64,000 nt of DNA from Bacteroidota bacterium (lineage in GTDB: Bacteria; Bacteroidota; Bacteroidia; Bacteroidales; JAAUTT01), in the NCBI GenBank assembly GCA_021779665.1, contig JAJYAG010000011.1, positions 1 through 64,000 on the forward strand. Reading direction: 5' to 3'. Of this stretch, positions 1-64,000 are shown one piece after another. The position numbers and the translations under genes were made by a program. Position 1 is the first letter of the stretch; each line of letters opens with the position of its first letter. A model generated the notes under the pieces. That model saw nothing but the letters and a program-made list of their open reading frames with translations. It was not told the DNA's origin and did no database searches.

Positions 1-3000
1 AACACCGTTCATAACAGCTTTTTCGCCACTGGTACCGGAAGCTTCAAGCGGACGTGTAGGGGTATTGAGCCATACATCCACTCCCTGAACCAAATGCTTG
101 GCTAAGTCCATGTCGTAATTCTGAAGGAAGATAATTTTTCCCACAAACTCAGGACGTCGCGAAATTTCTACGATCATCTTGATCAGGTCGGCTCCAGCCT
201 TGTCTGCCGGGTGTGCTTTTCCTGCAAACAGGAACTGAATAGGCATTCCGGGATTATTTACGATTCGTGCCAAACGGTCAATGTCCCTGAATAAAAGATG
301 CGCACGTTTATAAGTGGCAAATCTGCGGGCAAAACCAATGGTAAGTGTAAACTTGTTTATCTTTTCCGAAATTTCTACCAGATGCTTCGGGTTTTCGTAC
401 CTTTTAATGGTCGATTCCTTCATCCGGTTTTTAATGAAGTCGATAAGCTTTTTTCTCTGTCCGTTACGAAGTTTCCAGATCTCCTTATCGGGAACGGAAT
501 AAATCTTATCCCAGGTTTCTTTATTAATTTGTTTGGTAAGGAAATCTTCACCAAAATATTTCTGATAAAGGGCTTTCCATTCCTTTGATGCCCAGGTTGG
601 AAGATGGACACCATTGGTAACATAACCAATGTGAATCTCATCGGTAGTATAACCGGGCCAAAGCGTACTGAAAATTTCCTTACTTACATGCCCATGAAGC
701 CTTGACACCCCATTCACTTCCTGCGAAAGATTGGCCGCAAGATAACTCATGGAGAACCTTTCGTGAGGATCAAGTGCATGGATTTTCCCTAAGCCCATAA
801 ATTGAGCCCAGCTTATTTTCAACCGTTCAGGATAGTGCGACATGTACATGCGTACCATATCTTCCTCGAACGAGTCGTGACCGGCAGGGACCGGCGTATG
901 AGTTGTAAATAATGTAGATGCCCTTACAATTTCCAGAGCTTCGGAAAAAGTGAGATTCTTCTCATTAATATAAAAATGAAGCCTTTCGAGTCCTATAAAC
1001 GCAGCATGGCCTTCGTTGCAATGGTAAAGATCAGACTTAATTCCCAGAGCCTTTAAAGCACGGATACCACCAACTCCAAGCAACAACTCCTGTTTAAAGC
1101 GGTTTTCGTTATCGCCGCCATATAACTGGTGAGTAATGGAGCGGTCGTGTGGCTGGTTATCTTCAAAATCAGTATCGAGCAGATACAAATCAATCCTTCC
1201 TACCTCAACCTTCCAGATACGGGCGTAAAGAGTGCGCCCGGGAAGAATAATGCTGATGGTCATCCAGTTGCCATCTTTATCGCGAATAGGAGTGGTAGGC
1301 GTTTTTGAAAAATGCTGTGGTTCGGAAACAACAAGCTGATCACCGTTTACGGATATCACCTGGCGGAAATATCCAAAACGATAGAGCAATCCTATACCCA
1401 CAAGATTTACATTCGAATCGGAAGCTTCCTTGAGATAATCGCCGGCAAGAATTCCAAGCCCCCCTGAATAAATCTTCAGAGAACTGTGAAGGCCATATTC
1501 CATACTGAAATAGGCAATATGCGGCGACTTCTTCTCGTCTTTTTCGGCCATATATGCCTGAAAACGGGTATAAACCTTATTGAGCTTTTCAAGAAATTCG
1601 TTATCGGTTTCCAACTTAAGCAACCGGTTATAAGATATCATTTCGAGGAAAACAATGGGGTTTTTATCGCTTTCCTGCCAAACAGAAGGATCGATGGATT
1701 CAAACAGATCTTCAGCATCGTTGTTCCAGCACCACCAAAGGTTCTTCGAAAGTTCCTCAAGAGCTGATAACCTCTGTGGTATATATTTTTGAACCAATAA
1801 GCGTTTCCACTTCGGATAAGAGATCATCTGGTATTTTTCTACATGAGGCACCTGATCTATTACACTTTCTTTTTCAAACACCTGGCCTATTCTGGATTCC
1901 ACCTTTCTTATAGCAATATCAAATGCAGTTAAATAATATGTTACGAAATTCTTCCAAAGGGCAATTTTGGAGAGAGCAAAGGCATTGTCGCGCAATTTAT
2001 TAAGCTGTTCTATATTTAATTGCAGCGCTTTGTAAAGGGTATCGGCAATGGAAGAAACAACTTCCGCATCGTTGTCGTCAGTCCTGTTTACAATGGAAAT
2101 TGCATCTTTAGGAAATCCCTCTTCATTTTCGACCCATAGGCCAAATCCGGCTAGAGTAGTAGTGATAGTCGGAACGCGGAAAGCAAGGCTTTCAAGCGGC
2201 GTGTACCCCCAGGGTTCATAGTAGGATGGGAAAACGGTGTAATCCAATCCTATAAGCACCTGATAATAGGGTAGATTAAAAATGCCATCGGCGCCATTCA
2301 GATAGCAGGGAACAAAAACCACTTTTACTTTCTGGTCGGGCAAATTAAGCAGGCCAACACTGTTTATCCTGTTCATGATGGGATCGTATTCCACATCGTG
2401 CAGATTGTGAGTAAGCACTTTACCACCAGTGTGCGTTTTTTCGGTCCCGCTGAAAATGTTAAGCAGATCTTTCCTGGGACCATAGTGATTAGCCGGTATA
2501 AATACAAAAGCAACCATGTTTTTGGTTATCCCGCTTTTACGGTTCAATTCACCGAGTGCGTCAATAAAAATATCGATCCCTTTGTTTTTGAACTCATATC
2601 TCCCGCTAATACCCACAAGTAAAGAGTCATCAGGCAACTTTTCACCGGTTAATGCACTGGCAACCCCGAGCATTTTATCCCGTGCGGTTTGACGCTGATT
2701 ATCGTAAATATCGTGAGGTGGCACAAAAGTATCCTCGAACCCGTTTGGAGTAACCAAATCAACATTCTTTTCGAGGAACTGCGCACATTCTTTGGCCGTA
2801 ATATCGCTGACGGTTACAAAACTGTCGGCATTTTTAGCTGCCAGCTTTTCAAGTGATTGTTTTGCAATTACGTTAAATTCAACCGCTTTAACATCGCCGT
2901 TATATTGTGACAACTTTCCATAAAGTGCCTGTTGGTTGCCGGCAATCGATCGTCCTACAACAGTTGCATGGGTAGTAAAAATTGTCCCTACCTGAGGCAT

Positions 3001-3540
3001 GTTGCTTTTAAGGTAGAGTACCCCTGAACCGGTCATCCATTCGTGAAACTGCGCCACTACCTTATCGCGGATACTTAAATGAAACCTTGTGAAGCTTTCG
3101 ATTACCTTGGCAGCGGCATATCCAAATAGCACGGGTTCAACATAATCCCAGCCGCCGGTAAGAGAATCGAGTTTGTAAGTTTCCCAGAATGCTTTAAAAA
3201 TACTGTCCTTCTGAGGAAGAAAAGCCATAAAGTCGACAATAACAACAATAGGACTGCCATTGATATTCCACCTTCCCACTCTGATTCCTAATCCTTCCTC
3301 GGCTGCTTTGCTTCTCCACGATTTAAACAACTGGCTGTCCTCCATAAATTCGGGATTTGCATTTGTATCCCTCCATACATCGGGTCCAATCAGTATGTAA
3401 TTATCCTTTAACTGGTCTACCAGCGTTAGCGCCTTGGTTGAAATAACTGTATGAATTCCTCCTACTTTATTACAAACTTCCCAACTTGTCTCAAAAAGAT
3501 AGTCGGGAGCAATATGACCTTTGCTCGTACTTTCACTCAT
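1..3540 (-). CDS. Glycogen synthase (GT3) - alpha-glucan phosphorylase fusion, 3' end outside window
   Basis: I translated the minus strand from the ATG at 3540; it stays open for 1,180 codons to the window edge, so the C terminus is missing. The start reads like eukaryotic-type GT3 glycogen synthase (residues 14-31 contain WEVCNKVGGIHTV). From about residue 570 the frame changes to an alpha-glucan phosphorylase: an N-terminal helical part with LEELSKNLWWCWN, then CNEGHAAF, NGVHLPTW and, at the edge, the EASGTSGEKAVMNG segment near the PLP site. The two halves would elongate glycogen from UDP-glucose and release glucose-1-phosphate. It is the last gene of a leftward operon, 15 nt after the GH57 gene. 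Both domains and the uninterrupted frame are seen directly; catalytic activity of both halves is inferred. Confidence 0.93.
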   Translation of the reverse strand, partial: MSESTSKGHIAPDYLFETSWEVCNKVGGIHTVISTKALTLVDQLKDNYILIGPDVWRDTNANPEFMEDSQLFKSWRSKAAEEGLGIRVGRWNINGSPIVVIVDFMAFLPQKDSIFKAFWETYKLDSLTGGWDYVEPVLFGYAAAKVIESFTRFHLSIRDKVVAQFHEWMTGSGVLYLKSNMPQVGTIFTTHATVVGRSIAGNQQALYGKLSQYNGDVKAVEFNVIAKQSLEKLAAKNADSFVTVSDITAKECAQFLEKNVDLVTPNGFEDTFVPPHDIYDNQRQTARDKMLGVASALTGEKLPDDSLLVGISGRYEFKNKGIDIFIDALGELNRKSGITKNMVAFVFIPANHYGPRKDLLNIFSGTEKTHTGGKVLTHNLHDVEYDPIMNRINSVGLLNLPDQKVKVVFVPCYLNGADGIFNLPYYQVLIGLDYTVFPSYYEPWGYTPLESLAFRVPTITTTLAGFGLWVENEEGFPKDAISIVNRTDDNDAEVVSSIADTLYKALQLNIEQLNKLRDNAFALSKIALWKNFVTYYLTAFDIAIRKVESRIGQVFEKESVIDQVPHVEKYQMISYPKWKRLLVQKYIPQRLSALEELSKNLWWCWNNDAEDLFESIDPSVWQESDKNPIVFLEMISYNRLLKLETDNEFLEKLNKVYTRFQAYMAEKDEKKSPHIAYFSMEYGLHSSLKIYSGGLGILAGDYLKEASDSNVNLVGIGLLYRFGYFRQVISVNGDQLVVSEPQHFSKTPTTPIRDKDGNWMTISIILPGRTLYARIWKVEVGRIDLYLLDTDFEDNQPHDRSITHQLYGGDNENRFKQELLLGVGGIRALKALGIKSDLYHCNEGHAAFIGLERLHFYINEKNLTFSEALEIVRASTLFTTHTPVPAGHDSFEEDMVRMYMSHYPERLKISWAQFMGLGKIHALDPHERFSMSYLAANLSQEVNGVSRLHGHVSKEIFSTLWPGYTTDEIHIGYVTNGVHLPTWASKEWKALYQKYFGEDFLTKQINKETWDKIYSVPDKEIWKLRNGQRKKLIDFIKNRMKESTIKRYENPKHLVEISEKINKFTLTIGFARRFATYKRAHLLFRDIDRLARIVNNPGMPIQFLFAGKAHPADKAGADLIKMIVEISRRPEFVGKIIFLQNYDMDLAKHLVQGVDVWLNTPTRPLEASGTSGEKAVMNGV

Positions 3541-3555
3541 TATTTTCAATTTTTT

Positions 3556-4938
3556 TTAATGCTCTATAATTTGAGGTATTTCCTTCTCATCAGAACTTTT
3601 GCTCTTTGTTGCTGCTTTTTTTTCTGATTTTGCTTTACCTGTAGCCTTGGTCTTCTTTTCGGTTGTTTTTACCTGTCCCTTTTCGTATTGTGCAATAAGC
3701 TGATCCTTTTCCTCCAGAAGTTTTCGAAGTTGTTCAACTTCATCACTTTTACCTATCGTCGCAGAGTTTTGTACCCTGATAGTAAAATCACTGAGAACAT
3801 TCATATAATTAATAAATGCATCGTACGGCGAACTAAACGGGTTTGGGTTAATGCTGTGGGCTCCTCCGGAGAAAAACTTAGTAGACATATAATAGAAATG
3901 ATCGCTGTTTTGCAGATATTTCCAATCGATATGAATTTTAGGGTCGGAACACTCGTTTACCAATTCACGCAGCGAATATAGCTTATTAAATGCTTCGTTC
4001 TGCATATCGTTGCCCAGCCATGCGGTTATGTCCCGTTCTTCATCGGCCCAAGAAACAGGATATTCCATGGATACAGGCGCAATAGTCTGCTGGTTATTAA
4101 TTACATCCGATGGTGTGCTGAATGAAAATTCGTCCAGCAATTGTTTTGGTAAATGACCTATAAAATTTAATATTCCTGATGATGCCGGCTGACGGCCTCC
4201 CATGGCTTCAAAATCGAAGAATATATTTATGTTTTCTTCTTTTGGCTCAAGTAAATGAAGCCAATGACGGAACTTATCGACTGTCAGCGGATACTCGCTC
4301 CAGTTTTTATTCGAGAATTTGATGGAAATATCGTCGCTCAACCTAAAGTTCCTGAGCAAAAGTTTAAGCCTGGGATTTAACCCACTACAATAAAGGTAAT
4401 TTGGACTTTTCCATCCAAGAACCTGACGTGCTCCTTCAGTTATCATCCCGTCAAAACCAAGTTCCAGAATATCATTTCCTATCTGATCGGAATAAATAAG
4501 TTCAGTATTCCTGAAAACTTTTGTATCCTGATTGAAATATTTTTTAATCTTCTCCCGATGGCGCAAAACCTGTTTGGTAAATTCTTCCTTACTCGCCAGC
4601 GATGCCAGCGAATGAGAATCGGTTTCGCATAAAAATTCCACGCATCCGGTATTTGCCAGCGATTGAAATCCCTGAAGCACTTCCGGAGCATATAATTCAA
4701 ACTGGTCAAGAGCTGTACCCGATATGGACAAAGCAAACTTAAACCCCCCACCGCTTTCCAGAATTGCATTATGCAAAACCTTAATTGCAGGAAGATAGCA
4801 GCTGTCGGCCATCTTTCTCAAGGTGGACTCGTTGGTATAATCATTATAATAGTAATGGTCGTTACCTATATCAAAAAACCTGTAACGCTTCAAGCGAAAC
4901 GGCTGATGTACCTGAAAATACAAGCAAATTGTTTTCAT
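3556..4938 (-). CDS. GH57 family alpha-amylase-like glycoside hydrolase
   Basis: This 460-residue cytoplasmic protein (no signal peptide) has the GH57 N-terminal motif HQPFR at residues 11-15 and the family blocks CETDSHSLASL (104-114), FRNTELIYSDQIG (142-154) and GMITEGARQVLGW (164-176). Glu168 in TEGA is the likely nucleophile. GH57 enzymes act on alpha-1,4 or alpha-1,6 glucans; here it probably trims or remodels glycogen. Residues from about 410 onward are a Lys/Ser/Thr-rich low-complexity tail that is not part of the catalytic fold. It lies between the GT4 gene (25 nt upstream) and the GT3-phosphorylase gene. Whether it is an amylase or a branching-type transferase cannot be decided from sequence alone. 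Confidence 0.9.
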   Translation of the reverse strand: MKTICLYFQVHQPFRLKRYRFFDIGNDHYYYNDYTNESTLRKMADSCYLPAIKVLHNAILESGGGFKFALSISGTALDQFELYAPEVLQGFQSLANTGCVEFLCETDSHSLASLASKEEFTKQVLRHREKIKKYFNQDTKVFRNTELIYSDQIGNDILELGFDGMITEGARQVLGWKSPNYLYCSGLNPRLKLLLRNFRLSDDISIKFSNKNWSEYPLTVDKFRHWLHLLEPKEENINIFFDFEAMGGRQPASSGILNFIGHLPKQLLDEFSFSTPSDVINNQQTIAPVSMEYPVSWADEERDITAWLGNDMQNEAFNKLYSLRELVNECSDPKIHIDWKYLQNSDHFYYMSTKFFSGGAHSINPNPFSSPYDAFINYMNVLSDFTIRVQNSATIGKSDEVEQLRKLLEEKDQLIAQYEKGQVKTTEKKTKATGKAKSEKKAATKSKSSDEKEIPQIIEH

Positions 4939-4963
4939 CCTCTCATTTTTGTTGATTCAACTA

Positions 4964-6250
4964 CTAACTGTAAACCATATCGTAAACTTCTTTAACCTTT
5001 TGTGCTGAAGTTTCCCATTTTAACCCTTCTACTTCAATTTTACCATGTTTGGTAAACATAGTATGAAGCGCAGGATAGTTCAGAATACCATAAATAGCGT
5101 CGGCCATTGCATTAATATCCCAAAAATCGACCTTAACAGCATGGTTAAGAATTTCGGCAACGCCCGACTGATGTGAAATAATTACAGGAACATTGGACTG
5201 CATTGCTTCCAGCGGAGAAATTCCAAAAGGCTCGGAAATGGAGGGCATAACATATACATCGCTCATGTAAAACATACGATATACATCGTCGCCGCTTAAA
5301 AATCCGGTGAAATGAAACTTATCCATAATCTTTAATTTAGCTGCGCGGGCAATCATTTTATTCATCATGTCGCCACTTCCTGCCATAACAAACCGAACAT
5401 TGTCCATCCGTTGAAGTACCTTATGGGCAACTTCAATAAAATATTCCGGACCTTTTTGCATTGTGATCCTTCCAAGAAAAGTTACGATTTTTTCGTTAAA
5501 CGGCCGCTCGGTAATTAAATTTTCTTTTATCGCAACCGGTTCAACAGCATTGTATACGGTCACTACCTTTGCCGGATCTACATCGTATTTTTCTATAACT
5601 ATTTTCCGGGTGAGATTACTTACTGTAATAACTTTGTCGGCTAACTGCATTCCCTGTTTTTCTATAGCAAAAACTTCGGGATTAACGTTACCCCCACTAC
5701 GATCGAAGTCGGTAGCATGCACATGCACCACAAGTGGTTTTCCCGAAACAAGCTTGGCAGCTATCCCGGCCGGATAGGTAAGCCAGTCGTGAGCATGGAT
5801 GATATCAAACTCAACTTCGGCACCCAAAACTGAGGCTACCAGCGCGTAGTTGGATATTTCCCGAAATAAATCCGGGCCATACTTACCTGTGAATTCAAGT
5901 TTGCCAATCTGTTCGGTTTCTTCGCTTACAGTGGAATATTGCTTACGCTGCGAAATCTGTTTTTTATATTCAACGGGATCCATGTAAGGGATCAGATTCA
6001 CTCCCACCTGAACAAGATTAAGTTCGCGCATAAACCCTTCGATACTGAAATTTCTCTTAACAACCGGAATCTGGTTTGCTCCAATAAGGCTGACAGCATC
6101 ATTTTCCTCATCGCCAAAAGCTTTTGGAACAACAAAAGTTACATCGAGATCGGGAATCTTTGAAAGGCCTTTGGTGAGACCATAACAGGCGGTACCTAAC
6201 CCCCCGGAAATGTGGGGTGGAAATTCCCATCCAAACATTAAAATTTTCAT
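4964..6250 (-). CDS. GT4 family glycosyltransferase, glycogen synthase-like
   Basis: This 428-residue protein has a GT-B fold signature. The N terminus contains GWEFPPHISGGLGT (7-20), the glycine-rich loop seen in starch/glycogen synthases and GT4 enzymes. HAHDW is at 152-156, GRITMQKGP at 260-268, and the retaining-transferase E-x7-E motif is Glu340/Glu348 (EPFGISPLE). There is no signal peptide, so it acts in the cytoplasm. It begins 6 nt after the debranching-enzyme gene and is followed after 25 nt by GH57, so co-transcription is very likely. The context argues for glycogen synthesis or priming. The donor nucleotide sugar is not visible. Confidence 0.9.
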   Translation of the reverse strand: MKILMFGWEFPPHISGGLGTACYGLTKGLSKIPDLDVTFVVPKAFGDEENDAVSLIGANQIPVVKRNFSIEGFMRELNLVQVGVNLIPYMDPVEYKKQISQRKQYSTVSEETEQIGKLEFTGKYGPDLFREISNYALVASVLGAEVEFDIIHAHDWLTYPAGIAAKLVSGKPLVVHVHATDFDRSGGNVNPEVFAIEKQGMQLADKVITVSNLTRKIVIEKYDVDPAKVVTVYNAVEPVAIKENLITERPFNEKIVTFLGRITMQKGPEYFIEVAHKVLQRMDNVRFVMAGSGDMMNKMIARAAKLKIMDKFHFTGFLSGDDVYRMFYMSDVYVMPSISEPFGISPLEAMQSNVPVIISHQSGVAEILNHAVKVDFWDINAMADAIYGILNYPALHTMFTKHGKIEVEGLKWETSAQKVKEVYDMVYS

Positions 6251-6256
6251 ACGTCT

Positions 6257-8203
6257 TTAGGATTTATATGATTCAAGTAATTTGAACATTTGTAATAAAG
6301 CGGCTACACTCCATGCCTGAGATATAGCTCCTTTTGCCTGATGTGGCGGATCTCCGTTATATATCTCCGATATCGATCCAATCCCATGATTCATCATCTC
6401 CTCCTCAAATCCGTACAAAATATTCTTAATATGAGATACACCCGAGTTTTTATGAAGTTTCAAATATGCCGTTGAATATGGTTCCAGTAACCACGGCCAT
6501 ACAGTACCCTGATGGTACGATTTATCCCTGTTTTCGTGATCTCCCTCGTACGATCCTTTATAGTCGATATTTTTGGGAGACAGTGTTCTTAATCCCCGCG
6601 GCGTTAATAATTCTGAAGTAACTACGTCGATAACTGCTTTTTTCATTTCTTCAGTTAAGGGTGAATGATCCAGAGCAGCCGCAATAATCATATTCGGTCG
6701 AACCGACCAGTCTTTCTGGACTCCGTTAACATAATCGGCCAGGTAATTCTTTTCGTCGCTCCAAAAGGTTGCTACAAAAGAACCTTTTATCTGTTCGGGG
6801 TATTTTTTCCAGCTGTCGACAAATTTCTTATCGCCTGCCTTTTCTGCAATTTCCAACGAAAAACAAATTGCATTATACCATAAAGCATTTATTTCAACGG
6901 CATATCCTTTACGCTGTGTTACAGGTACGCCATTATAAACTGCATCCATCCAGGTAAGAGACTTACCATCGGCACCGGCATAAATTAGTCCATTGTTATG
7001 CATCTGGATATTGAAGGATTGCCCTTCTTTAAATCCCTTCAAAATACCTTTAATCGGCTTTTCATATTTCTTCCATACTTTTTCAGGAAGCCCTGTATAA
7101 TTTGCGTATTGCTGCAAGCTCCAGAAAAACCAGAGAGGAGCATCTACTGAATTAAAAGCCGGATTTTTGTCACCTCCCATGTTTGGAAACAAACCACCTT
7201 TCATCCTGTTGACCATGGTATCGGCAACTTCTTCAAATGTAGCCGGATCGTCAAGCGTAAGTGTTAAGCCGGGTAAAGATATAAATGTGTCTCGTCCCCA
7301 GGCTCCGAACCAGGGATAACCAGCTATAATCTCGGTTTTACCCTCGCGGCGTACAATAAACTGCTGGGCAGCGTTAATCAGACAATCTCTGAATGTATTC
7401 CTTACAATTCGTTTGGAAAGCGCATTGGTGAATTTCCGTTTAAAGATTGCCGGACTCTGTTCTTTAAGCGCGGCCGAGAATATTAAAGATTCGCCTTTTT
7501 TTATGCTGGTTTCAAAATAACCCGGCACGTAAAGATCTTCCTGAAAATCGTACCCGCGATCCTGCTCTTCGCTGTATTCAATATTATAATACCAGTCGGG
7601 TACCTGAATAAATTCAACATCTTTTGAAAACTGCATGTACAAGCTCGGGAAACCTGCATACATTTTAGACTTAACACCATTTGCCACTTTTACAACCCGG
7701 GTATTGGCAAACATATTCGCTTTAGAAAGCTGGTGATGGTTACGGAACGCCAGAAAAGGCTTAAACCTTAGTTTTGTGGGTGAATGAGCCTCAACAAGGG
7801 TGTACCGGATAAGCACCTGCTCCTCCTGGTCAACAAGAAGTATTTCCTTCTTGAAAATAACACCTCCAACATGATAAATTGTAGTGGAAGCTACATCGGC
7901 CTCAAAATCGCGAACGTATTTGTGACCTTTAGGGTCATAATTGTCTCCGGGATATTTATGGATCCCCAGATTAAACTGATTCTCGTGCTGAACAATAGAC
8001 TCGTCCAAACTGGATAAGAAAACAAAGTTTTCGCCTCCAAACTTCTCGACAGGACAAATCAATAATCCATGATATTTCCGTGTGTTGCAGCCTATTATTG
8101 TAGTACATGCGTACGATCCTGCCCTGTTGGAACGAAGCACTTCTTTATTTAAAGAGTATTCCAGGTTGATTAATTTGGTTTTGTCAAACTGTAAATATGC
8201 CAT
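6257..8203 (-). CDS. Glycogen debranching enzyme (amylo-alpha-1,6-glucosidase)
   Basis: This 648-residue protein has an N-terminal beta-sandwich-like domain (about 1-260; TTIIGCNTRKYHGLL near 34-48) and a C-terminal (alpha/alpha)6-barrel. The barrel carries the family motif GYPWFGAWGRDTFISLPGL at 295-313, NSVDAPLWFFW at 351-361 and QGTVWPWLL near 565. Asp304 in GRDT is a likely catalytic acid. It removes alpha-1,6 branches from glycogen, giving linear chains to the phosphorylase and GH57 encoded downstream. It is the first gene of the leftward glycogen operon and has a good -7 box about 110 nt upstream. No secretion signal is present, consistent with storage glycogen rather than external starch. 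Confidence 0.92.
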   Translation of the reverse strand: MAYLQFDKTKLINLEYSLNKEVLRSNRAGSYACTTIIGCNTRKYHGLLICPVEKFGGENFVFLSSLDESIVQHENQFNLGIHKYPGDNYDPKGHKYVRDFEADVASTTIYHVGGVIFKKEILLVDQEEQVLIRYTLVEAHSPTKLRFKPFLAFRNHHQLSKANMFANTRVVKVANGVKSKMYAGFPSLYMQFSKDVEFIQVPDWYYNIEYSEEQDRGYDFQEDLYVPGYFETSIKKGESLIFSAALKEQSPAIFKRKFTNALSKRIVRNTFRDCLINAAQQFIVRREGKTEIIAGYPWFGAWGRDTFISLPGLTLTLDDPATFEEVADTMVNRMKGGLFPNMGGDKNPAFNSVDAPLWFFWSLQQYANYTGLPEKVWKKYEKPIKGILKGFKEGQSFNIQMHNNGLIYAGADGKSLTWMDAVYNGVPVTQRKGYAVEINALWYNAICFSLEIAEKAGDKKFVDSWKKYPEQIKGSFVATFWSDEKNYLADYVNGVQKDWSVRPNMIIAAALDHSPLTEEMKKAVIDVVTSELLTPRGLRTLSPKNIDYKGSYEGDHENRDKSYHQGTVWPWLLEPYSTAYLKLHKNSGVSHIKNILYGFEEEMMNHGIGSISEIYNGDPPHQAKGAISQAWSVAALLQMFKLLESYKS

Positions 8204-8311
8204 ACGTTTTGCGTCTTAAGTATTCAATTTCTTGTGGTAACAAAATGAAACCGAAAAAGTTTTTATTTGCTTTATCAATCTATAAAATTAACAAAATTAA
8301 GCATTATATCG

Positions 8312-8319
8312 CAAATATA
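8312..8319 (-). promoter_or_regulatory. Bacteroidota -7 box for the glycogen operon
   Basis: The minus strand reads TATATTTG, an exact match to the Bacteroidota consensus TAnnTTTG, within an AT-rich divergent intergenic region. It is 108 nt upstream of the debranching-enzyme start, implying a leader of about 100 nt. I did not find a convincing -33 element. Inferred from consensus only. Confidence 0.5.
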
Positions 8320-8436
8320 ATTCGATAAAAGCCTAATATAAATAACAATGCATAGGGTTACTTTAAGTTAGAAGAAGAAAATAAAAAATCGAAGGAGTGA
8401 GTTTAAATTAAAATAAATTTTATACCATTGTTTTTA

Positions 8437-8444
8437 TATTTTTG
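8437..8444 (+). promoter_or_regulatory. Bacteroidota -7 box for the TlpA-like lipoprotein gene
   Basis: TATTTTTG matches TAnnTTTG and lies 16 nt before the ATG at 8461, so the leader would be very short. The surrounding 8204-8460 stretch is strongly AT-rich and shared with the divergent glycogen operon. Confidence 0.5.
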
Positions 8445-8460
8445 CGCATATTTTTAAACT

Positions 8461-9618
8461 ATGAGAAAGTTACTGTACTTTATTGGTTTCGGCATCTTAT
8501 TGCTCTCTTGCAACGAAAATTCATCGAAAATTTCAGGGAAACTGGATAATTCAAAAAATGAGAAAGTTTATCTGAAAGAAATGACTCTGACCGGCTTCGG
8601 CAAGGAAGATTCTACAACTCTGTCGGGTGGTGGAAGGTTTAAATTTAACCTGAATATCACGCAGCCGGCATTCTATAATTTAAAAATAGGCGATCAAAGG
8701 GGTATAACCCTCATCGTTAAACCAAAGGACAAGATCAGGCTGGAAGGCGATGCCGGGAAGTTTTATGATACTTACGTTGTGGAAGGTTCAGTGGAGTCTC
8801 TTCAGGCCCAGGCGCTCGACAAAAGAATGGATAAGACCGTTAAGGGTATCGATTCGTTAAACACCGTTTACCGGCAGTTCCTGAATAATCCCAACATTGC
8901 AAATATTACCCGTACTTTGCAGAATAATTATAACCGCATTATAGACGAGCAAAGAACTTTTACAATTGATTTTATCCAGAAGCATCCTGCCTCGTTAGCG
9001 AGCATCATGGCTTTATATCAGCAAACCGACGACAGTTTGTTTGTCCTTTACAAATCGGAAGACACTAAGTTCTATTCTATGGTCGATTCTCTTATTTATC
9101 CGAAATATCCTAAAGCTCCGTATGTAAAGGCACTTCATAATAACCTCGAAAACATTAAGACTCAGCACAAACAGGAAGAACTTAAAAAAATCATGTCGGC
9201 CCTGGGCGCTCAGGCACAAAATTTTACATTACCTGATGCTTCAGGGAAAAATGTTTCTCTTTCATCGCTGAAGGGAAGTCCGGTACTTCTTTATTTCTGG
9301 GCTTCGTGGTGCGATTCGTGCCGTACACACAACGCGAAAATTCTTGATTTAAGCAATAAGTTCAGAGGCAAAGGCCTGAAAGTAATGGCCGTATCGCTTG
9401 ATATGAATAAAGATGTTTGGCAAACGGCCATCCGGAAAGATAATATCGGATCGTTTACCAATGTTAGCGACCTCAAATACTGGAGTTCTCCTGTTGTAAA
9501 TCAGTTCAACATCGAAAACCTGCCGCTGTATTTTCTTCTCGATAAGGAAGGAACTATTGTTAGCCGCAGTATATCTCCATATTCACTCGAAGGCAGTATT
9601 CAATTACTTATCAAATAG
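8461..9618 (+). CDS. TlpA-like thiol-disulfide lipoprotein with DUF4369-like N-terminal domain
   Basis: This 385-residue protein has a lipoprotein signal: a hydrophobic stretch at 3-15 and lipobox LLSC with the lipidated Cys at 17. Residues about 24-115 form a beta-rich domain resembling DUF4369. A helical linker follows, and a thioredoxin fold (about 250-385) carries WASWCDSCRTH with the redox pair Cys284/Cys287. Such proteins reduce or isomerise disulfides on the periplasmic side of a membrane. The LpxH-like gene follows directly on the same strand, so the two are probably co-transcribed, although no functional link is obvious. The natural substrate is unknown. Confidence 0.9.
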   Translation: MRKLLYFIGFGILLLSCNENSSKISGKLDNSKNEKVYLKEMTLTGFGKEDSTTLSGGGRFKFNLNITQPAFYNLKIGDQRGITLIVKPKDKIRLEGDAGKFYDTYVVEGSVESLQAQALDKRMDKTVKGIDSLNTVYRQFLNNPNIANITRTLQNNYNRIIDEQRTFTIDFIQKHPASLASIMALYQQTDDSLFVLYKSEDTKFYSMVDSLIYPKYPKAPYVKALHNNLENIKTQHKQEELKKIMSALGAQAQNFTLPDASGKNVSLSSLKGSPVLLYFWASWCDSCRTHNAKILDLSNKFRGKGLKVMAVSLDMNKDVWQTAIRKDNIGSFTNVSDLKYWSSPVVNQFNIENLPLYFLLDKEGTIVSRSISPYSLEGSIQLLIK

Positions 9619-9625
9619 AACTAAA

Positions 9626-10417
9626 TTGCATCTGGCGCCCAATAAAAAGGTTTATTTTGCCTCCGATGTACATTTGGGGTTGTATCCAAAAGAAAAGAGT
9701 GATATTCGCGAGAAGCTCTTTGTTCAATGGTTAACAGATATTAAGCCTACAGCAGAAGCCCTGTTTCTGGTCGGAGATATCTTCGATTTCTGGTACGAAT
9801 ATAAAAAAGTTGTTCCCCGGGGATTCATCCGTTTTCTGGGTAAATTGGCTGAATTTACCGATAGTGGTATACCTGTTCATTTTTTCGCAGGAAATCACGA
9901 TATATGGGTAAACGATTACCTCCCAAAAGAAGCCGGAGTAATGCTGCATACCGATCCATACATTACCACAATCAACGGAAAGTCTTTTTTTATTGCCCAT
10001 GGTGATGGTTTAGGGCCGGGCGACTACAGCTATAAAATTCTGAGGAAAATTTTCACAAGCCCAACTATGCAGTTCCTGTTTTCGCGCATCCATCCTAACC
10101 TGGCATTCGGCTTTGGACACTGGTGGTCGAAACAATCACGCTATTCAAAAGGACTGTTTGAAGAGTTCCATGGCTGTGATAAAGAATATCTGATTCTCTA
10201 TGCTCAGGAACTGCTGAAAAAAAGGAACTTCGACTATTTTATCTTTGGCCACAGGCATATACCTATGGAAATCAGTTTCGGGAACTCAAAACTGGTAAAT
10301 CTGGGAGAATGGATTTCTGCTTATACTTATGCCACTTTCGACGGAGAGAAGCTGGAACTTTCGTCCTTCGATAAGGATTTTGATACTGCCCGCATTATAA
10401 GAACCGGAATAAGTTAA
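9626..10417 (+). CDS. lpxH: UDP-2,3-diacylglucosamine diphosphatase (LpxH-like metallophosphoesterase)
   Basis: The calcineurin-like metallophosphoesterase motifs are all present: SDVHLG near the N terminus, GDIFDFW, GNHD, AHGDG and GHRHIP. This combination is that of LpxH-type enzymes, which cleave UDP-2,3-diacylglucosamine to lipid X in lipid A synthesis at the inner membrane. There is no ATG in a sensible place. The reading frame is open back to a TTG at 9557, but that start would overlap the preceding gene by 62 nt and add 23 residues the family lacks. I prefer the TTG at 9626, eight nt after the TlpA-like stop, which puts the first beta strand at the normal distance. The start remains uncertain; the function is well supported. 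Confidence 0.85.
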   Translation: MHLAPNKKVYFASDVHLGLYPKEKSDIREKLFVQWLTDIKPTAEALFLVGDIFDFWYEYKKVVPRGFIRFLGKLAEFTDSGIPVHFFAGNHDIWVNDYLPKEAGVMLHTDPYITTINGKSFFIAHGDGLGPGDYSYKILRKIFTSPTMQFLFSRIHPNLAFGFGHWWSKQSRYSKGLFEEFHGCDKEYLILYAQELLKKRNFDYFIFGHRHIPMEISFGNSKLVNLGEWISAYTYATFDGEKLELSSFDKDFDTARIIRTGIS

Positions 10418-10520
10418 CCTGTTACCTCCACATAAACCATTATCCTGCTAAGGCTAAATCTTCGCCAATGTAGCTTATATCAGCATCAATTAAGGTAATA
10501 TTGATGTGAATATTAGGAAT

Positions 10521-10573
10521 ATTGGCATCCATCTTTGAAATATTGATACCAATACTTAAAGATGGATGCCAAT
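10521..10573. terminator. Long palindrome between convergent genes (bidirectional terminator)
   Basis: The arms at 10521-10536 (ATTGGCATCCATCTTT) and 10558-10573 are perfect 16-nt reverse complements, with a 21-nt loop that can pair further. The palindrome sits between lpxH (+) and the DUF362 gene (-), which converge. The flanks are AT-rich, but no long T-run follows either arm. Confidence 0.6.
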
Positions 10574-10588
10574 TTTAAATAATGGAGA

Positions 10589-11686
10589 TTAATTTACTTC
10601 AATAAGTTCATAGGTCTGGCTGCCCAGGCCAATGCGCTCTGCATGGTCAAGGCATTCTTTCCAGTTTGTTTTGGGATGGGTGAAACTAAACCTGTCGCCT
10701 TCCTGATGGTGATGATGCCCGATAATACTCGAACGATTGATTTCCGCTTTATTTACAAGATCAACAGATGCTTTGTCGATGGCGACGGGATCAGTCGAAG
10801 CAAGAATGCCAATATCGTTCACGATAGGTACATCGTTGCTGCCCCAGCAGTCACAATCGGGCGAAACATCGATAATAAAGCTGATATGAAAGTGCTGTTT
10901 GTCTTTTAAAGTGGCAAAGGCATATTCGGCCATCTTCTCATAGAAACCTTTGTTCTCCCATTTAACATTAGCAGCGCCGTACTGGCAAACAGCCACACAC
11001 TGGCCGCATCCAACGCATTTTGTGTAATCAATGCCGGCGATGTTATCGGCTCCCACGGTAATGGCGCCATGAGCACAATTCTCTTCACATTCACCGCATC
11101 CTGTACAGTTTTCTTCGTTAACAACAGGCTGTGAATTGGAGTGCATCTCGAGTTTTCCGCCTATAGAGGCACTACCCATGCCCAGATTTTTTAAACAGCC
11201 ACCAAAACCGGCCATTTCATGACCTTTAAAGTGATTCATCGAAATCACCACATCCGCATTGGCAATGGCAGCGCCAATTTTGGCAGCTTTACAGTGTTTC
11301 TGGTTTATTTCAACCAATTTATAATCTGTTCCTTTCAATCCGTCGGCAATGATAACCTGGCACTGTGTAACAAGCGGATTAAACCCGTTCGAAAATGCCG
11401 ACTCAAGATGACTTACGGCATCGGACCGGCGCCCTTTGTAAAGGGTATTCGCGTCGGTTAAGAAAGGAATGCCATCTTTCTCCTGCACTTTTTTTATTAC
11501 AGGAACTACAAAGTTGGGACGGATAAAAGAAAGATTACCCGGTTCGCCGAAGTGAATTTTAACGGCTACAAATTTCTTAGCAAGGTTAAGTTCTTCAATG
11601 CCGGCTGTTTTTATAAGCCGCGAAAGCTTCTGCAGCAGGTTGTTTCCCGGAGAAGTTCTTAAGGATGTAAAATATACTTTACTCAT
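10589..11686 (-). CDS. DUF362 protein with 2x[4Fe-4S] ferredoxin domain
   Basis: This 365-residue protein has an N-terminal DUF362 region (about 1-180; NHFKGHEMAGFGGCLKNLGMG near 151-171). A bacterial-type ferredoxin insert follows, with two CxxCxxCxxxC clusters: Cys194/197/200/204 and Cys224/227/230/234. The C-terminal part resumes the DUF362 fold, with a histidine run near 320 (GHHHHQEGD). There is no signal peptide, so it is a cytoplasmic iron-sulfur protein, probably an electron-transfer or reductase component. The family's reaction is not known to me. It converges with lpxH, and a repeat-rich leader lies upstream. Confidence 0.88.
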   Translation of the reverse strand: MSKVYFTSLRTSPGNNLLQKLSRLIKTAGIEELNLAKKFVAVKIHFGEPGNLSFIRPNFVVPVIKKVQEKDGIPFLTDANTLYKGRRSDAVSHLESAFSNGFNPLVTQCQVIIADGLKGTDYKLVEINQKHCKAAKIGAAIANADVVISMNHFKGHEMAGFGGCLKNLGMGSASIGGKLEMHSNSQPVVNEENCTGCGECEENCAHGAITVGADNIAGIDYTKCVGCGQCVAVCQYGAANVKWENKGFYEKMAEYAFATLKDKQHFHISFIIDVSPDCDCWGSNDVPIVNDIGILASTDPVAIDKASVDLVNKAEINRSSIIGHHHHQEGDRFSFTHPKTNWKECLDHAERIGLGSQTYELIEVN

Positions 11687-11698
11687 TGAATTAGGTTT

Positions 11699-11796
11699 TT
11701 AGGCTTAAGGGTTTAGACTGTAGGCTTTAGGGGTTTAGGTTATAAAGGCATTAATATTCCTACAGTCTAATGCCTGAAAGTCTAATCCCCTAAAAC
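11699..11796. repeat. Degenerate TTAGACTGTAGG repeat cluster with inverted arms
   Basis: The short words TTAGACTGTAGG, TTTAGGGG and TTAGAC recur on both strands. TTAGACTGTAGG at 11713-11724 and CCTACAGTCTAA at 11759-11770 are perfect 12-nt inverted copies, and TTAGGGG (11727-11733) pairs with CCCCTAA (11787-11793). It lies in the upstream region of the DUF362 gene and resembles other short-word intergenic repeats in this window. Confidence 0.6.
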
Positions 11797-11835
11797 AAAA
11801 AAACACCTGTACAGCAAGGCCATACAGGTGTTCTT
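11795..11835 (-). terminator. Rho-independent terminator of the pyrophosphatase gene
   Basis: On the minus strand, just downstream of the stop at 11847, AACACCTGTA (11832-11823) pairs perfectly with TACAGGTGTT (11811-11802). The 11-nt loop is followed by a run of T. This is a clean 10-bp stem with a U-tract. Confidence 0.85.
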
Positions 11836-11846
11836 AATTATAAAAA

Positions 11847-14300
11847 TCACTTATCGATTCTCATTTTATAGAATGAGCGCCATACAAAGACAAGAGCAAC
11901 CGCTAAGAAAGCAATACCAAAATAAGGAGCTGCACCGCGGAAAGCTTCAGAAATAGCTATTTCCATTGCTAACAGACCAAATAATGTGGTGAACTTAATA
12001 ATTGGGTTCAAAGCAACTGAAGAAGTATCTTTGAATGGATCACCAACAGTGTCACCAACAACGGTAGCATCATGAAGAGGAGTGCCTTTCATTTTCAGGT
12101 CAACTTCAACAACTTTCTTAGCATTATCCCATGCACCACCGGCATTTGCCATAAATACAGCCTGGAATAAACCAAATACTGCAATAGCAATCAGGTAACT
12201 TACAAAGAGGGCAACAGCACTGTTGCCACCAATTCCGGCAGGAGATGATAAACAAGCAAATGCTAATGCAAAGAAGAATATTGAAATAAAGATATTGAAC
12301 ATACCTTTCTGAGCATACTGGGTACAGATTTTAACAACTTCGATGGACGATTTGGGATCGGCTTTTTTAGGAGCATTAGGATCGAGGTTGATATTGTTTT
12401 TGATGTACTCAACAGCACGGAAAGCACCGGTAGAAACAGCCTGTGTTGAAGCGCCTGTAAACCAGTAAATAACAGCACCACCAAGAATGAAGCCAAGGAT
12501 TGAATAAGGGTTCAGGAGATTCAATATCGTTTCAGGTTCTACACCTAAGGTTTTCTGGATCATCAGGATCAGGGAGAAAATCATGGTAGTGGCACCAACC
12601 ACTGCAGTTCCAATTAACACAGGTTTTGCAGTTGCTTTAAAGGTATTACCAGCACCGTCGTTAGCTTCGAGGTAATGTTTCGATTTTTCGAAATCGGGTT
12701 TGAAACCAAATTCTTTTTCAATTTCACTGCTAACATTAGGATTCTCTTCAATTAAAGAAAGCTCATAAACTGATTGAGCATTGTCGGTTACAGGACCGTA
12801 GCTGTCAACAGCAATAGTAACAGGTCCCATACCTAATAAACCGAAGGCAACCAAACCAAAAGCAAAGATGGAAGGATATACCATTATTTCATGTAAACCA
12901 AAGGTACTCATGAAATAAGCAATAAACATCAAAATAAAGAATACCAGACCCATCCAGAATGCAGAGAAGTTACCTGCAACAAATCCCGAAAGAATAGTAA
13001 GCGAAGCACCACCTTCTTTACCTGATTTTACAACTTCCTGTACGTGACCAGATTTTGGAGAAGTAAATACTTTTACAATTTCAGGGATAAGTGCACCACC
13101 AAGTGTACCGCAACTGATAATTGTCGAGAGAATCCACCACATATCGGTATTACCGTTCAGGTCGGGGATCATTACATAACTTGCAACATAAGTAACAACG
13201 ATCGAAAGGATAGAAGTTATCCAAACAAGCTCAGTTAAAGGTTTTTCGAAATCGATATCGTCTTTCTTGCTTAATTTGGAAGTATTAACAGCACCATTAA
13301 TATAATAAGCAACGATGGAGGTAATAACCATGAGGATACGCATAACAAAGATCCATGCAAGAAGTTTAACCTGCAGAATTTCTGTTAAAGGAACATCCAT
13401 TCCAAGAGCAACGCCACCAACAGCCAAAAGGATAAAAGAAACAAGAGCAACACCGGTTACACCATAGGTTTCGAAACCATCGGCAGTAGGACCAACACTG
13501 TCACCAGCATTGTCACCAGTACAGTCGGCAATAACACCAGGGTTACGTGGATCGTCTTCACCAATTTTGAAAACAACTTTCATTAAGTCGGAACCGATAT
13601 CGGCGATTTTGGTAAAGATACCACCAGCGATACGAAGCGCAGAAGCACCAAGCGATTCACCAATTGCAAAACCGATGAAGCATGCACCAGCTAAGTGACC
13701 AGGCATTAATAACAAAATAACGAGCATCATAATCAGCTCAATACAAACAAGCATAACGCCAATGCTCATACCAGCTGTTAAAGGAATATTAAGGAGTTTA
13801 AGCGGTTTTTTCTCGAGCGAAGCAAATGCCATCCGCGAATTTGCAAGTGTATTCATACGAATACCAAAAGCAGCAACAGCATACGATCCTAAAATACCAA
13901 TAATAGTCCAGGTAAGAATCAATAAAACACCTCCGATTCCGAAAAGCGATTCACCATCATGACCTTTGGCCAGGAAACCAAAATACCCAGCTACAGCAGC
14001 ACCAATAAAGATGAAAAGAATAGCAATAAATTTACCTTGCTGCTTAAGATAAGCGGAACAGGTTTTATAAATAACATCAGAAACATCGAGCATTGCCTTG
14101 TGAGCAGGCAGTTTTTTTACTTTCATAAATTGATAAAGGCCAAACAGAAGGCCCAAAGCACACACTGCAAATCCCCAATACAATATGCTCTCACTTTTGA
14201 TTGCATCGGGTACCTTCAGATCAGCCTCACTACCGAAAGCAGCCGCCGTCGCCAATAAGGTAAATAATCCACTTAATACAAACCTTTTTTTCATGATCAT
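11847..14300 (-). CDS. hppA: Membrane-bound ion-pumping pyrophosphatase, divergent type
   Basis: This 817-residue polytopic membrane protein would couple pyrophosphate hydrolysis to H+ and/or Na+ export. The substrate-binding loop is at 234-275 (DIGSDLM, EDDPRNPGVIADCTGDNAGD), with further conserved loops at GGAWDNAKK and GDTVGDPFKDT near the C terminus. It is longer than the usual 670-770 residues and differs from canonical enzymes. The common DNVGDNVGD is DCTGDNAGD, the KVE segment after DL is replaced, and GNTFKA (551-556) has Lys555 where K+-dependent enzymes have Ala. Lys there is the marker of K+-independent pumps. An ATG two codons downstream (14294; MKKRF) is an equally good start and gives a signal-peptide-like N terminus. 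It is a single-gene unit with its own terminator. Confidence 0.93.
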   Translation of the reverse strand: MIMKKRFVLSGLFTLLATAAAFGSEADLKVPDAIKSESILYWGFAVCALGLLFGLYQFMKVKKLPAHKAMLDVSDVIYKTCSAYLKQQGKFIAILFIFIGAAVAGYFGFLAKGHDGESLFGIGGVLLILTWTIIGILGSYAVAAFGIRMNTLANSRMAFASLEKKPLKLLNIPLTAGMSIGVMLVCIELIMMLVILLLMPGHLAGACFIGFAIGESLGASALRIAGGIFTKIADIGSDLMKVVFKIGEDDPRNPGVIADCTGDNAGDSVGPTADGFETYGVTGVALVSFILLAVGGVALGMDVPLTEILQVKLLAWIFVMRILMVITSIVAYYINGAVNTSKLSKKDDIDFEKPLTELVWITSILSIVVTYVASYVMIPDLNGNTDMWWILSTIISCGTLGGALIPEIVKVFTSPKSGHVQEVVKSGKEGGASLTILSGFVAGNFSAFWMGLVFFILMFIAYFMSTFGLHEIMVYPSIFAFGLVAFGLLGMGPVTIAVDSYGPVTDNAQSVYELSLIEENPNVSSEIEKEFGFKPDFEKSKHYLEANDGAGNTFKATAKPVLIGTAVVGATTMIFSLILMIQKTLGVEPETILNLLNPYSILGFILGGAVIYWFTGASTQAVSTGAFRAVEYIKNNINLDPNAPKKADPKSSIEVVKICTQYAQKGMFNIFISIFFFALAFACLSSPAGIGGNSAVALFVSYLIAIAVFGLFQAVFMANAGGAWDNAKKVVEVDLKMKGTPLHDATVVGDTVGDPFKDTSSVALNPIIKFTTLFGLLAMEIAISEAFRGAAPYFGIAFLAVALVFVWRSFYKMRIDK

Positions 14301-14386
14301 TTATTAGTTATAATTTAACATGTAATTAGAATTTGATAATTATTCATCAAATGAAGTTACGATAATCATTTGAAAAATGAAAGGCG

Positions 14387-14394
14387 TAAATATA
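14387..14394 (-). promoter_or_regulatory. Possible -7 box of hppA in the 14301-14598 gap
   Basis: The minus strand reads TATATTTA, seven of eight matches to TAnnTTTG, 86 nt upstream of the hppA start. The rest of the 298-bp gap (14301-14598) is AT-rich. I see no gene or strong hairpin in it. Confidence 0.3.
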
Positions 14395-14598
14395 CAGATT
14401 ATTTATATGCTATTGTTATATAACATATTTTTTTTTGAATTACTTAAAAGTCAATATAGTTAATAGTCGGAAAATATTTTTTTGGAAAATGAACAATTCG
14501 AAACGTATTCAAAATCATGGTTATCCGGTAAAATATTTCGAACAGATGACATCGCTATTATCCTTTATTCATCATTGATCCGGCAAATGCGGCACTAA

Positions 14599-15276
14599 TC
14601 ATTCATTTCCCATCTCATGGATAGCTCTGTTGAAAAAGGCATTCAGCGGTTTCAATTCACTGAATACCGTGATACATTCACTTAACAGAACTTTCTCATC
14701 ACCAAACATGCTATCGGGAATTGATTTGGAAACAGTGTAGCTTTTATATTTAAGGTAGTCAATATGCGGAAAATCTTTGGGAAAATCCTTGGGTGCCGAG
14801 CGCAACAGCCCCATATCGGTATCGAGTTCGCCAAACTGTTTTTTAAAACCTTTGCTTTCAACAATGGCTCTGAACTCATCAATCAGTCCGTAAATGTCGC
14901 TCCGGATTGCTTTCAGCACAGGAGCTTCGGGTGCCCAGATTCCGCCTGCCAAAACCGAATTTCCAGGCTCCATATGAATGTAATACCCGCCAAGATTGCT
15001 CTTGCGGCCTCCTTTGGCTACATACGCCCCCATGTGACTCTTGTAGGGGGTTTTGTCGGGCGAGAAACGAACATCGCGAAAAATTCGGAACACGCAATCT
15101 TTAGCTTCTATCGGGCCAATTTCTTTATCAATTTTTTGCAACTCGGGAATAAGCTTGTTGACAAAACTCTCAAAATCCTTTTTCGATTTCTGATACCAGT
15201 CGCGGTTAGCGTCGAACCATTCCTTGTGATTGTTTTCTTTTAATGCACTTAAAAATTGAAGAATATCAGTAAGCAT
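14599..15276 (-). CDS. DUF2461 family protein
   Basis: This 225-residue cytoplasmic protein begins MLTDILQFLSALKENN and contains the family blocks KEWFDANRDWYQ (about 18-29), FRIFRDVRFSPDKTPYKSHMGAY (about 66-88) and HMEPGNSVLAGGIW (about 102-115). These match the DUF2461 (TIGR02453-like) family. The frame stays open upstream to 15474, but that would run through the divergent ispD start and has no family similarity, so I chose the ATG at 15276. The biochemical role is unknown. The 58-nt gap to ispD is a shared divergent promoter region. Confidence 0.85.
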   Translation of the reverse strand: MLTDILQFLSALKENNHKEWFDANRDWYQKSKKDFESFVNKLIPELQKIDKEIGPIEAKDCVFRIFRDVRFSPDKTPYKSHMGAYVAKGGRKSNLGGYYIHMEPGNSVLAGGIWAPEAPVLKAIRSDIYGLIDEFRAIVESKGFKKQFGELDTDMGLLRSAPKDFPKDFPHIDYLKYKSYTVSKSIPDSMFGDEKVLLSECITVFSELKPLNAFFNRAIHEMGNE

Positions 15277-15334
15277 ACAATATTTCAGATTTAAATTCGA
15301 TATTTGTAAAGGTCCGAAAAAAATCTTTTTTAAG

Positions 15335-16021
15335 ATGAGTTCTTTAAAAAAATATGCTCTAATTGTTGCGGGAGGTTCAGGAAGCCGCATGGGATCAGAA
15401 GTTCCAAAGCAATTTATCGAAATTTGCGGCTTGCCAATTTTGATGCATACAATCAACGTTTTTCGCAAAGCCATGCAGGATATCGAAGTTGTATTGGTTT
15501 TGCCCGAGGAACAGATTAAAACCTGGAAATGCCTTTGCCTGAAGCATAATTTTATTCATCATATTGAAATTTGTTCGGGTGGCGAAACAAGGTTTCATTC
15601 CGTAAAAAATGGATTATCCCTGATTGAGGGTGACGGGCTGGTTGGAATTCACGACGGGGTGCGCCCTCTGGTAAGCGACGAAACTATCAGAAGATGTTAC
15701 CAGGAAGCGGCTATCTACGGAAATGCTATACCTGTTACCGGAGTTGTGGAAACCGTGCGTTTTCAGGAAGAAGACCGGAGCAGTGTTATCGACAGGACAA
15801 AACTGAGGCTGGTGCAAACTCCCCAGGTGTTCAGAATTGAATCAATAAAAGCTGCCTTTTTAAGAGATTACGACGAAACATTTACAGATGATGCTTCCGT
15901 ATTCGAGAGCAATGGTGGTATAATACACCTTACAGAAGGCAATCGCGAAAACATTAAAATAACGCATCCGATTGATCTCGTAATAGGTGAATATCTGATT
16001 CAGTGCCGCAATTCAATCTAA
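15335..16021 (+). CDS. ispD: 2-C-methyl-D-erythritol 4-phosphate cytidylyltransferase
   Basis: This 228-residue protein has the nucleotidyltransferase signature AGGSGSRMG at 12-20 followed by PKQF (24-27), then IHDGVRPLV (about 105-113) and TDDASVFE (about 185-192). IspD transfers CMP to methylerythritol phosphate in the non-mevalonate isoprenoid pathway. The length is normal for a stand-alone IspD. Its last 4 nt overlap the end of the convergent membrane-protein gene. It starts 58 nt from the divergent DUF2461 gene. Confidence 0.95.
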   Translation: MSSLKKYALIVAGGSGSRMGSEVPKQFIEICGLPILMHTINVFRKAMQDIEVVLVLPEEQIKTWKCLCLKHNFIHHIEICSGGETRFHSVKNGLSLIEGDGLVGIHDGVRPLVSDETIRRCYQEAAIYGNAIPVTGVVETVRFQEEDRSSVIDRTKLRLVQTPQVFRIESIKAAFLRDYDETFTDDASVFESNGGIIHLTEGNRENIKITHPIDLVIGEYLIQCRNSI

Positions 16022-16449
16022 TAATGCTTAATGCTTCTGAGTTTAAACCGGATTTTAATCAGCCACTGTATCCACATAAACAGAATAATAACCTGAACGG
16101 CGGCATCGGCAAGATAAATATAACTGATTATCTTGTTTAACGAGTAATAAAGATCTATTATTAAATAGCTTACCGAAGATCCCAAAATTAAAATAAGGCT
16201 CTCAATAGTAATATGCCTCCTTTTGGCAATTATAAGCAATAAAAGACTTATGGCCACTGTGAGGGCTCCCACCATTTTTACCAGCCATATATCTGTTTTG
16301 GGACCGGTAATCTGCATGAATGTTTCAATGTTCAGGAGCGGCCACAGTCCTGTTACAAAAAAATAAAGCCCCTGAACCAGGCCCATATTTCTGATAAAGC
16401 CTTGTCTCCGTGTTGGAAAATTTTTAAATACGTAGTAGTAAAGAAACAT
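16018..16449 (-). CDS. Small integral membrane protein of unknown function
   Basis: This 143-residue protein has four probable transmembrane helices (about 24-42, 54-73, 82-100 and 112-130) and a basic C terminus (KIRFKLRSIKHY). I recognise no family. An internal Met (residue 22, position 16386) is an alternative start placed just before the first helix. The four-helix layout resembles small DoxX-like or DUF-type membrane proteins, but no motif confirms this. It overlaps the ispD stop by 4 nt tail to tail. Upstream is the terminator of the DUF4142 gene. Confidence 0.7.
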   Translation of the reverse strand: MFLYYYVFKNFPTRRQGFIRNMGLVQGLYFFVTGLWPLLNIETFMQITGPKTDIWLVKMVGALTVAISLLLLIIAKRRHITIESLILILGSSVSYLIIDLYYSLNKIISYIYLADAAVQVIILFMWIQWLIKIRFKLRSIKHY

Positions 16450-16468
16450 AATTTTATAAAAATAACGT

Positions 16469-16492
16469 CCCCCGGCCTAAACAGGCCAGGGG
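16469..16492 (-). terminator. Terminator after the DUF4142 gene
   Basis: On the minus strand a GC-rich stem, CCCCTGGCCT / AGGCCGGGGG with a 4-nt loop and one mismatch, is followed within a few bases by TTATTTTT. It lies between the DUF4142 stop and the membrane-protein start. Confidence 0.7.
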
Positions 16493-16539
16493 AAGAATAA
16501 ACACTTAACTTTATAAAATCTAACGCAGGATTCTATAAT

Positions 16540-17112
16540 TTATTTTTGATTTTTTAATGCATCCTGAATCGTTTCGGCCTGGATAAGATGTTGACGTAAA
16601 ACTGGCAGCGTATTATCCACCCATGTTTTAAGATCGCCCGAAGGAAGATTCTTTTGCGCTTCTTCAAAATCATCTACGTCATCTTTATGATCCTGAACCA
16701 TTTTATCAATATAATCCTTATCGAAATCTTTGCCTGTTTTCTTGTTCAGGTCGGTAATTTTATCCTGATGTTCTTTATCCAAAGAAGCCGGAATGGTTAA
16801 ACCAAGCCCCTGAACAGCAGTTTTCAATTTGTCTCCTGCATCGGAATGGTCTTTTTCCATCAACTTTCCAAAATCTTTTACCTGTTGATCCAGAGCTTTT
16901 CTCTGGGCGATTTTCCCAAGCTCAACTTCAAGCATACTACCTGCCGATGCCTCATCAACAAACTCTTTAATTTTATCCTGATCCCAGGTATCATTTGCAC
17001 TGTTGTTTTCAGTTACACCCATATCTGTACTATCGGAATTCATATTACTATTTCCGGATTTACAACCAAAAAACAACGCAACACTAAGAATTAATATAAA
17101 ACTGGTCTTCAT
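16540..17112 (-). CDS. DUF4142 lipoprotein (ferritin-like helical)
   Basis: This 190-residue protein has a lipoprotein signal peptide (FFGC, lipidated Cys17) and a polar Ser/Asn/Thr-rich linker to about residue 45. The helical domain follows: KEFVDEASAGSMLEVELG near 50-67, QQVKDFGKLMEKDHSDA near 77-93, and LPVLRQHLIQAETIQD near 170-185. These match the DUF4142 family of envelope proteins, often linked to stress. The role is unknown. It begins the left end of a stress-flavoured cluster with the FAD-Rieske and SRPBCC genes (gaps 43 and 26 nt). Confidence 0.87.
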   Translation of the reverse strand: MKTSFILILSVALFFGCKSGNSNMNSDSTDMGVTENNSANDTWDQDKIKEFVDEASAGSMLEVELGKIAQRKALDQQVKDFGKLMEKDHSDAGDKLKTAVQGLGLTIPASLDKEHQDKITDLNKKTGKDFDKDYIDKMVQDHKDDVDDFEEAQKNLPSGDLKTWVDNTLPVLRQHLIQAETIQDALKNQK

Positions 17113-17155
17113 AATCTTTGATTTTTAAGGTTAATGATTTTAGGATTTATTTAAT

Positions 17156-18643
17156 TTACACATTTACACTTATGTTAACCTGTTCCAGGTTCTTTACCGC
17201 GGGTCCGGTAACTACGGCCCCGTCGGGTTTAAACCTGCTTCCATGACAAGGACAGTCCCAGGTTTTTTCAATAGTATTCCACGCCACAATGCAATTTAAA
17301 TGGGTGCAATTAGCTTTTACATAATTAAAATTGCCCTGATCATCAACTGAAACGGCTATTTTTTCATTATTTTCCTCGATAATAGCACCATCTCCCACAA
17401 CCAACCTGTCTAACACTTCCCTGTTCTCGATATTAAACCTGTCCATAATATAATGTTTGGCGACATCGGCATTCTCCTTCAGGAATTTGCCTGCCGAAGC
17501 CAAAAAATTGAACCTTTTTGAATCGAAAATGCCATCCCATAACTTTTTATCCAAACCCAGAATATCCTGAACGATAGAATAGGCAGCAATGGTGCCATTT
17601 GTTAAACCGTCACCCGAATACCCGGTGGCTATGTATTCGTTCCCCTTATTGGTTTTCCCGATATATGGCAAACCGTCGGCCGGTTCGTAATATTGATTGG
17701 ACCACCAGTAATCTATCGATTTCACCTGGTATCGTAAACGGAGGTACGATTCAAGCTTTTCATATGGATTTCCTGCACTTTTACCTGTTTTATGGTCGGC
17801 TCCGCCTAATACAAGATATCTGTTCCCGTTCACATTGTATGAACGCGTATAGAAATAAGGTTCAAAGGTATCCCAGTAAATTTCGTCGCCAATATCCTCC
17901 TGAACTCTTGCACAAAGCATATAGCTCCGGTAGGGATATGCAAGAGTTTGATGTAAATCGAAAAACAAAGGATAATGGGTGGCATATATTACTGTGTTTG
18001 CTTTTATCCTCCCATGCTTCGTAAGAACAAATTCATCATTTCGGTCGGTTACCCGGCTATTTTCATATATTTTACAATTTGTCAGGGTGTAAAGATGCGA
18101 GGCAATACCCGCAAGATATTTTGCCGGGTTAAAAATCGCCTGATTTTTATACTCAATGGCCCCGGCCACCTTAAAAGGAAGTTTTAACACGGGAGCATTG
18201 TAAACATCGAGCATGGCATTGGTTGCCACTTCTTTTTCCTTATCCAGATACTGCAGGTCCTTTTCATCCTCGGCATATAAATACCCGGAGACGTACTTAA
18301 AGTCGCATTCAAATTTTTTCGAAAGATTTTCAATGAATGAAATGGCAAATTTACGCGATGCGGCAACTGCAATGCACGTATCCATATTGTACTTCGACCG
18401 GAGTTCCTGATAGGAGAAGTCGCTTTCGGTAGTTAAATGAGCGCTGCTTTTAGCAGTTGCACTTGTCCGGAAACTTTCTGCTTCAACCACCACCACATTT
18501 TTACCTTCGCTTGCCAGCAAATACGCTGCCGTTAAACCTGTAATCCCCGCACCGACAATAAGAACATCAGTTTCAATATCACCATATAGCTGGGGAAAAC
18601 TAATCTTCGGAAGATTTGCATTCCAGATTGACAATTCATCCAT
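17156..18643 (-). CDS. FAD-dependent oxidoreductase with C-terminal Rieske [2Fe-2S] domain
   Basis: This 495-residue protein has an N-terminal DAO-type FAD domain with a Rossmann motif (VGAGITGLTAAYLL, about 30-43) and the acidic end of strand 2 at VVVVEAE. The C-terminal Rieske domain has CTHLNC (446-451) and CPCHGSRF (464-471). Cys446, His448, Cys464 and His467 would bind the cluster, and Cys451/Cys466 could form the stabilising disulfide. FGTGYSGDGLTNGT-type FAD contacts occur near 345 (ATGYSGDGLTNGT). The substrate is not known; no signal peptide is seen. It is probably co-transcribed with the SRPBCC gene upstream and the DUF4142 gene downstream. Confidence 0.9.
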   Translation of the reverse strand: MDELSIWNANLPKISFPQLYGDIETDVLIVGAGITGLTAAYLLASEGKNVVVVEAESFRTSATAKSSAHLTTESDFSYQELRSKYNMDTCIAVAASRKFAISFIENLSKKFECDFKYVSGYLYAEDEKDLQYLDKEKEVATNAMLDVYNAPVLKLPFKVAGAIEYKNQAIFNPAKYLAGIASHLYTLTNCKIYENSRVTDRNDEFVLTKHGRIKANTVIYATHYPLFFDLHQTLAYPYRSYMLCARVQEDIGDEIYWDTFEPYFYTRSYNVNGNRYLVLGGADHKTGKSAGNPYEKLESYLRLRYQVKSIDYWWSNQYYEPADGLPYIGKTNKGNEYIATGYSGDGLTNGTIAAYSIVQDILGLDKKLWDGIFDSKRFNFLASAGKFLKENADVAKHYIMDRFNIENREVLDRLVVGDGAIIEENNEKIAVSVDDQGNFNYVKANCTHLNCIVAWNTIEKTWDCPCHGSRFKPDGAVVTGPAVKNLEQVNISVNV

Positions 18644-18669
18644 ATCTATTATGTTTGTCCGAAAGGGAT

Positions 18670-19398
18670 TTATTTTGATTTCGACTTGCCTGATGTTTTT
18701 TCATAAGCATACTCTTCCGATTCCATCATGTGTTTGAACCGCTTGAGGTCATCCTTGACCATCTGAGTAAATACCGGATCGAGGAATCCAGCTACTACGC
18801 GACCCAGTTTCGACCGTGCGGGAGTATACTGCATGTAAACTGTTAATTCAGTTCCCTTATTTTTGGGAGCATCGTAAAACTCAACAGTTCCCGAACTGCG
18901 GACATCGGATGCATCCACTGTGGTCCAGCTTATTCTTTCATTTGGAATGTCCTCTATAATATCTGCATTCCAATTAAACGTCTGGTTGCCAAATTCAGCT
19001 TCCCACCTGTATTTTCCTTCAGCAGTTTTTTCTACGTTTTTAATATGCTTCATGATGAGCGGCAGGTTTTCCAGACGACGCCAGAAATTATATACTTCAA
19101 CCTTATTCCGGTGGATTGTTATCGTTTTTTCAAATTCAAAAGGTTTTGCTCCCTCTGCAGTACTGTACCCTGCAAGGTTATACATCGGACAGTAACCATT
19201 TGCGCCTCTTAGCAGCAGATATCCGGCCGGCAATAACAAACTGCTGTAACCCGACCTCTTAAAGTTTCTTATCCCATAATACCCTAATAAAAGACCGGCT
19301 GCTGCCGAAACAATTCTGTCAGTTGTTCCTACGTTTCTTTTCTCAGGGGCTACAATCAGTGCCCTTTGCAGCAAACTTAACATTCCTACAGCATTCAT
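18670..19398 (-). CDS. Membrane-anchored SRPBCC (polyketide cyclase-like) protein
   Basis: This 242-residue protein has an N-terminal portion resembling DUF2892/YgaP-type membrane segments (RIVSAAAGLLLGYYGIRNF about 28-46 and a second hydrophobic stretch near 50-63). An SRPBCC ligand-binding domain follows (about 88-225): TIHRNKVEVYNFWRRLENLP, NERISWTTVDAS and GTELTVYMQYTP. The family binds hydrophobic ligands in a helix-grip fold; the ligand here is unknown. It is the first gene of a leftward group with the FAD-Rieske and DUF4142 genes and is divergent from manganese catalase. That context suggests a shared stress response. Confidence 0.85.
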   Translation of the reverse strand: MNAVGMLSLLQRALIVAPEKRNVGTTDRIVSAAAGLLLGYYGIRNFKRSGYSSLLLPAGYLLLRGANGYCPMYNLAGYSTAEGAKPFEFEKTITIHRNKVEVYNFWRRLENLPLIMKHIKNVEKTAEGKYRWEAEFGNQTFNWNADIIEDIPNERISWTTVDASDVRSSGTVEFYDAPKNKGTELTVYMQYTPARSKLGRVVAGFLDPVFTQMVKDDLKRFKHMMESEEYAYEKTSGKSKSK

Positions 19399-19724
19399 AA
19401 TTATTTTATTTAAAAGGTTTTACTGGTCTTTGAAAATATTATGCCAAAACATACAGCTGTTCTAAATGGTAATTATGAGGCTTGTAAGGCGCGGATTTAT
19501 CAGCTTGCTGTGAAATTTTAACCCCATATTGGCAATTTGTATCCCCAAAAATTAATGGATTCGGACCAGCAGTCTTCCCCAAAGGCCGATTCTGCATAAT
19601 TACGGTTCTTCCATTTTTATGTAATCCTAGGGATATCAGGAGTTTCTCTTTTATTTGGTTTCAATTGTGTATTTGGCACAGTATTCCCCTTATCGTACCT
19701 CATGTACAACTAAAAATCACGTCT
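19399..19724. other. Divergent intergenic region, no gene seen
   Basis: These 326 bp separate the SRPBCC gene (-) from manganese catalase (+). I see no coding frame, hairpin or exact TAnnTTTG box. The best candidates upstream of the catalase are partial matches around TTTATTTG at 19652-19659. It must hold the promoters of both units. Confidence 0.4.
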
Positions 19725-20681
19725 ATGTTTCATCATGTAAAAGAACTACAGTTTAATGCCAGGGTTACACGACCCGACCCGCGGTTTGCAACATTGTTGC
19801 TTGACCAGTTCGGGGGACCAAACGGAGAACTTAAAGCGGCTATGCAGTATTTTGTGCAGGCCTTTAGCGCGCGTCAGCCGTATCCCGACAAGTACGATCT
19901 GCTGATGGATATTGCTACCGAAGAATTCAGTCATCTCGAGATTGTTGGTGCAACCATTCAAATGCTGCTATCGGGAATCAACGGGGAGCTGAAGAACGTT
20001 GCCGAAAATTCAGAAATCATGAAGTTGTTGTCGGGAAAAACCGCCAGGGAAGAAATGATTCATGCTGTTAAAATTAACCCGCAATTCTTAAATGAAAGTG
20101 GCGGAAGCCCAATGGTGACCGATGCTAACGGAAATCCGTGGAGTGGAACTTATGTGAATGCCAATGGCGATCTTACGGTCGATCTGCAGTCGAACATTGC
20201 TGCTGAATCCAGAGCTAAAATCGTTTACGAGTACCTGATGCAGTTTACCGATGATACTGCCGTAAAGGAAACGCTCCAATTCTTAATGACGCGTGAAATA
20301 GCACACTTCCAGATGTTCCAGGCAGCGCTCGAGTCCATAACTCCTCACTTCCCCCCGGGAGTATTACAGGGCGATCCAAGATACAGCAACAAATACTTCA
20401 ATATGTCAAACGGCACCAGCTTCAAAGGTCCGTGGAACGAAGGAACATCTCCGGGTTTAGGCGAAAGTTGGGAATATATTGAAGATCCTATGGAACATGT
20501 GCTTAAAACTCATGGTCTTGTTGAAGAACCAACCATTGGTACAGAACGTTCCTTTGAAAGCGCTGAGTTGAAAACTATTCAGGTAAGTAAAATCCGTACT
20601 AAAGAAGTAAAAAGCAACACTCCCAAATCGGACTTATGCTGGACGGAGTATGAAGGCGATTCTAAAAGATCTACAATTTAG
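19725..20681 (+). CDS. Manganese (non-heme) catalase
   Basis: This 318-residue protein starts MFHHVKELQFNARV, the normal family N terminus. The frame extends 20 codons further upstream only from a TTG, so I use the ATG at 19725. By alignment in memory to the Lactobacillus enzyme, the dimanganese ligands are Glu35, Glu67, His70 (EFSH), Glu161 and His194 (REIAHFQM); all are present with correct spacing. The enzyme dismutates hydrogen peroxide in the cytoplasm without heme. The C-terminal 40 residues are polar and variable. A DsbA-family gene follows after 4 nt and is probably co-transcribed. Confidence 0.94.
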   Translation: MFHHVKELQFNARVTRPDPRFATLLLDQFGGPNGELKAAMQYFVQAFSARQPYPDKYDLLMDIATEEFSHLEIVGATIQMLLSGINGELKNVAENSEIMKLLSGKTAREEMIHAVKINPQFLNESGGSPMVTDANGNPWSGTYVNANGDLTVDLQSNIAAESRAKIVYEYLMQFTDDTAVKETLQFLMTREIAHFQMFQAALESITPHFPPGVLQGDPRYSNKYFNMSNGTSFKGPWNEGTSPGLGESWEYIEDPMEHVLKTHGLVEEPTIGTERSFESAELKTIQVSKIRTKEVKSNTPKSDLCWTEYEGDSKRSTI

Positions 20682-20685
20682 TTTT

Positions 20686-21390
20686 ATGGAAGGCAATACA
20701 GAAAATTCTGATTATTTGAAAGTAGCGGATCGGGTTGAGATAGAATATTTCACCGATCCGCTTTGCTGCTGGAGCTGGGCATTCGAACCTCATTGGCGTA
20801 AGTTTTTAAACGAAAATTCACACCAGGTTGAATGGCGATATAGAATGGGTGGTATGTTAACTGACTGGAAAAGCTACAGCGATCCGTTAAATGATATATC
20901 AAGACCCGCCCAAATGGCTCCTCTCTGGTTACAGGTCAAATACACAACCAATTCGAAAATAGACCCGGATATTTGGATTGAAGATCCTCCCCATTCCTCA
21001 ATTCCTGCCTGTCTGGCTGTAAAATGCGCCGAAATGCAGTCGCAGGCTGCTGCCGATTTGTTACTACTGGTTTTAAGACGAGCCGTAATGTTTAAAAAGA
21101 AGAATATTGCCCGCAAAGAGGTGGTGTTTGAGCTGGCAGCAGAATTGGAGAAAAAATACGGGATCCTCAATTTTGATAAATTTGAAAACGATTATGGTAA
21201 CAACAACGCTATACAACATTTAAAGTACGATATGCAAAGGGCCAAACTGGCCGATATTGGCCGTTTTCCTACAATAACAATGAGGTTACCCAACCAGAAT
21301 AAAGGGTTAATGATTGTAGGCTATCGCCCGTATTCAGTTTTAACAGAATCTTTTCAACAACTGACAAATGCATTGGAGTTTCAAGCTTAA
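20686..21390 (+). CDS. DsbA-family thioredoxin-fold protein with CCWS active site
   Basis: This 234-residue protein is of the DsbA/FrnE/YjbH type, with EYFTDPLCCWSWAFEP at about 20-35. Cys27 occupies the nucleophilic position, but the usual second cysteine of CxxC is Ser30 and an extra Cys28 is adjacent. It therefore may not be a classical oxidase. There is no signal peptide, so a cytoplasmic role such as adaptor or redox chaperone fits better. The frame could start at an ATG at 20650, overlapping the catalase by 32 nt; I prefer 20686, just past the catalase stop. The pairing with catalase suggests oxidative-stress work. Downstream, the isoaspartyl peptidase follows after 11 nt. Confidence 0.8.
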   Translation: MEGNTENSDYLKVADRVEIEYFTDPLCCWSWAFEPHWRKFLNENSHQVEWRYRMGGMLTDWKSYSDPLNDISRPAQMAPLWLQVKYTTNSKIDPDIWIEDPPHSSIPACLAVKCAEMQSQAAADLLLLVLRRAVMFKKKNIARKEVVFELAAELEKKYGILNFDKFENDYGNNNAIQHLKYDMQRAKLADIGRFPTITMRLPNQNKGLMIVGYRPYSVLTESFQQLTNALEFQA

Positions 21391-21401
21391 AAACAAAGAT
21401 T

Positions 21402-22319
21402 ATGTATTCAATTGCAATTCATGGAGGAGCCGGTACTATACGGAAAAATAATATCAACCCTGAAGAAGAAGGACTATATTACGAAGGTCTCAGGATCGCT
21501 ATTGAGGCCGGAGTTCAGGTTCTCAGAAGTGGTAAGAACGCTCTAGATGCTGTAGAAGCCGCAGTAATGGCGCTTGAAGATAATCCGTTATTTAACGCCG
21601 GATGTGGCTCTGTGTTTAACTCAGATGGCATTCATGAGATGGAGGCCTCGTTGATGTGGGGAAAAAATCTGAACGCCGGAGCTGTGTGTGCGCTCCGCAA
21701 CGTTAAAAATCCGGTACAGCTTGCCCGATTGGTAATGGAAAAGTCGAATCATCTGTTTTTAAACGGAAAGGGCGCCGAGGATTTTGCCCGCGAAAATGAC
21801 CTGGTTTTTGAAGAAGACAGCTATTTTTTTACAACAAAGCGTTACGATCAGCTACTAGAGACGAAAAAAACGGGGCATATTCAGCTCGACCATGCTGCAG
21901 GAAAATATTTCGGAACTGTAGGAGCAGTAGCTCTCGATAGTGCGGGTAATCTTGCTGCAGCTACCTCAACCGGCGGACTTACCAATAAAAGTTACGGGCG
22001 CATTGGCGACACTCCCTTAATTGGGGCAGGCACCTATGCCAATAATAATACCTGTGCCGTTTCCTGTACCGGCGATGGCGAATTCTTTATCAGAGGAGTG
22101 GCGGCATACGACATTTCATGTTTGCTGGAATACAGGAATATGAGCCTCCAGGATGCCTGCAATCTTGTTCTGCTTGATAAAATGAAGAAACTGGGAGGAG
22201 AAGGAGGAGCTATTGCTGTTGATAAGACCGGAAATGTGGCCATGGTGTTCAATTCCGAAGGAATGTACAGAGGATTTTGCCGTGAAGGAGCTGAGCCAGT
22301 TCTGGCAATATTCAAGTAA
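21402..22319 (+). CDS. Isoaspartyl peptidase / type III L-asparaginase (Ntn hydrolase)
   Basis: This 305-residue precursor starts with YSIAIHGGAGTI, typical of plant-type asparaginases. It contains the autocleavage site FGTVGAVALD with Thr172 as the nucleophile freed by cleavage after Gly171, then TSTGGLTNK (188-196) and IGAGTYAN. It hydrolyses beta-aspartyl peptides and asparagine. No secretion signal is seen. It lies in line after catalase and the DsbA-like gene. The same window encodes cyanophycin synthetase and two cyanophycinases, so breaking the beta-Asp-Arg dipeptide released from cyanophycin is a reasonable role here (inference). Confidence 0.93.
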   Translation: MYSIAIHGGAGTIRKNNINPEEEGLYYEGLRIAIEAGVQVLRSGKNALDAVEAAVMALEDNPLFNAGCGSVFNSDGIHEMEASLMWGKNLNAGAVCALRNVKNPVQLARLVMEKSNHLFLNGKGAEDFARENDLVFEEDSYFFTTKRYDQLLETKKTGHIQLDHAAGKYFGTVGAVALDSAGNLAAATSTGGLTNKSYGRIGDTPLIGAGTYANNNTCAVSCTGDGEFFIRGVAAYDISCLLEYRNMSLQDACNLVLLDKMKKLGGEGGAIAVDKTGNVAMVFNSEGMYRGFCREGAEPVLAIFK

Positions 22320-22340
22320 TTACCATCCAAAAAGAAGTAT

Positions 22341-22973
22341 TCAGATTCTAAGGCTTTTGTAATCGGCCGGGATTTCAAAAAGCCTGGAAGGAACTTTTCT
22401 TTGGTTTATGGAAGTTATTTGCATGGATTGTCTCTGCTCGCGGACCAGATTCCGTTCAACGGCAACCATAGGAATAAATCCGGCGCTTTGAGGTATTTGC
22501 TTAAAAAATGAAGGTATGCTCGAATAATTTTCAGTGGCATCCAGAATGCGGTAAAGCTTCTGAATTATTAAATCTTCACTTTCCATAACCCAATAAGTTA
22601 TTTCGCAATCTAAATCCCGGTTGCGCACCCTCCATTGGTAACATTTCTTCCCTTCTATAACTTTAAAATTTTCAGTTTTAATAATATCGTAACGGGAATT
22701 ATTCTGAACTTCATTTTTCGGTCCCAGGTTAGCATATACCTTCAACGCGGGACTTAATGCCACAATTTTTTCAGTATTCAGATTAACCAGCAAAACTTTG
22801 TTCAGCTGTCCGGTGGCATTAAACTCGTCAACACGAATGTTCGCATCCTTAACGTAAAAAATAAAATAAGTGGTGTCGTACTGCGATTGACGTGTAAGCT
22901 GAACATTTCCTTCGAAAGCATAAAGAAGGCAGGAATTGATAACAAATACGATTACTACCAATAACTTCAGCAT
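22341..22973 (-). CDS. Exported protein resembling DUF4412
   Basis: This 210-residue protein has a Sec signal peptide (hydrophobic 2-19, cleavage near YAFEG). The mature part is a beta-rich domain: EGNVQLTRQSQYDT near 21-34, then VYANLG, KCYQWRVRNRDLDCEITYW and a C-terminal VPSRLFEIPADYK. The pattern resembles the DUF4412 family of periplasmic proteins, but the match is from memory and not strong. The function is unknown. It converges with the isoaspartyl peptidase gene and ends 21 nt from it. Confidence 0.75.
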   Translation of the reverse strand: MLKLLVVIVFVINSCLLYAFEGNVQLTRQSQYDTTYFIFYVKDANIRVDEFNATGQLNKVLLVNLNTEKIVALSPALKVYANLGPKNEVQNNSRYDIIKTENFKVIEGKKCYQWRVRNRDLDCEITYWVMESEDLIIQKLYRILDATENYSSIPSFFKQIPQSAGFIPMVAVERNLVREQRQSMQITSINQRKVPSRLFEIPADYKSLRI

Positions 22974-23065
22974 AGTTCGTTTTGAGTAAAGCGGTTTAAG
23001 TTTTTGTGTTCAGGTTCATTAATCGTATTTTTGAAAGAAAAGTTTCAAATCTTAGCAACTATTTT

Positions 23066-23431
23066 ATGCTCAGCACTAAGGAATCGGGCGATGAAGCCGA
23101 AAACATCGCTGTTCAACACCTTGTCAGTCAGGGTTATGAAATTCTGGAACGCAACTGGCGACATCATCATCTCGAATTGGATATAATTGCGCGCAGTGGT
23201 CCATTTCTGGTGATAGCAGAGGTAAAGAGCCGTGCGGGTAATTATGTTGTCGAGCCCCAGCTGGCTGTAAACCGTAGTAAGCAAAACCTTATTATTGCTG
23301 CAACTAATGCGTATTTAACAAAGAAGAATCTGGACCTCGAAGTGCGTTTCGACATCATTTCGATTGTGTTTTTCCGCTCCGGCCATAAACTGGAGCATAT
23401 CGAAAATGCATTTTACCCCAGGATAAGGTAG
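23066..23431 (+). CDS. YraN/UPF0102 family nuclease-like protein
   Basis: This 121-residue protein starts MLSTKESGDEAENIAVQHL. It carries the UPF0102 core: a conserved Glu10 in GDEAE, NW (30-31), ELDIIA (37-42; Glu37, Asp39) and EVKSR (52-56), a PD-(D/E)xK-like endonuclease arrangement. The frame continues 20 codons upstream from a GTG at 23006, but the family normally begins near GxxAE, so the ATG at 23066 is preferred. The cellular role of YraN proteins is not established. It is divergent from the DUF4412-like gene. Confidence 0.88.
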   Translation: MLSTKESGDEAENIAVQHLVSQGYEILERNWRHHHLELDIIARSGPFLVIAEVKSRAGNYVVEPQLAVNRSKQNLIIAATNAYLTKKNLDLEVRFDIISIVFFRSGHKLEHIENAFYPRIR

Positions 23432-23458
23432 AAAATTTGCAGATTATAGCTGCCCACT

Positions 23459-23524
23459 GTGGTCCGTCGTCTGTCGACTCGCATTTCCTGCATTTGCCAT
23501 CGACTATGGACTATCGACTAAAAG
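23459..23524. repeat. GACTAT-type intergenic repeat, copy 1
   Basis: The words GTCCGTCGTCTGTCGACTC and CGACTATGGACTATCGACTA lie between yraN and the MmcQ/YjbR gene, ending just before its promoter. The same word family recurs near 36438, 57137 and 57393. Confidence 0.6.
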
Positions 23525-23536
23525 GCTCCAATTTAT

Positions 23537-23544
23537 TATATTTG
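23537..23544 (+). promoter_or_regulatory. -7 box of the MmcQ/YjbR gene
   Basis: TATATTTG is an exact TAnnTTTG match, 39 nt before the ATG at 23584 and immediately after a GACTAT repeat. The metG promoter has the same arrangement. Confidence 0.55.
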
Positions 23545-23583
23545 CATTTACTTCTTATATCATACTTTTACTTTGTACTTCCC

Positions 23584-23937
23584 ATGAATATCGAAACTAT
23601 CCGAAATTACTGTTTATCAAAGAAAGGTGCTACAGAGGAGTTTCCTTTTGATGAATTTACAATGGTGTATAAAGTTGGAAACAAAATGTTTGCTCTTTCG
23701 AGTTTAACAGGCGAGCTGAGTGTTAATCTCAAATGTGATCCGGAAAAAGCCGTAGAACTGAGAGAACAATATCCGGCAGTTCAGCCCGGATACCATATGA
23801 GCAAGCAGCACTGGAACACGGTTTATATCGATGGCTCTGTTCCTGCGTCGCTTATATACGAATGGATTGACCATTCTTACGACCTTGTATTTAAAAAACT
23901 CCCAAAAACTGAGCAAACCCGCATTTTAAAACTTTGA
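23584..23937 (+). CDS. MmcQ/YjbR family protein
   Basis: This 117-residue protein starts MNIETIRNYCLSKKGATEEFPF and contains the family features KVGNKMFALSSL (about 32-43), VNLKCDPEKAVELREQYPAVQPGYHMSKQHWNTVYID and a final amphipathic helix YEWIDHSYDLVFKKLP. The YjbR fold (CyaY-like) is implicated in DNA binding; the role is unproven. The ATG at 23584 follows a good -7 box, and an upstream extension to 23437 would run through repeat DNA, so it is rejected. The next gene (DUF502) has its own promoter. Confidence 0.9.
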   Translation: MNIETIRNYCLSKKGATEEFPFDEFTMVYKVGNKMFALSSLTGELSVNLKCDPEKAVELREQYPAVQPGYHMSKQHWNTVYIDGSVPASLIYEWIDHSYDLVFKKLPKTEQTRILKL

Positions 23938-23974
23938 TGTTTCGTCTCCTGTTTTCGAGAGTTGAAATAAATAA

Positions 23975-23982
23975 TATTTTTG
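23975..23982 (+). promoter_or_regulatory. -7 box of the DUF502 gene
   Basis: TATTTTTG matches TAnnTTTG and ends 16 nt before the ATG at 23999. Confidence 0.5.
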
Positions 23983-23998
23983 CAAAAAAATTTACACC

Positions 23999-24613
23999 AT
24001 GACTATGCGCAGTGCATTCCGTATTCGTTTTGACGCCTTCTCCCGTAAAATGTTTCATTACTTTTTACAGGGATTGTTGTTTGCTGCTCCTATTGGTTTA
24101 ACAGGATACATCATCTATTTGGTCTTTAAATTCAGCGACGGTATCCTGAAGCCCCTGATCGAGAGTTTTCTGCATTTTAGCATTCCCGGCCTGGGATTAC
24201 TCATCATGGTTATCCTTGTTACTGCTCTCGGGTATGCAGGACAGTCGGTAATCGCCAAACCTTTTAAGGTTTTGCTGGAGCGGTTTCTCAAGAAAGTGCC
24301 GATGCTGCAGATGGTATATAGCTCCATCCGCGATTTTATGGAAGCTTTTGTTGGAAAAGAGAAGAAGTTTAACCAACCGGTAAGGGTAAAGGTGAACATG
24401 GTCTCGAACCTGGAAAAGCTTGGATTTATAACGGAAACAGATCTTTCCGATCTGGGTATTAAAGACATGGTTGCCGTTTACTTCCCCCACTCTTATAATT
24501 TCTCAGGAGAACTGTTTATAGTACCTACCTCACAAGTAACACCACTGGATATCAACGCAGGGGTTTTAATGAAATTTATTGTTTCAGGCGGCGTAACAAG
24601 GATGGAAGGATAG
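23999..24613 (+). CDS. DUF502 membrane protein
   Basis: This 204-residue protein has two transmembrane segments (about 24-46, LLFAAPIGLTGYIIYLVF, and about 61-80, IPGLGLLIMVILVTALG). Both lie in the N-terminal half. A soluble domain follows with the DUF502 blocks KVPMLQMVYSSIRDFMEAF (about 98-116), GFITETDL and VAVYFPHSYNFSGELFIVP (about 158-176). DUF502 proteins are membrane proteins of unknown function in many bacteria and plants. The first Met-Thr-Met leaves two possible starts two codons apart. It is monocistronic by appearance and converges with the DUF433/DUF5615 pair. Confidence 0.88.
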   Translation: MTMRSAFRIRFDAFSRKMFHYFLQGLLFAAPIGLTGYIIYLVFKFSDGILKPLIESFLHFSIPGLGLLIMVILVTALGYAGQSVIAKPFKVLLERFLKKVPMLQMVYSSIRDFMEAFVGKEKKFNQPVRVKVNMVSNLEKLGFITETDLSDLGIKDMVAVYFPHSYNFSGELFIVPTSQVTPLDINAGVLMKFIVSGGVTRMEG

Positions 24614-24675
24614 AAAGAAAAGTCCTCAGACGTCGGACCCGGACCATAGCAAATACCAGGTTTAACGGTAGATTT

Positions 24676-25020
24676 CTATTGAATTACTGTTATTTCCTCT
24701 TTTTTTGCAATTACCATGGATGCATTCAATAATGCATTCTGGATTATATCCCAGTTCTCCTGGAAATACAAGTGTAATTGAGAAAGTGTTTGATTACCCA
24801 GCTGAAAGAAAACAATTTTAGGAGAAACTTCGCTGGAAATAAATCTATTATAGAAATCAGTGTCTTTTGTTAAAATTATTTTATTGTTTTCAAGGGCAAA
24901 ATTCCAAATTTCCTGATCTGTCCATGAAGGGTTAATATCAACAACATGTACAAAGTTTACATGGTTAAAAAAATGAAAATACTTGGGCAAATTAACGTCA
25001 ACTAAAAACTGAAGAGACAT
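24676..25020 (-). CDS. DUF5615 PIN-like protein, putative toxin
   Basis: This 114-residue protein begins with FLVDVNLPKYF (about 5-15) and contains HVVDINPSWTDQEIWNFAL and IILTKDTDFYNRF (about 48-60). The conserved Asp residues (Asp8, and the KDTDF pair) are the acidic positions of PIN-like DUF5615 proteins, which are predicted RNases. Its ATG shares one base with the stop of the upstream DUF433 gene, so the pair is translationally coupled. It is likely the toxin-like partner of a DUF433/DUF5615 module. Activity is not demonstrated for this family as far as I know. Confidence 0.85.
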   Translation of the reverse strand: MSLQFLVDVNLPKYFHFFNHVNFVHVVDINPSWTDQEIWNFALENNKIILTKDTDFYNRFISSEVSPKIVFFQLGNQTLSQLHLYFQENWDIIQNALLNASMVIAKKEEITVIQ

Positions 25021-25250
25021 TATGAGGCTTGTTTAACAGAAATAGTGAGAAAGCTGTGATCTGCCACTTTTGATGCAAACTCCAGGCAGCTTTTAATATC
25101 TTCTTCGTCAAGAAAAGGATATGCCTTAAGAATGTTTTCATTCGATTCTCCTGCCGCAATATACTCCAGAATTGTCTTAACTGTAATGCGCATGCCTCTT
25201 ATTGTAGGTCTGCCATTACATATATCCGGATTTATAGTTATCCTGTTCAT
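25020..25250 (-). CDS. DUF433 protein, putative antitoxin
   Basis: This 76-residue protein reads MNRITINPDICNGRPTIRGMRI near the start, followed by TVKTILEYIAAGESNENIL and AYPFLDEEDIKSCLEFA. This is the standard DUF433 (VapB-like) helix-turn-helix pattern. The frame extends six codons further from a GTG at 25268, but the ATG at 25250 matches the family start. It overlaps the DUF5615 gene by one nucleotide (TAATG-type junction). It would bind the partner and its own promoter. Confidence 0.88.
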   Translation of the reverse strand: MNRITINPDICNGRPTIRGMRITVKTILEYIAAGESNENILKAYPFLDEEDIKSCLEFASKVADHSFLTISVKQAS

Positions 25251-25293
25251 TTTTGCTGTTTTAAACACAAATTTACAATTACTTACTTAATAA

Positions 25294-27921
25294 TCAATCT
25301 CCATCCCTGCGCATATTTTTTTTCTTCTTTGCAGATGGATTATCACTTATCTGGTTGTTCCATGCTTTTATAATGTTAAGCGCAGGTTTTACCCTTTCGG
25401 TGACAGGAGGAGCCTGGTCCCATGTATTCCAAAGGTAACGGTTGCTTGTGGCGATTTCATTTTTAAAGCTGATGGTCAGTGCTACGCCATCCGAAATAGT
25501 TACTTCTCTCGCATTTGTGGCCCGGTCATCATCCATAACCAGTCGCGCCGACGGGTCGGTAAAATTAAGGTAATGCCACGGGATGCGGATATTCATTTCA
25601 TTTCCGTTGAACCATACAGCATCCAGCGATGTAGCTGCAGCACCTGCTTTGCGAACTTTCAGCACTCCCGTTTTCTGGTACGAATCTTCTTCAAAGTTAT
25701 GTTTCAACCTAAGTAAATGCCAGGGGGCTCCGTTAGTTACCGTGGAATGGAATACCTGCTCCGGGTTGGCAGTGCCTCGGATGAACCAGATGCCATAGAG
25801 ATCGTAATCTCTGGTTACAAATAACTTAACCGAGTCGGCCTTGATAAGCAGAGCAAACTCCGACCGTTTGGTTGTAACTGCTCCGTTGGGTAAAACTGAC
25901 TCTCCAACCGATTCCTTATAAGTATCCATACCAATCCAAACGGAATCGCTGCCGGAAACAGCGCCGGAAAGATTAAGCTTCAGGTTGAAGTATTGAACAT
26001 CGGCAGCCACCTGCGCGGAAGTGATTTTTGAAACCGTTCCGCTGAGCTGATAGCTTTGAAAAACAGGTGCCGGGGGATCGAAAGCGATCATGCCGAAATT
26101 TTCTTCGGCACTGGCAACGCTGTGCCATAAGGGCATTCTTTCGGGGGCACTTTTGATGGGATCGAACAACCAGGTTCTTTTAAACCATTCGTCAATCCAC
26201 GAAAACACCATGCCTCCGCCACATCCTGCCGTACGGATATTTTTCAGCAGCCTGACGTTCATTTCTCCTTGTTGAACTTCGGTGAGACCTCCATGGTTCA
26301 TTCCCGAGTTGGCCGTATGGGCAATCCCCCAGGAACTGGGCACTCCGTATTCGGCAATGATGAGCGGTATGCCCGCATAATGACTTTTAAGATGTCGCAG
26401 GTAGCCAAGGTAGGGATTGAGCCCTTCTTCATCTGTATCGTCGAGGTACGCAGGATCTCTGTTGATAAAATCGGGATAATAGGGATAGGCATGATAGCTG
26501 GCAAAATATCCTGCAGTACCGGCATTCATCATAATTTTTGTCAGGTCGAAGCTGAACTTGTCCTCATCGGTTAAGTCGTCGGGCTCCGACGGGTGCTCCA
26601 TAGGATCAAGCGTGGGCCAGCTGGAGGCGCTAACCGGCCGCTGCACTTTATATTTATTCTTCTCAAAGGTTATAAGCTTGTCGAGACGCTCTGCAAGCCA
26701 AACCTCCGTGGGTGTTCCGGTTAATATCTTCAGGTTTGTACCTTCGTACCTGGTAAATGCCGAATTGATAAAATCTGTCATTTCTACTTCATAGGGATGG
26801 ATTTCCCGACCGATAATATATCCGAGTGTCCACCTTGAAACATCGGCATCGAACTTCCCGAAAGCTCTTCCGTAGCGTTCTCCAATGGTTTTCTTCCCGT
26901 GAATGCAGTCAATTACTTCTTCTATACCAGCATCAAACCCTGCTGTATATGGATATAGATTGCCGTTGAGCGTATCTTCCTGCAGCCATATTCCCTGGAA
27001 AAGGTATATGGGCTTATCAGGATGTGCATTGTTATATACGGCCAGCTCCTGATAGAACCGTGGATAATGCAGTGTATATGTTCTGATGGCATTAAATCCT
27101 GCATCGCCAATCATATTCAGCCAACGGCTGTATTGATCGCGTGTAGCAGCCAACTCTCCGGGTAATGTCCCAGGCACCGAAACTCCAAGATTTATTCCTT
27201 TGATAAATATTTTATTATACCCGGTTCCATTCCAGACACCAAGATAGTCGGTCACCGTAGCGAACGGGATTAAAGGCCGGCGGTAGAGACTGAAATCCAG
27301 GAGCTTTGTTTCGGGAATAGCAATATTCCGCAATAAAAGCGTATCGGCGTTCTCAGCAGTAATGGTAATCTGATAAGTGTTGACAGTTAAGCTTTTCAGT
27401 TCATGAAAAGTACCTACCGAAGCAACCTGCTGATAAGGTACCACCACAACTTTCTGTGTGAACTTTTTTCCTCCGGCATCAAGAACGATAAGGTATAAAC
27501 CGGGAACCACCCTGCCGCCATTCTCGTGATTACCATCCCAGGAATAGCTATATTGATCGGCCGGTAAATTCGCATTTTCCAGGATTCTTATAAGTTTGCC
27601 ATTCAGATTATATACAGAAACCATAACCCTGCAACCTTTCTCCAGCGAAAAAGCTATTTCGGTATTATTATAAAATGGATTGGGTGATGCCTGATATAAC
27701 GTTGTTTTTGAGGAGAGCTGCCGGCTGGAAGTTAATGAAACGCTATAAAATCCGCTGCCATTGGTAACCACTTCATATTTAACTGCCGGATCGAGTTCGT
27801 TTACAAAAGTCAGTTTGGCATTGGCCACAACCTGAGAATAATTGTCCTTCACATATCCTGTAAGCTGCGCACTTGCATTAAGCGATACCAGTAAAAACAA
27901 GACTACGGTAAAATACCTCAT
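25294..27921 (-). CDS. Secreted multidomain glycoside hydrolase-like protein with internal FlgD/T9SS-tail-like module
   Basis: This 875-residue protein has a signal peptide (1-19, cleavage near ASAQL). A carboxypeptidase-regulatory-like repeat spans about 20-64. Residues 76-162 read like a type IX secretion tail or FlgD-like Ig domain: ASPNPFYNNTEIAFSLEKG, VYNLNGKLIRIL, YSYSWDG, GRVVPGLYLIVL and KKFTQKVVVV. Residues about 220-600 look like a (beta/alpha)8 glycosidase: GINLG, FNAIRTYTLHY, GREIHP with Glu373, and IAEYGVPSSWG with Glu524 as possible catalytic pair. Residues about 620-845 are beta-rich and may bind carbohydrate. I cannot assign a GH family or substrate. The sorting-like module is internal rather than C-terminal, which is unusual. 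The last residues are basic (KKKKNMRRDGD). Confidence 0.75.
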   Translation of the reverse strand: MRYFTVVLFLLVSLNASAQLTGYVKDNYSQVVANAKLTFVNELDPAVKYEVVTNGSGFYSVSLTSSRQLSSKTTLYQASPNPFYNNTEIAFSLEKGCRVMVSVYNLNGKLIRILENANLPADQYSYSWDGNHENGGRVVPGLYLIVLDAGGKKFTQKVVVVPYQQVASVGTFHELKSLTVNTYQITITAENADTLLLRNIAIPETKLLDFSLYRRPLIPFATVTDYLGVWNGTGYNKIFIKGINLGVSVPGTLPGELAATRDQYSRWLNMIGDAGFNAIRTYTLHYPRFYQELAVYNNAHPDKPIYLFQGIWLQEDTLNGNLYPYTAGFDAGIEEVIDCIHGKKTIGERYGRAFGKFDADVSRWTLGYIIGREIHPYEVEMTDFINSAFTRYEGTNLKILTGTPTEVWLAERLDKLITFEKNKYKVQRPVSASSWPTLDPMEHPSEPDDLTDEDKFSFDLTKIMMNAGTAGYFASYHAYPYYPDFINRDPAYLDDTDEEGLNPYLGYLRHLKSHYAGIPLIIAEYGVPSSWGIAHTANSGMNHGGLTEVQQGEMNVRLLKNIRTAGCGGGMVFSWIDEWFKRTWLFDPIKSAPERMPLWHSVASAEENFGMIAFDPPAPVFQSYQLSGTVSKITSAQVAADVQYFNLKLNLSGAVSGSDSVWIGMDTYKESVGESVLPNGAVTTKRSEFALLIKADSVKLFVTRDYDLYGIWFIRGTANPEQVFHSTVTNGAPWHLLRLKHNFEEDSYQKTGVLKVRKAGAAATSLDAVWFNGNEMNIRIPWHYLNFTDPSARLVMDDDRATNAREVTISDGVALTISFKNEIATSNRYLWNTWDQAPPVTERVKPALNIIKAWNNQISDNPSAKKKKNMRRDGD

Positions 27922-28091
27922 AAAATTAATTTATTCGAATTTAGAAAATAATTCTGAGACTGCGCGTTCCTCCAAAAGTTTACCGTGGCAAATGGCGATT
28001 CTACCGGGGAAGGTTGTGAAAAAGTTGGTTAAAAGAATAAGGCTTTGAAATTATATCATTTGGTTAGTGACCGTTTGTGTAACTATCAGCA

Positions 28092-28144
28092 CAAAAAACT
28101 ATGGGTTGAGGCTTCACAGCTGTGAATTTTATACCTCAACCCAT
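28092..28144 (-). terminator. Terminator with nested palindrome after the 48-codon gene
   Basis: ATGGGTTGAGG (28101-28111) and CCTCAACCCAT (28134-28144) form a perfect 11-bp stem. The loop contains the palindrome TTCACAGCTGTGAA. On the minus strand the stem is followed by AGTTTTTT, a Rho-independent terminator 38 nt after the small ORF's stop. Confidence 0.75.
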
Positions 28145-28181
28145 GGTTTAATTTCTACAAATAATAAATATCAGGAAATTA

Positions 28182-28328
28182 CTACTTCCTCGGTGTTCCT
28201 GAAGTACGTTCTCTTTCAACCGGATTGTCGCCCGATTCAAGATCGAAATCCCTGCTTTCTCTCATAGATTCCTTTTCCTTCGATTTACTAATCTTATCCG
28301 ACTTGCTCTTGTTTTCTCTTCTGGCCAT
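28182..28328 (-). CDS. 48-residue highly charged small protein
   Basis: I translated this short frame by hand. It runs from the ATG at 28328 to TAG at 28182 and is rich in Arg, Lys, Ser and Glu (starts MARRENKSKSDKISKSKEKE, ends ERTSGTPRK). It is hydrophilic, probably disordered, and has no recognisable domain. Support for a real gene is positional: it sits alone between two larger genes and is followed by a clear intrinsic terminator in the same orientation. No other gene could use that terminator. Codon content looks normal for the region. The function is unknown; small basic proteins of this kind may bind nucleic acid, but nothing here shows it. Confidence 0.55.
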   Translation of the reverse strand: MARRENKSKSDKISKSKEKESMRESRDFDLESGDNPVERERTSGTPRK

Positions 28329-28453
28329 AGTACAATGTTTTTTGGTTTATATGGGAAGGTAACCAACATACCATATGCCAATATCTCGCTACAGATGTAT
28401 GAATTGTTTGAAAATTGCAATACATAGCCGGAAACTATCAATTGACTTTTACA

Positions 28454-29533
28454 ATGGAGCAAATCAAATCCTTTTCGGAACCTCTTCAATCGCTTATCTA
28501 TTACGGTATTCTTATTGGGTGCTGCTTCTTTTTTGGAATGGCGGCCAACTTTTTATTCTATAAATTTTTAAGCGTTTATAACAAACGGCGAAAGTCAACA
28601 GTTGTGGGTTTCATATCGCTCTACACACAAAAGCCGATGCACGTGTTTGTGCCGCTTTTAATAGGTATTATTTTGTTACCGATGATGGAGGTCCATCAAT
28701 ATTACCAGCTGATATACCGGATAGTGTATATTGCATTCAGCATTTCATTTGCGTGGCTGCTCATTAAACTTATTTACGTTTTTACCGATTCGGTACTTGC
28801 GAACCAAAATCCGGATATTAACGACAACCTTTCGCAACGCAAAATTGTAACTCAGCTTCAATTCATACGCAGGCTGCTTATTATTTTGGTTGTACTGATT
28901 ACAGTTTCGGCGATCCTTCTCAATTTTGAAAGTGTTAGAAAATTTGGAGCCGGTATACTGACTTCGGCCGGAATTGCAGGTATAATTATTGGTTTTGCTG
29001 CCCAGCGGTCGTTGGGGAACCTGCTTGCGGGACTGCAGATAGCTTTTAGCCAGCCTATAAGGATTGACGATGTGGTGATTGTTGAAAACGAATGGGGCCG
29101 CGTGGAAGAAATAACCCTCACCTATGTGGTGATAAAGCTCTGGGATCTTCGACGGCTGGTGGTCCCATTAAATTACTTCATTGAAAAGCCTTTTCAGAAC
29201 TGGACAAAAACATCGGCCGATATCATCGGGTCGGTAAGCCTGTTTTTGGATTACAGCGTTCCTATTGAAGCTCTTCGCAAAAAACTCGATGAACTTTTAC
29301 AGCATCATCCTTTATGGGATGGCAAAACAAAAGTGCTTCAGGTAATTGGAACCAGCGACAAAGCACTGGAAATACGAGCCCTGATGAGTTCACGAAATGC
29401 AGGCGAATCGTGGGATTTACGTTGCTATGTGCGCGAAGAGCTGGTAAAATTTGTAAGGGAAAAATACCCCGATGCTTTGCCAACATTCCGCTCCGAAATA
29501 AATGTTTTGCAACCCGAAATGCGACTGAGCTGA
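28454..29533 (+). CDS. MscS-family mechanosensitive channel
   Basis: This 359-residue protein has about four transmembrane segments (near 14-34, 64-78, 88-110 and 138-158). The MscS pore helix and beta domain follow: GAGILTSAGIAGIIIGFAAQ (about 165-184), then RSLGNLLAGLQIAFSQPIRIDD and VVPLNYFIEKPFQNW. It would open under membrane tension to relieve osmotic stress. An upstream extension exists only from a TTG at 28415, so the ATG at 28454 is preferred. It is divergent from the 48-codon gene, and its stop directly abuts the stop of the convergent small exported-protein gene. Confidence 0.92.
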   Translation: MEQIKSFSEPLQSLIYYGILIGCCFFFGMAANFLFYKFLSVYNKRRKSTVVGFISLYTQKPMHVFVPLLIGIILLPMMEVHQYYQLIYRIVYIAFSISFAWLLIKLIYVFTDSVLANQNPDINDNLSQRKIVTQLQFIRRLLIILVVLITVSAILLNFESVRKFGAGILTSAGIAGIIIGFAAQRSLGNLLAGLQIAFSQPIRIDDVVIVENEWGRVEEITLTYVVIKLWDLRRLVVPLNYFIEKPFQNWTKTSADIIGSVSLFLDYSVPIEALRKKLDELLQHHPLWDGKTKVLQVIGTSDKALEIRALMSSRNAGESWDLRCYVREELVKFVREKYPDALPTFRSEINVLQPEMRLS

Positions 29534-29845
29534 TTAAGGTTTACTCACTCGTGTCCGGTCGGCCGGTTGTTTCACCATTTTATCCTTTTTGGTTTCCACA
29601 GGAGCTGTTGGATGGTGATGCCTGCTTTTCCCGTCGTTAACATTATTATCATCTTCAAGCAAACTATCTACAAGGTTTTCCATCCGCTCTGAGGTGTCAA
29701 TCAATACTTTTGAATTATCCTCAGTTATTTTCGGATCTTTAAACGGTCTACCAGGCTTTGTAATGGTATCGGTTTGGCCGCTCAGCGGTAACCAGGCTCC
29801 TGCAATTATTGCAACAGCTGCTAGGTGTTTCAGTTTGTTTTTCAT
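29534..29845 (-). CDS. Small exported protein of unknown function
   Basis: This 103-residue protein has a signal peptide (KHLAAVAIIAGAWLPLSGQ, about 5-23). The mature part is acidic then basic: NSKVLIDTSERMENLVDSLLEDDNN, a SRHHHPT stretch and a KKDKMVKQPADRTRVSKP tail. I recognise no family. The frame extends 15 codons upstream from a non-ATG start, which would overlap cphB, so the ATG at 29845 is preferred. Its stop codon immediately follows the MscS stop on the other strand with no gap. It lies 34 nt after cphB and could be the last gene of the cyanophycin operon. Confidence 0.65.
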   Translation of the reverse strand: MKNKLKHLAAVAIIAGAWLPLSGQTDTITKPGRPFKDPKITEDNSKVLIDTSERMENLVDSLLEDDNNVNDGKSRHHHPTAPVETKKDKMVKQPADRTRVSKP

Positions 29846-29879
29846 TGCTTCAGGTTTTAAGTTTATAAAAGTTTCATTA

Positions 29880-30776
29880 CTACCCTGCATCCTGCAACTC
29901 CATTTTGGTTGCAGATTTTGGATCTAGTATCAAAAACCGGTTTTCTTCAAGATCGTAACCTGCACCCCTGGCAAGAATATGCATTACAAGGTTTTCGATA
30001 TAAACAGGATCATTTTTTTTAACAAGTTTGTAATTGGATTTTTTTATATGCTTCTTTTCCATAATAACCACTGTACCGGATCCTATAGTTCTCAGGTACC
30101 GGCCCTCGTGAATTACAAGCCCGGTATCCTCACAAATCCCGATGCCCGTTTCTTCGTTATTCGCAAGTAAAGCTTCAGCTAACCTCGACATACGGCCCCG
30201 GCTCAGGAAGTGAGTATCAATGATTACTTTTGAAACAAATCCAAGTCCTTTTTTTAGCTCAATTACACCTTTGATAAGTGCTTCGTCACTGGCTCCCGCA
30301 ACTATCATATTTTGCGACCAGATCATCGCTCCTGAACTGGTTCCCGCAATAATAAAATCATCGTTATGATACCTTTTCGCCAGAGTTTCAATTAGTGGAG
30401 TATCTGCAATCAGCTTCTCGAGCTTTGTCTGATCGCCCCCCGCGAAGAATACAATATCAGCATTTTCAATTCTTCCCAGATTACCGGGTAAGGCTGCATC
30501 TTTGCGATTATGGATGGTGATCACGGAAGCTTTTTGCTTCAGCTTTCTGAAAGCTTCCATGTATTTCTTACCCATTTTATCCTGATCCTCACTGGCAGCG
30601 GGAATAACTTCTATCACAGGGGTTTTGGAAGTAACTTCCTTTAAAATCTCATTCAGCACACCGTTTTGAAAATCGGAATGCTGATTATTTTCTCCCTCAG
30701 GACTTTTCTCAGGCCTTTTAATCTCATTTCCCCCGATAAGAATAAGTTTGCCTCTTATTTTGTTTTTCTGTTCCAT
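29880..30776 (-). CDS. cphB: Cyanophycinase (peptidase S51), copy 1
   Basis: This 298-residue protein begins KLILIGGNEIKR and contains FFAGGDQTKL (about 110-119) and GTSSGAM (145-151), in which Ser147 is the expected nucleophile. Later come IDTHFLSRGRMSRL (about 187-200) and GIGICEDTGLVI. These are the S51 cyanophycinase motifs. The enzyme cuts cyanophycin into beta-Asp-Arg dipeptides. No signal peptide is present, so it works inside the cell on stored polymer. It starts 3 nt after the cphA stop, so both are made from one message. A second copy lies divergently at 33655; the two share motif order but differ clearly in sequence. Confidence 0.93.
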   Translation of the reverse strand: MEQKNKIRGKLILIGGNEIKRPEKSPEGENNQHSDFQNGVLNEILKEVTSKTPVIEVIPAASEDQDKMGKKYMEAFRKLKQKASVITIHNRKDAALPGNLGRIENADIVFFAGGDQTKLEKLIADTPLIETLAKRYHNDDFIIAGTSSGAMIWSQNMIVAGASDEALIKGVIELKKGLGFVSKVIIDTHFLSRGRMSRLAEALLANNEETGIGICEDTGLVIHEGRYLRTIGSGTVVIMEKKHIKKSNYKLVKKNDPVYIENLVMHILARGAGYDLEENRFLILDPKSATKMELQDAG

Positions 30777-30779
30777 TTT

Positions 30780-33476
30780 CTAATCTACTGTCGATTCGTA
30801 TTGCTGAAGGGCCGTTTCTTTTTCCAGGTTCGGATGAATTTGTTCAAAGCTGAATTCTCCCGAACGGATGGATTCTTCCTCCTGTAACTTTTTCGCAAAT
30901 GCCAGGCAATTTTTAATCTTATCCGAAAGATGAACGATGAGCGAATCGGGTGTGGCACTCACAACTGCATGACGAATAGCATCCAGTTCATCGGGGATAA
31001 TTTCAACGGGTATGCCGGGCTTAACATCTCTGAGACCCTGCTGGAGTAAGGTTATAATTTCCTCTTCCTTCCTTCCGCGTTTATCCTCATCAATGCGAAT
31101 AATGATTTTGTCGAAAATTTCGGCCGATGCCCTTCCAACATTCACAATATCAATATCTCTTCTGTCGCCTGCAATAGAGATAATTCCTGTTTTGAAGGCT
31201 GCATCATAATTTCCCACCAGTTGCCCCAGCGCCTTGATACCATGGAAATTATGTGCATAATCGATCATCAGTCTGAAATTGCTGAACTGAAAAATATTGA
31301 GTCGCCCGGGACTGTTTTCTGCCGAGGGAACAAACGAGCGCAACGCCTGTGCAATGTGCAGAACCGAAATATTCTGAACATGTGCCGCAAGAACTGCGGC
31401 GAGAATGTTTTCGATCATAAACATGGCCTTGCCTCCAAAAGCTATAGGAATATTCTCAATAGCTTCTATAAACAGTTTCTTCCGGTTTTTAACAAGTACA
31501 ATGTTTCCGTTCTCCAGAACTCCTGCCAGTCCGCCATTGGCACAGTGCTGCAGAATTCGTTCATTTACGGGATCGGTACTGAAGAGTGCAATCTGGCATT
31601 TTAACCGGCCTACCATCTGGTATGTATAGTTATTATCGGCATTGAGAACAGCATACCCGTCAGGTTTGACTGATTCGGCTACAATAGCCTTCACTTTGGC
31701 CATATCGTCAATGGTTTCAATATCTTTCAGGCCAATATGATCTTCAGCAACATTGGTAACTATGCCAACATCGCACATATCGAAAGCAAGTCCCGAACGC
31801 AGAATTCCGCCACGGGCGCATTCAAGTACAGCAAAATCAACGGTTCTGTCCTGAAGTACTTTACGGGCACTTATCGGACCAGTGCAATCTCCTTCTTCAA
31901 TTATTTGGTTTCCAATATAAACACCCTCGGTAGTTGTGAATCCCACATTATAGCCAGCGGTTTTCGCCATTGCAGCCATCAGGCGAACAGTTGTTGTTTT
32001 CCCGTTGGTTCCGGTTATTGCTGTAAGAGGAATTCTTCCTGTATTTTTTTGGGAGAAAAGCATATCCACAACATTATTACCTACCGGCCGGGGCTTCCCT
32101 TTAAACGGATGAGTATGCATCCTGAACCCGGGAGCAGCATTTACTTCAATTACTACCCCGTTATCGTTCATTGGCTTGCATATATCTTTAATAACCATAT
32201 CGATACCACAAATATCCAATCCAATAGCGCGTGCCGTTCGTTCGGCCACGGCAATAATTTCGGGATGCACAAAATCAGTAACATCTTCGGACGTGCCACC
32301 GGTGCTGAGGTTGGCTGTTTGTTTTACAAATACGGTCTTCCCTGCCGGAGGAACAGAGTTGATGTATAAATCCTGGTTCCTCAGGGTTTCAAATGTTTGA
32401 TCATCAATTTTGATTTTGGTAAGCACCTTCTCGTGGCCATTGCCCCGGAGCGGATTTTTGTTTGCCTTTTCAATCAAGGTTTTAATTGAGGAACTCCCGT
32501 CTCCGATTACTCTTGCCGGCATGCGATGCGCTACTGCCACCAGTTTGTAGCCAATAACTAACAGCCTGTAATCTTCGCCGGTATAATATTTTTCCACAAT
32601 AACTTTGTCGGAGAACTTTTTGGCAGCATGAAAAGCCTGAAGAGCTTCTGTTTGGGTTTTGATGTTTGTGGTAACGCCTTTCCCGTGATTGCTGTCGAGC
32701 GGCTTTATTACCACAGGGAAGCCGATGCTGGCAATTGCATCGGTCAGCAATATATCCTGATCTGTAACAACACCCTCAGCCACAGGAATGGCGGCATTTT
32801 TAAGTATGCTTTTGGTAACTGCCTTATCTCCTGCGATATCAACGGCTATATTACTTGTATTATCGGTAATGGTAGCATTAATTCTTCTTTGGTGAATCCC
32901 GTATCCCAACTGAACAAGAGAGCCATTGTCGAGGCGGGTGTAAGGAATTCCCTTTTCCACAGCTGCATTTACTATTGCCGAGGTGCTCGGTCCCATGCAA
33001 TGGTCGGCACACAATATCTTTAACTTATCAATATCATCCTGCACATTGTAGTTCTTATCGTATACAAGAGCTTCTGTTATTTTGAAAGCCGATTCTGCTG
33101 CAAATAAACCGGCTTCCTCCGATTTATATTCAAAAGCCACGTTGTAAATTCCTTTTTGTTGTCCTGCCTGCCGTGTCCGGCCAAAACCACAGTTCATCCC
33201 TGCCTGGCTTTGAATTTCGAGGGCAATATGTTCCAGAACGTGCCCCATCCATGTTCCGCTTTTTACACGTTCAAAAAAGCCGCCGGGATATCCTTCGGAA
33301 CAGTAATGATTATATAAACCGGGGAGATTCTTTTGCAACCTGGCATAAAAACCAGGTATTTTATTGGTAGGTAATTCTTCAAGTTCTTCTAAATCAAGTT
33401 TAATGACAATAAGTTGATGCTTACGGACCGACCAGTAATTTGGCCCGTTGAGTATATTGAGATCCAGAATTTTCAT
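30780..33476 (-). CDS. cphA: Cyanophycin synthetase
   Basis: This 898-residue, full-length CphA has three parts. The N-terminal domain (about 1-160) contains GTWMGHVLEHIALEIQ (74-89). The ATP-grasp domain (about 218-475) contains FPVVIKPLDSNHGKGV, IVEKYYTG and EVNAAPGFRMHTHP. The Mur-ligase-like domain has P-loop GTNGKTTT (489-496), followed by GVYIGNQIIEEGDCTG, ECARGGILRSG and VTNVAEDHIG. The enzyme polymerises Asp and Arg into multi-L-arginyl-poly-L-aspartate, a nitrogen reserve. It heads the operon with cphB and is divergent from a second cyanophycinase, 178 bp away. Confidence 0.95.
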   Translation of the reverse strand: MKILDLNILNGPNYWSVRKHQLIVIKLDLEELEELPTNKIPGFYARLQKNLPGLYNHYCSEGYPGGFFERVKSGTWMGHVLEHIALEIQSQAGMNCGFGRTRQAGQQKGIYNVAFEYKSEEAGLFAAESAFKITEALVYDKNYNVQDDIDKLKILCADHCMGPSTSAIVNAAVEKGIPYTRLDNGSLVQLGYGIHQRRINATITDNTSNIAVDIAGDKAVTKSILKNAAIPVAEGVVTDQDILLTDAIASIGFPVVIKPLDSNHGKGVTTNIKTQTEALQAFHAAKKFSDKVIVEKYYTGEDYRLLVIGYKLVAVAHRMPARVIGDGSSSIKTLIEKANKNPLRGNGHEKVLTKIKIDDQTFETLRNQDLYINSVPPAGKTVFVKQTANLSTGGTSEDVTDFVHPEIIAVAERTARAIGLDICGIDMVIKDICKPMNDNGVVIEVNAAPGFRMHTHPFKGKPRPVGNNVVDMLFSQKNTGRIPLTAITGTNGKTTTVRLMAAMAKTAGYNVGFTTTEGVYIGNQIIEEGDCTGPISARKVLQDRTVDFAVLECARGGILRSGLAFDMCDVGIVTNVAEDHIGLKDIETIDDMAKVKAIVAESVKPDGYAVLNADNNYTYQMVGRLKCQIALFSTDPVNERILQHCANGGLAGVLENGNIVLVKNRKKLFIEAIENIPIAFGGKAMFMIENILAAVLAAHVQNISVLHIAQALRSFVPSAENSPGRLNIFQFSNFRLMIDYAHNFHGIKALGQLVGNYDAAFKTGIISIAGDRRDIDIVNVGRASAEIFDKIIIRIDEDKRGRKEEEIITLLQQGLRDVKPGIPVEIIPDELDAIRHAVVSATPDSLIVHLSDKIKNCLAFAKKLQEEESIRSGEFSFEQIHPNLEKETALQQYESTVD

Positions 33477-33614
33477 ACAAGGTTTTTTAGTAACTGTAAA
33501 GTTTTTTGCTTGTTAACTAAATGAGAGAAAGGATTTGCTAATTATATGCCACGTTTGTTTTGTTTAATAACAATCAAAGTTTAATTCCCGGAGCAATCCT
33601 TTGGTATTTTAGTT

Positions 33615-33627
33615 GTTTCCGGGAAAC
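33615..33627. promoter_or_regulatory. Palindrome in the cphA / second cyanophycinase divergent region
   Basis: GTTTCCGGGAAAC is a perfect odd-length palindrome 28 nt before the start of the second cyanophycinase gene, inside the 178-bp divergent promoter region. It could be an operator shared by the two units. No regulator is encoded nearby, so this is speculative. Confidence 0.3.
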
Positions 33628-33654
33628 GGATCATAAATTATAACTCTTAATTGC

Positions 33655-34497
33655 ATGAATATTAAAGGAATATTGGTTGCGATAGGCGGAAACGAAGACA
33701 AAGGAACCGGAGAAACAGCTCTTCATATCAAAGAATTCTCTCCTAAATTTTCCACTTCAGGTATTTTATATAAAATATTGAATGAAATAAAGATACCCGA
33801 TTCAACTGTAGAAGTGGTCACAAGCGCTTCGAGCATTCCGGAACAGGTAGGCGGGAATTATATCGATGCTTTCAAAAAACTGGGGTTTACAAGAGTTAAT
33901 GTGATGAATCCTTCGAATAAATATGAGGCAGAACTTCCACATTTACTCGACAGAATTTCCCGTGCAGGATGCATTATGTTTTCGGGAGGTGACCAGTTTA
34001 AACTTGCCTGCGTTTTAAACGATACTAAATTTACAAAATTAATCCACGACCGTTATGTAAGCGATGAGGTTGTTATAGCCGGTACAAGCGCCGGAGCGAT
34101 GGCCATGCCCGACCAGATGATCTATCCGGGGCTGGCTGCCAGCAACATGCAGGAGAAAGAAGTTAAACTGTATCAGGGACTTTCACTGATTTATAATGCA
34201 ATGATCGACACTCATTTTCTTGTACGGGGCCGTTTCAGAAGGCTTGCAGTGGCGGTTGCAAACAATCCGCACAATATAGGTATAGGTTTGGAAGAGGATA
34301 CCGGAATAATTATCCGTGAAGGTAATCAGGTTGAAATTATCGGATCGGGTCTGGTAACCATTCTTGACGGAAGAAATATAAAAAATCCTAATCTAACGGT
34401 TACGAGGGATGATCACGATATTTTTATAGAAAACATGGTGGTTCATTTGTTGCGGTCGGGAAATCATTTTACGCTGAGAGGGAAAAAGATTGCTTAA
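33655..34497 (+). CDS. Cyanophycinase-like peptidase S51, copy 2
   Basis: This 280-residue protein has the S51 motifs ILVAIGGNEDKG (6-17), MFSGGDQFKLA (108-118), GTSAGAM (143-149, nucleophile Ser145), IDTHFLVRGRFRRL and GIGLEEDTGIII. There is no signal peptide. It is divergent from cphA, while copy 1 is in the cphA operon. The two enzymes may differ in expression or specificity, for example for lysine-containing cyanophycin, but nothing in the sequence shows which. A hairpin repeat downstream separates it from the convergent LD-carboxypeptidase gene. Confidence 0.9.
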   Translation: MNIKGILVAIGGNEDKGTGETALHIKEFSPKFSTSGILYKILNEIKIPDSTVEVVTSASSIPEQVGGNYIDAFKKLGFTRVNVMNPSNKYEAELPHLLDRISRAGCIMFSGGDQFKLACVLNDTKFTKLIHDRYVSDEVVIAGTSAGAMAMPDQMIYPGLAASNMQEKEVKLYQGLSLIYNAMIDTHFLVRGRFRRLAVAVANNPHNIGIGLEEDTGIIIREGNQVEIIGSGLVTILDGRNIKNPNLTVTRDDHDIFIENMVVHLLRSGNHFTLRGKKIA

Positions 34498-34499
34498 CC

Positions 34500-34532
34500 C
34501 TCATCCCCTGCCCTTCTCCCAAAGGAGAAGGG
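34500..34532. repeat. CTCATCCCC..CCCTTCTCC hairpin repeat, copy A (also a possible terminator)
   Basis: CTCATCCCCTGCCCTTCTCC is followed by CAAA and GGAGAAGGG. The 9-bp stem (34511-34519 with 34524-34532) is perfect. A copy with 19 of 20 identical bases and the same stem lies at 54868-54901. It sits between convergent genes, where it could also terminate transcription. Confidence 0.7.
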
Positions 34533-34560
34533 AGCCCGCTCCGAGGTGAAAGTCGACTAC

Positions 34561-35466
34561 TTATCTATAGCTAAGCATGGATTTTCCTTGCTCCACAAGA
34601 ATCTCCGCTTCTTTTCCTAAAACAAGCGGATAATTATCTTCTATATGACCGGCCGGGAAGTTAAAAATTACCGGATAACTGCTGTTGCGGGTGTAATCGT
34701 TAATGATTTCGAGGGCACTTTTCCCAAAAGGGATAGTATTATCCCGCATATCGCTCATACCTCCAATTATTAATCCAGCCAGTTTATCGAGCTTTCCCGA
34801 TAGTTTCAGGTTCATCATCATGCGGTCGATATGATAAAGATATTCGTCGAGATCCTCGATAAACAGAATACACCCGGTTGTATCGATATCGTAGGGCGTT
34901 CCAGCCATACTGTATAAAACCGAGAGATTTCCTCCTACTACTTTTCCCCGGGCATATCCATGACGATTGAAAGGATGAGGCTCCACTTCATAAACAGGCA
35001 ACTCTCCGAAAAGTAATGATTTCAATTTTTGCCATGAAGGAGTTTCGCCCTTTTCGAAACTGTAATTCACAGGCATAATGGCATGGATAGTAGGTAGACC
35101 GATCATCACCGAAAAACAGGAATGTAAAACGGTGATATCGCTATAACCAATAACCCATTTGGGATATGACTTTAAACCATCAAAGTTCAGACCATCCATA
35201 ATGCGTATGGTTCCGTAACCACCGCGTGCGCAGATAATAGCATTTACCTCCGGGTCATCCAGCATTTCCTGAAAGTCCTGCCTCCGCTGTTCATCGGTTC
35301 CTGCAAACTGATTGTCGTCGGCAAATAGGTTTTTTCCAAGCTTTACCTTTAATCCCCACGATTTAAATAAATCAACTGCCGGTTGTAATGCCACTTTCGA
35401 AATTTTCCTCGAAGGTGCAATAATTCCGATGGTATCGCCTGGTTTTAGAAAAGGAGCCTGTTGCAT
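34561..35466 (-). CDS. LD-carboxypeptidase (peptidase S66)
   Basis: This 301-residue protein begins MQQAPFLKPGDTIGIIAPSRK and has CARGGYGTIR (79-88), GYSDITVLH (107-115, nucleophile Ser109), GGNLSVL, LFIEDLDEYLYHIDR (Glu of the triad) and FPAGHIEDNYPL (His). These are the Ser-Glu-His triad motifs of LdcA. The enzyme removes the terminal D-alanine from tetrapeptides during murein recycling. No signal peptide is visible, fitting a cytoplasmic recycling role. A longer frame to 35583 lacks family similarity and runs into repeat DNA, so the ATG at 35466 is chosen. Confidence 0.92.
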   Translation of the reverse strand: MQQAPFLKPGDTIGIIAPSRKISKVALQPAVDLFKSWGLKVKLGKNLFADDNQFAGTDEQRRQDFQEMLDDPEVNAIICARGGYGTIRIMDGLNFDGLKSYPKWVIGYSDITVLHSCFSVMIGLPTIHAIMPVNYSFEKGETPSWQKLKSLLFGELPVYEVEPHPFNRHGYARGKVVGGNLSVLYSMAGTPYDIDTTGCILFIEDLDEYLYHIDRMMMNLKLSGKLDKLAGLIIGGMSDMRDNTIPFGKSALEIINDYTRNSSYPVIFNFPAGHIEDNYPLVLGKEAEILVEQGKSMLSYR

Positions 35467-35529
35467 GTTCAATCTGTTTGATTGCCGTAAAAATAAAGGA
35501 TTTCTTTGGAATTTAGGTTTATTTATTAG

Positions 35530-35638
35530 AGCTGTGTGAAAGGTCGGAAAGACTTCGAGTAATCTCAGTTTAATTATGGACAATCAGACGTGTGTCATAT
35601 TGAGCGGAGTCGAAATATGACTAGTAGCTGACCTTTCA
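35530..35638. repeat. MITE-like element with TGAAAGGTCGG inverted ends
   Basis: AGCTGTGTGAAAGGTCGGAAAG (35530-35551) recurs with one change at 54778-54799. About 80 bp further on is CTGACCTTTCA (35628-35638), the inverted complement of TGAAAGGTCGG (35537-35547) with one mismatch, so the unit has inverted ends. Inside lies a second hairpin, GTCATATT (35594-35601) / AATATGAC (35614-35621), around GAGCGGAGTCG. No coding frame is present. Confidence 0.5.
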
Positions 35639-35666
35639 GCCCTTCATCATGGACCTAAAAAGATTA

Positions 35667-35972
35667 TCACCCTATTATCAAGTTTATCTGTTTACCCAGC
35701 CCAAATTCAAAAATCCTGTATAGTGTTGAAAGTTGAATGTCACACTTGCCATTTTCAAGCCGGGAGATATAACTCTTTTTAGTTCCAATTTTTTCTGCAA
35801 GTTGTTCCTGAGTCATTTTAGCTTCTTTTCGGGCTTCTTTCAGCATTTCGCTTATAACGAAATATTGGCCTTTTTCTTCAAATTTATCGCGCTTCTCAGT
35901 TCCAATTTTTCCATACTTAACATCCAATAACTCATCAAAGTTTTTTGCATTTCTGATTTTATTAGTGTCCAT
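35667..35972 (-). CDS. XRE-family antitoxin (HigA-like)
   Basis: This 101-residue protein has a helix-turn-helix of the Cro/CI type in its C-terminal half: ARKEAKMTQEQLAEKIGTKKSY (about 47-68), ISRLENGKCDIQLSTLYRI. The N-terminal 40 residues are charged and helical. It is the downstream gene of a toxin-first pair, as in HigBA modules, and overlaps the toxin gene by 11 nt. It should neutralise the toxin and repress the operon. The HigA assignment rests on gene order and the XRE domain. Confidence 0.88.
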   Translation of the reverse strand: MDTNKIRNAKNFDELLDVKYGKIGTEKRDKFEEKGQYFVISEMLKEARKEAKMTQEQLAEKIGTKKSYISRLENGKCDIQLSTLYRIFEFGLGKQINLIIG

Positions 35973-36318
35973 CTTTTTTCCTTTTTAAATTAAAATATTC
36001 ATCTTTTAGTTTCAGGGCCAAATCAATCTCTTTTTTAGGGGTCTTTTGTGTTTTCTTCTGAAAACCATTAAAGAGTATCACTAAATTACCCTGATCGAAA
36101 CAACAGAAAATTCTATAAATATTGCTTTCAAATTCAATTCGAATTTCATAAAGTCCATCGGTTCCTGTCAAATGATCAAGAAACTTTTTGGGTACATTCC
36201 TTACAGTTCGGATAATCTTAAATACATACTCAATTTTTTCCTGCACTTTTTCAGTCTGCTCCAGGTAGAAGTCAATAAAATAGTGTTCATGAAAAATAAT
36301 TTGCCTCTGTATATTCAT
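35962..36318 (-). CDS. RelE/HigB-superfamily toxin
   Basis: This 118-residue protein has the RelE/phage Gp49-like core: a helical N-terminal part (EKVQEKIEYVFKIIRTVRNVP), then LTGTDGLYEIRIEFESNIYRIFCCFDQGNLVILFNGFQKKTQKTPKKEI. The GLYEIRI and YRIF strands and the FQKKTQKTP segment match toxins annotated as type II RelE/HigB or phage-derived Gp49-like. It probably cleaves mRNA on the ribosome. It precedes the XRE antitoxin gene with an 11-nt overlap. Confidence 0.87.
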   Translation of the reverse strand: MNIQRQIIFHEHYFIDFYLEQTEKVQEKIEYVFKIIRTVRNVPKKFLDHLTGTDGLYEIRIEFESNIYRIFCCFDQGNLVILFNGFQKKTQKTPKKEIDLALKLKDEYFNLKRKKDGH

Positions 36319-36437
36319 GGTACAAAGTTAACTTTTAAGTTTACATTCTACAAATTTGCTTCCGGATTTTTAAGAGTTGGCTAATTTTCCAGCTCGCGCC
36401 AAACTTTTGTCTAAAGCCTCCAAGCAAAACTCCGGTT

Positions 36438-36476
36438 GTATTGGCTATCGTCCATCAACTAAAAGCTACGGACTAT
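36438..36476. repeat. GACTAT-type intergenic repeat, copy 2
   Basis: GTATTGGCTATCGTCCATCAACTAAAAGCTACGGACTATT-type sequence lies just before the metG promoter. It shares TATTGGCTAT and GACTA words with the copies at 23459, 57137 and 57393. Confidence 0.55.
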
Positions 36477-36501
36477 TTTCACATCATAACCCCATTTCAA
36501 C

Positions 36502-36509
36502 TATATTTG
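36502..36509 (+). promoter_or_regulatory. -7 box of metG
   Basis: TATATTTG is an exact TAnnTTTG match 21 nt before the ATG at 36531. Confidence 0.6.
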
Positions 36510-36530
36510 CAATCTTATTCCATACGAATC

Positions 36531-38558
36531 ATGTTTAAAAGATATTTGATTACTTCGGCTTTGCCTTATGCAAACGGTCCGGTACACATCGGACACCTTG
36601 CAGGCGTATATGTTCCTGCAGATATTTACGTACGTTACCTCCGTCTCAGAAAACGCGATGTACTGTTTATCGGCGGATCCGACGAACACGGCGTGCCCAT
36701 CACCATCAAAGCCCGCCAGGAGAACGTAACTCCGCAGGATGTGGTGGATAAGTATCACAATATCATTAAAAAATCGTTTGAGGAATTTGGTATCTCGTTC
36801 GATGTTTACTCCCGAACCACTTCAAAGGTTCATTACGAAACGGCTTCAGGCTTCTTCAGGAAACTTTACGATAACAACCAGTTTATCGAAAAAACCACCG
36901 AACAGTTTTACGACGAAGAGGTAAAGCAATTCCTGGCCGACCGCTACATTACCGGTACCTGCCCGGTGTGCAGCAACGAAAATGCTTATGGTGACCAGTG
37001 CGAAAAGTGTGGCTCATCGCTTAACGCCACCGATCTGGTTAACCCACGTTCCACCCTCAGCGGAAGCGTTCCCGTGCTTCGCGAAACCAAACACTGGTTT
37101 CTGCCGTTGGATCAATACGAAGGTTTCCTGCGCAAGTGGATACTGGAAGATAATACTGACTGGAAGGCCAATGTTTACGGACAATGTAAATCGTGGCTCG
37201 ATCAGGGTTTACAGCCTCGTGCGGTAAGCCGCGACCTCGACTGGGGTATTCCGGTTCCCGTGGATGGGGCCACCGGAAAGGTACTCTATGTGTGGTTCGA
37301 TGCTCCAATTGGTTATATTTCGGCAACCAAAGAACTTACTCCCGATTGGGAAAAATACTGGAAAGACAAGGAATCGAAGCTCGTTCATTTTATCGGGAAA
37401 GACAATATTGTTTTCCATTGCATCATTTTCCCGGCCATGTTAAAGGCTGAGGGAACTTATATTCTGCCCGACAATGTTCCGGCAAACGAATTTCTGAACC
37501 TCGAAGGCGATAAAATATCTACTTCGCGCAACTGGGCAGTCTGGCTGCACGAATATCTCGAGGATTTTAAAGGCAAAGAGGATGTGCTTCGTTACGTACT
37601 TTGCGCCAACATGCCCGAAACCAAGGACAACGACTTCACCTGGAAAGATTTCCAGACCCGCAACAACAGCGAGCTGGTTGCTATTTTTGGCAACTTTGTA
37701 AATCGTGCCCTGGTACTCACCCAGAAATATTTCGGAGGAAAAGTGCCTTCATCTGCAGCAGCTACAGCGCAGGATCTGGAGGTTTTGAAAGAAATCGATT
37801 CCATCAAAAAGAATATCGAAGATTCACTCGAGAATTTCCGCTTCCGCGAAGCCTTGAAAGAAGCCATGAACCTGGCCCGACTGGGGAATAAATATCTTGC
37901 CGATACCGAACCCTGGAAGATTTTCAAGGATCAGCCGGAGAAAGTGGCTGCCATTTTGAATATATCCCTTCAGATATCGGCTAACCTTGCAATCCTGATG
38001 GAACCGTTTTTACCGTTCACATCGGCTAAGCTTAAAGCCATGCTGAACCTTCCTGAAATCAACTGGGATAACACCGGAAGCAACCCATTGCTCAGCGAAG
38101 GTCACCAGATGAACGAACCGGCTTTATTGTTTGAGAAGATTGAAGACACCACCATTGAAGCGCAACTTAATAAGCTGGCAGAGCAGAAAAAGCTGAACGA
38201 AGCCAAAAATGCCAAAGCCGAGCCACAGAAATCCAATGTGAGCTACGATGACTTCTCAAAAATGGATATCCGCATTGGCACAATTCTCGAAGCCGTGAAG
38301 GTTCCTAAAACCGCCAAACTGATGCAGCTTAAGGTCGATACCGGCATCGATACCCGCACCATTGTTTCGGGTATTGCCGAATTCTTTACTCCTGAGGATC
38401 TGATTGGCAAACAGGTAACGGTGCTTGTAAATCTCGAACCCAGAGCTATCAAAGGAATCCAGTCGCAGGGAATGTTATTGCTTGCTGAAGATAAGCTTGG
38501 AAAACTGATTCTTGCAGGCCCGCAGCAGTCAACGGATAATGGCTCAGTAGTGAGGTAA
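36531..38558 (+). CDS. metG: Methionyl-tRNA synthetase with C-terminal tRNA-binding domain
   Basis: This 675-residue class I synthetase has the HIGH motif at 19-22 ([10 protein letters not shown]), a zinc knuckle [17 protein letters not shown] at 144-160, and a KMSKS-like loop KISTS at 328-332. Downstream is an anticodon-binding helical domain. The last 105 residues form a Trbp111/EMAP-like tRNA-binding domain ([47 protein letters not shown]). It charges tRNA-Met. The frame runs further upstream to 36441, but that part crosses the promoter; the ATG at 36531 gives the family N terminus. Confidence 0.97.
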
Positions 38559-38560
38559 TT

Positions 38561-38604
38561 GAAGGTGAGTATCCTTTAAAAATCTTTAAAGTATACTCAC
38601 TTTC
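38561..38604. terminator. Bidirectional terminator-like palindrome between metG and the PUL
   Basis: GAAGGTGAGTATCCTTTAAA pairs with TTTAAAGTATACTCACTTTC with about one mismatch and one G-T pair around a 4-nt loop. It is a near-perfect 20-bp stem two nt after the metG stop, and it also lies just beyond the end of the convergent leftward PUL. Confidence 0.7.
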
Positions 38605-38615
38605 AAACAACCATT

Positions 38616-40925
38616 TTATCGCTTCCTGAATGAAATGTTTTTACTGTCTCCCGGTTTAAGTGTGACTTCAGAACAGTTCAAAAGTGCATTTTCAGGAAGG
38701 GGTTTTTTGCAGTCATCAGCATATTCACTAAAAATCTTCACCCGGGCAACAGCTTTGGTAGGGTTTAAAAGTTTTATTTCGAGCACTGACTTTGTATCGC
38801 GGGTAATAACTCCCTCAATGTTGTCAATAACACAGAAGTACGATTTATCCGGCCTGACGTAAACTCCCGGCAATTCAATATACGAAAGCATCAGGGAAGT
38901 TTCGGCCCAGGTAGATCCATACATCAGCTCCCCGATGCCTTCCAGCCAGTCGGTTGTACTTACCCTTTCCGACATCCAGCCAAACTTCATTTTTTCGATA
39001 GGATTCAGCGGATGCGACAAATATTGCGGCATTGTATGTGCTATATCCCTGAGCCATTCCATGTAGCGGGTATTTCCTGTCGCTCTGTATAACCGCCACA
39101 GGGCAATACCGGAATAGGTGCAGATTCCGGGTGCTCCATGTTTATTCTGGGTATTTGCGGATACTATCCCGGTGGTTTTGACGCCCATTTTCCCAAGAGT
39201 GGAATTCTCGGGAAAAACATAATCGTAAGGCATTTCCCAGGTGATAAAAAGATTCGCCATTTCTTTGGATCGTTCCAGCCATTCGGGTTTTCGCGTGGCC
39301 TCATAAAGCAATGTAAACGACTCGAGCATGGCATAAGCCGATTCACTGTCGGGGTTCTGCATCGCATCGCCCGGACCGCCACAGGTGATCCCGTTTCTTA
39401 CATATTTGTTGTACATGGAGTCGGCCGAGGCTTCTGCAACACTTAAAAATTCAGCGTTTTTAAAATATTGTGATGCCAGCACCAAGGCTGCAGGCACTAT
39501 TGCGCCGCTTGTAGATCCGCCGACCATCACATCACCTGTTTCGCTGTCAATAAACTGTCCGTACTGGCTCCATTTGTTCCAGAGTTTCACAAACGAACCG
39601 GCAACCTGTTCCGTGCCTTTCTTCCATTCCTCTTTTATGGCGATATTCTGTTTCTCCATCAGCATCAACTGTTTCAGGATGTAGTAAAGACCATCGCCGC
39701 TTTTACGCACCAGATGCCAGTTTTTTGTATGGGGCTTCCGAATATCGCCGCCATACCACATGGTGCCTTTCTCGCCCGAATCCCAGAAAAAACCCGCCGG
39801 ACAAATTCCATCGGGAAAGAGCCAGTCGAAATTACGTATCACATTTTGTCGTGTGGAGTCGCTGCCGGCAAATAGCAGCGGATAAGTACTAATCATCCCT
39901 CCGGTCCAGCCTATCTGCCAGTCCTGCAGAAAATTCTCACGCATCCCTACCGAATAATAGCCATGCTTTTCAACCCAGTTCTGGGTGTTGAACTTTTGTT
40001 CCTGTACTTCAAAACAGGCTGAAAATGGAATCAATGGAGACTGTTTTACGGGAGGGTATAAATCGCTTCGTAATCCGGCAAAAGTGTCGAACAGACTGGC
40101 AATATCGGAGGCCGGGAAAAAACAGATGGTAACATTAAAAGACACTTCGTCGCCTGCTTTAAAATCAGGAGCTTTGTCCATGGATGGCACCTGGTTGTCG
40201 GTAATAAAATACTGGTGCTGCTCACGCACAACAGGGATGTTGATTCCTATCAGCGCCTGTTTCCTGTCGCGCGATTCCTCAATTGTAAAACCATGATCGC
40301 CCAGATCTGACTTTTGGTTGCTGAACATAAAAAGGCCTGTTTTAGTCGCGGGCGACTGAAACCCAACCGACGGCACTGTCATGGAGCCCGAACGTTCCTG
40401 AATCTTCGAGGGACCATTTTCGATATTCAAACGGGGCACATCGGAGACGATGATGGGTTTATTGGGGCCAATATCCTTGGGATCCAGTAATTTGGGCGAA
40501 TATTTGATCCTTCTCGATTCAAACCGGTTGCCATTATAGACAGCTCCAGGCATCAAAACATAATTGGAGGCGGACCAGTTATCTATTTCCAGCCAGAAGG
40601 ACAGGTTGGATGATTTTAAAGTTCCACTGTCCAAACGGCAGGTAAAAGTAAGCGTAAGCTTTTCGGTCTTTTCCAAAGAAAAATCAGCCCTGGTATTGAT
40701 TGTCCAGTAACTATCCTGAAACCGGATGCGGGTGGTTTCTCCATTAAGCTTTACCTTTTCATAAGCAGTTACTTTGTTATAATAATTAAAATCGTACTGG
40801 GTTATCTGAAATACAGGATGGCAGTTATTTTTTTCAAGAAGCTCAATCCATCGGGCATTCTGAGCTTTAGCAGGCCAAACCATGCAGACCATTAAAACAC
40901 TCAGGAGCAATAGCGGGTTCTTCAT
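38616..40925 (-). CDS. Secreted (alpha/alpha)-toroid-like protein of unknown family, last gene of the PUL
   Basis: This 769-residue protein has a Sec signal peptide (about 1-21, cleavage near AKAQN). The first 270 residues are beta-rich. From about 310 to 680 the sequence looks like a helical toroid: GMRENFLQDWQIGWTGGMISTYP, WDSGEKGTMWYGGDIRKPHTKNWHL, AYAMLESFTLLYEATRKPEWL and GICTYSGIALWRLYRATGNTRYMEWL. Such repeats occur in glycosidases and lyases of the six-hairpin type. A short beta domain ends the protein. I cannot place it in a known CAZy family. Its position after GH105 in the operon argues for a role in breakdown of the same polysaccharide. Confidence 0.7.
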   Translation of the reverse strand: MKNPLLLLSVLMVCMVWPAKAQNARWIELLEKNNCHPVFQITQYDFNYYNKVTAYEKVKLNGETTRIRFQDSYWTINTRADFSLEKTEKLTLTFTCRLDSGTLKSSNLSFWLEIDNWSASNYVLMPGAVYNGNRFESRRIKYSPKLLDPKDIGPNKPIIVSDVPRLNIENGPSKIQERSGSMTVPSVGFQSPATKTGLFMFSNQKSDLGDHGFTIEESRDRKQALIGINIPVVREQHQYFITDNQVPSMDKAPDFKAGDEVSFNVTICFFPASDIASLFDTFAGLRSDLYPPVKQSPLIPFSACFEVQEQKFNTQNWVEKHGYYSVGMRENFLQDWQIGWTGGMISTYPLLFAGSDSTRQNVIRNFDWLFPDGICPAGFFWDSGEKGTMWYGGDIRKPHTKNWHLVRKSGDGLYYILKQLMLMEKQNIAIKEEWKKGTEQVAGSFVKLWNKWSQYGQFIDSETGDVMVGGSTSGAIVPAALVLASQYFKNAEFLSVAEASADSMYNKYVRNGITCGGPGDAMQNPDSESAYAMLESFTLLYEATRKPEWLERSKEMANLFITWEMPYDYVFPENSTLGKMGVKTTGIVSANTQNKHGAPGICTYSGIALWRLYRATGNTRYMEWLRDIAHTMPQYLSHPLNPIEKMKFGWMSERVSTTDWLEGIGELMYGSTWAETSLMLSYIELPGVYVRPDKSYFCVIDNIEGVITRDTKSVLEIKLLNPTKAVARVKIFSEYADDCKKPLPENALLNCSEVTLKPGDSKNISFRKR

Positions 40926-40967
40926 GTTGATTTTCCTAATTTATTGTTAAATAGAAGGCTAAATTGG

Positions 40968-42764
40968 TTATTTCTTTTGGGATTTTAACATATTGTTCAC
41001 TTCAATTCCTGCAAACAGAACCGCAAAAAGTCCATGCGTATCGTTATCATAAAATGGCCTGTTCAGATAATAATTAACATCCTCGGAACACATGGTGCCG
41101 TAACAGATATTGTGAACTGTTCCATCAGGTTCTATCTGACTTTTTAATGCTTCCCATCCTTTTAATGAGTATGTCTTATATTTCTTGTCCAGCCAGCCAT
41201 TGGTAATTCCACGGGCAATGGCCATGGTAAAAATGGCTGTCCCCGATACCTCCTGACGTGAATCCGGTCTGTCGAGTACCTGCCGCCAAAACCCGTCCTT
41301 GTCCTGCAAAGCAACAAGTGCATCCACATGTTTGCGGTAATGAGCAAGAATGGCTTTGTAATCCGGGTGATTTTCAGGAAGCACCTGCAACACCTCCGTA
41401 ATGGCCCAAATACCCCATCCGTTGGCACGCGACCAGTGTGGCAGTTTCACGTTCTTTTCGGAATATTTTGCGTGCATGTACAAATTTGCCTCCTTGTCCC
41501 AAACCTGTTCGTTGAATTTTAAAGCCTGACTTGCAGCATCGTCCATAAACCGCTTTTTTTCTTCAGGAGTATTCACATATTGCGATGCCTGGATCAGAAA
41601 AGGAATTCCCATAAACATATCATCCACCCAGGTTGTATATTTCTCAGGTGTAAGGCGGGTGTAAATGTTGGAACCGGGGAACCTCACCTGTTCTTCGGTG
41701 GCATATTTCAGCATACGGCTGATATATTCTTCATAGGCCTTTCTGTTGGAAAAATCCTGCTCTTTGCGGAGTCTGTAAATAAAAGGCAAGGAAGGAGCCA
41801 GGGTAAAATCGAGCAATGGTGAGAACAGAAAACCGCTGTTGGCGGAATTTACAGCACGCAGTTCTTTCACCTGATAATTTACAAACGGAGCTCCCCCGAT
41901 ATGAAAATCGCAAAAGTTTGAGGCATACGTATCGAATCTTTTTTCTCCTGTAACTTCGGCTAGTCGCTGCATAGCCAAGGCAACACCTCCGTTATGATAG
42001 TTCCAGGTATAATTGGTTCCCCACGGAAGCGGATCGATCAGTTCGCCCAGGACTTCAATTTTGGGTATTGTCCAGGTAACAGCACCATCCATTCCCTGGT
42101 ACATTTTTCCGAAAAGTAAATTCTTTTCAGGGATTACAGAATTTGATGGATCAAACGGACCCAACATCAACCAGTTGGTAAGATTGGCAATTTTCTCATC
42201 CACACCGCTCACTGTTTTCAATCCTATCTCAGGGTAATGAACCTGTCCGCTCACCACTGCGCCTTTCAGACTTGGCGGCTGCAAAAACACCACCCATTGG
42301 CCGCCAAAAGTTTCCGATCTAATTAATAACTCATTATCGCCCTTCTTCAGGTGTACTTTGAATTCTTCTGTCATTTCCACGCTGCGCTCCTCAAAACGGA
42401 TATCCAACGAACGTTTGCCGTTTCTTTCAAATACGGGTTCGTTGTTCAGCCATATTTTACAGGCATCGGTATGAGCAACCTGAATAACCATACTTGTATC
42501 GGAAGGTGATACCAACCGTGTGTATGCATAAGCCACCGCAGGCCTTAAAGTTCCGAATGTGCGCCCAAAATCAACAAAATGAAGACCATTGAAAAGGTTA
42601 TTATTCGACTGAACATTTATTCTGTAACGGAAAGGTGTATCCCGTATCAGCTTATCCCCGATCAGTTTCACAACTTCGAGCGGATCGTTTACCGCAACAA
42701 CATTATTTTGTGCATGTAACCTGAAACAACTGACAAGTACTAATACTAAGACTATTTTTCTCAT
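40968..42764 (-). CDS. GH105-like unsaturated uronyl hydrolase with N-terminal extension
   Basis: This 598-residue protein has a signal peptide (MRKIVLVLVLVSCFRLHAQ). About 220 residues of beta-rich N-terminal domain follow, including KKGDNELLIRSETFGGQWVVFLQPP. The GH105 (alpha/alpha)6-barrel spans about 245-595 and contains TWVDDMFMGIPFLIQA, WSRANGWGIWAITEVLQ and RQEVSGTAIFTMAIARGI. The family removes unsaturated uronic acid from the non-reducing end of lyase products. The N-terminal domain is extra compared with the roughly 370-residue enzymes. An upstream extension of the frame to 42896 overlaps the preceding gene and lacks a signal peptide, so the ATG at 42764 is used. It fits as the step after the heparinase-like lyase. 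Confidence 0.88.
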   Translation of the reverse strand: MRKIVLVLVLVSCFRLHAQNNVVAVNDPLEVVKLIGDKLIRDTPFRYRINVQSNNNLFNGLHFVDFGRTFGTLRPAVAYAYTRLVSPSDTSMVIQVAHTDACKIWLNNEPVFERNGKRSLDIRFEERSVEMTEEFKVHLKKGDNELLIRSETFGGQWVVFLQPPSLKGAVVSGQVHYPEIGLKTVSGVDEKIANLTNWLMLGPFDPSNSVIPEKNLLFGKMYQGMDGAVTWTIPKIEVLGELIDPLPWGTNYTWNYHNGGVALAMQRLAEVTGEKRFDTYASNFCDFHIGGAPFVNYQVKELRAVNSANSGFLFSPLLDFTLAPSLPFIYRLRKEQDFSNRKAYEEYISRMLKYATEEQVRFPGSNIYTRLTPEKYTTWVDDMFMGIPFLIQASQYVNTPEEKKRFMDDAASQALKFNEQVWDKEANLYMHAKYSEKNVKLPHWSRANGWGIWAITEVLQVLPENHPDYKAILAHYRKHVDALVALQDKDGFWRQVLDRPDSRQEVSGTAIFTMAIARGITNGWLDKKYKTYSLKGWEALKSQIEPDGTVHNICYGTMCSEDVNYYLNRPFYDNDTHGLFAVLFAGIEVNNMLKSQKK

Positions 42765-42796
42765 ACGGCATTTATTATGTAATTCTAAAAAAATAA

Positions 42797-44725
42797 CTAC
42801 CATCCTCTTTTCTCTATTTCCCTGGCAAATTGCTCTTGATATTCCTTCGCCCGGGCCTGATCCACAACGATGTCCGTCGATTTCCCTACATACCATGCCC
42901 CTTTCCAGGGAACCGTTGATATAATGCAGGGATATTTGCTGAGTTCTTTCTCCAGATCCTTCATCTGCTGCTTTGTAAGTTGTGGAGGAAGCTCAAATAC
43001 GTCGTAGGGTTTATTCATTTGTACTGACCATACCTCAAGAAATTGCTGCAGAATCCAGTCGGCAGGATTACGGATAAGTGCTTTTTCCCAAAGACTTGCC
43101 GTTGCCATGGTATTATAACTTCGCAGTACCGCTAATCTGGCCTGGGGTTTAGGAGGCAAACCTGTTTCAAGCTTCTGATGGAAAGTAGCAGCCCTTTCCC
43201 AGCTATCGGGACGAACATTGGGATAGGTATCGCCATATCCGAGCCACATAATACCGTCCACTCCCTGCTCCCACTGCTCCTTTGCCATGCGGTCGACCTG
43301 TTCCGGAGTAACATTCTGAAGCTGACCATAAACATGTGCCTGCATCCAGGGGATAAGCAGTTTGTCGTAACGGCGTGCCAGTCCTGCGCAGTAACTCATA
43401 TCGCGGGGTATTACGTCGTTGTATAAACCTCCAACCACAGGATACGGATCAAGATGCACAATGTCGAGATTCTTTGCGAGCAATTCCTGGCCGCTGCCAT
43501 CCAAATTATTCGAAAGGTCAAATATCCCCATGCGGGTGGTATTGCGGAAAAGCTTTAATCCGGGTGCTGTTGCGGCAATCTCATCACGCACAACTGCGGC
43601 AAGACCGGCAGTTTGTTCATGCAAATTGTACATCCACCATCCATAGGCATTTTCGCCATATATCTCAGGGAAACCCCATGTACGCGGGTATTCCATATTT
43701 TTAGCCTTATTGCGAAAAGCCAGGATATTGGGTTCGCTGTAATCCCAAAGAGGATAGTTCACTGCCGTGGAACCGTTTGTTTGGGAATGCCCTGTAATAT
43801 AAAAACATTCGTCGCCGAAACGGGCTGCCACCACAACATCAGCCGGAAAGGTCCCGTTATTGGCATCGGTCCATTTCAAAAGCTCTTGCTTTACAACTTT
43901 CCTGAGGGCCTCTTTTGTACTGGTGGCTGCAGCACTCACATTGCCATGTCCAAAAATCCAGTACTTTTTAGTTCCCTGGTAAGGCCAGTAAATGGCAATT
44001 CCCACCTGGTCGAGCAAAGCACCATCCAAACCGGTGAGGTCGAAGGTGAGCTGGTAAAGCTTTCTGTTCCTTATCTCCGAAGATGAAGGCATATCGGGTG
44101 TAACCGAATCGAATTCAGGCAACGTTCCCTGAGGAGCCTCAGTTATTTGGGCTTCTACAATTTTCAGGTGCTGTTTTCCATCGAATTTCTTTAAAGGAAC
44201 CACTACTTCGGCTTTTACAGGCTGTCCCATGTCGGGATAATAATGAGCTATCCGGTCGCCTAAACCGGCCTCCGGTGTGCTTCCGTTATTCTCGGTATAG
44301 GCATACCCTTTATTGTAAACCGGGGGTTCAACAACAATAGTGTTTTTCTGTGCCTTGAATTTAAATACATGCCTGTCCACAGCTTTTCCCTGGTAAACGC
44401 CGCCAATCATAAGGGCGTAAACAGGTTCCAGGCCTGCAGCCTTTATAAGAGGAGCCTGCTCGGTAATTTCTGGTATGTTGATGCTGAATTTCATTCCGAA
44501 CCTGCGGGCTAACACCAGTTTTTCCCTGGCATCGGCAAAGTCGCGTGCGTCCATATCAATCAAACCTACTCCATGTGCTTTTAAATCGGCAAAATCCTTT
44601 TCATAACCGGCAACTTTTTGATAGCTGCACCATGCAACCGGCAAAGGAGAGGTCCGTTTTACAACCGGCTGAGCTGATATATTGAGGGTAATTATGGCAA
44701 ATAATAGTATTAGTAATGGTTTCAT
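42797..44725 (-). CDS. Secreted glycosidase-like protein of unknown family in the PUL
   Basis: This 642-residue protein has a Sec signal peptide (1-18, ISAQPVV). It starts with a predicted TIM-barrel-type segment (VAWCSYQKVAGYEKDFADLKAHGVGLIDMDARD), has an inserted beta-rich region near 100-250, and returns to barrel-like strands. VVVAARFGDECFYITGH (Asp-Glu), DYSEPNILAF, IVHLDPYPVVGGLYND, IPWMQAHVYG and GVDGIMWLGYGDTYP are candidate active-site strands. I do not recognise a GH family. The position between the lyase-like gene and GH105 suggests a glycosidase of the same pathway, possibly removing a side chain. Both flanking spacings are about 30 nt. Confidence 0.7.
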   Translation of the reverse strand: MKPLLILLFAIITLNISAQPVVKRTSPLPVAWCSYQKVAGYEKDFADLKAHGVGLIDMDARDFADAREKLVLARRFGMKFSINIPEITEQAPLIKAAGLEPVYALMIGGVYQGKAVDRHVFKFKAQKNTIVVEPPVYNKGYAYTENNGSTPEAGLGDRIAHYYPDMGQPVKAEVVVPLKKFDGKQHLKIVEAQITEAPQGTLPEFDSVTPDMPSSSEIRNRKLYQLTFDLTGLDGALLDQVGIAIYWPYQGTKKYWIFGHGNVSAAATSTKEALRKVVKQELLKWTDANNGTFPADVVVAARFGDECFYITGHSQTNGSTAVNYPLWDYSEPNILAFRNKAKNMEYPRTWGFPEIYGENAYGWWMYNLHEQTAGLAAVVRDEIAATAPGLKLFRNTTRMGIFDLSNNLDGSGQELLAKNLDIVHLDPYPVVGGLYNDVIPRDMSYCAGLARRYDKLLIPWMQAHVYGQLQNVTPEQVDRMAKEQWEQGVDGIMWLGYGDTYPNVRPDSWERAATFHQKLETGLPPKPQARLAVLRSYNTMATASLWEKALIRNPADWILQQFLEVWSVQMNKPYDVFELPPQLTKQQMKDLEKELSKYPCIISTVPWKGAWYVGKSTDIVVDQARAKEYQEQFAREIEKRGW

Positions 44726-44752
44726 GTTCTTTTGATTTTATATTCAGAGATT

Positions 44753-47497
44753 TCAGGCCCATTCAGGTTTGCTTGCCCGCTGCTGAATCAGCCATTCGGG
44801 AATTTCGCCAAACGGATAACCGGCGTCGGGTACAAACAAGCCCACATCGCCCTGCCAGCGGTTGTAATCCACTTCACTGCCTTTCAATGTCAGGGACTGG
44901 GAATCGTTGCATTTAACGCTTACTACTTCAGTTCCGGAGCTGAGTTTTTCCTGATGCTCACAAAATGTAACCGTATCTTTTCCAACCCTCACTCCATTTG
45001 GAATTGCTTTCATGACCGGGGCTTCACTTCCGGGATAAAGAACTGTAATCATATCACCCGACTTCCCGGCTATCTCCAGACGTACACCGTTGGTCGATTC
45101 GAGTCCGCCGTTGGAGTGCTGCCAGTCAAATTTTTTCATAACAAACGAGGAATGCGTGCAAAAAACGGAAAGTTTTCCAAAGTCGATGGTTTGACCGTTC
45201 TGTAAAGCTTCATCTCCATAGGTATGAAAACAGCAGGCAGCCTCAATAGGGAGATCGGCCCAATACTGATCACGGAATACAAAGTAATCCTGAGTAGCAT
45301 TTTTAACCAGAACCACCGTCCGACGGTAAACCAGAGGATTTGAGAAATTCAAACGGGGATAACGTGCATCCCATACCTCGGGAGGAAGTGGGGCAACAGC
45401 CCGTAACCTGTCACTTTCAACCTGACCAATGGCAATATCGGCCACCGCTGAAGTTTTAAAGGCAATCACCCGCTCATAGCCGTCCATGTTGGCGTAGGGC
45501 ATATCGCCTATAAAAAAAGCCATGCGGTTGTGCATGTGCTCCTGTCCGGCACGGGGATGGTAGCTGCAATGATGATCCACTACCAATGGTTTCCCATTGG
45601 CGCAATAATGAAAGGCAAGCTGATCGCCATGATAATGGCAGCGGTTGGGTCCGCTTTTGAAACTCAGATAAGTTTCTTTTTCGGTTCCCGGATGGTGAGT
45701 AAACACAACACCAAATCCATGCAATTCTTCTGTTTTCCACGATTTTACTTCAGCTTCATCCACATTCACCACCGGCATTCCGGTTTGGCCCTGCCGGTCG
45801 GGGTGGGAATCGCCCACCGGAGAACCGCGTCGTACGTTTCCGTCGGGGTAACTTATTCTTTTGTAGAAATTTTCAGCAGCCTGCATCCGTTCGTTGATAA
45901 AATCCATATCGAAGCTCAGATACTTTTTACCAACTTCAATTATCTCTTTCCAAAGCGATAGTCCGTAGTAGCTGTACCCCGGACATTCCTGCCCGGCACC
46001 GCCCGGCAAAGTAATGGAATGATATAAATCTTCTTTAAATTTATTCCATGCCAGCTTCCTGAATGTTTCAAAGTTGGGATGCGCTCTCAAGGTTGCTGCC
46101 AAAGCAATGGGGACCAGATTATAATCGGTAAAGAAATTAGGATTCTCGGGCGAGAAATAATTCCAGTAACTGCCCCAGCAATCTTTATGGATAAGGGTTT
46201 GGAAACGGATCAGGGTGGAATCATTAGCAGGTCCATCCACTTTTTTCAGTGCTTCCTTTCCAATTCTCCTGATTTTACCCGTTGGGTTGGTCTGTTCCGA
46301 ATCATAAGGATTGATACTCCACCAGGTGACGGGTTTACCCTGATTTTCGAGTATATATTCATTATTTATTTTTTGAAGGCTTTCCCATGCATGGTGTGCA
46401 ATATAACCCGTATCCACAGGAAGCATTGAAGGAGAGAGCCACCAAAGTCTTTGTCCGTGCCAGGTTGAGCTGCGTATGGAGGCATAATCACCTCCAGGTT
46501 TTACAAAGCATTGCAGGCTGTTGTCGTGCGGCCATATCCATTGACTGGCCCGAACCACCACTGCGCTGACATAATTCTGATCATCGGTAACCGCAAAAGC
46601 CCAACCGTCCTTAAAATGCTGGTTCCAGCGCGGAATTAAATTTATGAAAAGCCCGGGTTCAAAAGAAACATTATTTATCGGCAACAAAGGACGGTCCATC
46701 GGAGGTACAACGAAATTTGAATCCCCTCCCGGGCCATTGTTAAACTGACGGCTGATCCCTTTGTGTGGAGTCCAACCCGCGCTAAGCGTGAGTTCCCAGT
46801 AATCGCCGGGTTCCATATTGTGCTGCTCAAAAATGGAGGCATGTTGCCATCCGGAAGCAAGCATGATATCAGTCTGGCTGAAAAACTTCCGGTCTTTTGT
46901 ACCCTCAAATTCATAACGCAAACGGAGTTTTGCAAACAAAGGACCGTTGCCTGTTACCTCAACAGTAAATTTCTCTAATTTCTTTGAGGTTTTCCACTCA
47001 CTCGATCCGGCAAAAACTCCATTATTTAAGCGAATGCCTGCAATAGGTCCCGTTAAGTTATTGCGGGAATTTGCCGGCACTTTAATGCACACAAATTTAT
47101 TTTCAATAAAATAAAAATCCCCGTCCAACCTTATCGAAACTTCAGGGACAAAGGTTCGGGGTGTTCCGGGAACTATTTCAAAATCAGCAGACGACTGCGG
47201 TTCAAAGTCATCGCTAATCCATATCTTCTTCTTTCCGTCAATTTCCTCAATCTGATAAGGCGCTTCCCTGGAACCATTTTTAACAAGAAATGATCCTGTT
47301 GGCCCTGGTAACTCATTTTTTAAACAAACGAGTTCATTTTTATATTTCCGGGAGGTAGGATTGTATATAACCGAAGTAGCCTTTGGCTGATTGCAGTTTC
47401 TCAAATTCATGGATGGAAAAACGATCAGCCCGGTTATTGCGGTACCTGCCGATTTTATAAACTTACGCCGGGAACTCTCTTTGAAAACGCCTGCCAT
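44753..47497 (-). CDS. Heparinase II/III-like protein, probable polysaccharide lyase
   Basis: This 914-residue protein has a twin-arginine-type N terminus (SSRRKFIKSAGTAITGL, 8-24), unlike the Sec signals of the other enzymes in the locus. The first 400 residues are beta-rich. A helical toroid follows (about 400-600), then a heparinase II/III signature at 619-661: YHGDQLAFHYCANGKPLVVD and a His-rich stretch HHCSYHPRAGQEHMHNR. A beta-sandwich completes the protein. Such enzymes cut uronic-acid-containing glycans by beta-elimination, leaving the unsaturated ends that GH105 removes. The catalytic Tyr/His cannot be fixed without a structure, and the PL family and substrate are not determined. The product could be periplasmic. 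Confidence 0.78.
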   Translation of the reverse strand: MAGVFKESSRRKFIKSAGTAITGLIVFPSMNLRNCNQPKATSVIYNPTSRKYKNELVCLKNELPGPTGSFLVKNGSREAPYQIEEIDGKKKIWISDDFEPQSSADFEIVPGTPRTFVPEVSIRLDGDFYFIENKFVCIKVPANSRNNLTGPIAGIRLNNGVFAGSSEWKTSKKLEKFTVEVTGNGPLFAKLRLRYEFEGTKDRKFFSQTDIMLASGWQHASIFEQHNMEPGDYWELTLSAGWTPHKGISRQFNNGPGGDSNFVVPPMDRPLLPINNVSFEPGLFINLIPRWNQHFKDGWAFAVTDDQNYVSAVVVRASQWIWPHDNSLQCFVKPGGDYASIRSSTWHGQRLWWLSPSMLPVDTGYIAHHAWESLQKINNEYILENQGKPVTWWSINPYDSEQTNPTGKIRRIGKEALKKVDGPANDSTLIRFQTLIHKDCWGSYWNYFSPENPNFFTDYNLVPIALAATLRAHPNFETFRKLAWNKFKEDLYHSITLPGGAGQECPGYSYYGLSLWKEIIEVGKKYLSFDMDFINERMQAAENFYKRISYPDGNVRRGSPVGDSHPDRQGQTGMPVVNVDEAEVKSWKTEELHGFGVVFTHHPGTEKETYLSFKSGPNRCHYHGDQLAFHYCANGKPLVVDHHCSYHPRAGQEHMHNRMAFFIGDMPYANMDGYERVIAFKTSAVADIAIGQVESDRLRAVAPLPPEVWDARYPRLNFSNPLVYRRTVVLVKNATQDYFVFRDQYWADLPIEAACCFHTYGDEALQNGQTIDFGKLSVFCTHSSFVMKKFDWQHSNGGLESTNGVRLEIAGKSGDMITVLYPGSEAPVMKAIPNGVRVGKDTVTFCEHQEKLSSGTEVVSVKCNDSQSLTLKGSEVDYNRWQGDVGLFVPDAGYPFGEIPEWLIQQRASKPEWA

Positions 47498-47544
47498 CTC
47501 TTTTTTATTAGAAATTTAAGGAAAACCTGAATGAATTCAAATTA

Positions 47545-47583
47545 CAAACCGGCTGCAGTTAAGTTTCACTGCAAGCCGGTTTG
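47545..47583 (-). promoter_or_regulatory. Hairpin between susD and the enzyme genes (attenuator or RNA processing signal)
   Basis: CAAACCGGCTGCAG (47545-47558) pairs with CTGCAAGCCGGTTTG (47569-47583), a 14-bp stem with one bulged base. In minus-strand order it lies just after the susD stop and before the lyase start. No long T-run follows, so it may lower or tune read-through rather than end transcription. Confidence 0.6.
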
Positions 47584-47607
47584 ATTTCTACTACACTAAC
47601 TAATTAC

Positions 47608-49299
47608 TTATTTGGTACGAAAATCTATTTCCAATTGAGGTATACTATTGCTCCAGTATGCATCAGCATAGGGATATTCAATAACCTGTCCCTGTGTCCG
47701 GTCACCAAGAGCAATGGGTAATTTCAGAGCACGGCAGTACTGCTGGTACCAGGCATCTTCGCCGGCCAGCTCTTTCCAGCGCTCAACCATAATCATCCGT
47801 TCTGTAACGTCGGCATCGGCCTTATTAACATAAGCGGTTCCGGCTGCAGTTGCATCCCAAGCGCGCGCTGCCACCTTATTGTAATCACTGGCCCAACCTG
47901 CAATATTGGCTTTCTTTTTGATAATAGCCCTGTTCAGATAAAGTTCTGCCAACCGAATCAATGGAATATTCTGCCATTGACCATTAGGTGTGCGGTAATA
48001 TTTATCCACCATTACAAATCCTTCATTGGCTCCAATCAATGGATAGAATTTGGAGTTCTTCATATACTTGCCGTCATCGGAAGCTAATGACCGTTGGTTT
48101 GTTGATGGCGCCGCAGCATTGGCTCCTTCGAAGCGATAATACAATGATTTGTAACGCTTATCAAATCTGGCAGCATCGGTTTCAGAATAATCCCCATTTA
48201 CCGGGTCAGCCATCCAGCCCATCTCTTTCAGGGCATTTTTACCCATTCCCATCTGGAAATAGCTTAACAGCGACCAGTCGGCTTTTAAGCCACGGCCACC
48301 ATTTTTAGCATTACGGGAGTTTTTTCCAAACATCTGCAAACGGGCAATCTGATGGTTGGATTTAAACAATAACTGATCGGCCCCAAATACCCACCATATT
48401 ACTTCGTTGTTGGAAGGATACCTGTTTTCATTATTAAAATTAGTAAACGGGTCTGCTTCCAGGGAGAATTTGTTGCTTCCGATAACAAAATCGAGCTCAG
48501 TTAAAGCGCTTTCGGCACCCGTAAATTTGCCCATCGTAAAATAAACCTGTGCCAGGAAGGCTGAAGCTGCATATTTGGTTACCCTTGCCCTCGACTTGTA
48601 CGATACATGCATACCGTTCTGGTAATCTTCGGGCAATATACTTTTGGCCTCTTTAAGGTCACTCACAATTAAATCGTAAAATTTGGAGGTTTCTACCGGA
48701 GTATTGTCAAGAGCCTCTTCACTACTGAGTGACACACGGTCGCGCATGGGAAGAATTGCTGAGTTGTTTGCACCTGCAGGATCGTAGGGCGGGCAGAATA
48801 TCGATACCAGATGATAATAGGCATAAGCCCTCATAAACAACAGCTCGCCTTTGATACGTGCCACGTTTTTGGTTTTATCGTCGGCTGTGGCCACAGGAAA
48901 TGGCTCGTTGTTGGTGGTTCTGTAAAATTCAAGACCGTTATTGCACAAACCAATCACGGCATACAACGAAGAAAATAACCCCTGCACTTCGGCAATCCGC
49001 TCGCTGTAACGACGGTTATAAATCTGATCGGTCGAATAGCTTTCGGCATTCCCAAACCAGCGGAAATAATCGGACTGCATTACCTGCTGGCAAAGGTTCT
49101 CTCCAAAAACACAACTCCAGCCACCATCGTGGAAAAAGCGCTGATACGGTGACACCGCGGCAAATTCAAGCTCCTGAATACTATTCCAGGGGAATTGTGG
49201 CGGGCGTTCCAGGTCAAGGAAACTTTCGTCGTTACACCCTGAAAAAGCAAATACCAGGGTAAGAATAAGTATTGAATATATTTTGTGTACCTTTTTCAT
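47608..49299 (-). CDS. SusD/RagB-family outer-membrane glycan-binding lipoprotein
   Basis: This 563-residue protein has a lipoprotein signal (FAFSGC, lipidated Cys22) followed by FLDLERPPQFPWNSIQELE. TPR-like helices with the SusD hallmarks follow: IKGELLFMRAYAYYHLVSIF (about 149-168) and, near the end, LIRLAELYLNRAIIKKKA and ERWKELAGEDAWYQQYCRAL. It would bind a glycan at the cell surface and act as the lid of the neighbouring SusC channel. SusC precedes it by 18 nt. The mature protein is somewhat divergent but complete. Confidence 0.93.
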   Translation of the reverse strand: MKKVHKIYSILILTLVFAFSGCNDESFLDLERPPQFPWNSIQELEFAAVSPYQRFFHDGGWSCVFGENLCQQVMQSDYFRWFGNAESYSTDQIYNRRYSERIAEVQGLFSSLYAVIGLCNNGLEFYRTTNNEPFPVATADDKTKNVARIKGELLFMRAYAYYHLVSIFCPPYDPAGANNSAILPMRDRVSLSSEEALDNTPVETSKFYDLIVSDLKEAKSILPEDYQNGMHVSYKSRARVTKYAASAFLAQVYFTMGKFTGAESALTELDFVIGSNKFSLEADPFTNFNNENRYPSNNEVIWWVFGADQLLFKSNHQIARLQMFGKNSRNAKNGGRGLKADWSLLSYFQMGMGKNALKEMGWMADPVNGDYSETDAARFDKRYKSLYYRFEGANAAAPSTNQRSLASDDGKYMKNSKFYPLIGANEGFVMVDKYYRTPNGQWQNIPLIRLAELYLNRAIIKKKANIAGWASDYNKVAARAWDATAAGTAYVNKADADVTERMIMVERWKELAGEDAWYQQYCRALKLPIALGDRTQGQVIEYPYADAYWSNSIPQLEIDFRTK

Positions 49300-49317
49300 T
49301 TTCTCAACATTTTAAAA

Positions 49318-52300
49318 TTAAAACTTAACAGATGCTCCAACACTGAAAACTTTGGTATTAGGAATACCTGTACCATCTACCAGCTCTCTTCCTTCGGGAT
49401 CGTATCCCGGATAATCGGTCAAAGTCCAGAGGTTGGTAGCCTGTACATACAAACGAATGTCCTGGAAACCAGCTTTGGTGATCCAGGCTGACGGCAGGTT
49501 GTACGAAAGCATAAGATTTTTCAACCGGATATAATCGCCTTTATATAGGAAGCGGCTGTGGTTTTGACCTTCGAGGTTATAATTACCCGAACGGGCAGGA
49601 TTGTTATCCCAATATCCTGTATTACCGTCAGGATCGGTTAACGCCCAGTCCCAGTTAGCTCCGGGATAAGTGCTGTTCCAGCTCTGTTTCGGATATTTTG
49701 CATTGGTATTGGTGGGTGACCAGCAATTTTCGGGTGTTACATCGGCCAGAAGAACGGTTTGTCCATTATGAACATAAGATGCACGTTTCAGATTGTAATC
49801 GTAAATATAATTGCCACCGGAGAATGTGAAGAAAACATCGAGCGACAATCCTTTATAAGAAAAGGTATTGCTTAACCCTCCATAATAAGTAGGTATGATC
49901 GACTTATTATCGAAAACATATTTATGCTGGGTTACATTGGCCTGGGTAGCAGCAATTTTACGTCCTGTTTTAACGGTCTGACCGGTTTCGTTATAAAGTT
50001 CGGTATCAATTTCCCAGATCATTTCAACACCTTTCTCGGGATCAATTCCGGCATAATCGGCCATATAATAGAGACCAAGACGTTTTCCTGTTATTGCCTT
50101 TGTATTGTTATAGTCAAGCCCCTTACCACCTCTATCCAGTTCCTTTGTTAAATTTTTGATTTCGTTCGAATTGGTGGTAATATTGAAATCGGTCGACCAG
50201 CTAAAATCTCCTTTCCGAATGTTGATAGAGCTGATATTTAATTCAATACCCTGATTTGTCATATCTCCAACGTTAGACCAGATTTTGTTTCCACCTACAC
50301 CGGTTGAAGGAGGCAGCTCAACTTTAAGAAGCATATCGGAAATATCCCTGTAATAATATGCAAACGAACCATTAATGCGGTTATCAAAAAGCCCGAAATC
50401 GACACCTAAATCATAGTTTGCTGTTGTTTCCCAGGTAATGGCATTGTTCCCGAGAACTTCAATTCTTGTTCCCACGTTAATATCCCCAACATCGCCATAT
50501 CTTATATTGTCAACATTTTTATAATTTGTATAATTCAAACCCTTGGGGATAGAGTTATTACCAGTCTGGCCATAACTACCTCTCAGTTTGAACATATTAA
50601 TGGTGGATGCAAGCGATTTGAAAAAATTTTCTTCAGAAACAATCCATCCTGCAGAGTAGGCAGTGAATGTACCCCAGCGGTAACCGGAACCAAACTTGGA
50701 AGAACCGTCGCGGCGGAAACTTACCCCAACAATATAGCGGTCTTTCAACTTATAGTTGGCACGGCCAAAATACGAACGCAGATAATCTTCTTCGGAGAGT
50801 TTGGAACTCATGGTAATTTTTTCGGAAGGGCTATCGCCAAGTTCGGGGAAAGTACCAACCAACCCTTGGGCTTCCATATCGCGTGTCCACTGGTTCATGC
50901 GCATTGTTTCGGTACCTGCCACCAGGTTGATGCTATGAATATCGGCAAGCGTACGATCGTAAGTACTATAAATGTTATAGTTAAAATTGTTGCGTGTTGT
51001 GGCACGGTCGGCTGAGAACGACTTGGCATTTTCGGTAATCAGGGCATTTCTCCATTCCACGCTGCTGTTCTGGATAAAATCGAGACCGGCTTCGGTGCGA
51101 AGAGATAGCCCTTTAACCCATGGAAGCTTGTACTGGGCATACAAACCGCCAATAACGCGGTACTGCTTCACATAATCGCGCAAAAAACGTGCATCGTTGT
51201 TGGCTACAATGTTACCCGCACGGGCACTCCAGTAACCGGTTGCATCATTGGGGTCGTAAATAGGCATCCATGGGAGTGCATTACGGTTGGCAGCCTCAAA
51301 AGCTCCCACAGTACCGCCACCACCACCCAAACGGCCCGAATAACCTGTTTTCACACGGTTGTTATTGGTATAAGCAAACGAAAATTTATTTCCCACAGTC
51401 AGGTTTTTAGCCGGTGCAAAATCGGAATTCAGACGCAGGGTTATTCTTTCGAGGTCGTTGTTTTTAATTACGCCCTTGTCGTTGCGGTAGCCTACTGATG
51501 CAAAAACAGAACCCTGATCGAGCGTTTTGGTAGCCGACAAATTCACATCCTGATAGCTTCCCTGGCGTAACGCCTCATCGAACCAGTTGAAATTATTCTG
51601 CTCAGCCTGTTCACGGGTAAGGGTCGCAAAAGGCACAGCACTTGTACCAAGGGCATCGATAGGGTTAAATTTGGCATTGGCATTACCGCTCTGATTTTGT
51701 TGAGCAATATCTGCCATCTGAAGCCATTGTTTTGTGCCGGCAAAGCCAATATCTTCGGGTTTGCGCGTTAGTTCGGAAATACCTGCCGAATAATCGATGG
51801 TAATATTCCCCTTCCCCCTGGAGCCTTTTCCGGTTTTGGTGGTAACAATAATTACCCCGTTGGAGCCACGCGAACCATAAATAGCAGTAGCGGCAGCATC
51901 CTTCAACACCTGAATTGATTCTATGTCGTTAGGATTAAGCGTCGAAAGCGGGTCCTGTGCAACCGAGCTTGCAGTTCTTTCCAGACCGCTACCGGCATAA
52001 ACCGGTATACCATCGATGATCCATAAAGGATCATTATCAGAACTAATGGAGTTGGTACCTCTGATCCTGATTTTTGTCGGAGCCCCCGGCATACCGCTGT
52101 TGGTTGTAACATTAACACCCGATGCCCTTCCCTGCAATGCCTGGTTTACCGAAACAGTTTTAAGGGCTGCCAGCTCATCGGTTTTAACCGATGCTACAGA
52201 ACCAACCACATCTCTTGTCTTCATCGATCCGTAACCAACCACTACCACTTCCTCGAGTTTGGTAACATCCTGAACAAGTCTTATGCTCACTGACGACTGG

Positions 52301-52911
52301 CCTCCGGCTGTTACTTTTTCGGTTATATAACCCAGAAAAGAAATCACAAGCACAGCATCTGCTTTGGGAAGGTCTATGGTGAACTTACCTTCAACATCGG
52401 TAACGGTACCAAGTGTTGTGCCTTCAATTATTACATTGGCACCAATAATGGGTTCGCCAGTTGAAGCATCGGTGACCGATCCGGTAATCTTCTGAGTCTG
52501 TAGCTTATTAACATCTAAATTATTGGAAATGAGATCAAGCTTCTCTTTTTTGGTAAGCACTATGTGGTTATTAACCATTTTAAAGCTGATATCCGAACCT
52601 TCAAAAACCTGTGCCAACACCTCAGATACCTTCTGACTTTTGGCAACCAGGGTTACAGGAGCATCAATATCAACTTCTTTGGGACTGTAGAAGAACAGGT
52701 AATTTGTTTGTTTCTCAATTTCGTTCAGCAGGTCATAAATCCTGGTAGATTTAGCGCTTAAGGAAACCTTTGCATCCTGACTATAACTAATTTCAGCAGT
52801 AACTTGCAGAATAGTAACAAATAAGAGCAATGCCGATAGTTTCATAGTTAATAGAAGTTTTTGAAATAATTTTCCCTCTCGGGAAAACCCCGTTAGTTTG
52901 TTTTTTTTCAT
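49318..52911 (-). CDS. SusC/RagA TonB-dependent transporter with N-terminal STN signalling domain
   Basis: This 1,197-residue protein has an N-terminal membrane segment and signal (about 20-45). An STN/secretin-like domain (about 46-125; AKSTRIYDLLNEIEKQTNYLFF) is followed by a carboxypeptidase-like domain (GSVTDASTGEPIIGANVII near 145-163), a plug with TonB-box-like EEVVVVGYG (about 219-227), and a long beta-barrel ending in SVGASVKF. It imports oligosaccharides captured by SusD. The STN domain is the part that signals to a FecR anti-sigma factor, and such a gene lies directly upstream, so this importer probably also senses its substrate. No TAnnTTTG box is evident in the 133-bp leader, which suits ECF-sigma control. 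Confidence 0.95.
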   Translation of the reverse strand: MKKNKLTGFSREGKLFQKLLLTMKLSALLLFVTILQVTAEISYSQDAKVSLSAKSTRIYDLLNEIEKQTNYLFFYSPKEVDIDAPVTLVAKSQKVSEVLAQVFEGSDISFKMVNNHIVLTKKEKLDLISNNLDVNKLQTQKITGSVTDASTGEPIIGANVIIEGTTLGTVTDVEGKFTIDLPKADAVLVISFLGYITEKVTAGGQSSVSIRLVQDVTKLEEVVVVGYGSMKTRDVVGSVASVKTDELAALKTVSVNQALQGRASGVNVTTNSGMPGAPTKIRIRGTNSISSDNDPLWIIDGIPVYAGSGLERTASSVAQDPLSTLNPNDIESIQVLKDAAATAIYGSRGSNGVIIVTTKTGKGSRGKGNITIDYSAGISELTRKPEDIGFAGTKQWLQMADIAQQNQSGNANAKFNPIDALGTSAVPFATLTREQAEQNNFNWFDEALRQGSYQDVNLSATKTLDQGSVFASVGYRNDKGVIKNNDLERITLRLNSDFAPAKNLTVGNKFSFAYTNNNRVKTGYSGRLGGGGGTVGAFEAANRNALPWMPIYDPNDATGYWSARAGNIVANNDARFLRDYVKQYRVIGGLYAQYKLPWVKGLSLRTEAGLDFIQNSSVEWRNALITENAKSFSADRATTRNNFNYNIYSTYDRTLADIHSINLVAGTETMRMNQWTRDMEAQGLVGTFPELGDSPSEKITMSSKLSEEDYLRSYFGRANYKLKDRYIVGVSFRRDGSSKFGSGYRWGTFTAYSAGWIVSEENFFKSLASTINMFKLRGSYGQTGNNSIPKGLNYTNYKNVDNIRYGDVGDINVGTRIEVLGNNAITWETTANYDLGVDFGLFDNRINGSFAYYYRDISDMLLKVELPPSTGVGGNKIWSNVGDMTNQGIELNISSINIRKGDFSWSTDFNITTNSNEIKNLTKELDRGGKGLDYNNTKAITGKRLGLYYMADYAGIDPEKGVEMIWEIDTELYNETGQTVKTGRKIAATQANVTQHKYVFDNKSIIPTYYGGLSNTFSYKGLSLDVFFTFSGGNYIYDYNLKRASYVHNGQTVLLADVTPENCWSPTNTNAKYPKQSWNSTYPGANWDWALTDPDGNTGYWDNNPARSGNYNLEGQNHSRFLYKGDYIRLKNLMLSYNLPSAWITKAGFQDIRLYVQATNLWTLTDYPGYDPEGRELVDGTGIPNTKVFSVGASVKF

Positions 52912-53044
52912 AATTTTGAAATGTTTTGGTTTGACTTATAGCTTAGTGCGACTAAAACTTTAATGCGGGCGGTGTTACGAGCACTTCCCGTATTTTTTTG
53001 TAGTTAATTCTTCAGTTATTCGTAGTTATTATCCTGTCATTTTT

Positions 53045-54043
53045 CTAGTTTTTAGTTATTTTCTTTGATGATATAATTACTCTTTTACCTTCAATTTTAT
53101 ATTTGAATGGCTTTGTGGTACTAATAACCTGAAGCACATCTTCGAGCGATTCGTCGAGCCGGAATTTCCCAATGCAAGTATAATCGAGGATGGTACTGTC
53201 CATAACCATCACATCAACATCGTAGTAATGTGTCAGTCGAGCAATCATGTCGCGGATGGTTACATCGTTAAAAAAATAAACCCCCGACACCCAGGAAATT
53301 ACATCCTGATCTTTCACATTAACCCAAACTTTCAAATCGCCCTTCGAAGCATTATATATAAGTTGTTGATGCGGCTCCAGGTCTTTCGACTGCTTGCCGG
53401 CCCCATTTTCAGCAAAGGTCACTTTGCCTTCCAGCAGGGTAGTTTCAACATTTTCCTCATTTTCGTAAGCGTAAAGATTGAATCTGGTCCCTTTTACAGT
53501 AACTGCAGCATGGGCAGTTTGTACTATAAAAGGCTGCCTTTTATTATGTGCCACTTCAAAATAAGCTTCTCCGTTTAGTTTCACCATTCTGCTTGCTGCG
53601 CTGAACCCGGCAGGAAAACTGAATTTTGATTTTGAATTGAGCCAGACAAGAGATCCATCGGCAAGAGTTAATTTAACTCTTTGGCCAACCGGCACTTCGA
53701 CATTCTGCCAAACAACACCGGAAGTTTTTTGACGGCTTTGCCAGAAATACCAGGAAATCCCAAAGCAAACAGCGGCTACAGCTGCATATTTAAGCACAAC
53801 GCTGATAAACCTGTTGGAACGTTCCTTGCCTTTTTCAAAAATTCGGGAACTAACCTCAGAATAGGCAGCCTCTGTCTTATCCGACTCTGCAGGTGTGGCT
53901 GCAAGATGATTCAAATCCCACAATTGCCGCATCTGACGAAAGTGTTTTTTATTCTCGTCCTGCTGTTCTACCCAATCAAAAAGAGATTCTTTCTCCTGAT
54001 CGGAACATTTTCCCTGAAGATATTTTAAAATCAGATCATCCAT
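53045..54043 (-). CDS. FecR-family anti-sigma factor
   Basis: This 332-residue protein has a cytoplasmic N-terminal sigma-binding region (1-80), one transmembrane helix at about 82-100 (VVLKYAAVAAVCFGISWYF), a periplasmic FecR domain (PVGQRVKLTLADGSLVWLNSKSKFSFP near 120-146) and a C-terminal DUF4974-type STN-like domain (FNDVTIRDMIARLTHYYDVDVMVMD near 258-282). It receives the signal from the STN domain of the downstream SusC and controls the sigma factor encoded 65 nt upstream. Complete and typical. Confidence 0.93.
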   Translation of the reverse strand: MDDLILKYLQGKCSDQEKESLFDWVEQQDENKKHFRQMRQLWDLNHLAATPAESDKTEAAYSEVSSRIFEKGKERSNRFISVVLKYAAVAAVCFGISWYFWQSRQKTSGVVWQNVEVPVGQRVKLTLADGSLVWLNSKSKFSFPAGFSAASRMVKLNGEAYFEVAHNKRQPFIVQTAHAAVTVKGTRFNLYAYENEENVETTLLEGKVTFAENGAGKQSKDLEPHQQLIYNASKGDLKVWVNVKDQDVISWVSGVYFFNDVTIRDMIARLTHYYDVDVMVMDSTILDYTCIGKFRLDESLEDVLQVISTTKPFKYKIEGKRVIISSKKITKN

Positions 54044-54108
54044 AACAATAGCATTAACCGGTAACTTTCAGTCACCCCTAGTGAATATTTTAAAAAAAAA
54101 TAAAAATC

Positions 54109-54678
54109 TCAATAAAGTATTATGAATAACACATGAAGATAATCAGCCAATTTTATGCGCAGGAATTTCAGAGCCCTGGAGAGATGGTACTCCACTCCTT
54201 TTTCGGTAATATCGAGATTTGCGGCAATTGTTTTGTTGCTCATCCCTTTGTAGCGGCTAAATATAAATATTTTACGTGTTTGCTCGGGAAGAGAATCGAG
54301 GGCTTTGTTCAGGATGTCCATAATCTCGGCGCTGAATAATTCTTCAGGATTAAGGGAATAAAGTGCATCGAGTTCGTGGTTTGCTTCGCGCAATTTTAAA
54401 ATGTTGGAATCGATTCTGGCGCGGTTTCTTTCCTTCTCAAGGATGTTAATTGCTTTATTTTTAATTACAGTGACCAAAAAGGCTTTTAAGTTCGACTCTA
54501 AGTTCAGGTATTTCCTCTTTTCCCATAAAGTCACAAAAGCATCCTGCACAATATTCTCGGCCAGAAAATTATCGTGAACATAAGAATTGGCAAACATGAG
54601 CAAACCGGCATAGTGATCATTGAAGATCTGTTTAAAAGCCGGCTCATTACCTCTTATAAGCTGTTCAACTAAGTTCAT
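54109..54678 (-). CDS. ECF-type RNA polymerase sigma factor of the PUL
   Basis: This 189-residue sigma-70 factor of the ECF group starts MNLVEQLIRGNEPAFKQIF after a GGGGAG ribosome-binding site. Region 2 contains ENIVQDAFVTLWEKR (about 41-55) and region 4 contains LPEQTRKIFIFSRYKGMSNKTIA and VEYHLSRALKFLR. The frame also runs 17 codons upstream from a TTG, which I reject because the ATG has the strong binding site. It should drive susC and the enzyme genes when FecR releases it. The C terminus ends in an unusual hydrophobic run (LADYLHVLFIILY). Confidence 0.93.
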   Translation of the reverse strand: MNLVEQLIRGNEPAFKQIFNDHYAGLLMFANSYVHDNFLAENIVQDAFVTLWEKRKYLNLESNLKAFLVTVIKNKAINILEKERNRARIDSNILKLREANHELDALYSLNPEELFSAEIMDILNKALDSLPEQTRKIFIFSRYKGMSNKTIAANLDITEKGVEYHLSRALKFLRIKLADYLHVLFIILY

Positions 54679-54777
54679 TGCTCCCCAATAATGATCATGT
54701 AAAATAACAGGAATAATTATATAAATCAAACTTTATACATCTCAACAGTTCCATTATAGTTAGAGTCATGATAAGAA

Positions 54778-54901
54778 GCTGTATGAAAGGTCGGAAAGCC
54801 CAAGACTACGCTCAGTGTGGCAATTGGTAATCAATGTTTGTCATTCCCGGCTGATTTGGAGAATTACCTCATCCCCAGCCCTTCTCCTGCGAGGAGAAGG
54901 G
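54778..54901. repeat. Two dispersed repeats in the gap upstream of the sigma gene
   Basis: AGCTGTATGAAAGGTCGGAAAG (54778-54799) matches 35530-35551 with one difference. CTCATCCCC..CCCTTCTCC with stem CCCTTCTCC/GGAGAAGGG (54868-54901) matches 34500-34532. They lie in the 460-bp gap 54679-55138, whose remainder shows no gene. Confidence 0.65.
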
Positions 54902-55138
54902 AGAGGCTCTTCAGTAAATTGAAGCTTCCGGTAATATTTATTATTGTCATTACCACTTTAGGTCCCCTTTTTTGCGTCAGATCTACCAATGACAGATTGA
55001 TGTAAATGTTAGAAAATCAGCTATAAAAAGCTCCGGCTAAACCCAAATGATAAGGTTCTGGACCGGCCTGCAAAAAATGGCGTAAAGAAAACAAAATTCT
55101 GGCCGTCGCGAGGGGATTCCACAACCTCGGCATTCCCC

Positions 55139-56923
55139 CTAAACCTTAATCCCCATCTTCTTCATCAGGATGGATGCATTCAGACTTTTACAGATCCCAT
55201 GGTTAAGTTTATAGTCGAAGTACAACTCTTCGCCATGAATTTTTACGTCGAAGTTGTAGTTGTCGATTTTTTCGGGTAACTCTTTTTCGAGTTCCGAGAG
55301 CGATAAATCGTGAGTAGCCACAATAGCAGCAGTGTCCTGCTGTATAAGCTGCCGTATCAGCGCTTCTGATCCTATATGCCTGTCGTTCGAATTGGTGCCC
55401 CTCAGAATTTCATCGAGCAGCAGAAAAACATTAGGGTTTGTTTCGGACTCCCTGATGATCATGGCAAGCCGCTTCAATTCAGCGTAAAATGAGGAGGTAT
55501 TATCTTCGAGCGAATCGGAAATCCGCATACTGGTGAGTATTTTAACAAGCGAAACCTTAAAGGATGTTGCACAAACTGCCGATCCGGCAAATGCAAGTAT
55601 CATATTTACACCGCAGGTGCGCTGGAAAGTGCTTTTCCCCGACATATTCGATCCGGTAACCAGAACTATTTTACCAGCTCCATTTATTTCAAAATCGTTG
55701 CTAACACGTCTGTTTGCAGGAATTAACGGGTGACCCAGGGTTTCAGCTTTAAGCTGAAAATATTCGTCGGTCACTTCTGGTAATACCCATGCAGGATGAT
55801 TATAACTGGTATTGGCAATGCTTGATAATACCTCAACTTCAGCCATGGAATCGAACCACCTGGCAATAAAGGGTGCATTGCGCTGTTTCCATTTTTCGAG
55901 CTGATAACAAACATGAATGTCCCAGAAGAAAAAAATATTCAGCGGTACCGATACCATCACATTCAGCCGCAGATCGAGTTTATTAACAAGCGAAGATAAC
56001 TTATGAATTATCCCTGAAGCAGAGCCTGTCCCATGCAGCTGGGAAAGAATGAAACGCATTCTTTCGGATGTAAAACTTTGACCTTCGATCAGATTTATTG
56101 CTTTGCCGTACGATTGAAGCATCTCGTAGGATTTGCTGACTTGCTGATGAAGATTTGTAACTAATTTCAGGTATTTATAATTCACCAGCATATTGGCCGA
56201 AATTACAAGTATCAGCAAAGCCATAGGCATCCCTTTTATAACAAGCACAACCGCTGCCACACTCAATAACGAAAGAACGATGGTAAGAATCTGCAGAAAC
56301 CTTTTCCCAAGAAACAGGTTCGGACTGTTTACCCATTGCAATACTGTTCCGGGATGACTGGCTGCGTCTTTATACTCATATCCCAGGGCCATTAGCTGCT
56401 GGCGCCAGTCGGCCATATCTTTCAACTCGGTAACAGCCTTTTGGCGAAGCCGGATCTGTTCCGGTGTTCCCGGAGCTTTTAACCATGCAGCAAGCATATC
56501 GGCAGCGGGCTTACTGATGGTGCGGTTTAAAAACTGAAATAACGAAGCTCTTCCGAATATGTCGAGATCGTAAGTGTAAGGATGATTTTTATCCAGATAT
56601 TCCGATCCGTCGGGAAAAGAACTGTAATCGCCCGCAAGGCTTTTCAACTCTAACTGGTTAATTATGCAAAGATGCTCGTAGTACTCTTTCTTTTTGATAA
56701 TTCCGTTCTGATATTTTATAAGCCAGCCCAGGGAGAAAAGTCCGATAACCAGTGTAATAACCGCAACAGGGACAGAAACAGAAAACAGTACATAAAACAG
56801 AATAAGGCTCAGGATAAACAGAACAAGTCGGGCCAGGGAAAGCTGGTTTTCCTTTCGTTTTAACAGATTGGAGGTCCTGGTAAATTCTTCAACTCTGGAT
56901 TTATAATATTCGTTTAGCTGCAT
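55139..56923 (-). CDS. MutS-family ATPase with transmembrane segments
   Basis: This 594-residue protein has a MutS-type ABC ATPase domain at its C terminus: Walker A GSNMSGKST at 424-432, Walker B FLLLDEILRGTN at 500-511 and the His switch VATHD near 535. The MutS core (helical lever region) precedes it, but no mismatch-recognition domain I and no Smr nuclease domain is seen. Hydrophobic segments at about 33-67 (LVLFILSLILFYVLF, VAVITLVIGLFSLGWL) and near 205-240 look like membrane helices. The ATG at 56923 is chosen; the frame extends 8 codons from a TTG. It is probably not a repair protein of the MutS1 type. The role is unknown. Confidence 0.85.
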   Translation of the reverse strand: MQLNEYYKSRVEEFTRTSNLLKRKENQLSLARLVLFILSLILFYVLFSVSVPVAVITLVIGLFSLGWLIKYQNGIIKKKEYYEHLCIINQLELKSLAGDYSSFPDGSEYLDKNHPYTYDLDIFGRASLFQFLNRTISKPAADMLAAWLKAPGTPEQIRLRQKAVTELKDMADWRQQLMALGYEYKDAASHPGTVLQWVNSPNLFLGKRFLQILTIVLSLLSVAAVVLVIKGMPMALLILVISANMLVNYKYLKLVTNLHQQVSKSYEMLQSYGKAINLIEGQSFTSERMRFILSQLHGTGSASGIIHKLSSLVNKLDLRLNVMVSVPLNIFFFWDIHVCYQLEKWKQRNAPFIARWFDSMAEVEVLSSIANTSYNHPAWVLPEVTDEYFQLKAETLGHPLIPANRRVSNDFEINGAGKIVLVTGSNMSGKSTFQRTCGVNMILAFAGSAVCATSFKVSLVKILTSMRISDSLEDNTSSFYAELKRLAMIIRESETNPNVFLLLDEILRGTNSNDRHIGSEALIRQLIQQDTAAIVATHDLSLSELEKELPEKIDNYNFDVKIHGEELYFDYKLNHGICKSLNASILMKKMGIKV

Positions 56924-57521
56924 TGAATAAGGATTAAACAATATCAACGGCTAAGCTATGAAATTATTTGCAATTGGAATGGTTTAGTTGAATACAGAGT
57001 CGACAGTTCACGGACCACTCCCGATAGCTATCGGGACCACAGTCAAAAGCCGGAAATAACCTGGTTAGTCCATAGCTTTTAGTTCATAGACCATGGTTGA
57101 ATACAGGGTCGATTGATCTCAACTCTGCCGCATTTTATTGACTATCCTGTATTGTCTATCGACTATCGAGGCGCTGTTGCAGATTATTGTTGCTACTAAA
57201 ATAGAATCTGCAATTGCGGCGATATTAAATTTAATGCGCTTTTTGAGACATTATCACGCCGCCAAAATTAATTCTGGTTACTTTAACCCAAGGCGCCGTT
57301 TCACTTTGCCCTGGGCTGAATTATCAAAGGCCTTCAGCCTTAAAAAACATAAAATCCAATCCACATTTTTGTACAACATAGCCACTATGGAATTATCGTC
57401 TATTCTGTATTGGCTATTGACTATGATGGTTCTGTTGTATATTATTGTTGTTTGAAATTTCTCATTTAATAAAGAATTTATTAGGAGGCAGGCGGCCTTC
57501 TTCCCTCGTACTTCTTACTCC
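56924..57521. repeat. Intergenic repeat cluster (TTGAATACAG, GACTAT and palindrome)
   Basis: This 598-bp gap has no supported gene. It contains TTGAATACAGAGTCGA (56988-57003) and TTGAATACAGGGTCGA (57097-57112), and the perfect 18-nt palindrome TCCCGATAGCTATCGGGA (57019-57036). Two diverged direct copies of a roughly 57-bp unit begin TTGACTATCCTGTATTG (57138) and TCGTCTATTCTGTATTG (57395). The unit also includes CTGTTGxAxATTATTGTTG. Confidence 0.65.
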
Positions 57522-59426
57522 CTACCTGATTCCATGCTCCTTAAGAAACGAAACATACCGGGAGTCAATTTTCAGAATATGGTTAATCAGCCAGTCCTTC
57601 AAAAAGTTTATGATATCGAGTGATACCGTTGCATCTCCATTCTCAAATTCATTGGCAAAATTCTTGATTTTTTCCACAAATTTGTGATGCTGCTGGACGT
57701 GCTGCTGGGTATCTTTATAACCAAACTCTTTGAAATACTTTTCTTCGTTGCCAAAGTGGTAAACTGTATAATCAACCAGCTCTTTCAGATTTTTCCTGAT
57801 TTCCTTTTTGTTATTGTTGGATCCGAATGCTGCATATAGTTTGTTAATTATATCCACAAGTACTTTATGCTGATCGTCAATCTCTTTTATTCCAATGCAG
57901 AAGTTAGGCCCCCAGTCAATTAACTTACCGGAACGCTCATATCCCTTTGAACCCTTTTTTGCTGCTTTAAAAAAGCTGATCACTTCTTTTAACTGTTCAG
58001 CCTGACTGGAGAATTCTTCTGCACTTGTTGCCAGTTCTTCCGAAGCGGCAGCATTCTGCTGGGTTACTCCATTCATTTTCTGCACGGCAGTGTTAATTTG
58101 CTCGGCACCCGTAGAAAGTTCGTTACTGGATGCAGCAATTTCCTTAACCATGCGCGACGATTTTTCAAATTCGCTGGCAAGTTGTTCGGCCAGTTTCTCA
58201 GTTTTTTCAGTAGTTTCAACAGTCGATCTTGAGAGGGCAATAATTTCGTCGGCAGCCTGACGGCTGTTTTCGGCCAGCTTGCGCACTTCTGAAGCCACAA
58301 CAGCAAATCCCTTTCCCTGATCTCCGGCCCGCGAAGCTTCCACTGCCGCATTTAAAGCAAGAATATTGGTTTGATAAGCAATGTCGTTTATAATAGCGAC
58401 TTTTTGAGAAATATTCCTGATAGCTGCTAAAGTTTCCTTGCTGGAGGATGCCATTTCGTGCATTTTCACTCCGGCTTCGGTAAATACTTTATCGCCCAGC
58501 TTTGCATTCTCGGCATTTTGTTGAATATTGGCAGCCATTTCCTCTATCGAGGACGATACTTCCTCTGCCGATGCGGCCTGTTCCGAAGCACCCTGCGATA
58601 ACATTTGCGAAGCGTCGCTTATCTGAGCGCTTCCCTGCACAATACTATCGGCTCCGAGCGTTATTTCTTTTATAATTCTGGCCAGATTATCGTTCATCCG
58701 GTTGAACGATCCTGTGAGTGAACCAATTTCATCGTTGGCCACAATTTTTATTTTTTCTCCCAGCATCCCGTTCGACATATCCATAAATACAGGCAAAATA
58801 TTGCGTACTGGCGTGGATACGAATTTATTGATAATAAAAATGCTGGCGACTATAAGAAGTATAATGGTAAGAATAATGGTAACATATACGGTACTGCTTA
58901 AGTTCTCCCTTCTTTTGCTGATCTTCAGGATTGCCTGCGTAACATTCTCATCCGCACTAAGCATTTCAACGGAGAGCTGGTAAACATCCTTCAGGCTTTT
59001 TGACAGGGTTAATGAGTCGGATGAGGTCACTCCTTCAGCACTCTGCCTGAAATTTTTCCAGCTGCTTTCGGCCCTGTCCAATACATCCGGGATTTTAGTA
59101 TAAATACCATTGAGTTTAAATGTCTCATCCAAATGCTGGTATTGACCCCCATCTTTAATTATATTCAGATTGGTTTCGTATTGCTGTAAAAGCGTTTTCA
59201 ATTTACCTCCTGCCCCTGTTTCGCCTTTTGCAGCAACTTCGCTGTAAAACGCAATTTGTTGCGACAAAACTTTATTGTCCTTAGCTATCTCTGCTAATAA
59301 GTGTGTACCCTCGGTTCTGCCTGCCAAATAGAAAATAAGGTCCAACGCTGTCAAAAACAGCAATAAAAGAAATAATGAGCCTATCTTCCAATTAATAGAC
59401 AAATCGCGAAATCTCCTGAAGTTCAT
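57522..59426 (-). CDS. Methyl-accepting chemotaxis protein fused to a bacteriohemerythrin domain
   Basis: This 634-residue protein has TM1 at about 16-36 ([20 protein letters not shown]), a periplasmic helical sensor of about 140 residues, TM2 near 180-200 and a HAMP domain to about 255. The chemoreceptor signalling hairpin spans about 260-490 ([29 protein letters not shown] at the tip). The C-terminal hemerythrin domain (about 505-630) has the diiron ligands: [23 protein letters not shown] and HILKIDSRY. It would relay O2 (or NO) binding by the diiron site to a chemotaxis-like pathway. No che or flagellar genes lie in the window. It stands alone, with a repeat cluster downstream. Confidence 0.93.
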
Positions 59427-59566
59427 AAAATTTCTGTGTTAAGTTTTGTGTTCGGTTTTGACAAATTAAATGAATTTACTAAAATAGACTTAGAAAACAA
59501 AAGTAAAAATGTGCTTTCTTTATATCTTAAATTTTTTAAAGGCATAAAGCTCAATTATTAAACTTT

Positions 59567-60190
59567 ATGAATTATCTGCACTTAATCGGAACGGTTGCTT
59601 TCCTTAACCTTCTCGCTGCCATGAGTCCCGGACCCGACTTTGTTATGGCAGTCAAGAATTCGCTGGTTTATTCCCGGCGTACAGGGATTTTTACTGCAAT
59701 CGGAATAGGTTTGGGAATTGGCGTACACATTCTTTACTGCGCTGCCGGAATAGGTTACATAATCTCCAAATCGGTGGTGATATTTAATATCATCAAATAT
59801 CTGGGAGCAGGGTATCTGATTTATATGGGGGTAATGAGTCTCATATCGAAAGGAACCAATATTGATATTGAAAACACAAAAAATTTAAAAGACAAAACCC
59901 GGTTGGAAGCATTAAAAACGGGATTTCTCACCAATGTGCTAAATCCCAAGGCTACCCTGTTTTTTCTGGGTTTGTTTACTTTTGTGGTGAAACCCGATAC
60001 TCCGCTTTCGGTAATTGCAATTCTTGCATTAATAATGATATTTACTGCTATTGGATGGTTTACTATTGTAGCGATTTTTTTTACTCAAACGCGAATTCAA
60101 AAGGCATTTGCAAAAGCTGAAAAATACTTTAACAGGTTTTTTGGAGGTTTGCTGGTATTGTTAGGTATTAAAATAATTTTTACAAAATAG
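59567..60190 (+). CDS. LysE/RhtB-family amino acid exporter
   Basis: This 207-residue protein has six hydrophobic segments and family motifs: LNLLAAMSPGPDFVMAVKNSL (about 14-34), GIGLGIGVHIL (about 47-57), GAGYLIYMGVM (about 76-86), and FLTNVLNPKATLFFLG (about 120-135). LysE-type carriers export amino acids by cation coupling; the substrate cannot be predicted. An AT-rich leader precedes the ATG. A terminator hairpin follows, shared with the convergent cold-shock gene. Confidence 0.92.
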   Translation: MNYLHLIGTVAFLNLLAAMSPGPDFVMAVKNSLVYSRRTGIFTAIGIGLGIGVHILYCAAGIGYIISKSVVIFNIIKYLGAGYLIYMGVMSLISKGTNIDIENTKNLKDKTRLEALKTGFLTNVLNPKATLFFLGLFTFVVKPDTPLSVIAILALIMIFTAIGWFTIVAIFFTQTRIQKAFAKAEKYFNRFFGGLLVLLGIKIIFTK

Positions 60191-60202
60191 CTGTAAAATC
60201 AA

Positions 60203-60228
60203 AAGAGCCCCGTGATACCGGAGCTCTT
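60203..60228. terminator. Bidirectional terminator between lysE-like and csp genes
   Basis: AAGAGCCCCG (60203-60212) pairs with CGGAGCTCTT (60219-60228) with one mismatch around a 6-nt loop. It is 13 nt after the LysE stop and 28 nt after the cold-shock gene's stop on the other strand. An A-run upstream provides the U-tract for the minus strand. Confidence 0.75.
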
Positions 60229-60255
60229 AGAATTAAAGTGTATGTTGTTGTAAAC

Positions 60256-60447
60256 TTATACGAGTTTAACATTTACTGCATTTAATCCTTTTCTTCCTTC
60301 TTGAAGATCGAATGTTACTTCGTCATCTTCTCTGATTTCGTCTACAAGACCAGATACATGAACGAAATATTCTTTACCTGATTCTGTGTCCTTAATAAAT
60401 CCAAAACCTTTGGTTTCATTAAAAAATTTTACTTTACCTTCTTTCAT
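60256..60447 (-). CDS. Cold-shock protein (CspA family)
   Basis: This 63-residue single cold-shock domain has RNA-binding motifs KGFGFI (13-18) and YFVHVSGL (27-34). The sequence ends KGLNAVNVKLV. It binds single-stranded nucleic acid and acts as an RNA chaperone. The promoter box at 60474-60481 leaves a leader of only about 30 nt, shorter than the long cold-responsive leader of E. coli cspA. Confidence 0.95.
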   Translation of the reverse strand: MKEGKVKFFNETKGFGFIKDTESGKEYFVHVSGLVDEIREDDEVTFDLQEGRKGLNAVNVKLV

Positions 60448-60473
60448 AAAAAAATTGTAATTAATAATGCTGG

Positions 60474-60481
60474 CAAAGATA
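60474..60481 (-). promoter_or_regulatory. -7 box of the cold-shock gene
   Basis: The minus strand reads TATCTTTG, matching TAnnTTTG, 26 nt upstream of the csp start at 60447. Confidence 0.6.
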
Positions 60482-60588
60482 AGCTAAATAATTTATTTAT
60501 TGCGACTATTATTTTTAAAAGTTTATGTTTTTAAAATTGCTTGTGGGTTTTGATATATATAATTATAATTTCCGAATTGTGTTAAGTG

Positions 60589-61112
60589 CCGTAGGTGCAT
60601 ATTTGCAGCCGGGGGTGAAACGATGTGCAACCTCAACATTTAAAAACCCCTTACCAAAACTGTCAAAAATAGACCTGACCAAAAAAACTGACGCATAATG
60701 TCTGGATGAAGTATGTTGGCTGTAAAAGCTCCGTAAGAGTGGCCTTGTTGTAGCAGGGGTTGGAACAAAGCGGGAGCCCCGGACTGAAAATAAACCAGAT
60801 ATTTCGGCGGCGCGTCAGAAATTTAAGCAAGGAGATATTTTTATCATCACTGCAACGGTTAATATTCATTAGGAGCCATTTACGTAAATATTCATTGGTA
60901 AACACCACCCCTGAAAAATGATGCTTTACCAATTGATGAAATGTATTCAACGCCGGAGGTGTTGCATGTTTGTAGCCGGGAGTGAAACGTAGTGGAACTC
61001 CCGGATTAATGTTACCAGCGAAATTAAGCGGCGCGAAAATATTTTGAGAAATGTAATTCCGATAACATCGCCGCAATAGATAATCTCAAAATTTAAACTC
61101 CTTACCAAAACT
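60589..61112. repeat. REP-like palindromic repeats in the csp upstream gap
   Basis: The gap 60448-61223 contains two copies of GCCGnAGGTGnnnCATnTTTGnAGCCGGGnGTGAAACG. Copy 2 (60951-61006) has a perfect hairpin CCGGGAGT (60976-60983) / ACTCCCGG (60997-61004); in copy 1 (60589-60638) the right arm is decayed. A second element, CTCAAxATTTAAA..CCTTACCAAAACT, recurs at 60633-60662 and 61085-61112. A 137-codon frame through this DNA is not a credible gene. Confidence 0.6.
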
Positions 61113-61187
61113 CCCGATGGTCAATTAAATAGTCGAACATAAGTGATAAAAACCCTAATTTTTTTTGCCCGGCTCAATTAACAAATC

Positions 61188-61195
61188 CATATTTG
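61188..61195 (+). promoter_or_regulatory. Possible -7 box before the His-rich small gene
   Basis: CATATTTG matches TAnnTTTG at seven of eight bases. It has TTTG (61164-61167) at a plausible -33 distance and lies 28 nt before the ATG at 61224. Confidence 0.4.
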
Positions 61196-61223
61196 CTGTG
61201 TTGTTTAAGCAAATCAGTTTTAA

Positions 61224-61535
61224 ATGATCAAAAGGTTTGTTGCAATTTTTTTTCTGTCTTTATTCGTCTTTGGGCTTATCCCAGGCGAATACTGGAAGAT
61301 ATTGCACCATCACAAACATTATGCTGTTACGCATACCCACCTTACAGGATTCTCTGAAAAACACAAGTCCTGCACTAATCAATCGCATTTGTACGATTAT
61401 CTTCCTGCCCAGGAAATAATTAAACAAACCAGAATTGATCAGATCCAGTCCTTTTCATTTGGATTAGAAATCCATCTCCCCCATCCTTCATTTCTTAACG
61501 GGTTTCTCCGCGCACCTCCGGCTTTTCATTCCTGA
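61224..61535 (+). CDS. Small His-rich exported protein upstream of a TonB-dependent receptor
   Basis: This 103-residue protein has a signal peptide (about 1-20; FVAIFFLSLFVFGLIPG). A His-rich segment follows at about 29-60 (ILHHHKHYAVTHTHLTGF, CTNQSHLYDYLP), and the C terminus is GFLRAPPAFHS. His, Cys and Asp are arranged as in metal-binding proteins. I do not know a named family, but small His-rich exported proteins often precede metal-related TonB receptors in Bacteroidota. The receptor gene begins 179 bp downstream. A role in zinc, copper or another metal's handling is inference. Confidence 0.65.
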   Translation: MIKRFVAIFFLSLFVFGLIPGEYWKILHHHKHYAVTHTHLTGFSEKHKSCTNQSHLYDYLPAQEIIKQTRIDQIQSFSFGLEIHLPHPSFLNGFLRAPPAFHS

Positions 61536-61714
61536 AGCACTTTTAGCTGATGGTCCTCAAAAGGACCTAATCTGTTATTGCTCAAAAAGCTGTTAAATGT
61601 CCACCAAGCAAATGCTAAGGGGTAACATTGAATTAAAGCGTGATTCAGTTCAATCACTTTTCAGATTTTATACCGAACCCAATGACGGTTCGTTGTTATT
61701 AATTGATTACAGAA
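61536..61714. other. Leader between the His-rich gene and the receptor gene
   Basis: This 179-bp stretch has no supported gene. A small perfect hairpin GGTCCT / AGGACC (61552-61567) lies just after the small gene. It is too short and lacks a T-run, so I do not call it a terminator. Confidence 0.3.
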
Positions 61715-64000
61715 ATGAAAAGATTTTTATACAGTCTATCTATATTACTGCCATTCACATTTTCTATTGCGTTGGCTCAAAGCTCCCTCACCGGGAAAAT
61801 CTCCATCAAAAATACTGGTCAGGCACTGCCCGGAGCTATCATTTATTTTCCGGAGTTAAAACAGGGAGCCGTTTCCACTGAAGACGGATCATTTAAATTG
61901 AATAACCTGCCTGCAGGCAATTTTCTGATTGAAATAAAAAGTATAGGATACAAATCGTTTATCACAAACCTGAAAATCTCAGGTGCCGCCTTGTTAAATG
62001 TTGTAATGGAGGAATCGGCGGTGGAAATGAATGAGGTGGTGGTTACCGGATCAGTATCTTCTGTGCAAAGATTGTTGAACCCTATTCCGCTGGTCTCGGT
62101 GGATAAGTTTCAGTTAAACCGCAGCGCATCAGCAAATATTATAGATGCATTGTCGTCTGTCCCGGGGGTTTCGCAGATTAGTACCGGAAATGCCGTCTCC
62201 AAACCAGTGATTCGAGGTTTGGGATATAACCGCGTACTTGTGCTCCACGACGATATAAGGCAGGAAGGACAACAGTGGGGCGACGAGCATGGCGTTGAAA
62301 TTGACGAAAACAGTGTCGCCAAAGTAGAAATTATAAAAGGCCCGGGGTCCCTGGCTTATGGATCCGATGCGCTGGCTGGTGTATTGAATTTTATCTCCAC
62401 GCCACCTCTCCCGGAAGGTAAAATGGACGGAAGCATACAGGCCAATTATCAAACCAATAACCGGCTGATGGACTATTCAGCAAACCATCAGGGAAATATA
62501 AAAGGTATAAACTGGCTTGTTCGGGGAACTTATAAAAAGGCTGGCAATTTCAGAAATAAATACGACGGTATTGTTTATAATTCCGGCTTCAACGAAAAGA
62601 ACCTCAATGGTTATCTGGGGCTTACAAAAAAATGGGGATACGCATTTCTCCGGTTATCTACGTTTAACGAGGAACTGGGAATGATCGAGGGGGAACGCGA
62701 CAACGCAGGACAATTCCTTGCTTTTGAAGTTCAGCCCGACAACACTGTGGAGCTGGTACCTGCCGGTAATAAAAAACTCAAATCCTACGACATTGATGTT
62801 CCGAAACAAAGAATCTCTCATAACCGTGCCCAGCTTAATTCCCGGCTTTTTTTGGGCGAAGGCAGTCTTCAAACCGATTTCGGTTTCCAGCAAAATAGCA
62901 GAAAAGAGTTTGCCGAGCCCGAAATGCCTGGTAATGCAGGATTATACTTCGTTTTGAAATCATTTAACTATACCGCGAAATACAATTTCAAAAAAATTGA
63001 CGGCTGGCAAAACATTGCCGGTATTGGCGGTATGATCCAGAAGAACTCCAATAAAGGAGAGGAGCAGCTTATCCCCGACTATCTCCTCAACGATCTCGGG
63101 ATCTTTTTTACCACCCAAAAAACCTGGGAAACACTTCATTTCTCTTCTGGTCTGAGATACGACAACCGCTCTGTCGAAACAAAAACCCTGCTGATGGAAA
63201 ATAATTCCGGAAGTGATTTTCCTGCTTCATATAAATTCCAGGGGTTCAGACAGCACTTCAGTAACTTCTCCTTCAGTGCAGGAATTTCAAAAAATATTTC
63301 ATCATCTGCACTTCTTAAAATCAATTATGCCAGAGGATTCAGGGCTCCTAACCTGGCCGAACTCTCCACAAATGGCAAGCACGAAGGTACCTTCCGCTAC
63401 GAATATGGTAACAGAAACCTGAAATCGGAAAAAAGTAACCAGGTAGATGCTGGCGTGACATTTAACAGGCATCATGTGGTTTTTGAACTCAATGCTTTTG
63501 TAAATAGTATTGAAAATTACATTTATATTCAAAAACTTACAGCGATGAATGGCGGAGACTCCATCCCTGATCCGGCAGACCCGGCGCCAGCCTTCAGGTT
63601 TGAACAGGGTAATGCAATCCTTGGAGGTGGTGAGGTCATTTTCGATGTACACCCTCATCCTTTAGATTTTTTACACCTTCAGCAGTCGTTTTCGCTGGTA
63701 AAAGGCTTTTTAAAGAATGCTACCGACAGTACACGCAATCTGCCTTTTATACCTGCCCCTGTTTACAGGGCCGAGGTGAGAATTCAGCCGTTGAAATACA
63801 AAAGGCTGCAAAACCCTTATGTACTGCTTGAATATAGATATTACTTCAGGAAAGATGATATTTTTAGCGCATACGGTACCGAAACTCCAACCAGTAGCTA
63901 TGGACTGTTGAATTTGGGGTTAGGTGGTGAAGTGCTCTCCCGCAGAAATAAAAGTTTGTTCTCCGTACATTTTCAGATTACGAATGTGATGGATATTTCC
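61715..64000 (+). CDS. TonB-dependent receptor, 3' end outside window
   Basis: The frame is open from ATG 61715 for 762 codons to the window edge. It has a signal peptide (MKRFLYSLSILLPFTFSIALAQ), a carboxypeptidase-regulatory-like domain (about 23-105; GAVSTEDGSFKLNNLPAGNF), a TonB-box-like segment NEVVVTGS (about 108-115) and a plug (SANIIDALSSVPGV, VIRGLGYNRVLVLHDDIRQEGQQWGDEHG, VEIIKGPGSLAYGSDALAGVL). Barrel strands follow. It is an outer-membrane active transporter of the siderophore/metal type rather than a SusC protein; no susD follows in the window. The GQQWGDEHG segment of the plug resembles that of metal-linked receptors, and the His-rich gene upstream supports a metal substrate (inference). 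Confidence 0.92.
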   Translation, partial: MKRFLYSLSILLPFTFSIALAQSSLTGKISIKNTGQALPGAIIYFPELKQGAVSTEDGSFKLNNLPAGNFLIEIKSIGYKSFITNLKISGAALLNVVMEESAVEMNEVVVTGSVSSVQRLLNPIPLVSVDKFQLNRSASANIIDALSSVPGVSQISTGNAVSKPVIRGLGYNRVLVLHDDIRQEGQQWGDEHGVEIDENSVAKVEIIKGPGSLAYGSDALAGVLNFISTPPLPEGKMDGSIQANYQTNNRLMDYSANHQGNIKGINWLVRGTYKKAGNFRNKYDGIVYNSGFNEKNLNGYLGLTKKWGYAFLRLSTFNEELGMIEGERDNAGQFLAFEVQPDNTVELVPAGNKKLKSYDIDVPKQRISHNRAQLNSRLFLGEGSLQTDFGFQQNSRKEFAEPEMPGNAGLYFVLKSFNYTAKYNFKKIDGWQNIAGIGGMIQKNSNKGEEQLIPDYLLNDLGIFFTTQKTWETLHFSSGLRYDNRSVETKTLLMENNSGSDFPASYKFQGFRQHFSNFSFSAGISKNISSSALLKINYARGFRAPNLAELSTNGKHEGTFRYEYGNRNLKSEKSNQVDAGVTFNRHHVVFELNAFVNSIENYIYIQKLTAMNGGDSIPDPADPAPAFRFEQGNAILGGGEVIFDVHPHPLDFLHLQQSFSLVKGFLKNATDSTRNLPFIPAPVYRAEVRIQPLKYKRLQNPYVLLEYRYYFRKDDIFSAYGTETPTSSYGLLNLGLGGEVLSRRNKSLFSVHFQITNVMDIS

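Follow-up and report, generated by a model that had tools for sequence, protein, structure and literature searches.

A widespread family of MutS-fold ATPases predicted to be embedded in the bacterial membrane

The window, a stretch of 64,000 nucleotides of Bacteroidota DNA, encodes on its minus strand a protein that combines a MutS-type ATPase with two predicted membrane hairpins. The gene and its features are as follows, with residue numbers referring to the protein and fractions to its full-length relatives.

55139..56923, minus strand: gene of the membrane MutS-like ATPase; 594 amino acids, ATG start, stop codon at 55139-55141
56714..56839, minus strand: predicted membrane part of hairpin 1 (TM1, TM2), residues 29-70; Kyte-Doolittle 2.52 and 2.38
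56636..56917, minus strand: hairpin 1 with its putative cytosolic stalk, residues 3-96; two long helices (3-47 and 51-96) in the AlphaFold models
56522..56569, minus strand: conserved DLDIFG..SLFQ.LNRT motif, residues 119-134; start of MutS domain III by hhalign to MutS1
55790..56593, minus strand: MutS core/lever, domain III, residues 111-378; all helical, with hairpin 2 inside and no clamp domain IV
56165..56302, minus strand: predicted hairpin 2 (TM3, TM4) inside domain III, residues 208-253; Kyte-Doolittle 2.70 and 1.62
55142..55789, minus strand: MutS ATPase domain V, residues 379-594; Pfam MutS_V 100.9 bits against a cut-off of 30.2, 1.1e-28
55628..55654, minus strand: Walker A GSNMSGKST, residues 424-432; pattern in 93/93
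55382..55429, minus strand: Walker B and D-loop, residues 499-514; D504 and E505 identical in 93/93
55307..55318, minus strand: H-loop ATHD, residues 536-539; H538 identical in 93/93

The containing open reading frame extends over 55139-56947 on the minus strand, and a TTG codon at 56947 would give eight extra residues; the ATG at 56923 is the likely start because close relatives begin at the aligned position. The gene stands isolated, more than 400 bases from either neighbour, between an MCP-hemerythrin gene and an ECF sigma/FecR/SusC set, in which the names FecR and SusC were assigned by eye. The former (57522-59426, minus strand) encodes a methyl-accepting chemotaxis protein that carries a hemerythrin domain at its C terminus and is likely an oxygen- or redox-sensing chemoreceptor. 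The gap of about 600 bases upstream of the MutS-like gene contains an imperfect 58-base direct repeat (57135-57192 and 57393-57450, 79%), and elsewhere in the window three long reading frames of 875, 769 and 914 amino acids (25294-27921, 38616-40925 and 44753-47497, minus strand) have no Pfam match at 1e-6. Across 95 family loci, surveyed with up to six reading frames per side and blastp clustering, no neighbours conserved across clades were found. The commonest cluster occurs in six loci, and the sets that do recur are restricted to small clades; their genes, among them YjbR, HemN-like, SPOUT methyltransferase and GyrB-like ones, are unrelated and of housekeeping or unknown kind. With no cluster beyond 6 of the 95 loci, gene neighbourhood was dropped as a clue to function. 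As to defence, PADLOC gave only weak P-loop matches (at most 16.5 bits) to mad8 and mad3, and the neighbour clusters are not conserved.

A preliminary description of the gene, based on its sequence alone, had proposed an intact MutS ATPase domain joined to two hydrophobic pairs, with neither a mismatch-recognition nor an Smr domain. The ATPase is indeed intact, as judged from its MutS_V score and invariant motifs, and MutS_I, MutS_II, MutS_IV and Smr have no Pfam match in the protein at E <= 1. A canonical MutS1 (L119) matches domains I, II, III, IV and V in the same scan (MutS_I at 1.3e-38), and the missing I, II and IV are therefore not a failure of the method. Both the ATPase and the hydrophobic pairs are present, but the ATPase is not alone with them, since MutS domain III appears to have been kept. 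The window protein scores slightly below the Pfam MutS_III cut-off (30.7 against 34.1 bits), and the named relatives from Bacteroides finegoldii and Parabacteroides distasonis (L175 and L176) score above it, at 48.5 and 59.7 bits. Profile comparison with a MutS1 alignment (hhalign) gave a probability of 99.9 over residues 120-585, with a long gap spanning the region of domain IV. In MutS, the contacts with DNA and MutL are made by domains I, II and IV. Computation strongly supports that a MutS-type ATPase and its core/lever are retained intact and that the domains that touch DNA and MutL are lost; the loss of the clamp, the retention of domain III and the existence of a widespread family with its own clade (see below) go beyond the preliminary description.

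No NCBIfam model reaches its cut-off for the window protein. The MutS1 equivalogs score 140.1 and 102.9 bits against cut-offs of 480 and 641.7, and mutS2 scores 69.9 against 400, compared with 839.7 for the same genome's own MutS2. The host genome also encodes a MutS1, on a cut contig. The protein shares with MutS1 the core/lever of domain III and the fold of domain V with all ATPase motifs, but it lacks domains I, II and IV, has four predicted membrane helices and belongs to a separate clade. With MutS2 it has in common the core and ATPase without a mismatch-recognition domain (fold match 9a5o_B, Z 26.1, rmsd 3.2, 383 residues aligned); it differs in lacking Smr, in carrying membrane hairpins and in falling outside the MutS2 clade.

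The membrane segments were assessed as the best Kyte-Doolittle windows of 19 residues, with a threshold of 1.6, in 93 relatives of at least 560 amino acids (95 were collected and two fragments left out). The places of TM1, TM2, TM3 and TM4 reach the threshold in 80, 92, 91 and 69 of the 93, respectively, and even TM4, the weakest segment, reaches 1.2 in 89. Because the same places recur in almost all of the 93 relatives, which come from several phyla, the two hydrophobic pairs, which the preliminary description had already recognized, are more than chance. Among 17 canonical MutS1 and MutS2 rows, assigned by the analyst and 14 of them also present in the tree, a peak of at least 1.6 is absent from 12 and occurs once in five, and none has two. 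In the flanks taken as cytosolic, lysine and arginine amount to 2.2, 2.5, 1.3 and 1.9 per 10 residues; the corresponding values for the two short loops are 0.6 and 0.3. Hydropathy, charge and the structural model together strongly support a predicted topology of four membrane helices in two tight hairpins, with the N terminus and all large parts in the cytosol. The protein could instead be a soluble MutS paralogue with its hydrophobic helices buried, the outcome that would have undone the preliminary description. A fifth, weaker hydrophobic helix at 302-332 (median 0.89) is probably buried in the soluble part, so that such helices do occur there; yet the best 19-mers of TM2 and TM3 are free of charged residues in 72 and 74 of the 93 relatives, and both the inside/outside charge pattern and the canonical MutS control speak against burial, making a soluble protein hardly credible. 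The anchoring proposed in the preliminary description is accordingly supported by hydropathy, charge pattern and conservation in the 93 relatives.

An AlphaFold model from 16 sequences (pLDDT 87.8, pTM 0.86) lacks any strand of at least three residues ahead of residue 383, and modelling residues 1-378 alone reproduces the same helices (pLDDT 90.3, pTM 0.83). In VIA-align, residues from about 110 to 594 superpose on MutS III+V structures with Z 24.7-27.3 and 366-415 residues aligned, one row being shorter. Without the ATPase, residues 111-378 superpose on residues 268-567 of E. coli MutS (Z 14.1, rmsd 4.1, 200 aligned); a Z of 14 is close to what helical models can attain even where no clear relative exists. 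A Foldseek search confined to residues 1-378 returned no hit with E <= 0.001; MutS appears at E 0.076, and ABC exporters only at E 0.48 and above. The VIA-align rows outside MutS are the coiled coils of LipC and JetABC (residues 1-99, Z 10-11), a likeness set aside because it resembles common long-hairpin arrangements. In the viral fold library the top matches are giant-virus MutS proteins, with a TM-score of about 0.5. Together, superposition and profile alignment place hairpin 2 within domain III, at the lever/clamp position of MutS, and hairpin 1 in the place of domains I and II.

Within the ATPase, K430, D504, E505 and H538 are invariant in all 93 relatives, and ATP turnover is therefore under selection. 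Outside the ATPase the strongest motif is formed by H114 and D119-R134 at the beginning of domain III, and R32 and R134 are the only lysine or arginine residues conserved at 80% or more; the lever has none, and therefore no conserved DNA-binding surface is seen. The least conserved part is the membrane helices, with a mean column identity of 28-37%. Their sole polar residue conserved at 80% is R32, at the inner end of TM1. Low conservation of these helices fits a plain anchor and a working bundle equally well. The overall pattern speaks for a working ATPase and against a conserved grip on DNA or a specific polar path for transport.

These observations bear on the idea that the protein is a membrane-tethered MutS relative still working on DNA, for example by retaining or turning away DNA that is recombining, entering the cell or segregating at the membrane. 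In the PDB the protein is best matched, in both sequence and fold, by members of the MutS family, mostly DNA-repair proteins, and a GyrB-like gene adjoins three relatives from Bacteroidales (L027, L043 and L051). However, domains I, II and IV are absent, the lever has no lysine or arginine conserved at 80%, and no DNA-repair, competence or defence neighbour recurs, so we regard such a role as unlikely.

To place the protein among its relatives, a tree was built on the columns of the ATPase domain only, with the membrane parts excluded. The family forms one clade (95/94), separate from MutS1, MutS2, the KamC-like rows and a likely MutS8 pair; the comparison with MutS2 envisaged in the preliminary description thus puts it in a clade of its own. 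Its sister is clade B (L129-L132 and L136), the two together (A+B) being recovered at 95/92, with MutS1 outside them and the KamC-like rows grouping with MutS2, also outside. In a first tree, which included two very long KamB/C-like rows (K_L123), the family was not one clade; the second tree differs by two changes, the removal of these rows and the addition of L173 and L174, either or both of which may have made the difference. The placement of the long-branched row M_L126 is unsure. This row (L126:2131-3468, minus strand) is a soluble MutS III+V protein of 446 amino acids without hydrophobic segments, lying near the membrane family. A genome of the window's genus carries a tandem pair of divergent MutS-type ATPases of 516 and 502 amino acids (L123:1259-4350, plus strand).

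Members of clade B have a second membrane hairpin at the same place as in the family, but are about 536-587 amino acids long and usually have one N-terminal hydrophobic segment instead of hairpin 1 (L136 has two). Clade-B-like proteins also occur in Ruminococcus, on a plasmid of Staphylococcus epidermidis (L177:8194-9804) and in the record of a Staphylococcus phage (L178:4491-6107). The latter two are annotated as mismatch repair, and each has one N-terminal segment and a later hairpin.

KamC, the reactivase ATPase of lysine 5,6-aminomutase (NF052383), is likewise a short MutS-type ATPase without DNA-recognition domains, which raises the alternative that the window protein acts as chaperone or reactivase of a single membrane enzyme and has its hairpins solely for anchorage. 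The ATPase of KamC-type proteins is the same (80 bits for the window protein, under the cut-off of 300), and the membrane helices vary freely, as those of an anchor would. Nevertheless, the KamC-like rows cluster with MutS2, away from the family, and the family has no constant partner gene, unlike the rows L124 and L128, in which the adjoining gene, read by eye, resembles an aminomutase gene. We consider this alternative unlikely as well.

Another candidate is MutS8, of which Ogata et al. 2011 is reportedly the defining paper. According to PMC5698495 and PMC3749498, MutS8 is known from Cardinium, Amoebophilus and algal giant viruses, and the former source describes MutS8-affiliated Cardinium proteins that lack most MutS domains, have a predicted signal peptide and show 40% identity as a pair. 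Two proteins (L173 and L174, of 716 and 732 amino acids) from a 1.1 Mb genome in the order of Fulvivirga share 40.1% identity and are likely MutS8, an identification that rests on their fit to the description of the Cardinium pair and that no record makes by name. The family resembles MutS8 in being a reduced MutS of Bacteroidota, and the likely MutS8 members form a neighbouring branch. However, this pair, which stands for MutS8 in the tree on the strength of the description, nowhere reaches a hydropathy of 1.6, shows no membrane hairpin by that test and branches outside both the family and its sister. That the window protein simply belongs to MutS8 is therefore very improbable.

The family is widespread. 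Its profile matches 93 of 296 genomes in Bacteroidota. For the phyla of Ktedonobacter, Clostridium oryzae and Granulicella the figures are 15 of 81, 16 of 119 and 25 of 80, respectively, and for the order of Fulvivirga, at the looser 1e-40, 257 of 390. A few of the matches counted are to clade B or are partial. In a set made up of the window's own genome and 30 relatives, the gene is present in 18 of the 31, once with an in-frame stop and once in two pieces. In IMG/VR, two of 34 loci (L134 and L135) have a full-length member and one (L136) a clade-B member, many others being canonical MutS1; these three viral-record loci are probably host DNA. None of the six matching phage records covers 80% of the window protein.

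Collectively, a membrane-embedded MutS-fold ATPase is well supported, and with moderate confidence we favour an integral-membrane protein resembling a half-size ABC protein, which would be driven by ATP and act on a membrane client rather than on mismatches. Judging from its anatomy, two copies would associate by way of their ATPase domains, in the manner of MutS and ABC ATPases, and ATP binding would close the dimer. The levers and the stalks leading from the ATPase to the membrane might then transmit this closure to some eight bundled membrane helices, moving them against a client that could be a protein or a lipid. The fuller proposal, which we advance tentatively, is a MutS-type ABC mechanotransmitter or transporter in which levers drive the transmembrane helices. 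It would have arisen independently of the ABC transporters, would carry a mismatch-repair label in several phyla and would add a further use of the MutS fold to DNA repair and ribosome rescue. Clients other than DNA have precedents in this fold. KamC, going by its NCBIfam name, has one, and MutS2 acts on ribosomes, according to PMC10897456. No published description of the present membrane MutS was found in a search of open-licence papers, including PMC3166940, PMC12292046 and PMC8438181, and within that literature the earlier remark that a MutS protein at the membrane has no defined role still holds.

Public records name the relatives "MutS family DNA mismatch repair protein". This label is not supported by the anatomy of the protein, because it lacks the mismatch-, MutL- and DNA-binding parts and has four predicted membrane helices. 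Named members include those of the gut commensals Parabacteroides distasonis and Bacteroides finegoldii, and the function is therefore directly testable. If the favoured reading of an ATP-driven membrane protein is right, a common bacterial gene is functionally mislabelled and a membrane branch of the MutS fold has gone unrecognised.
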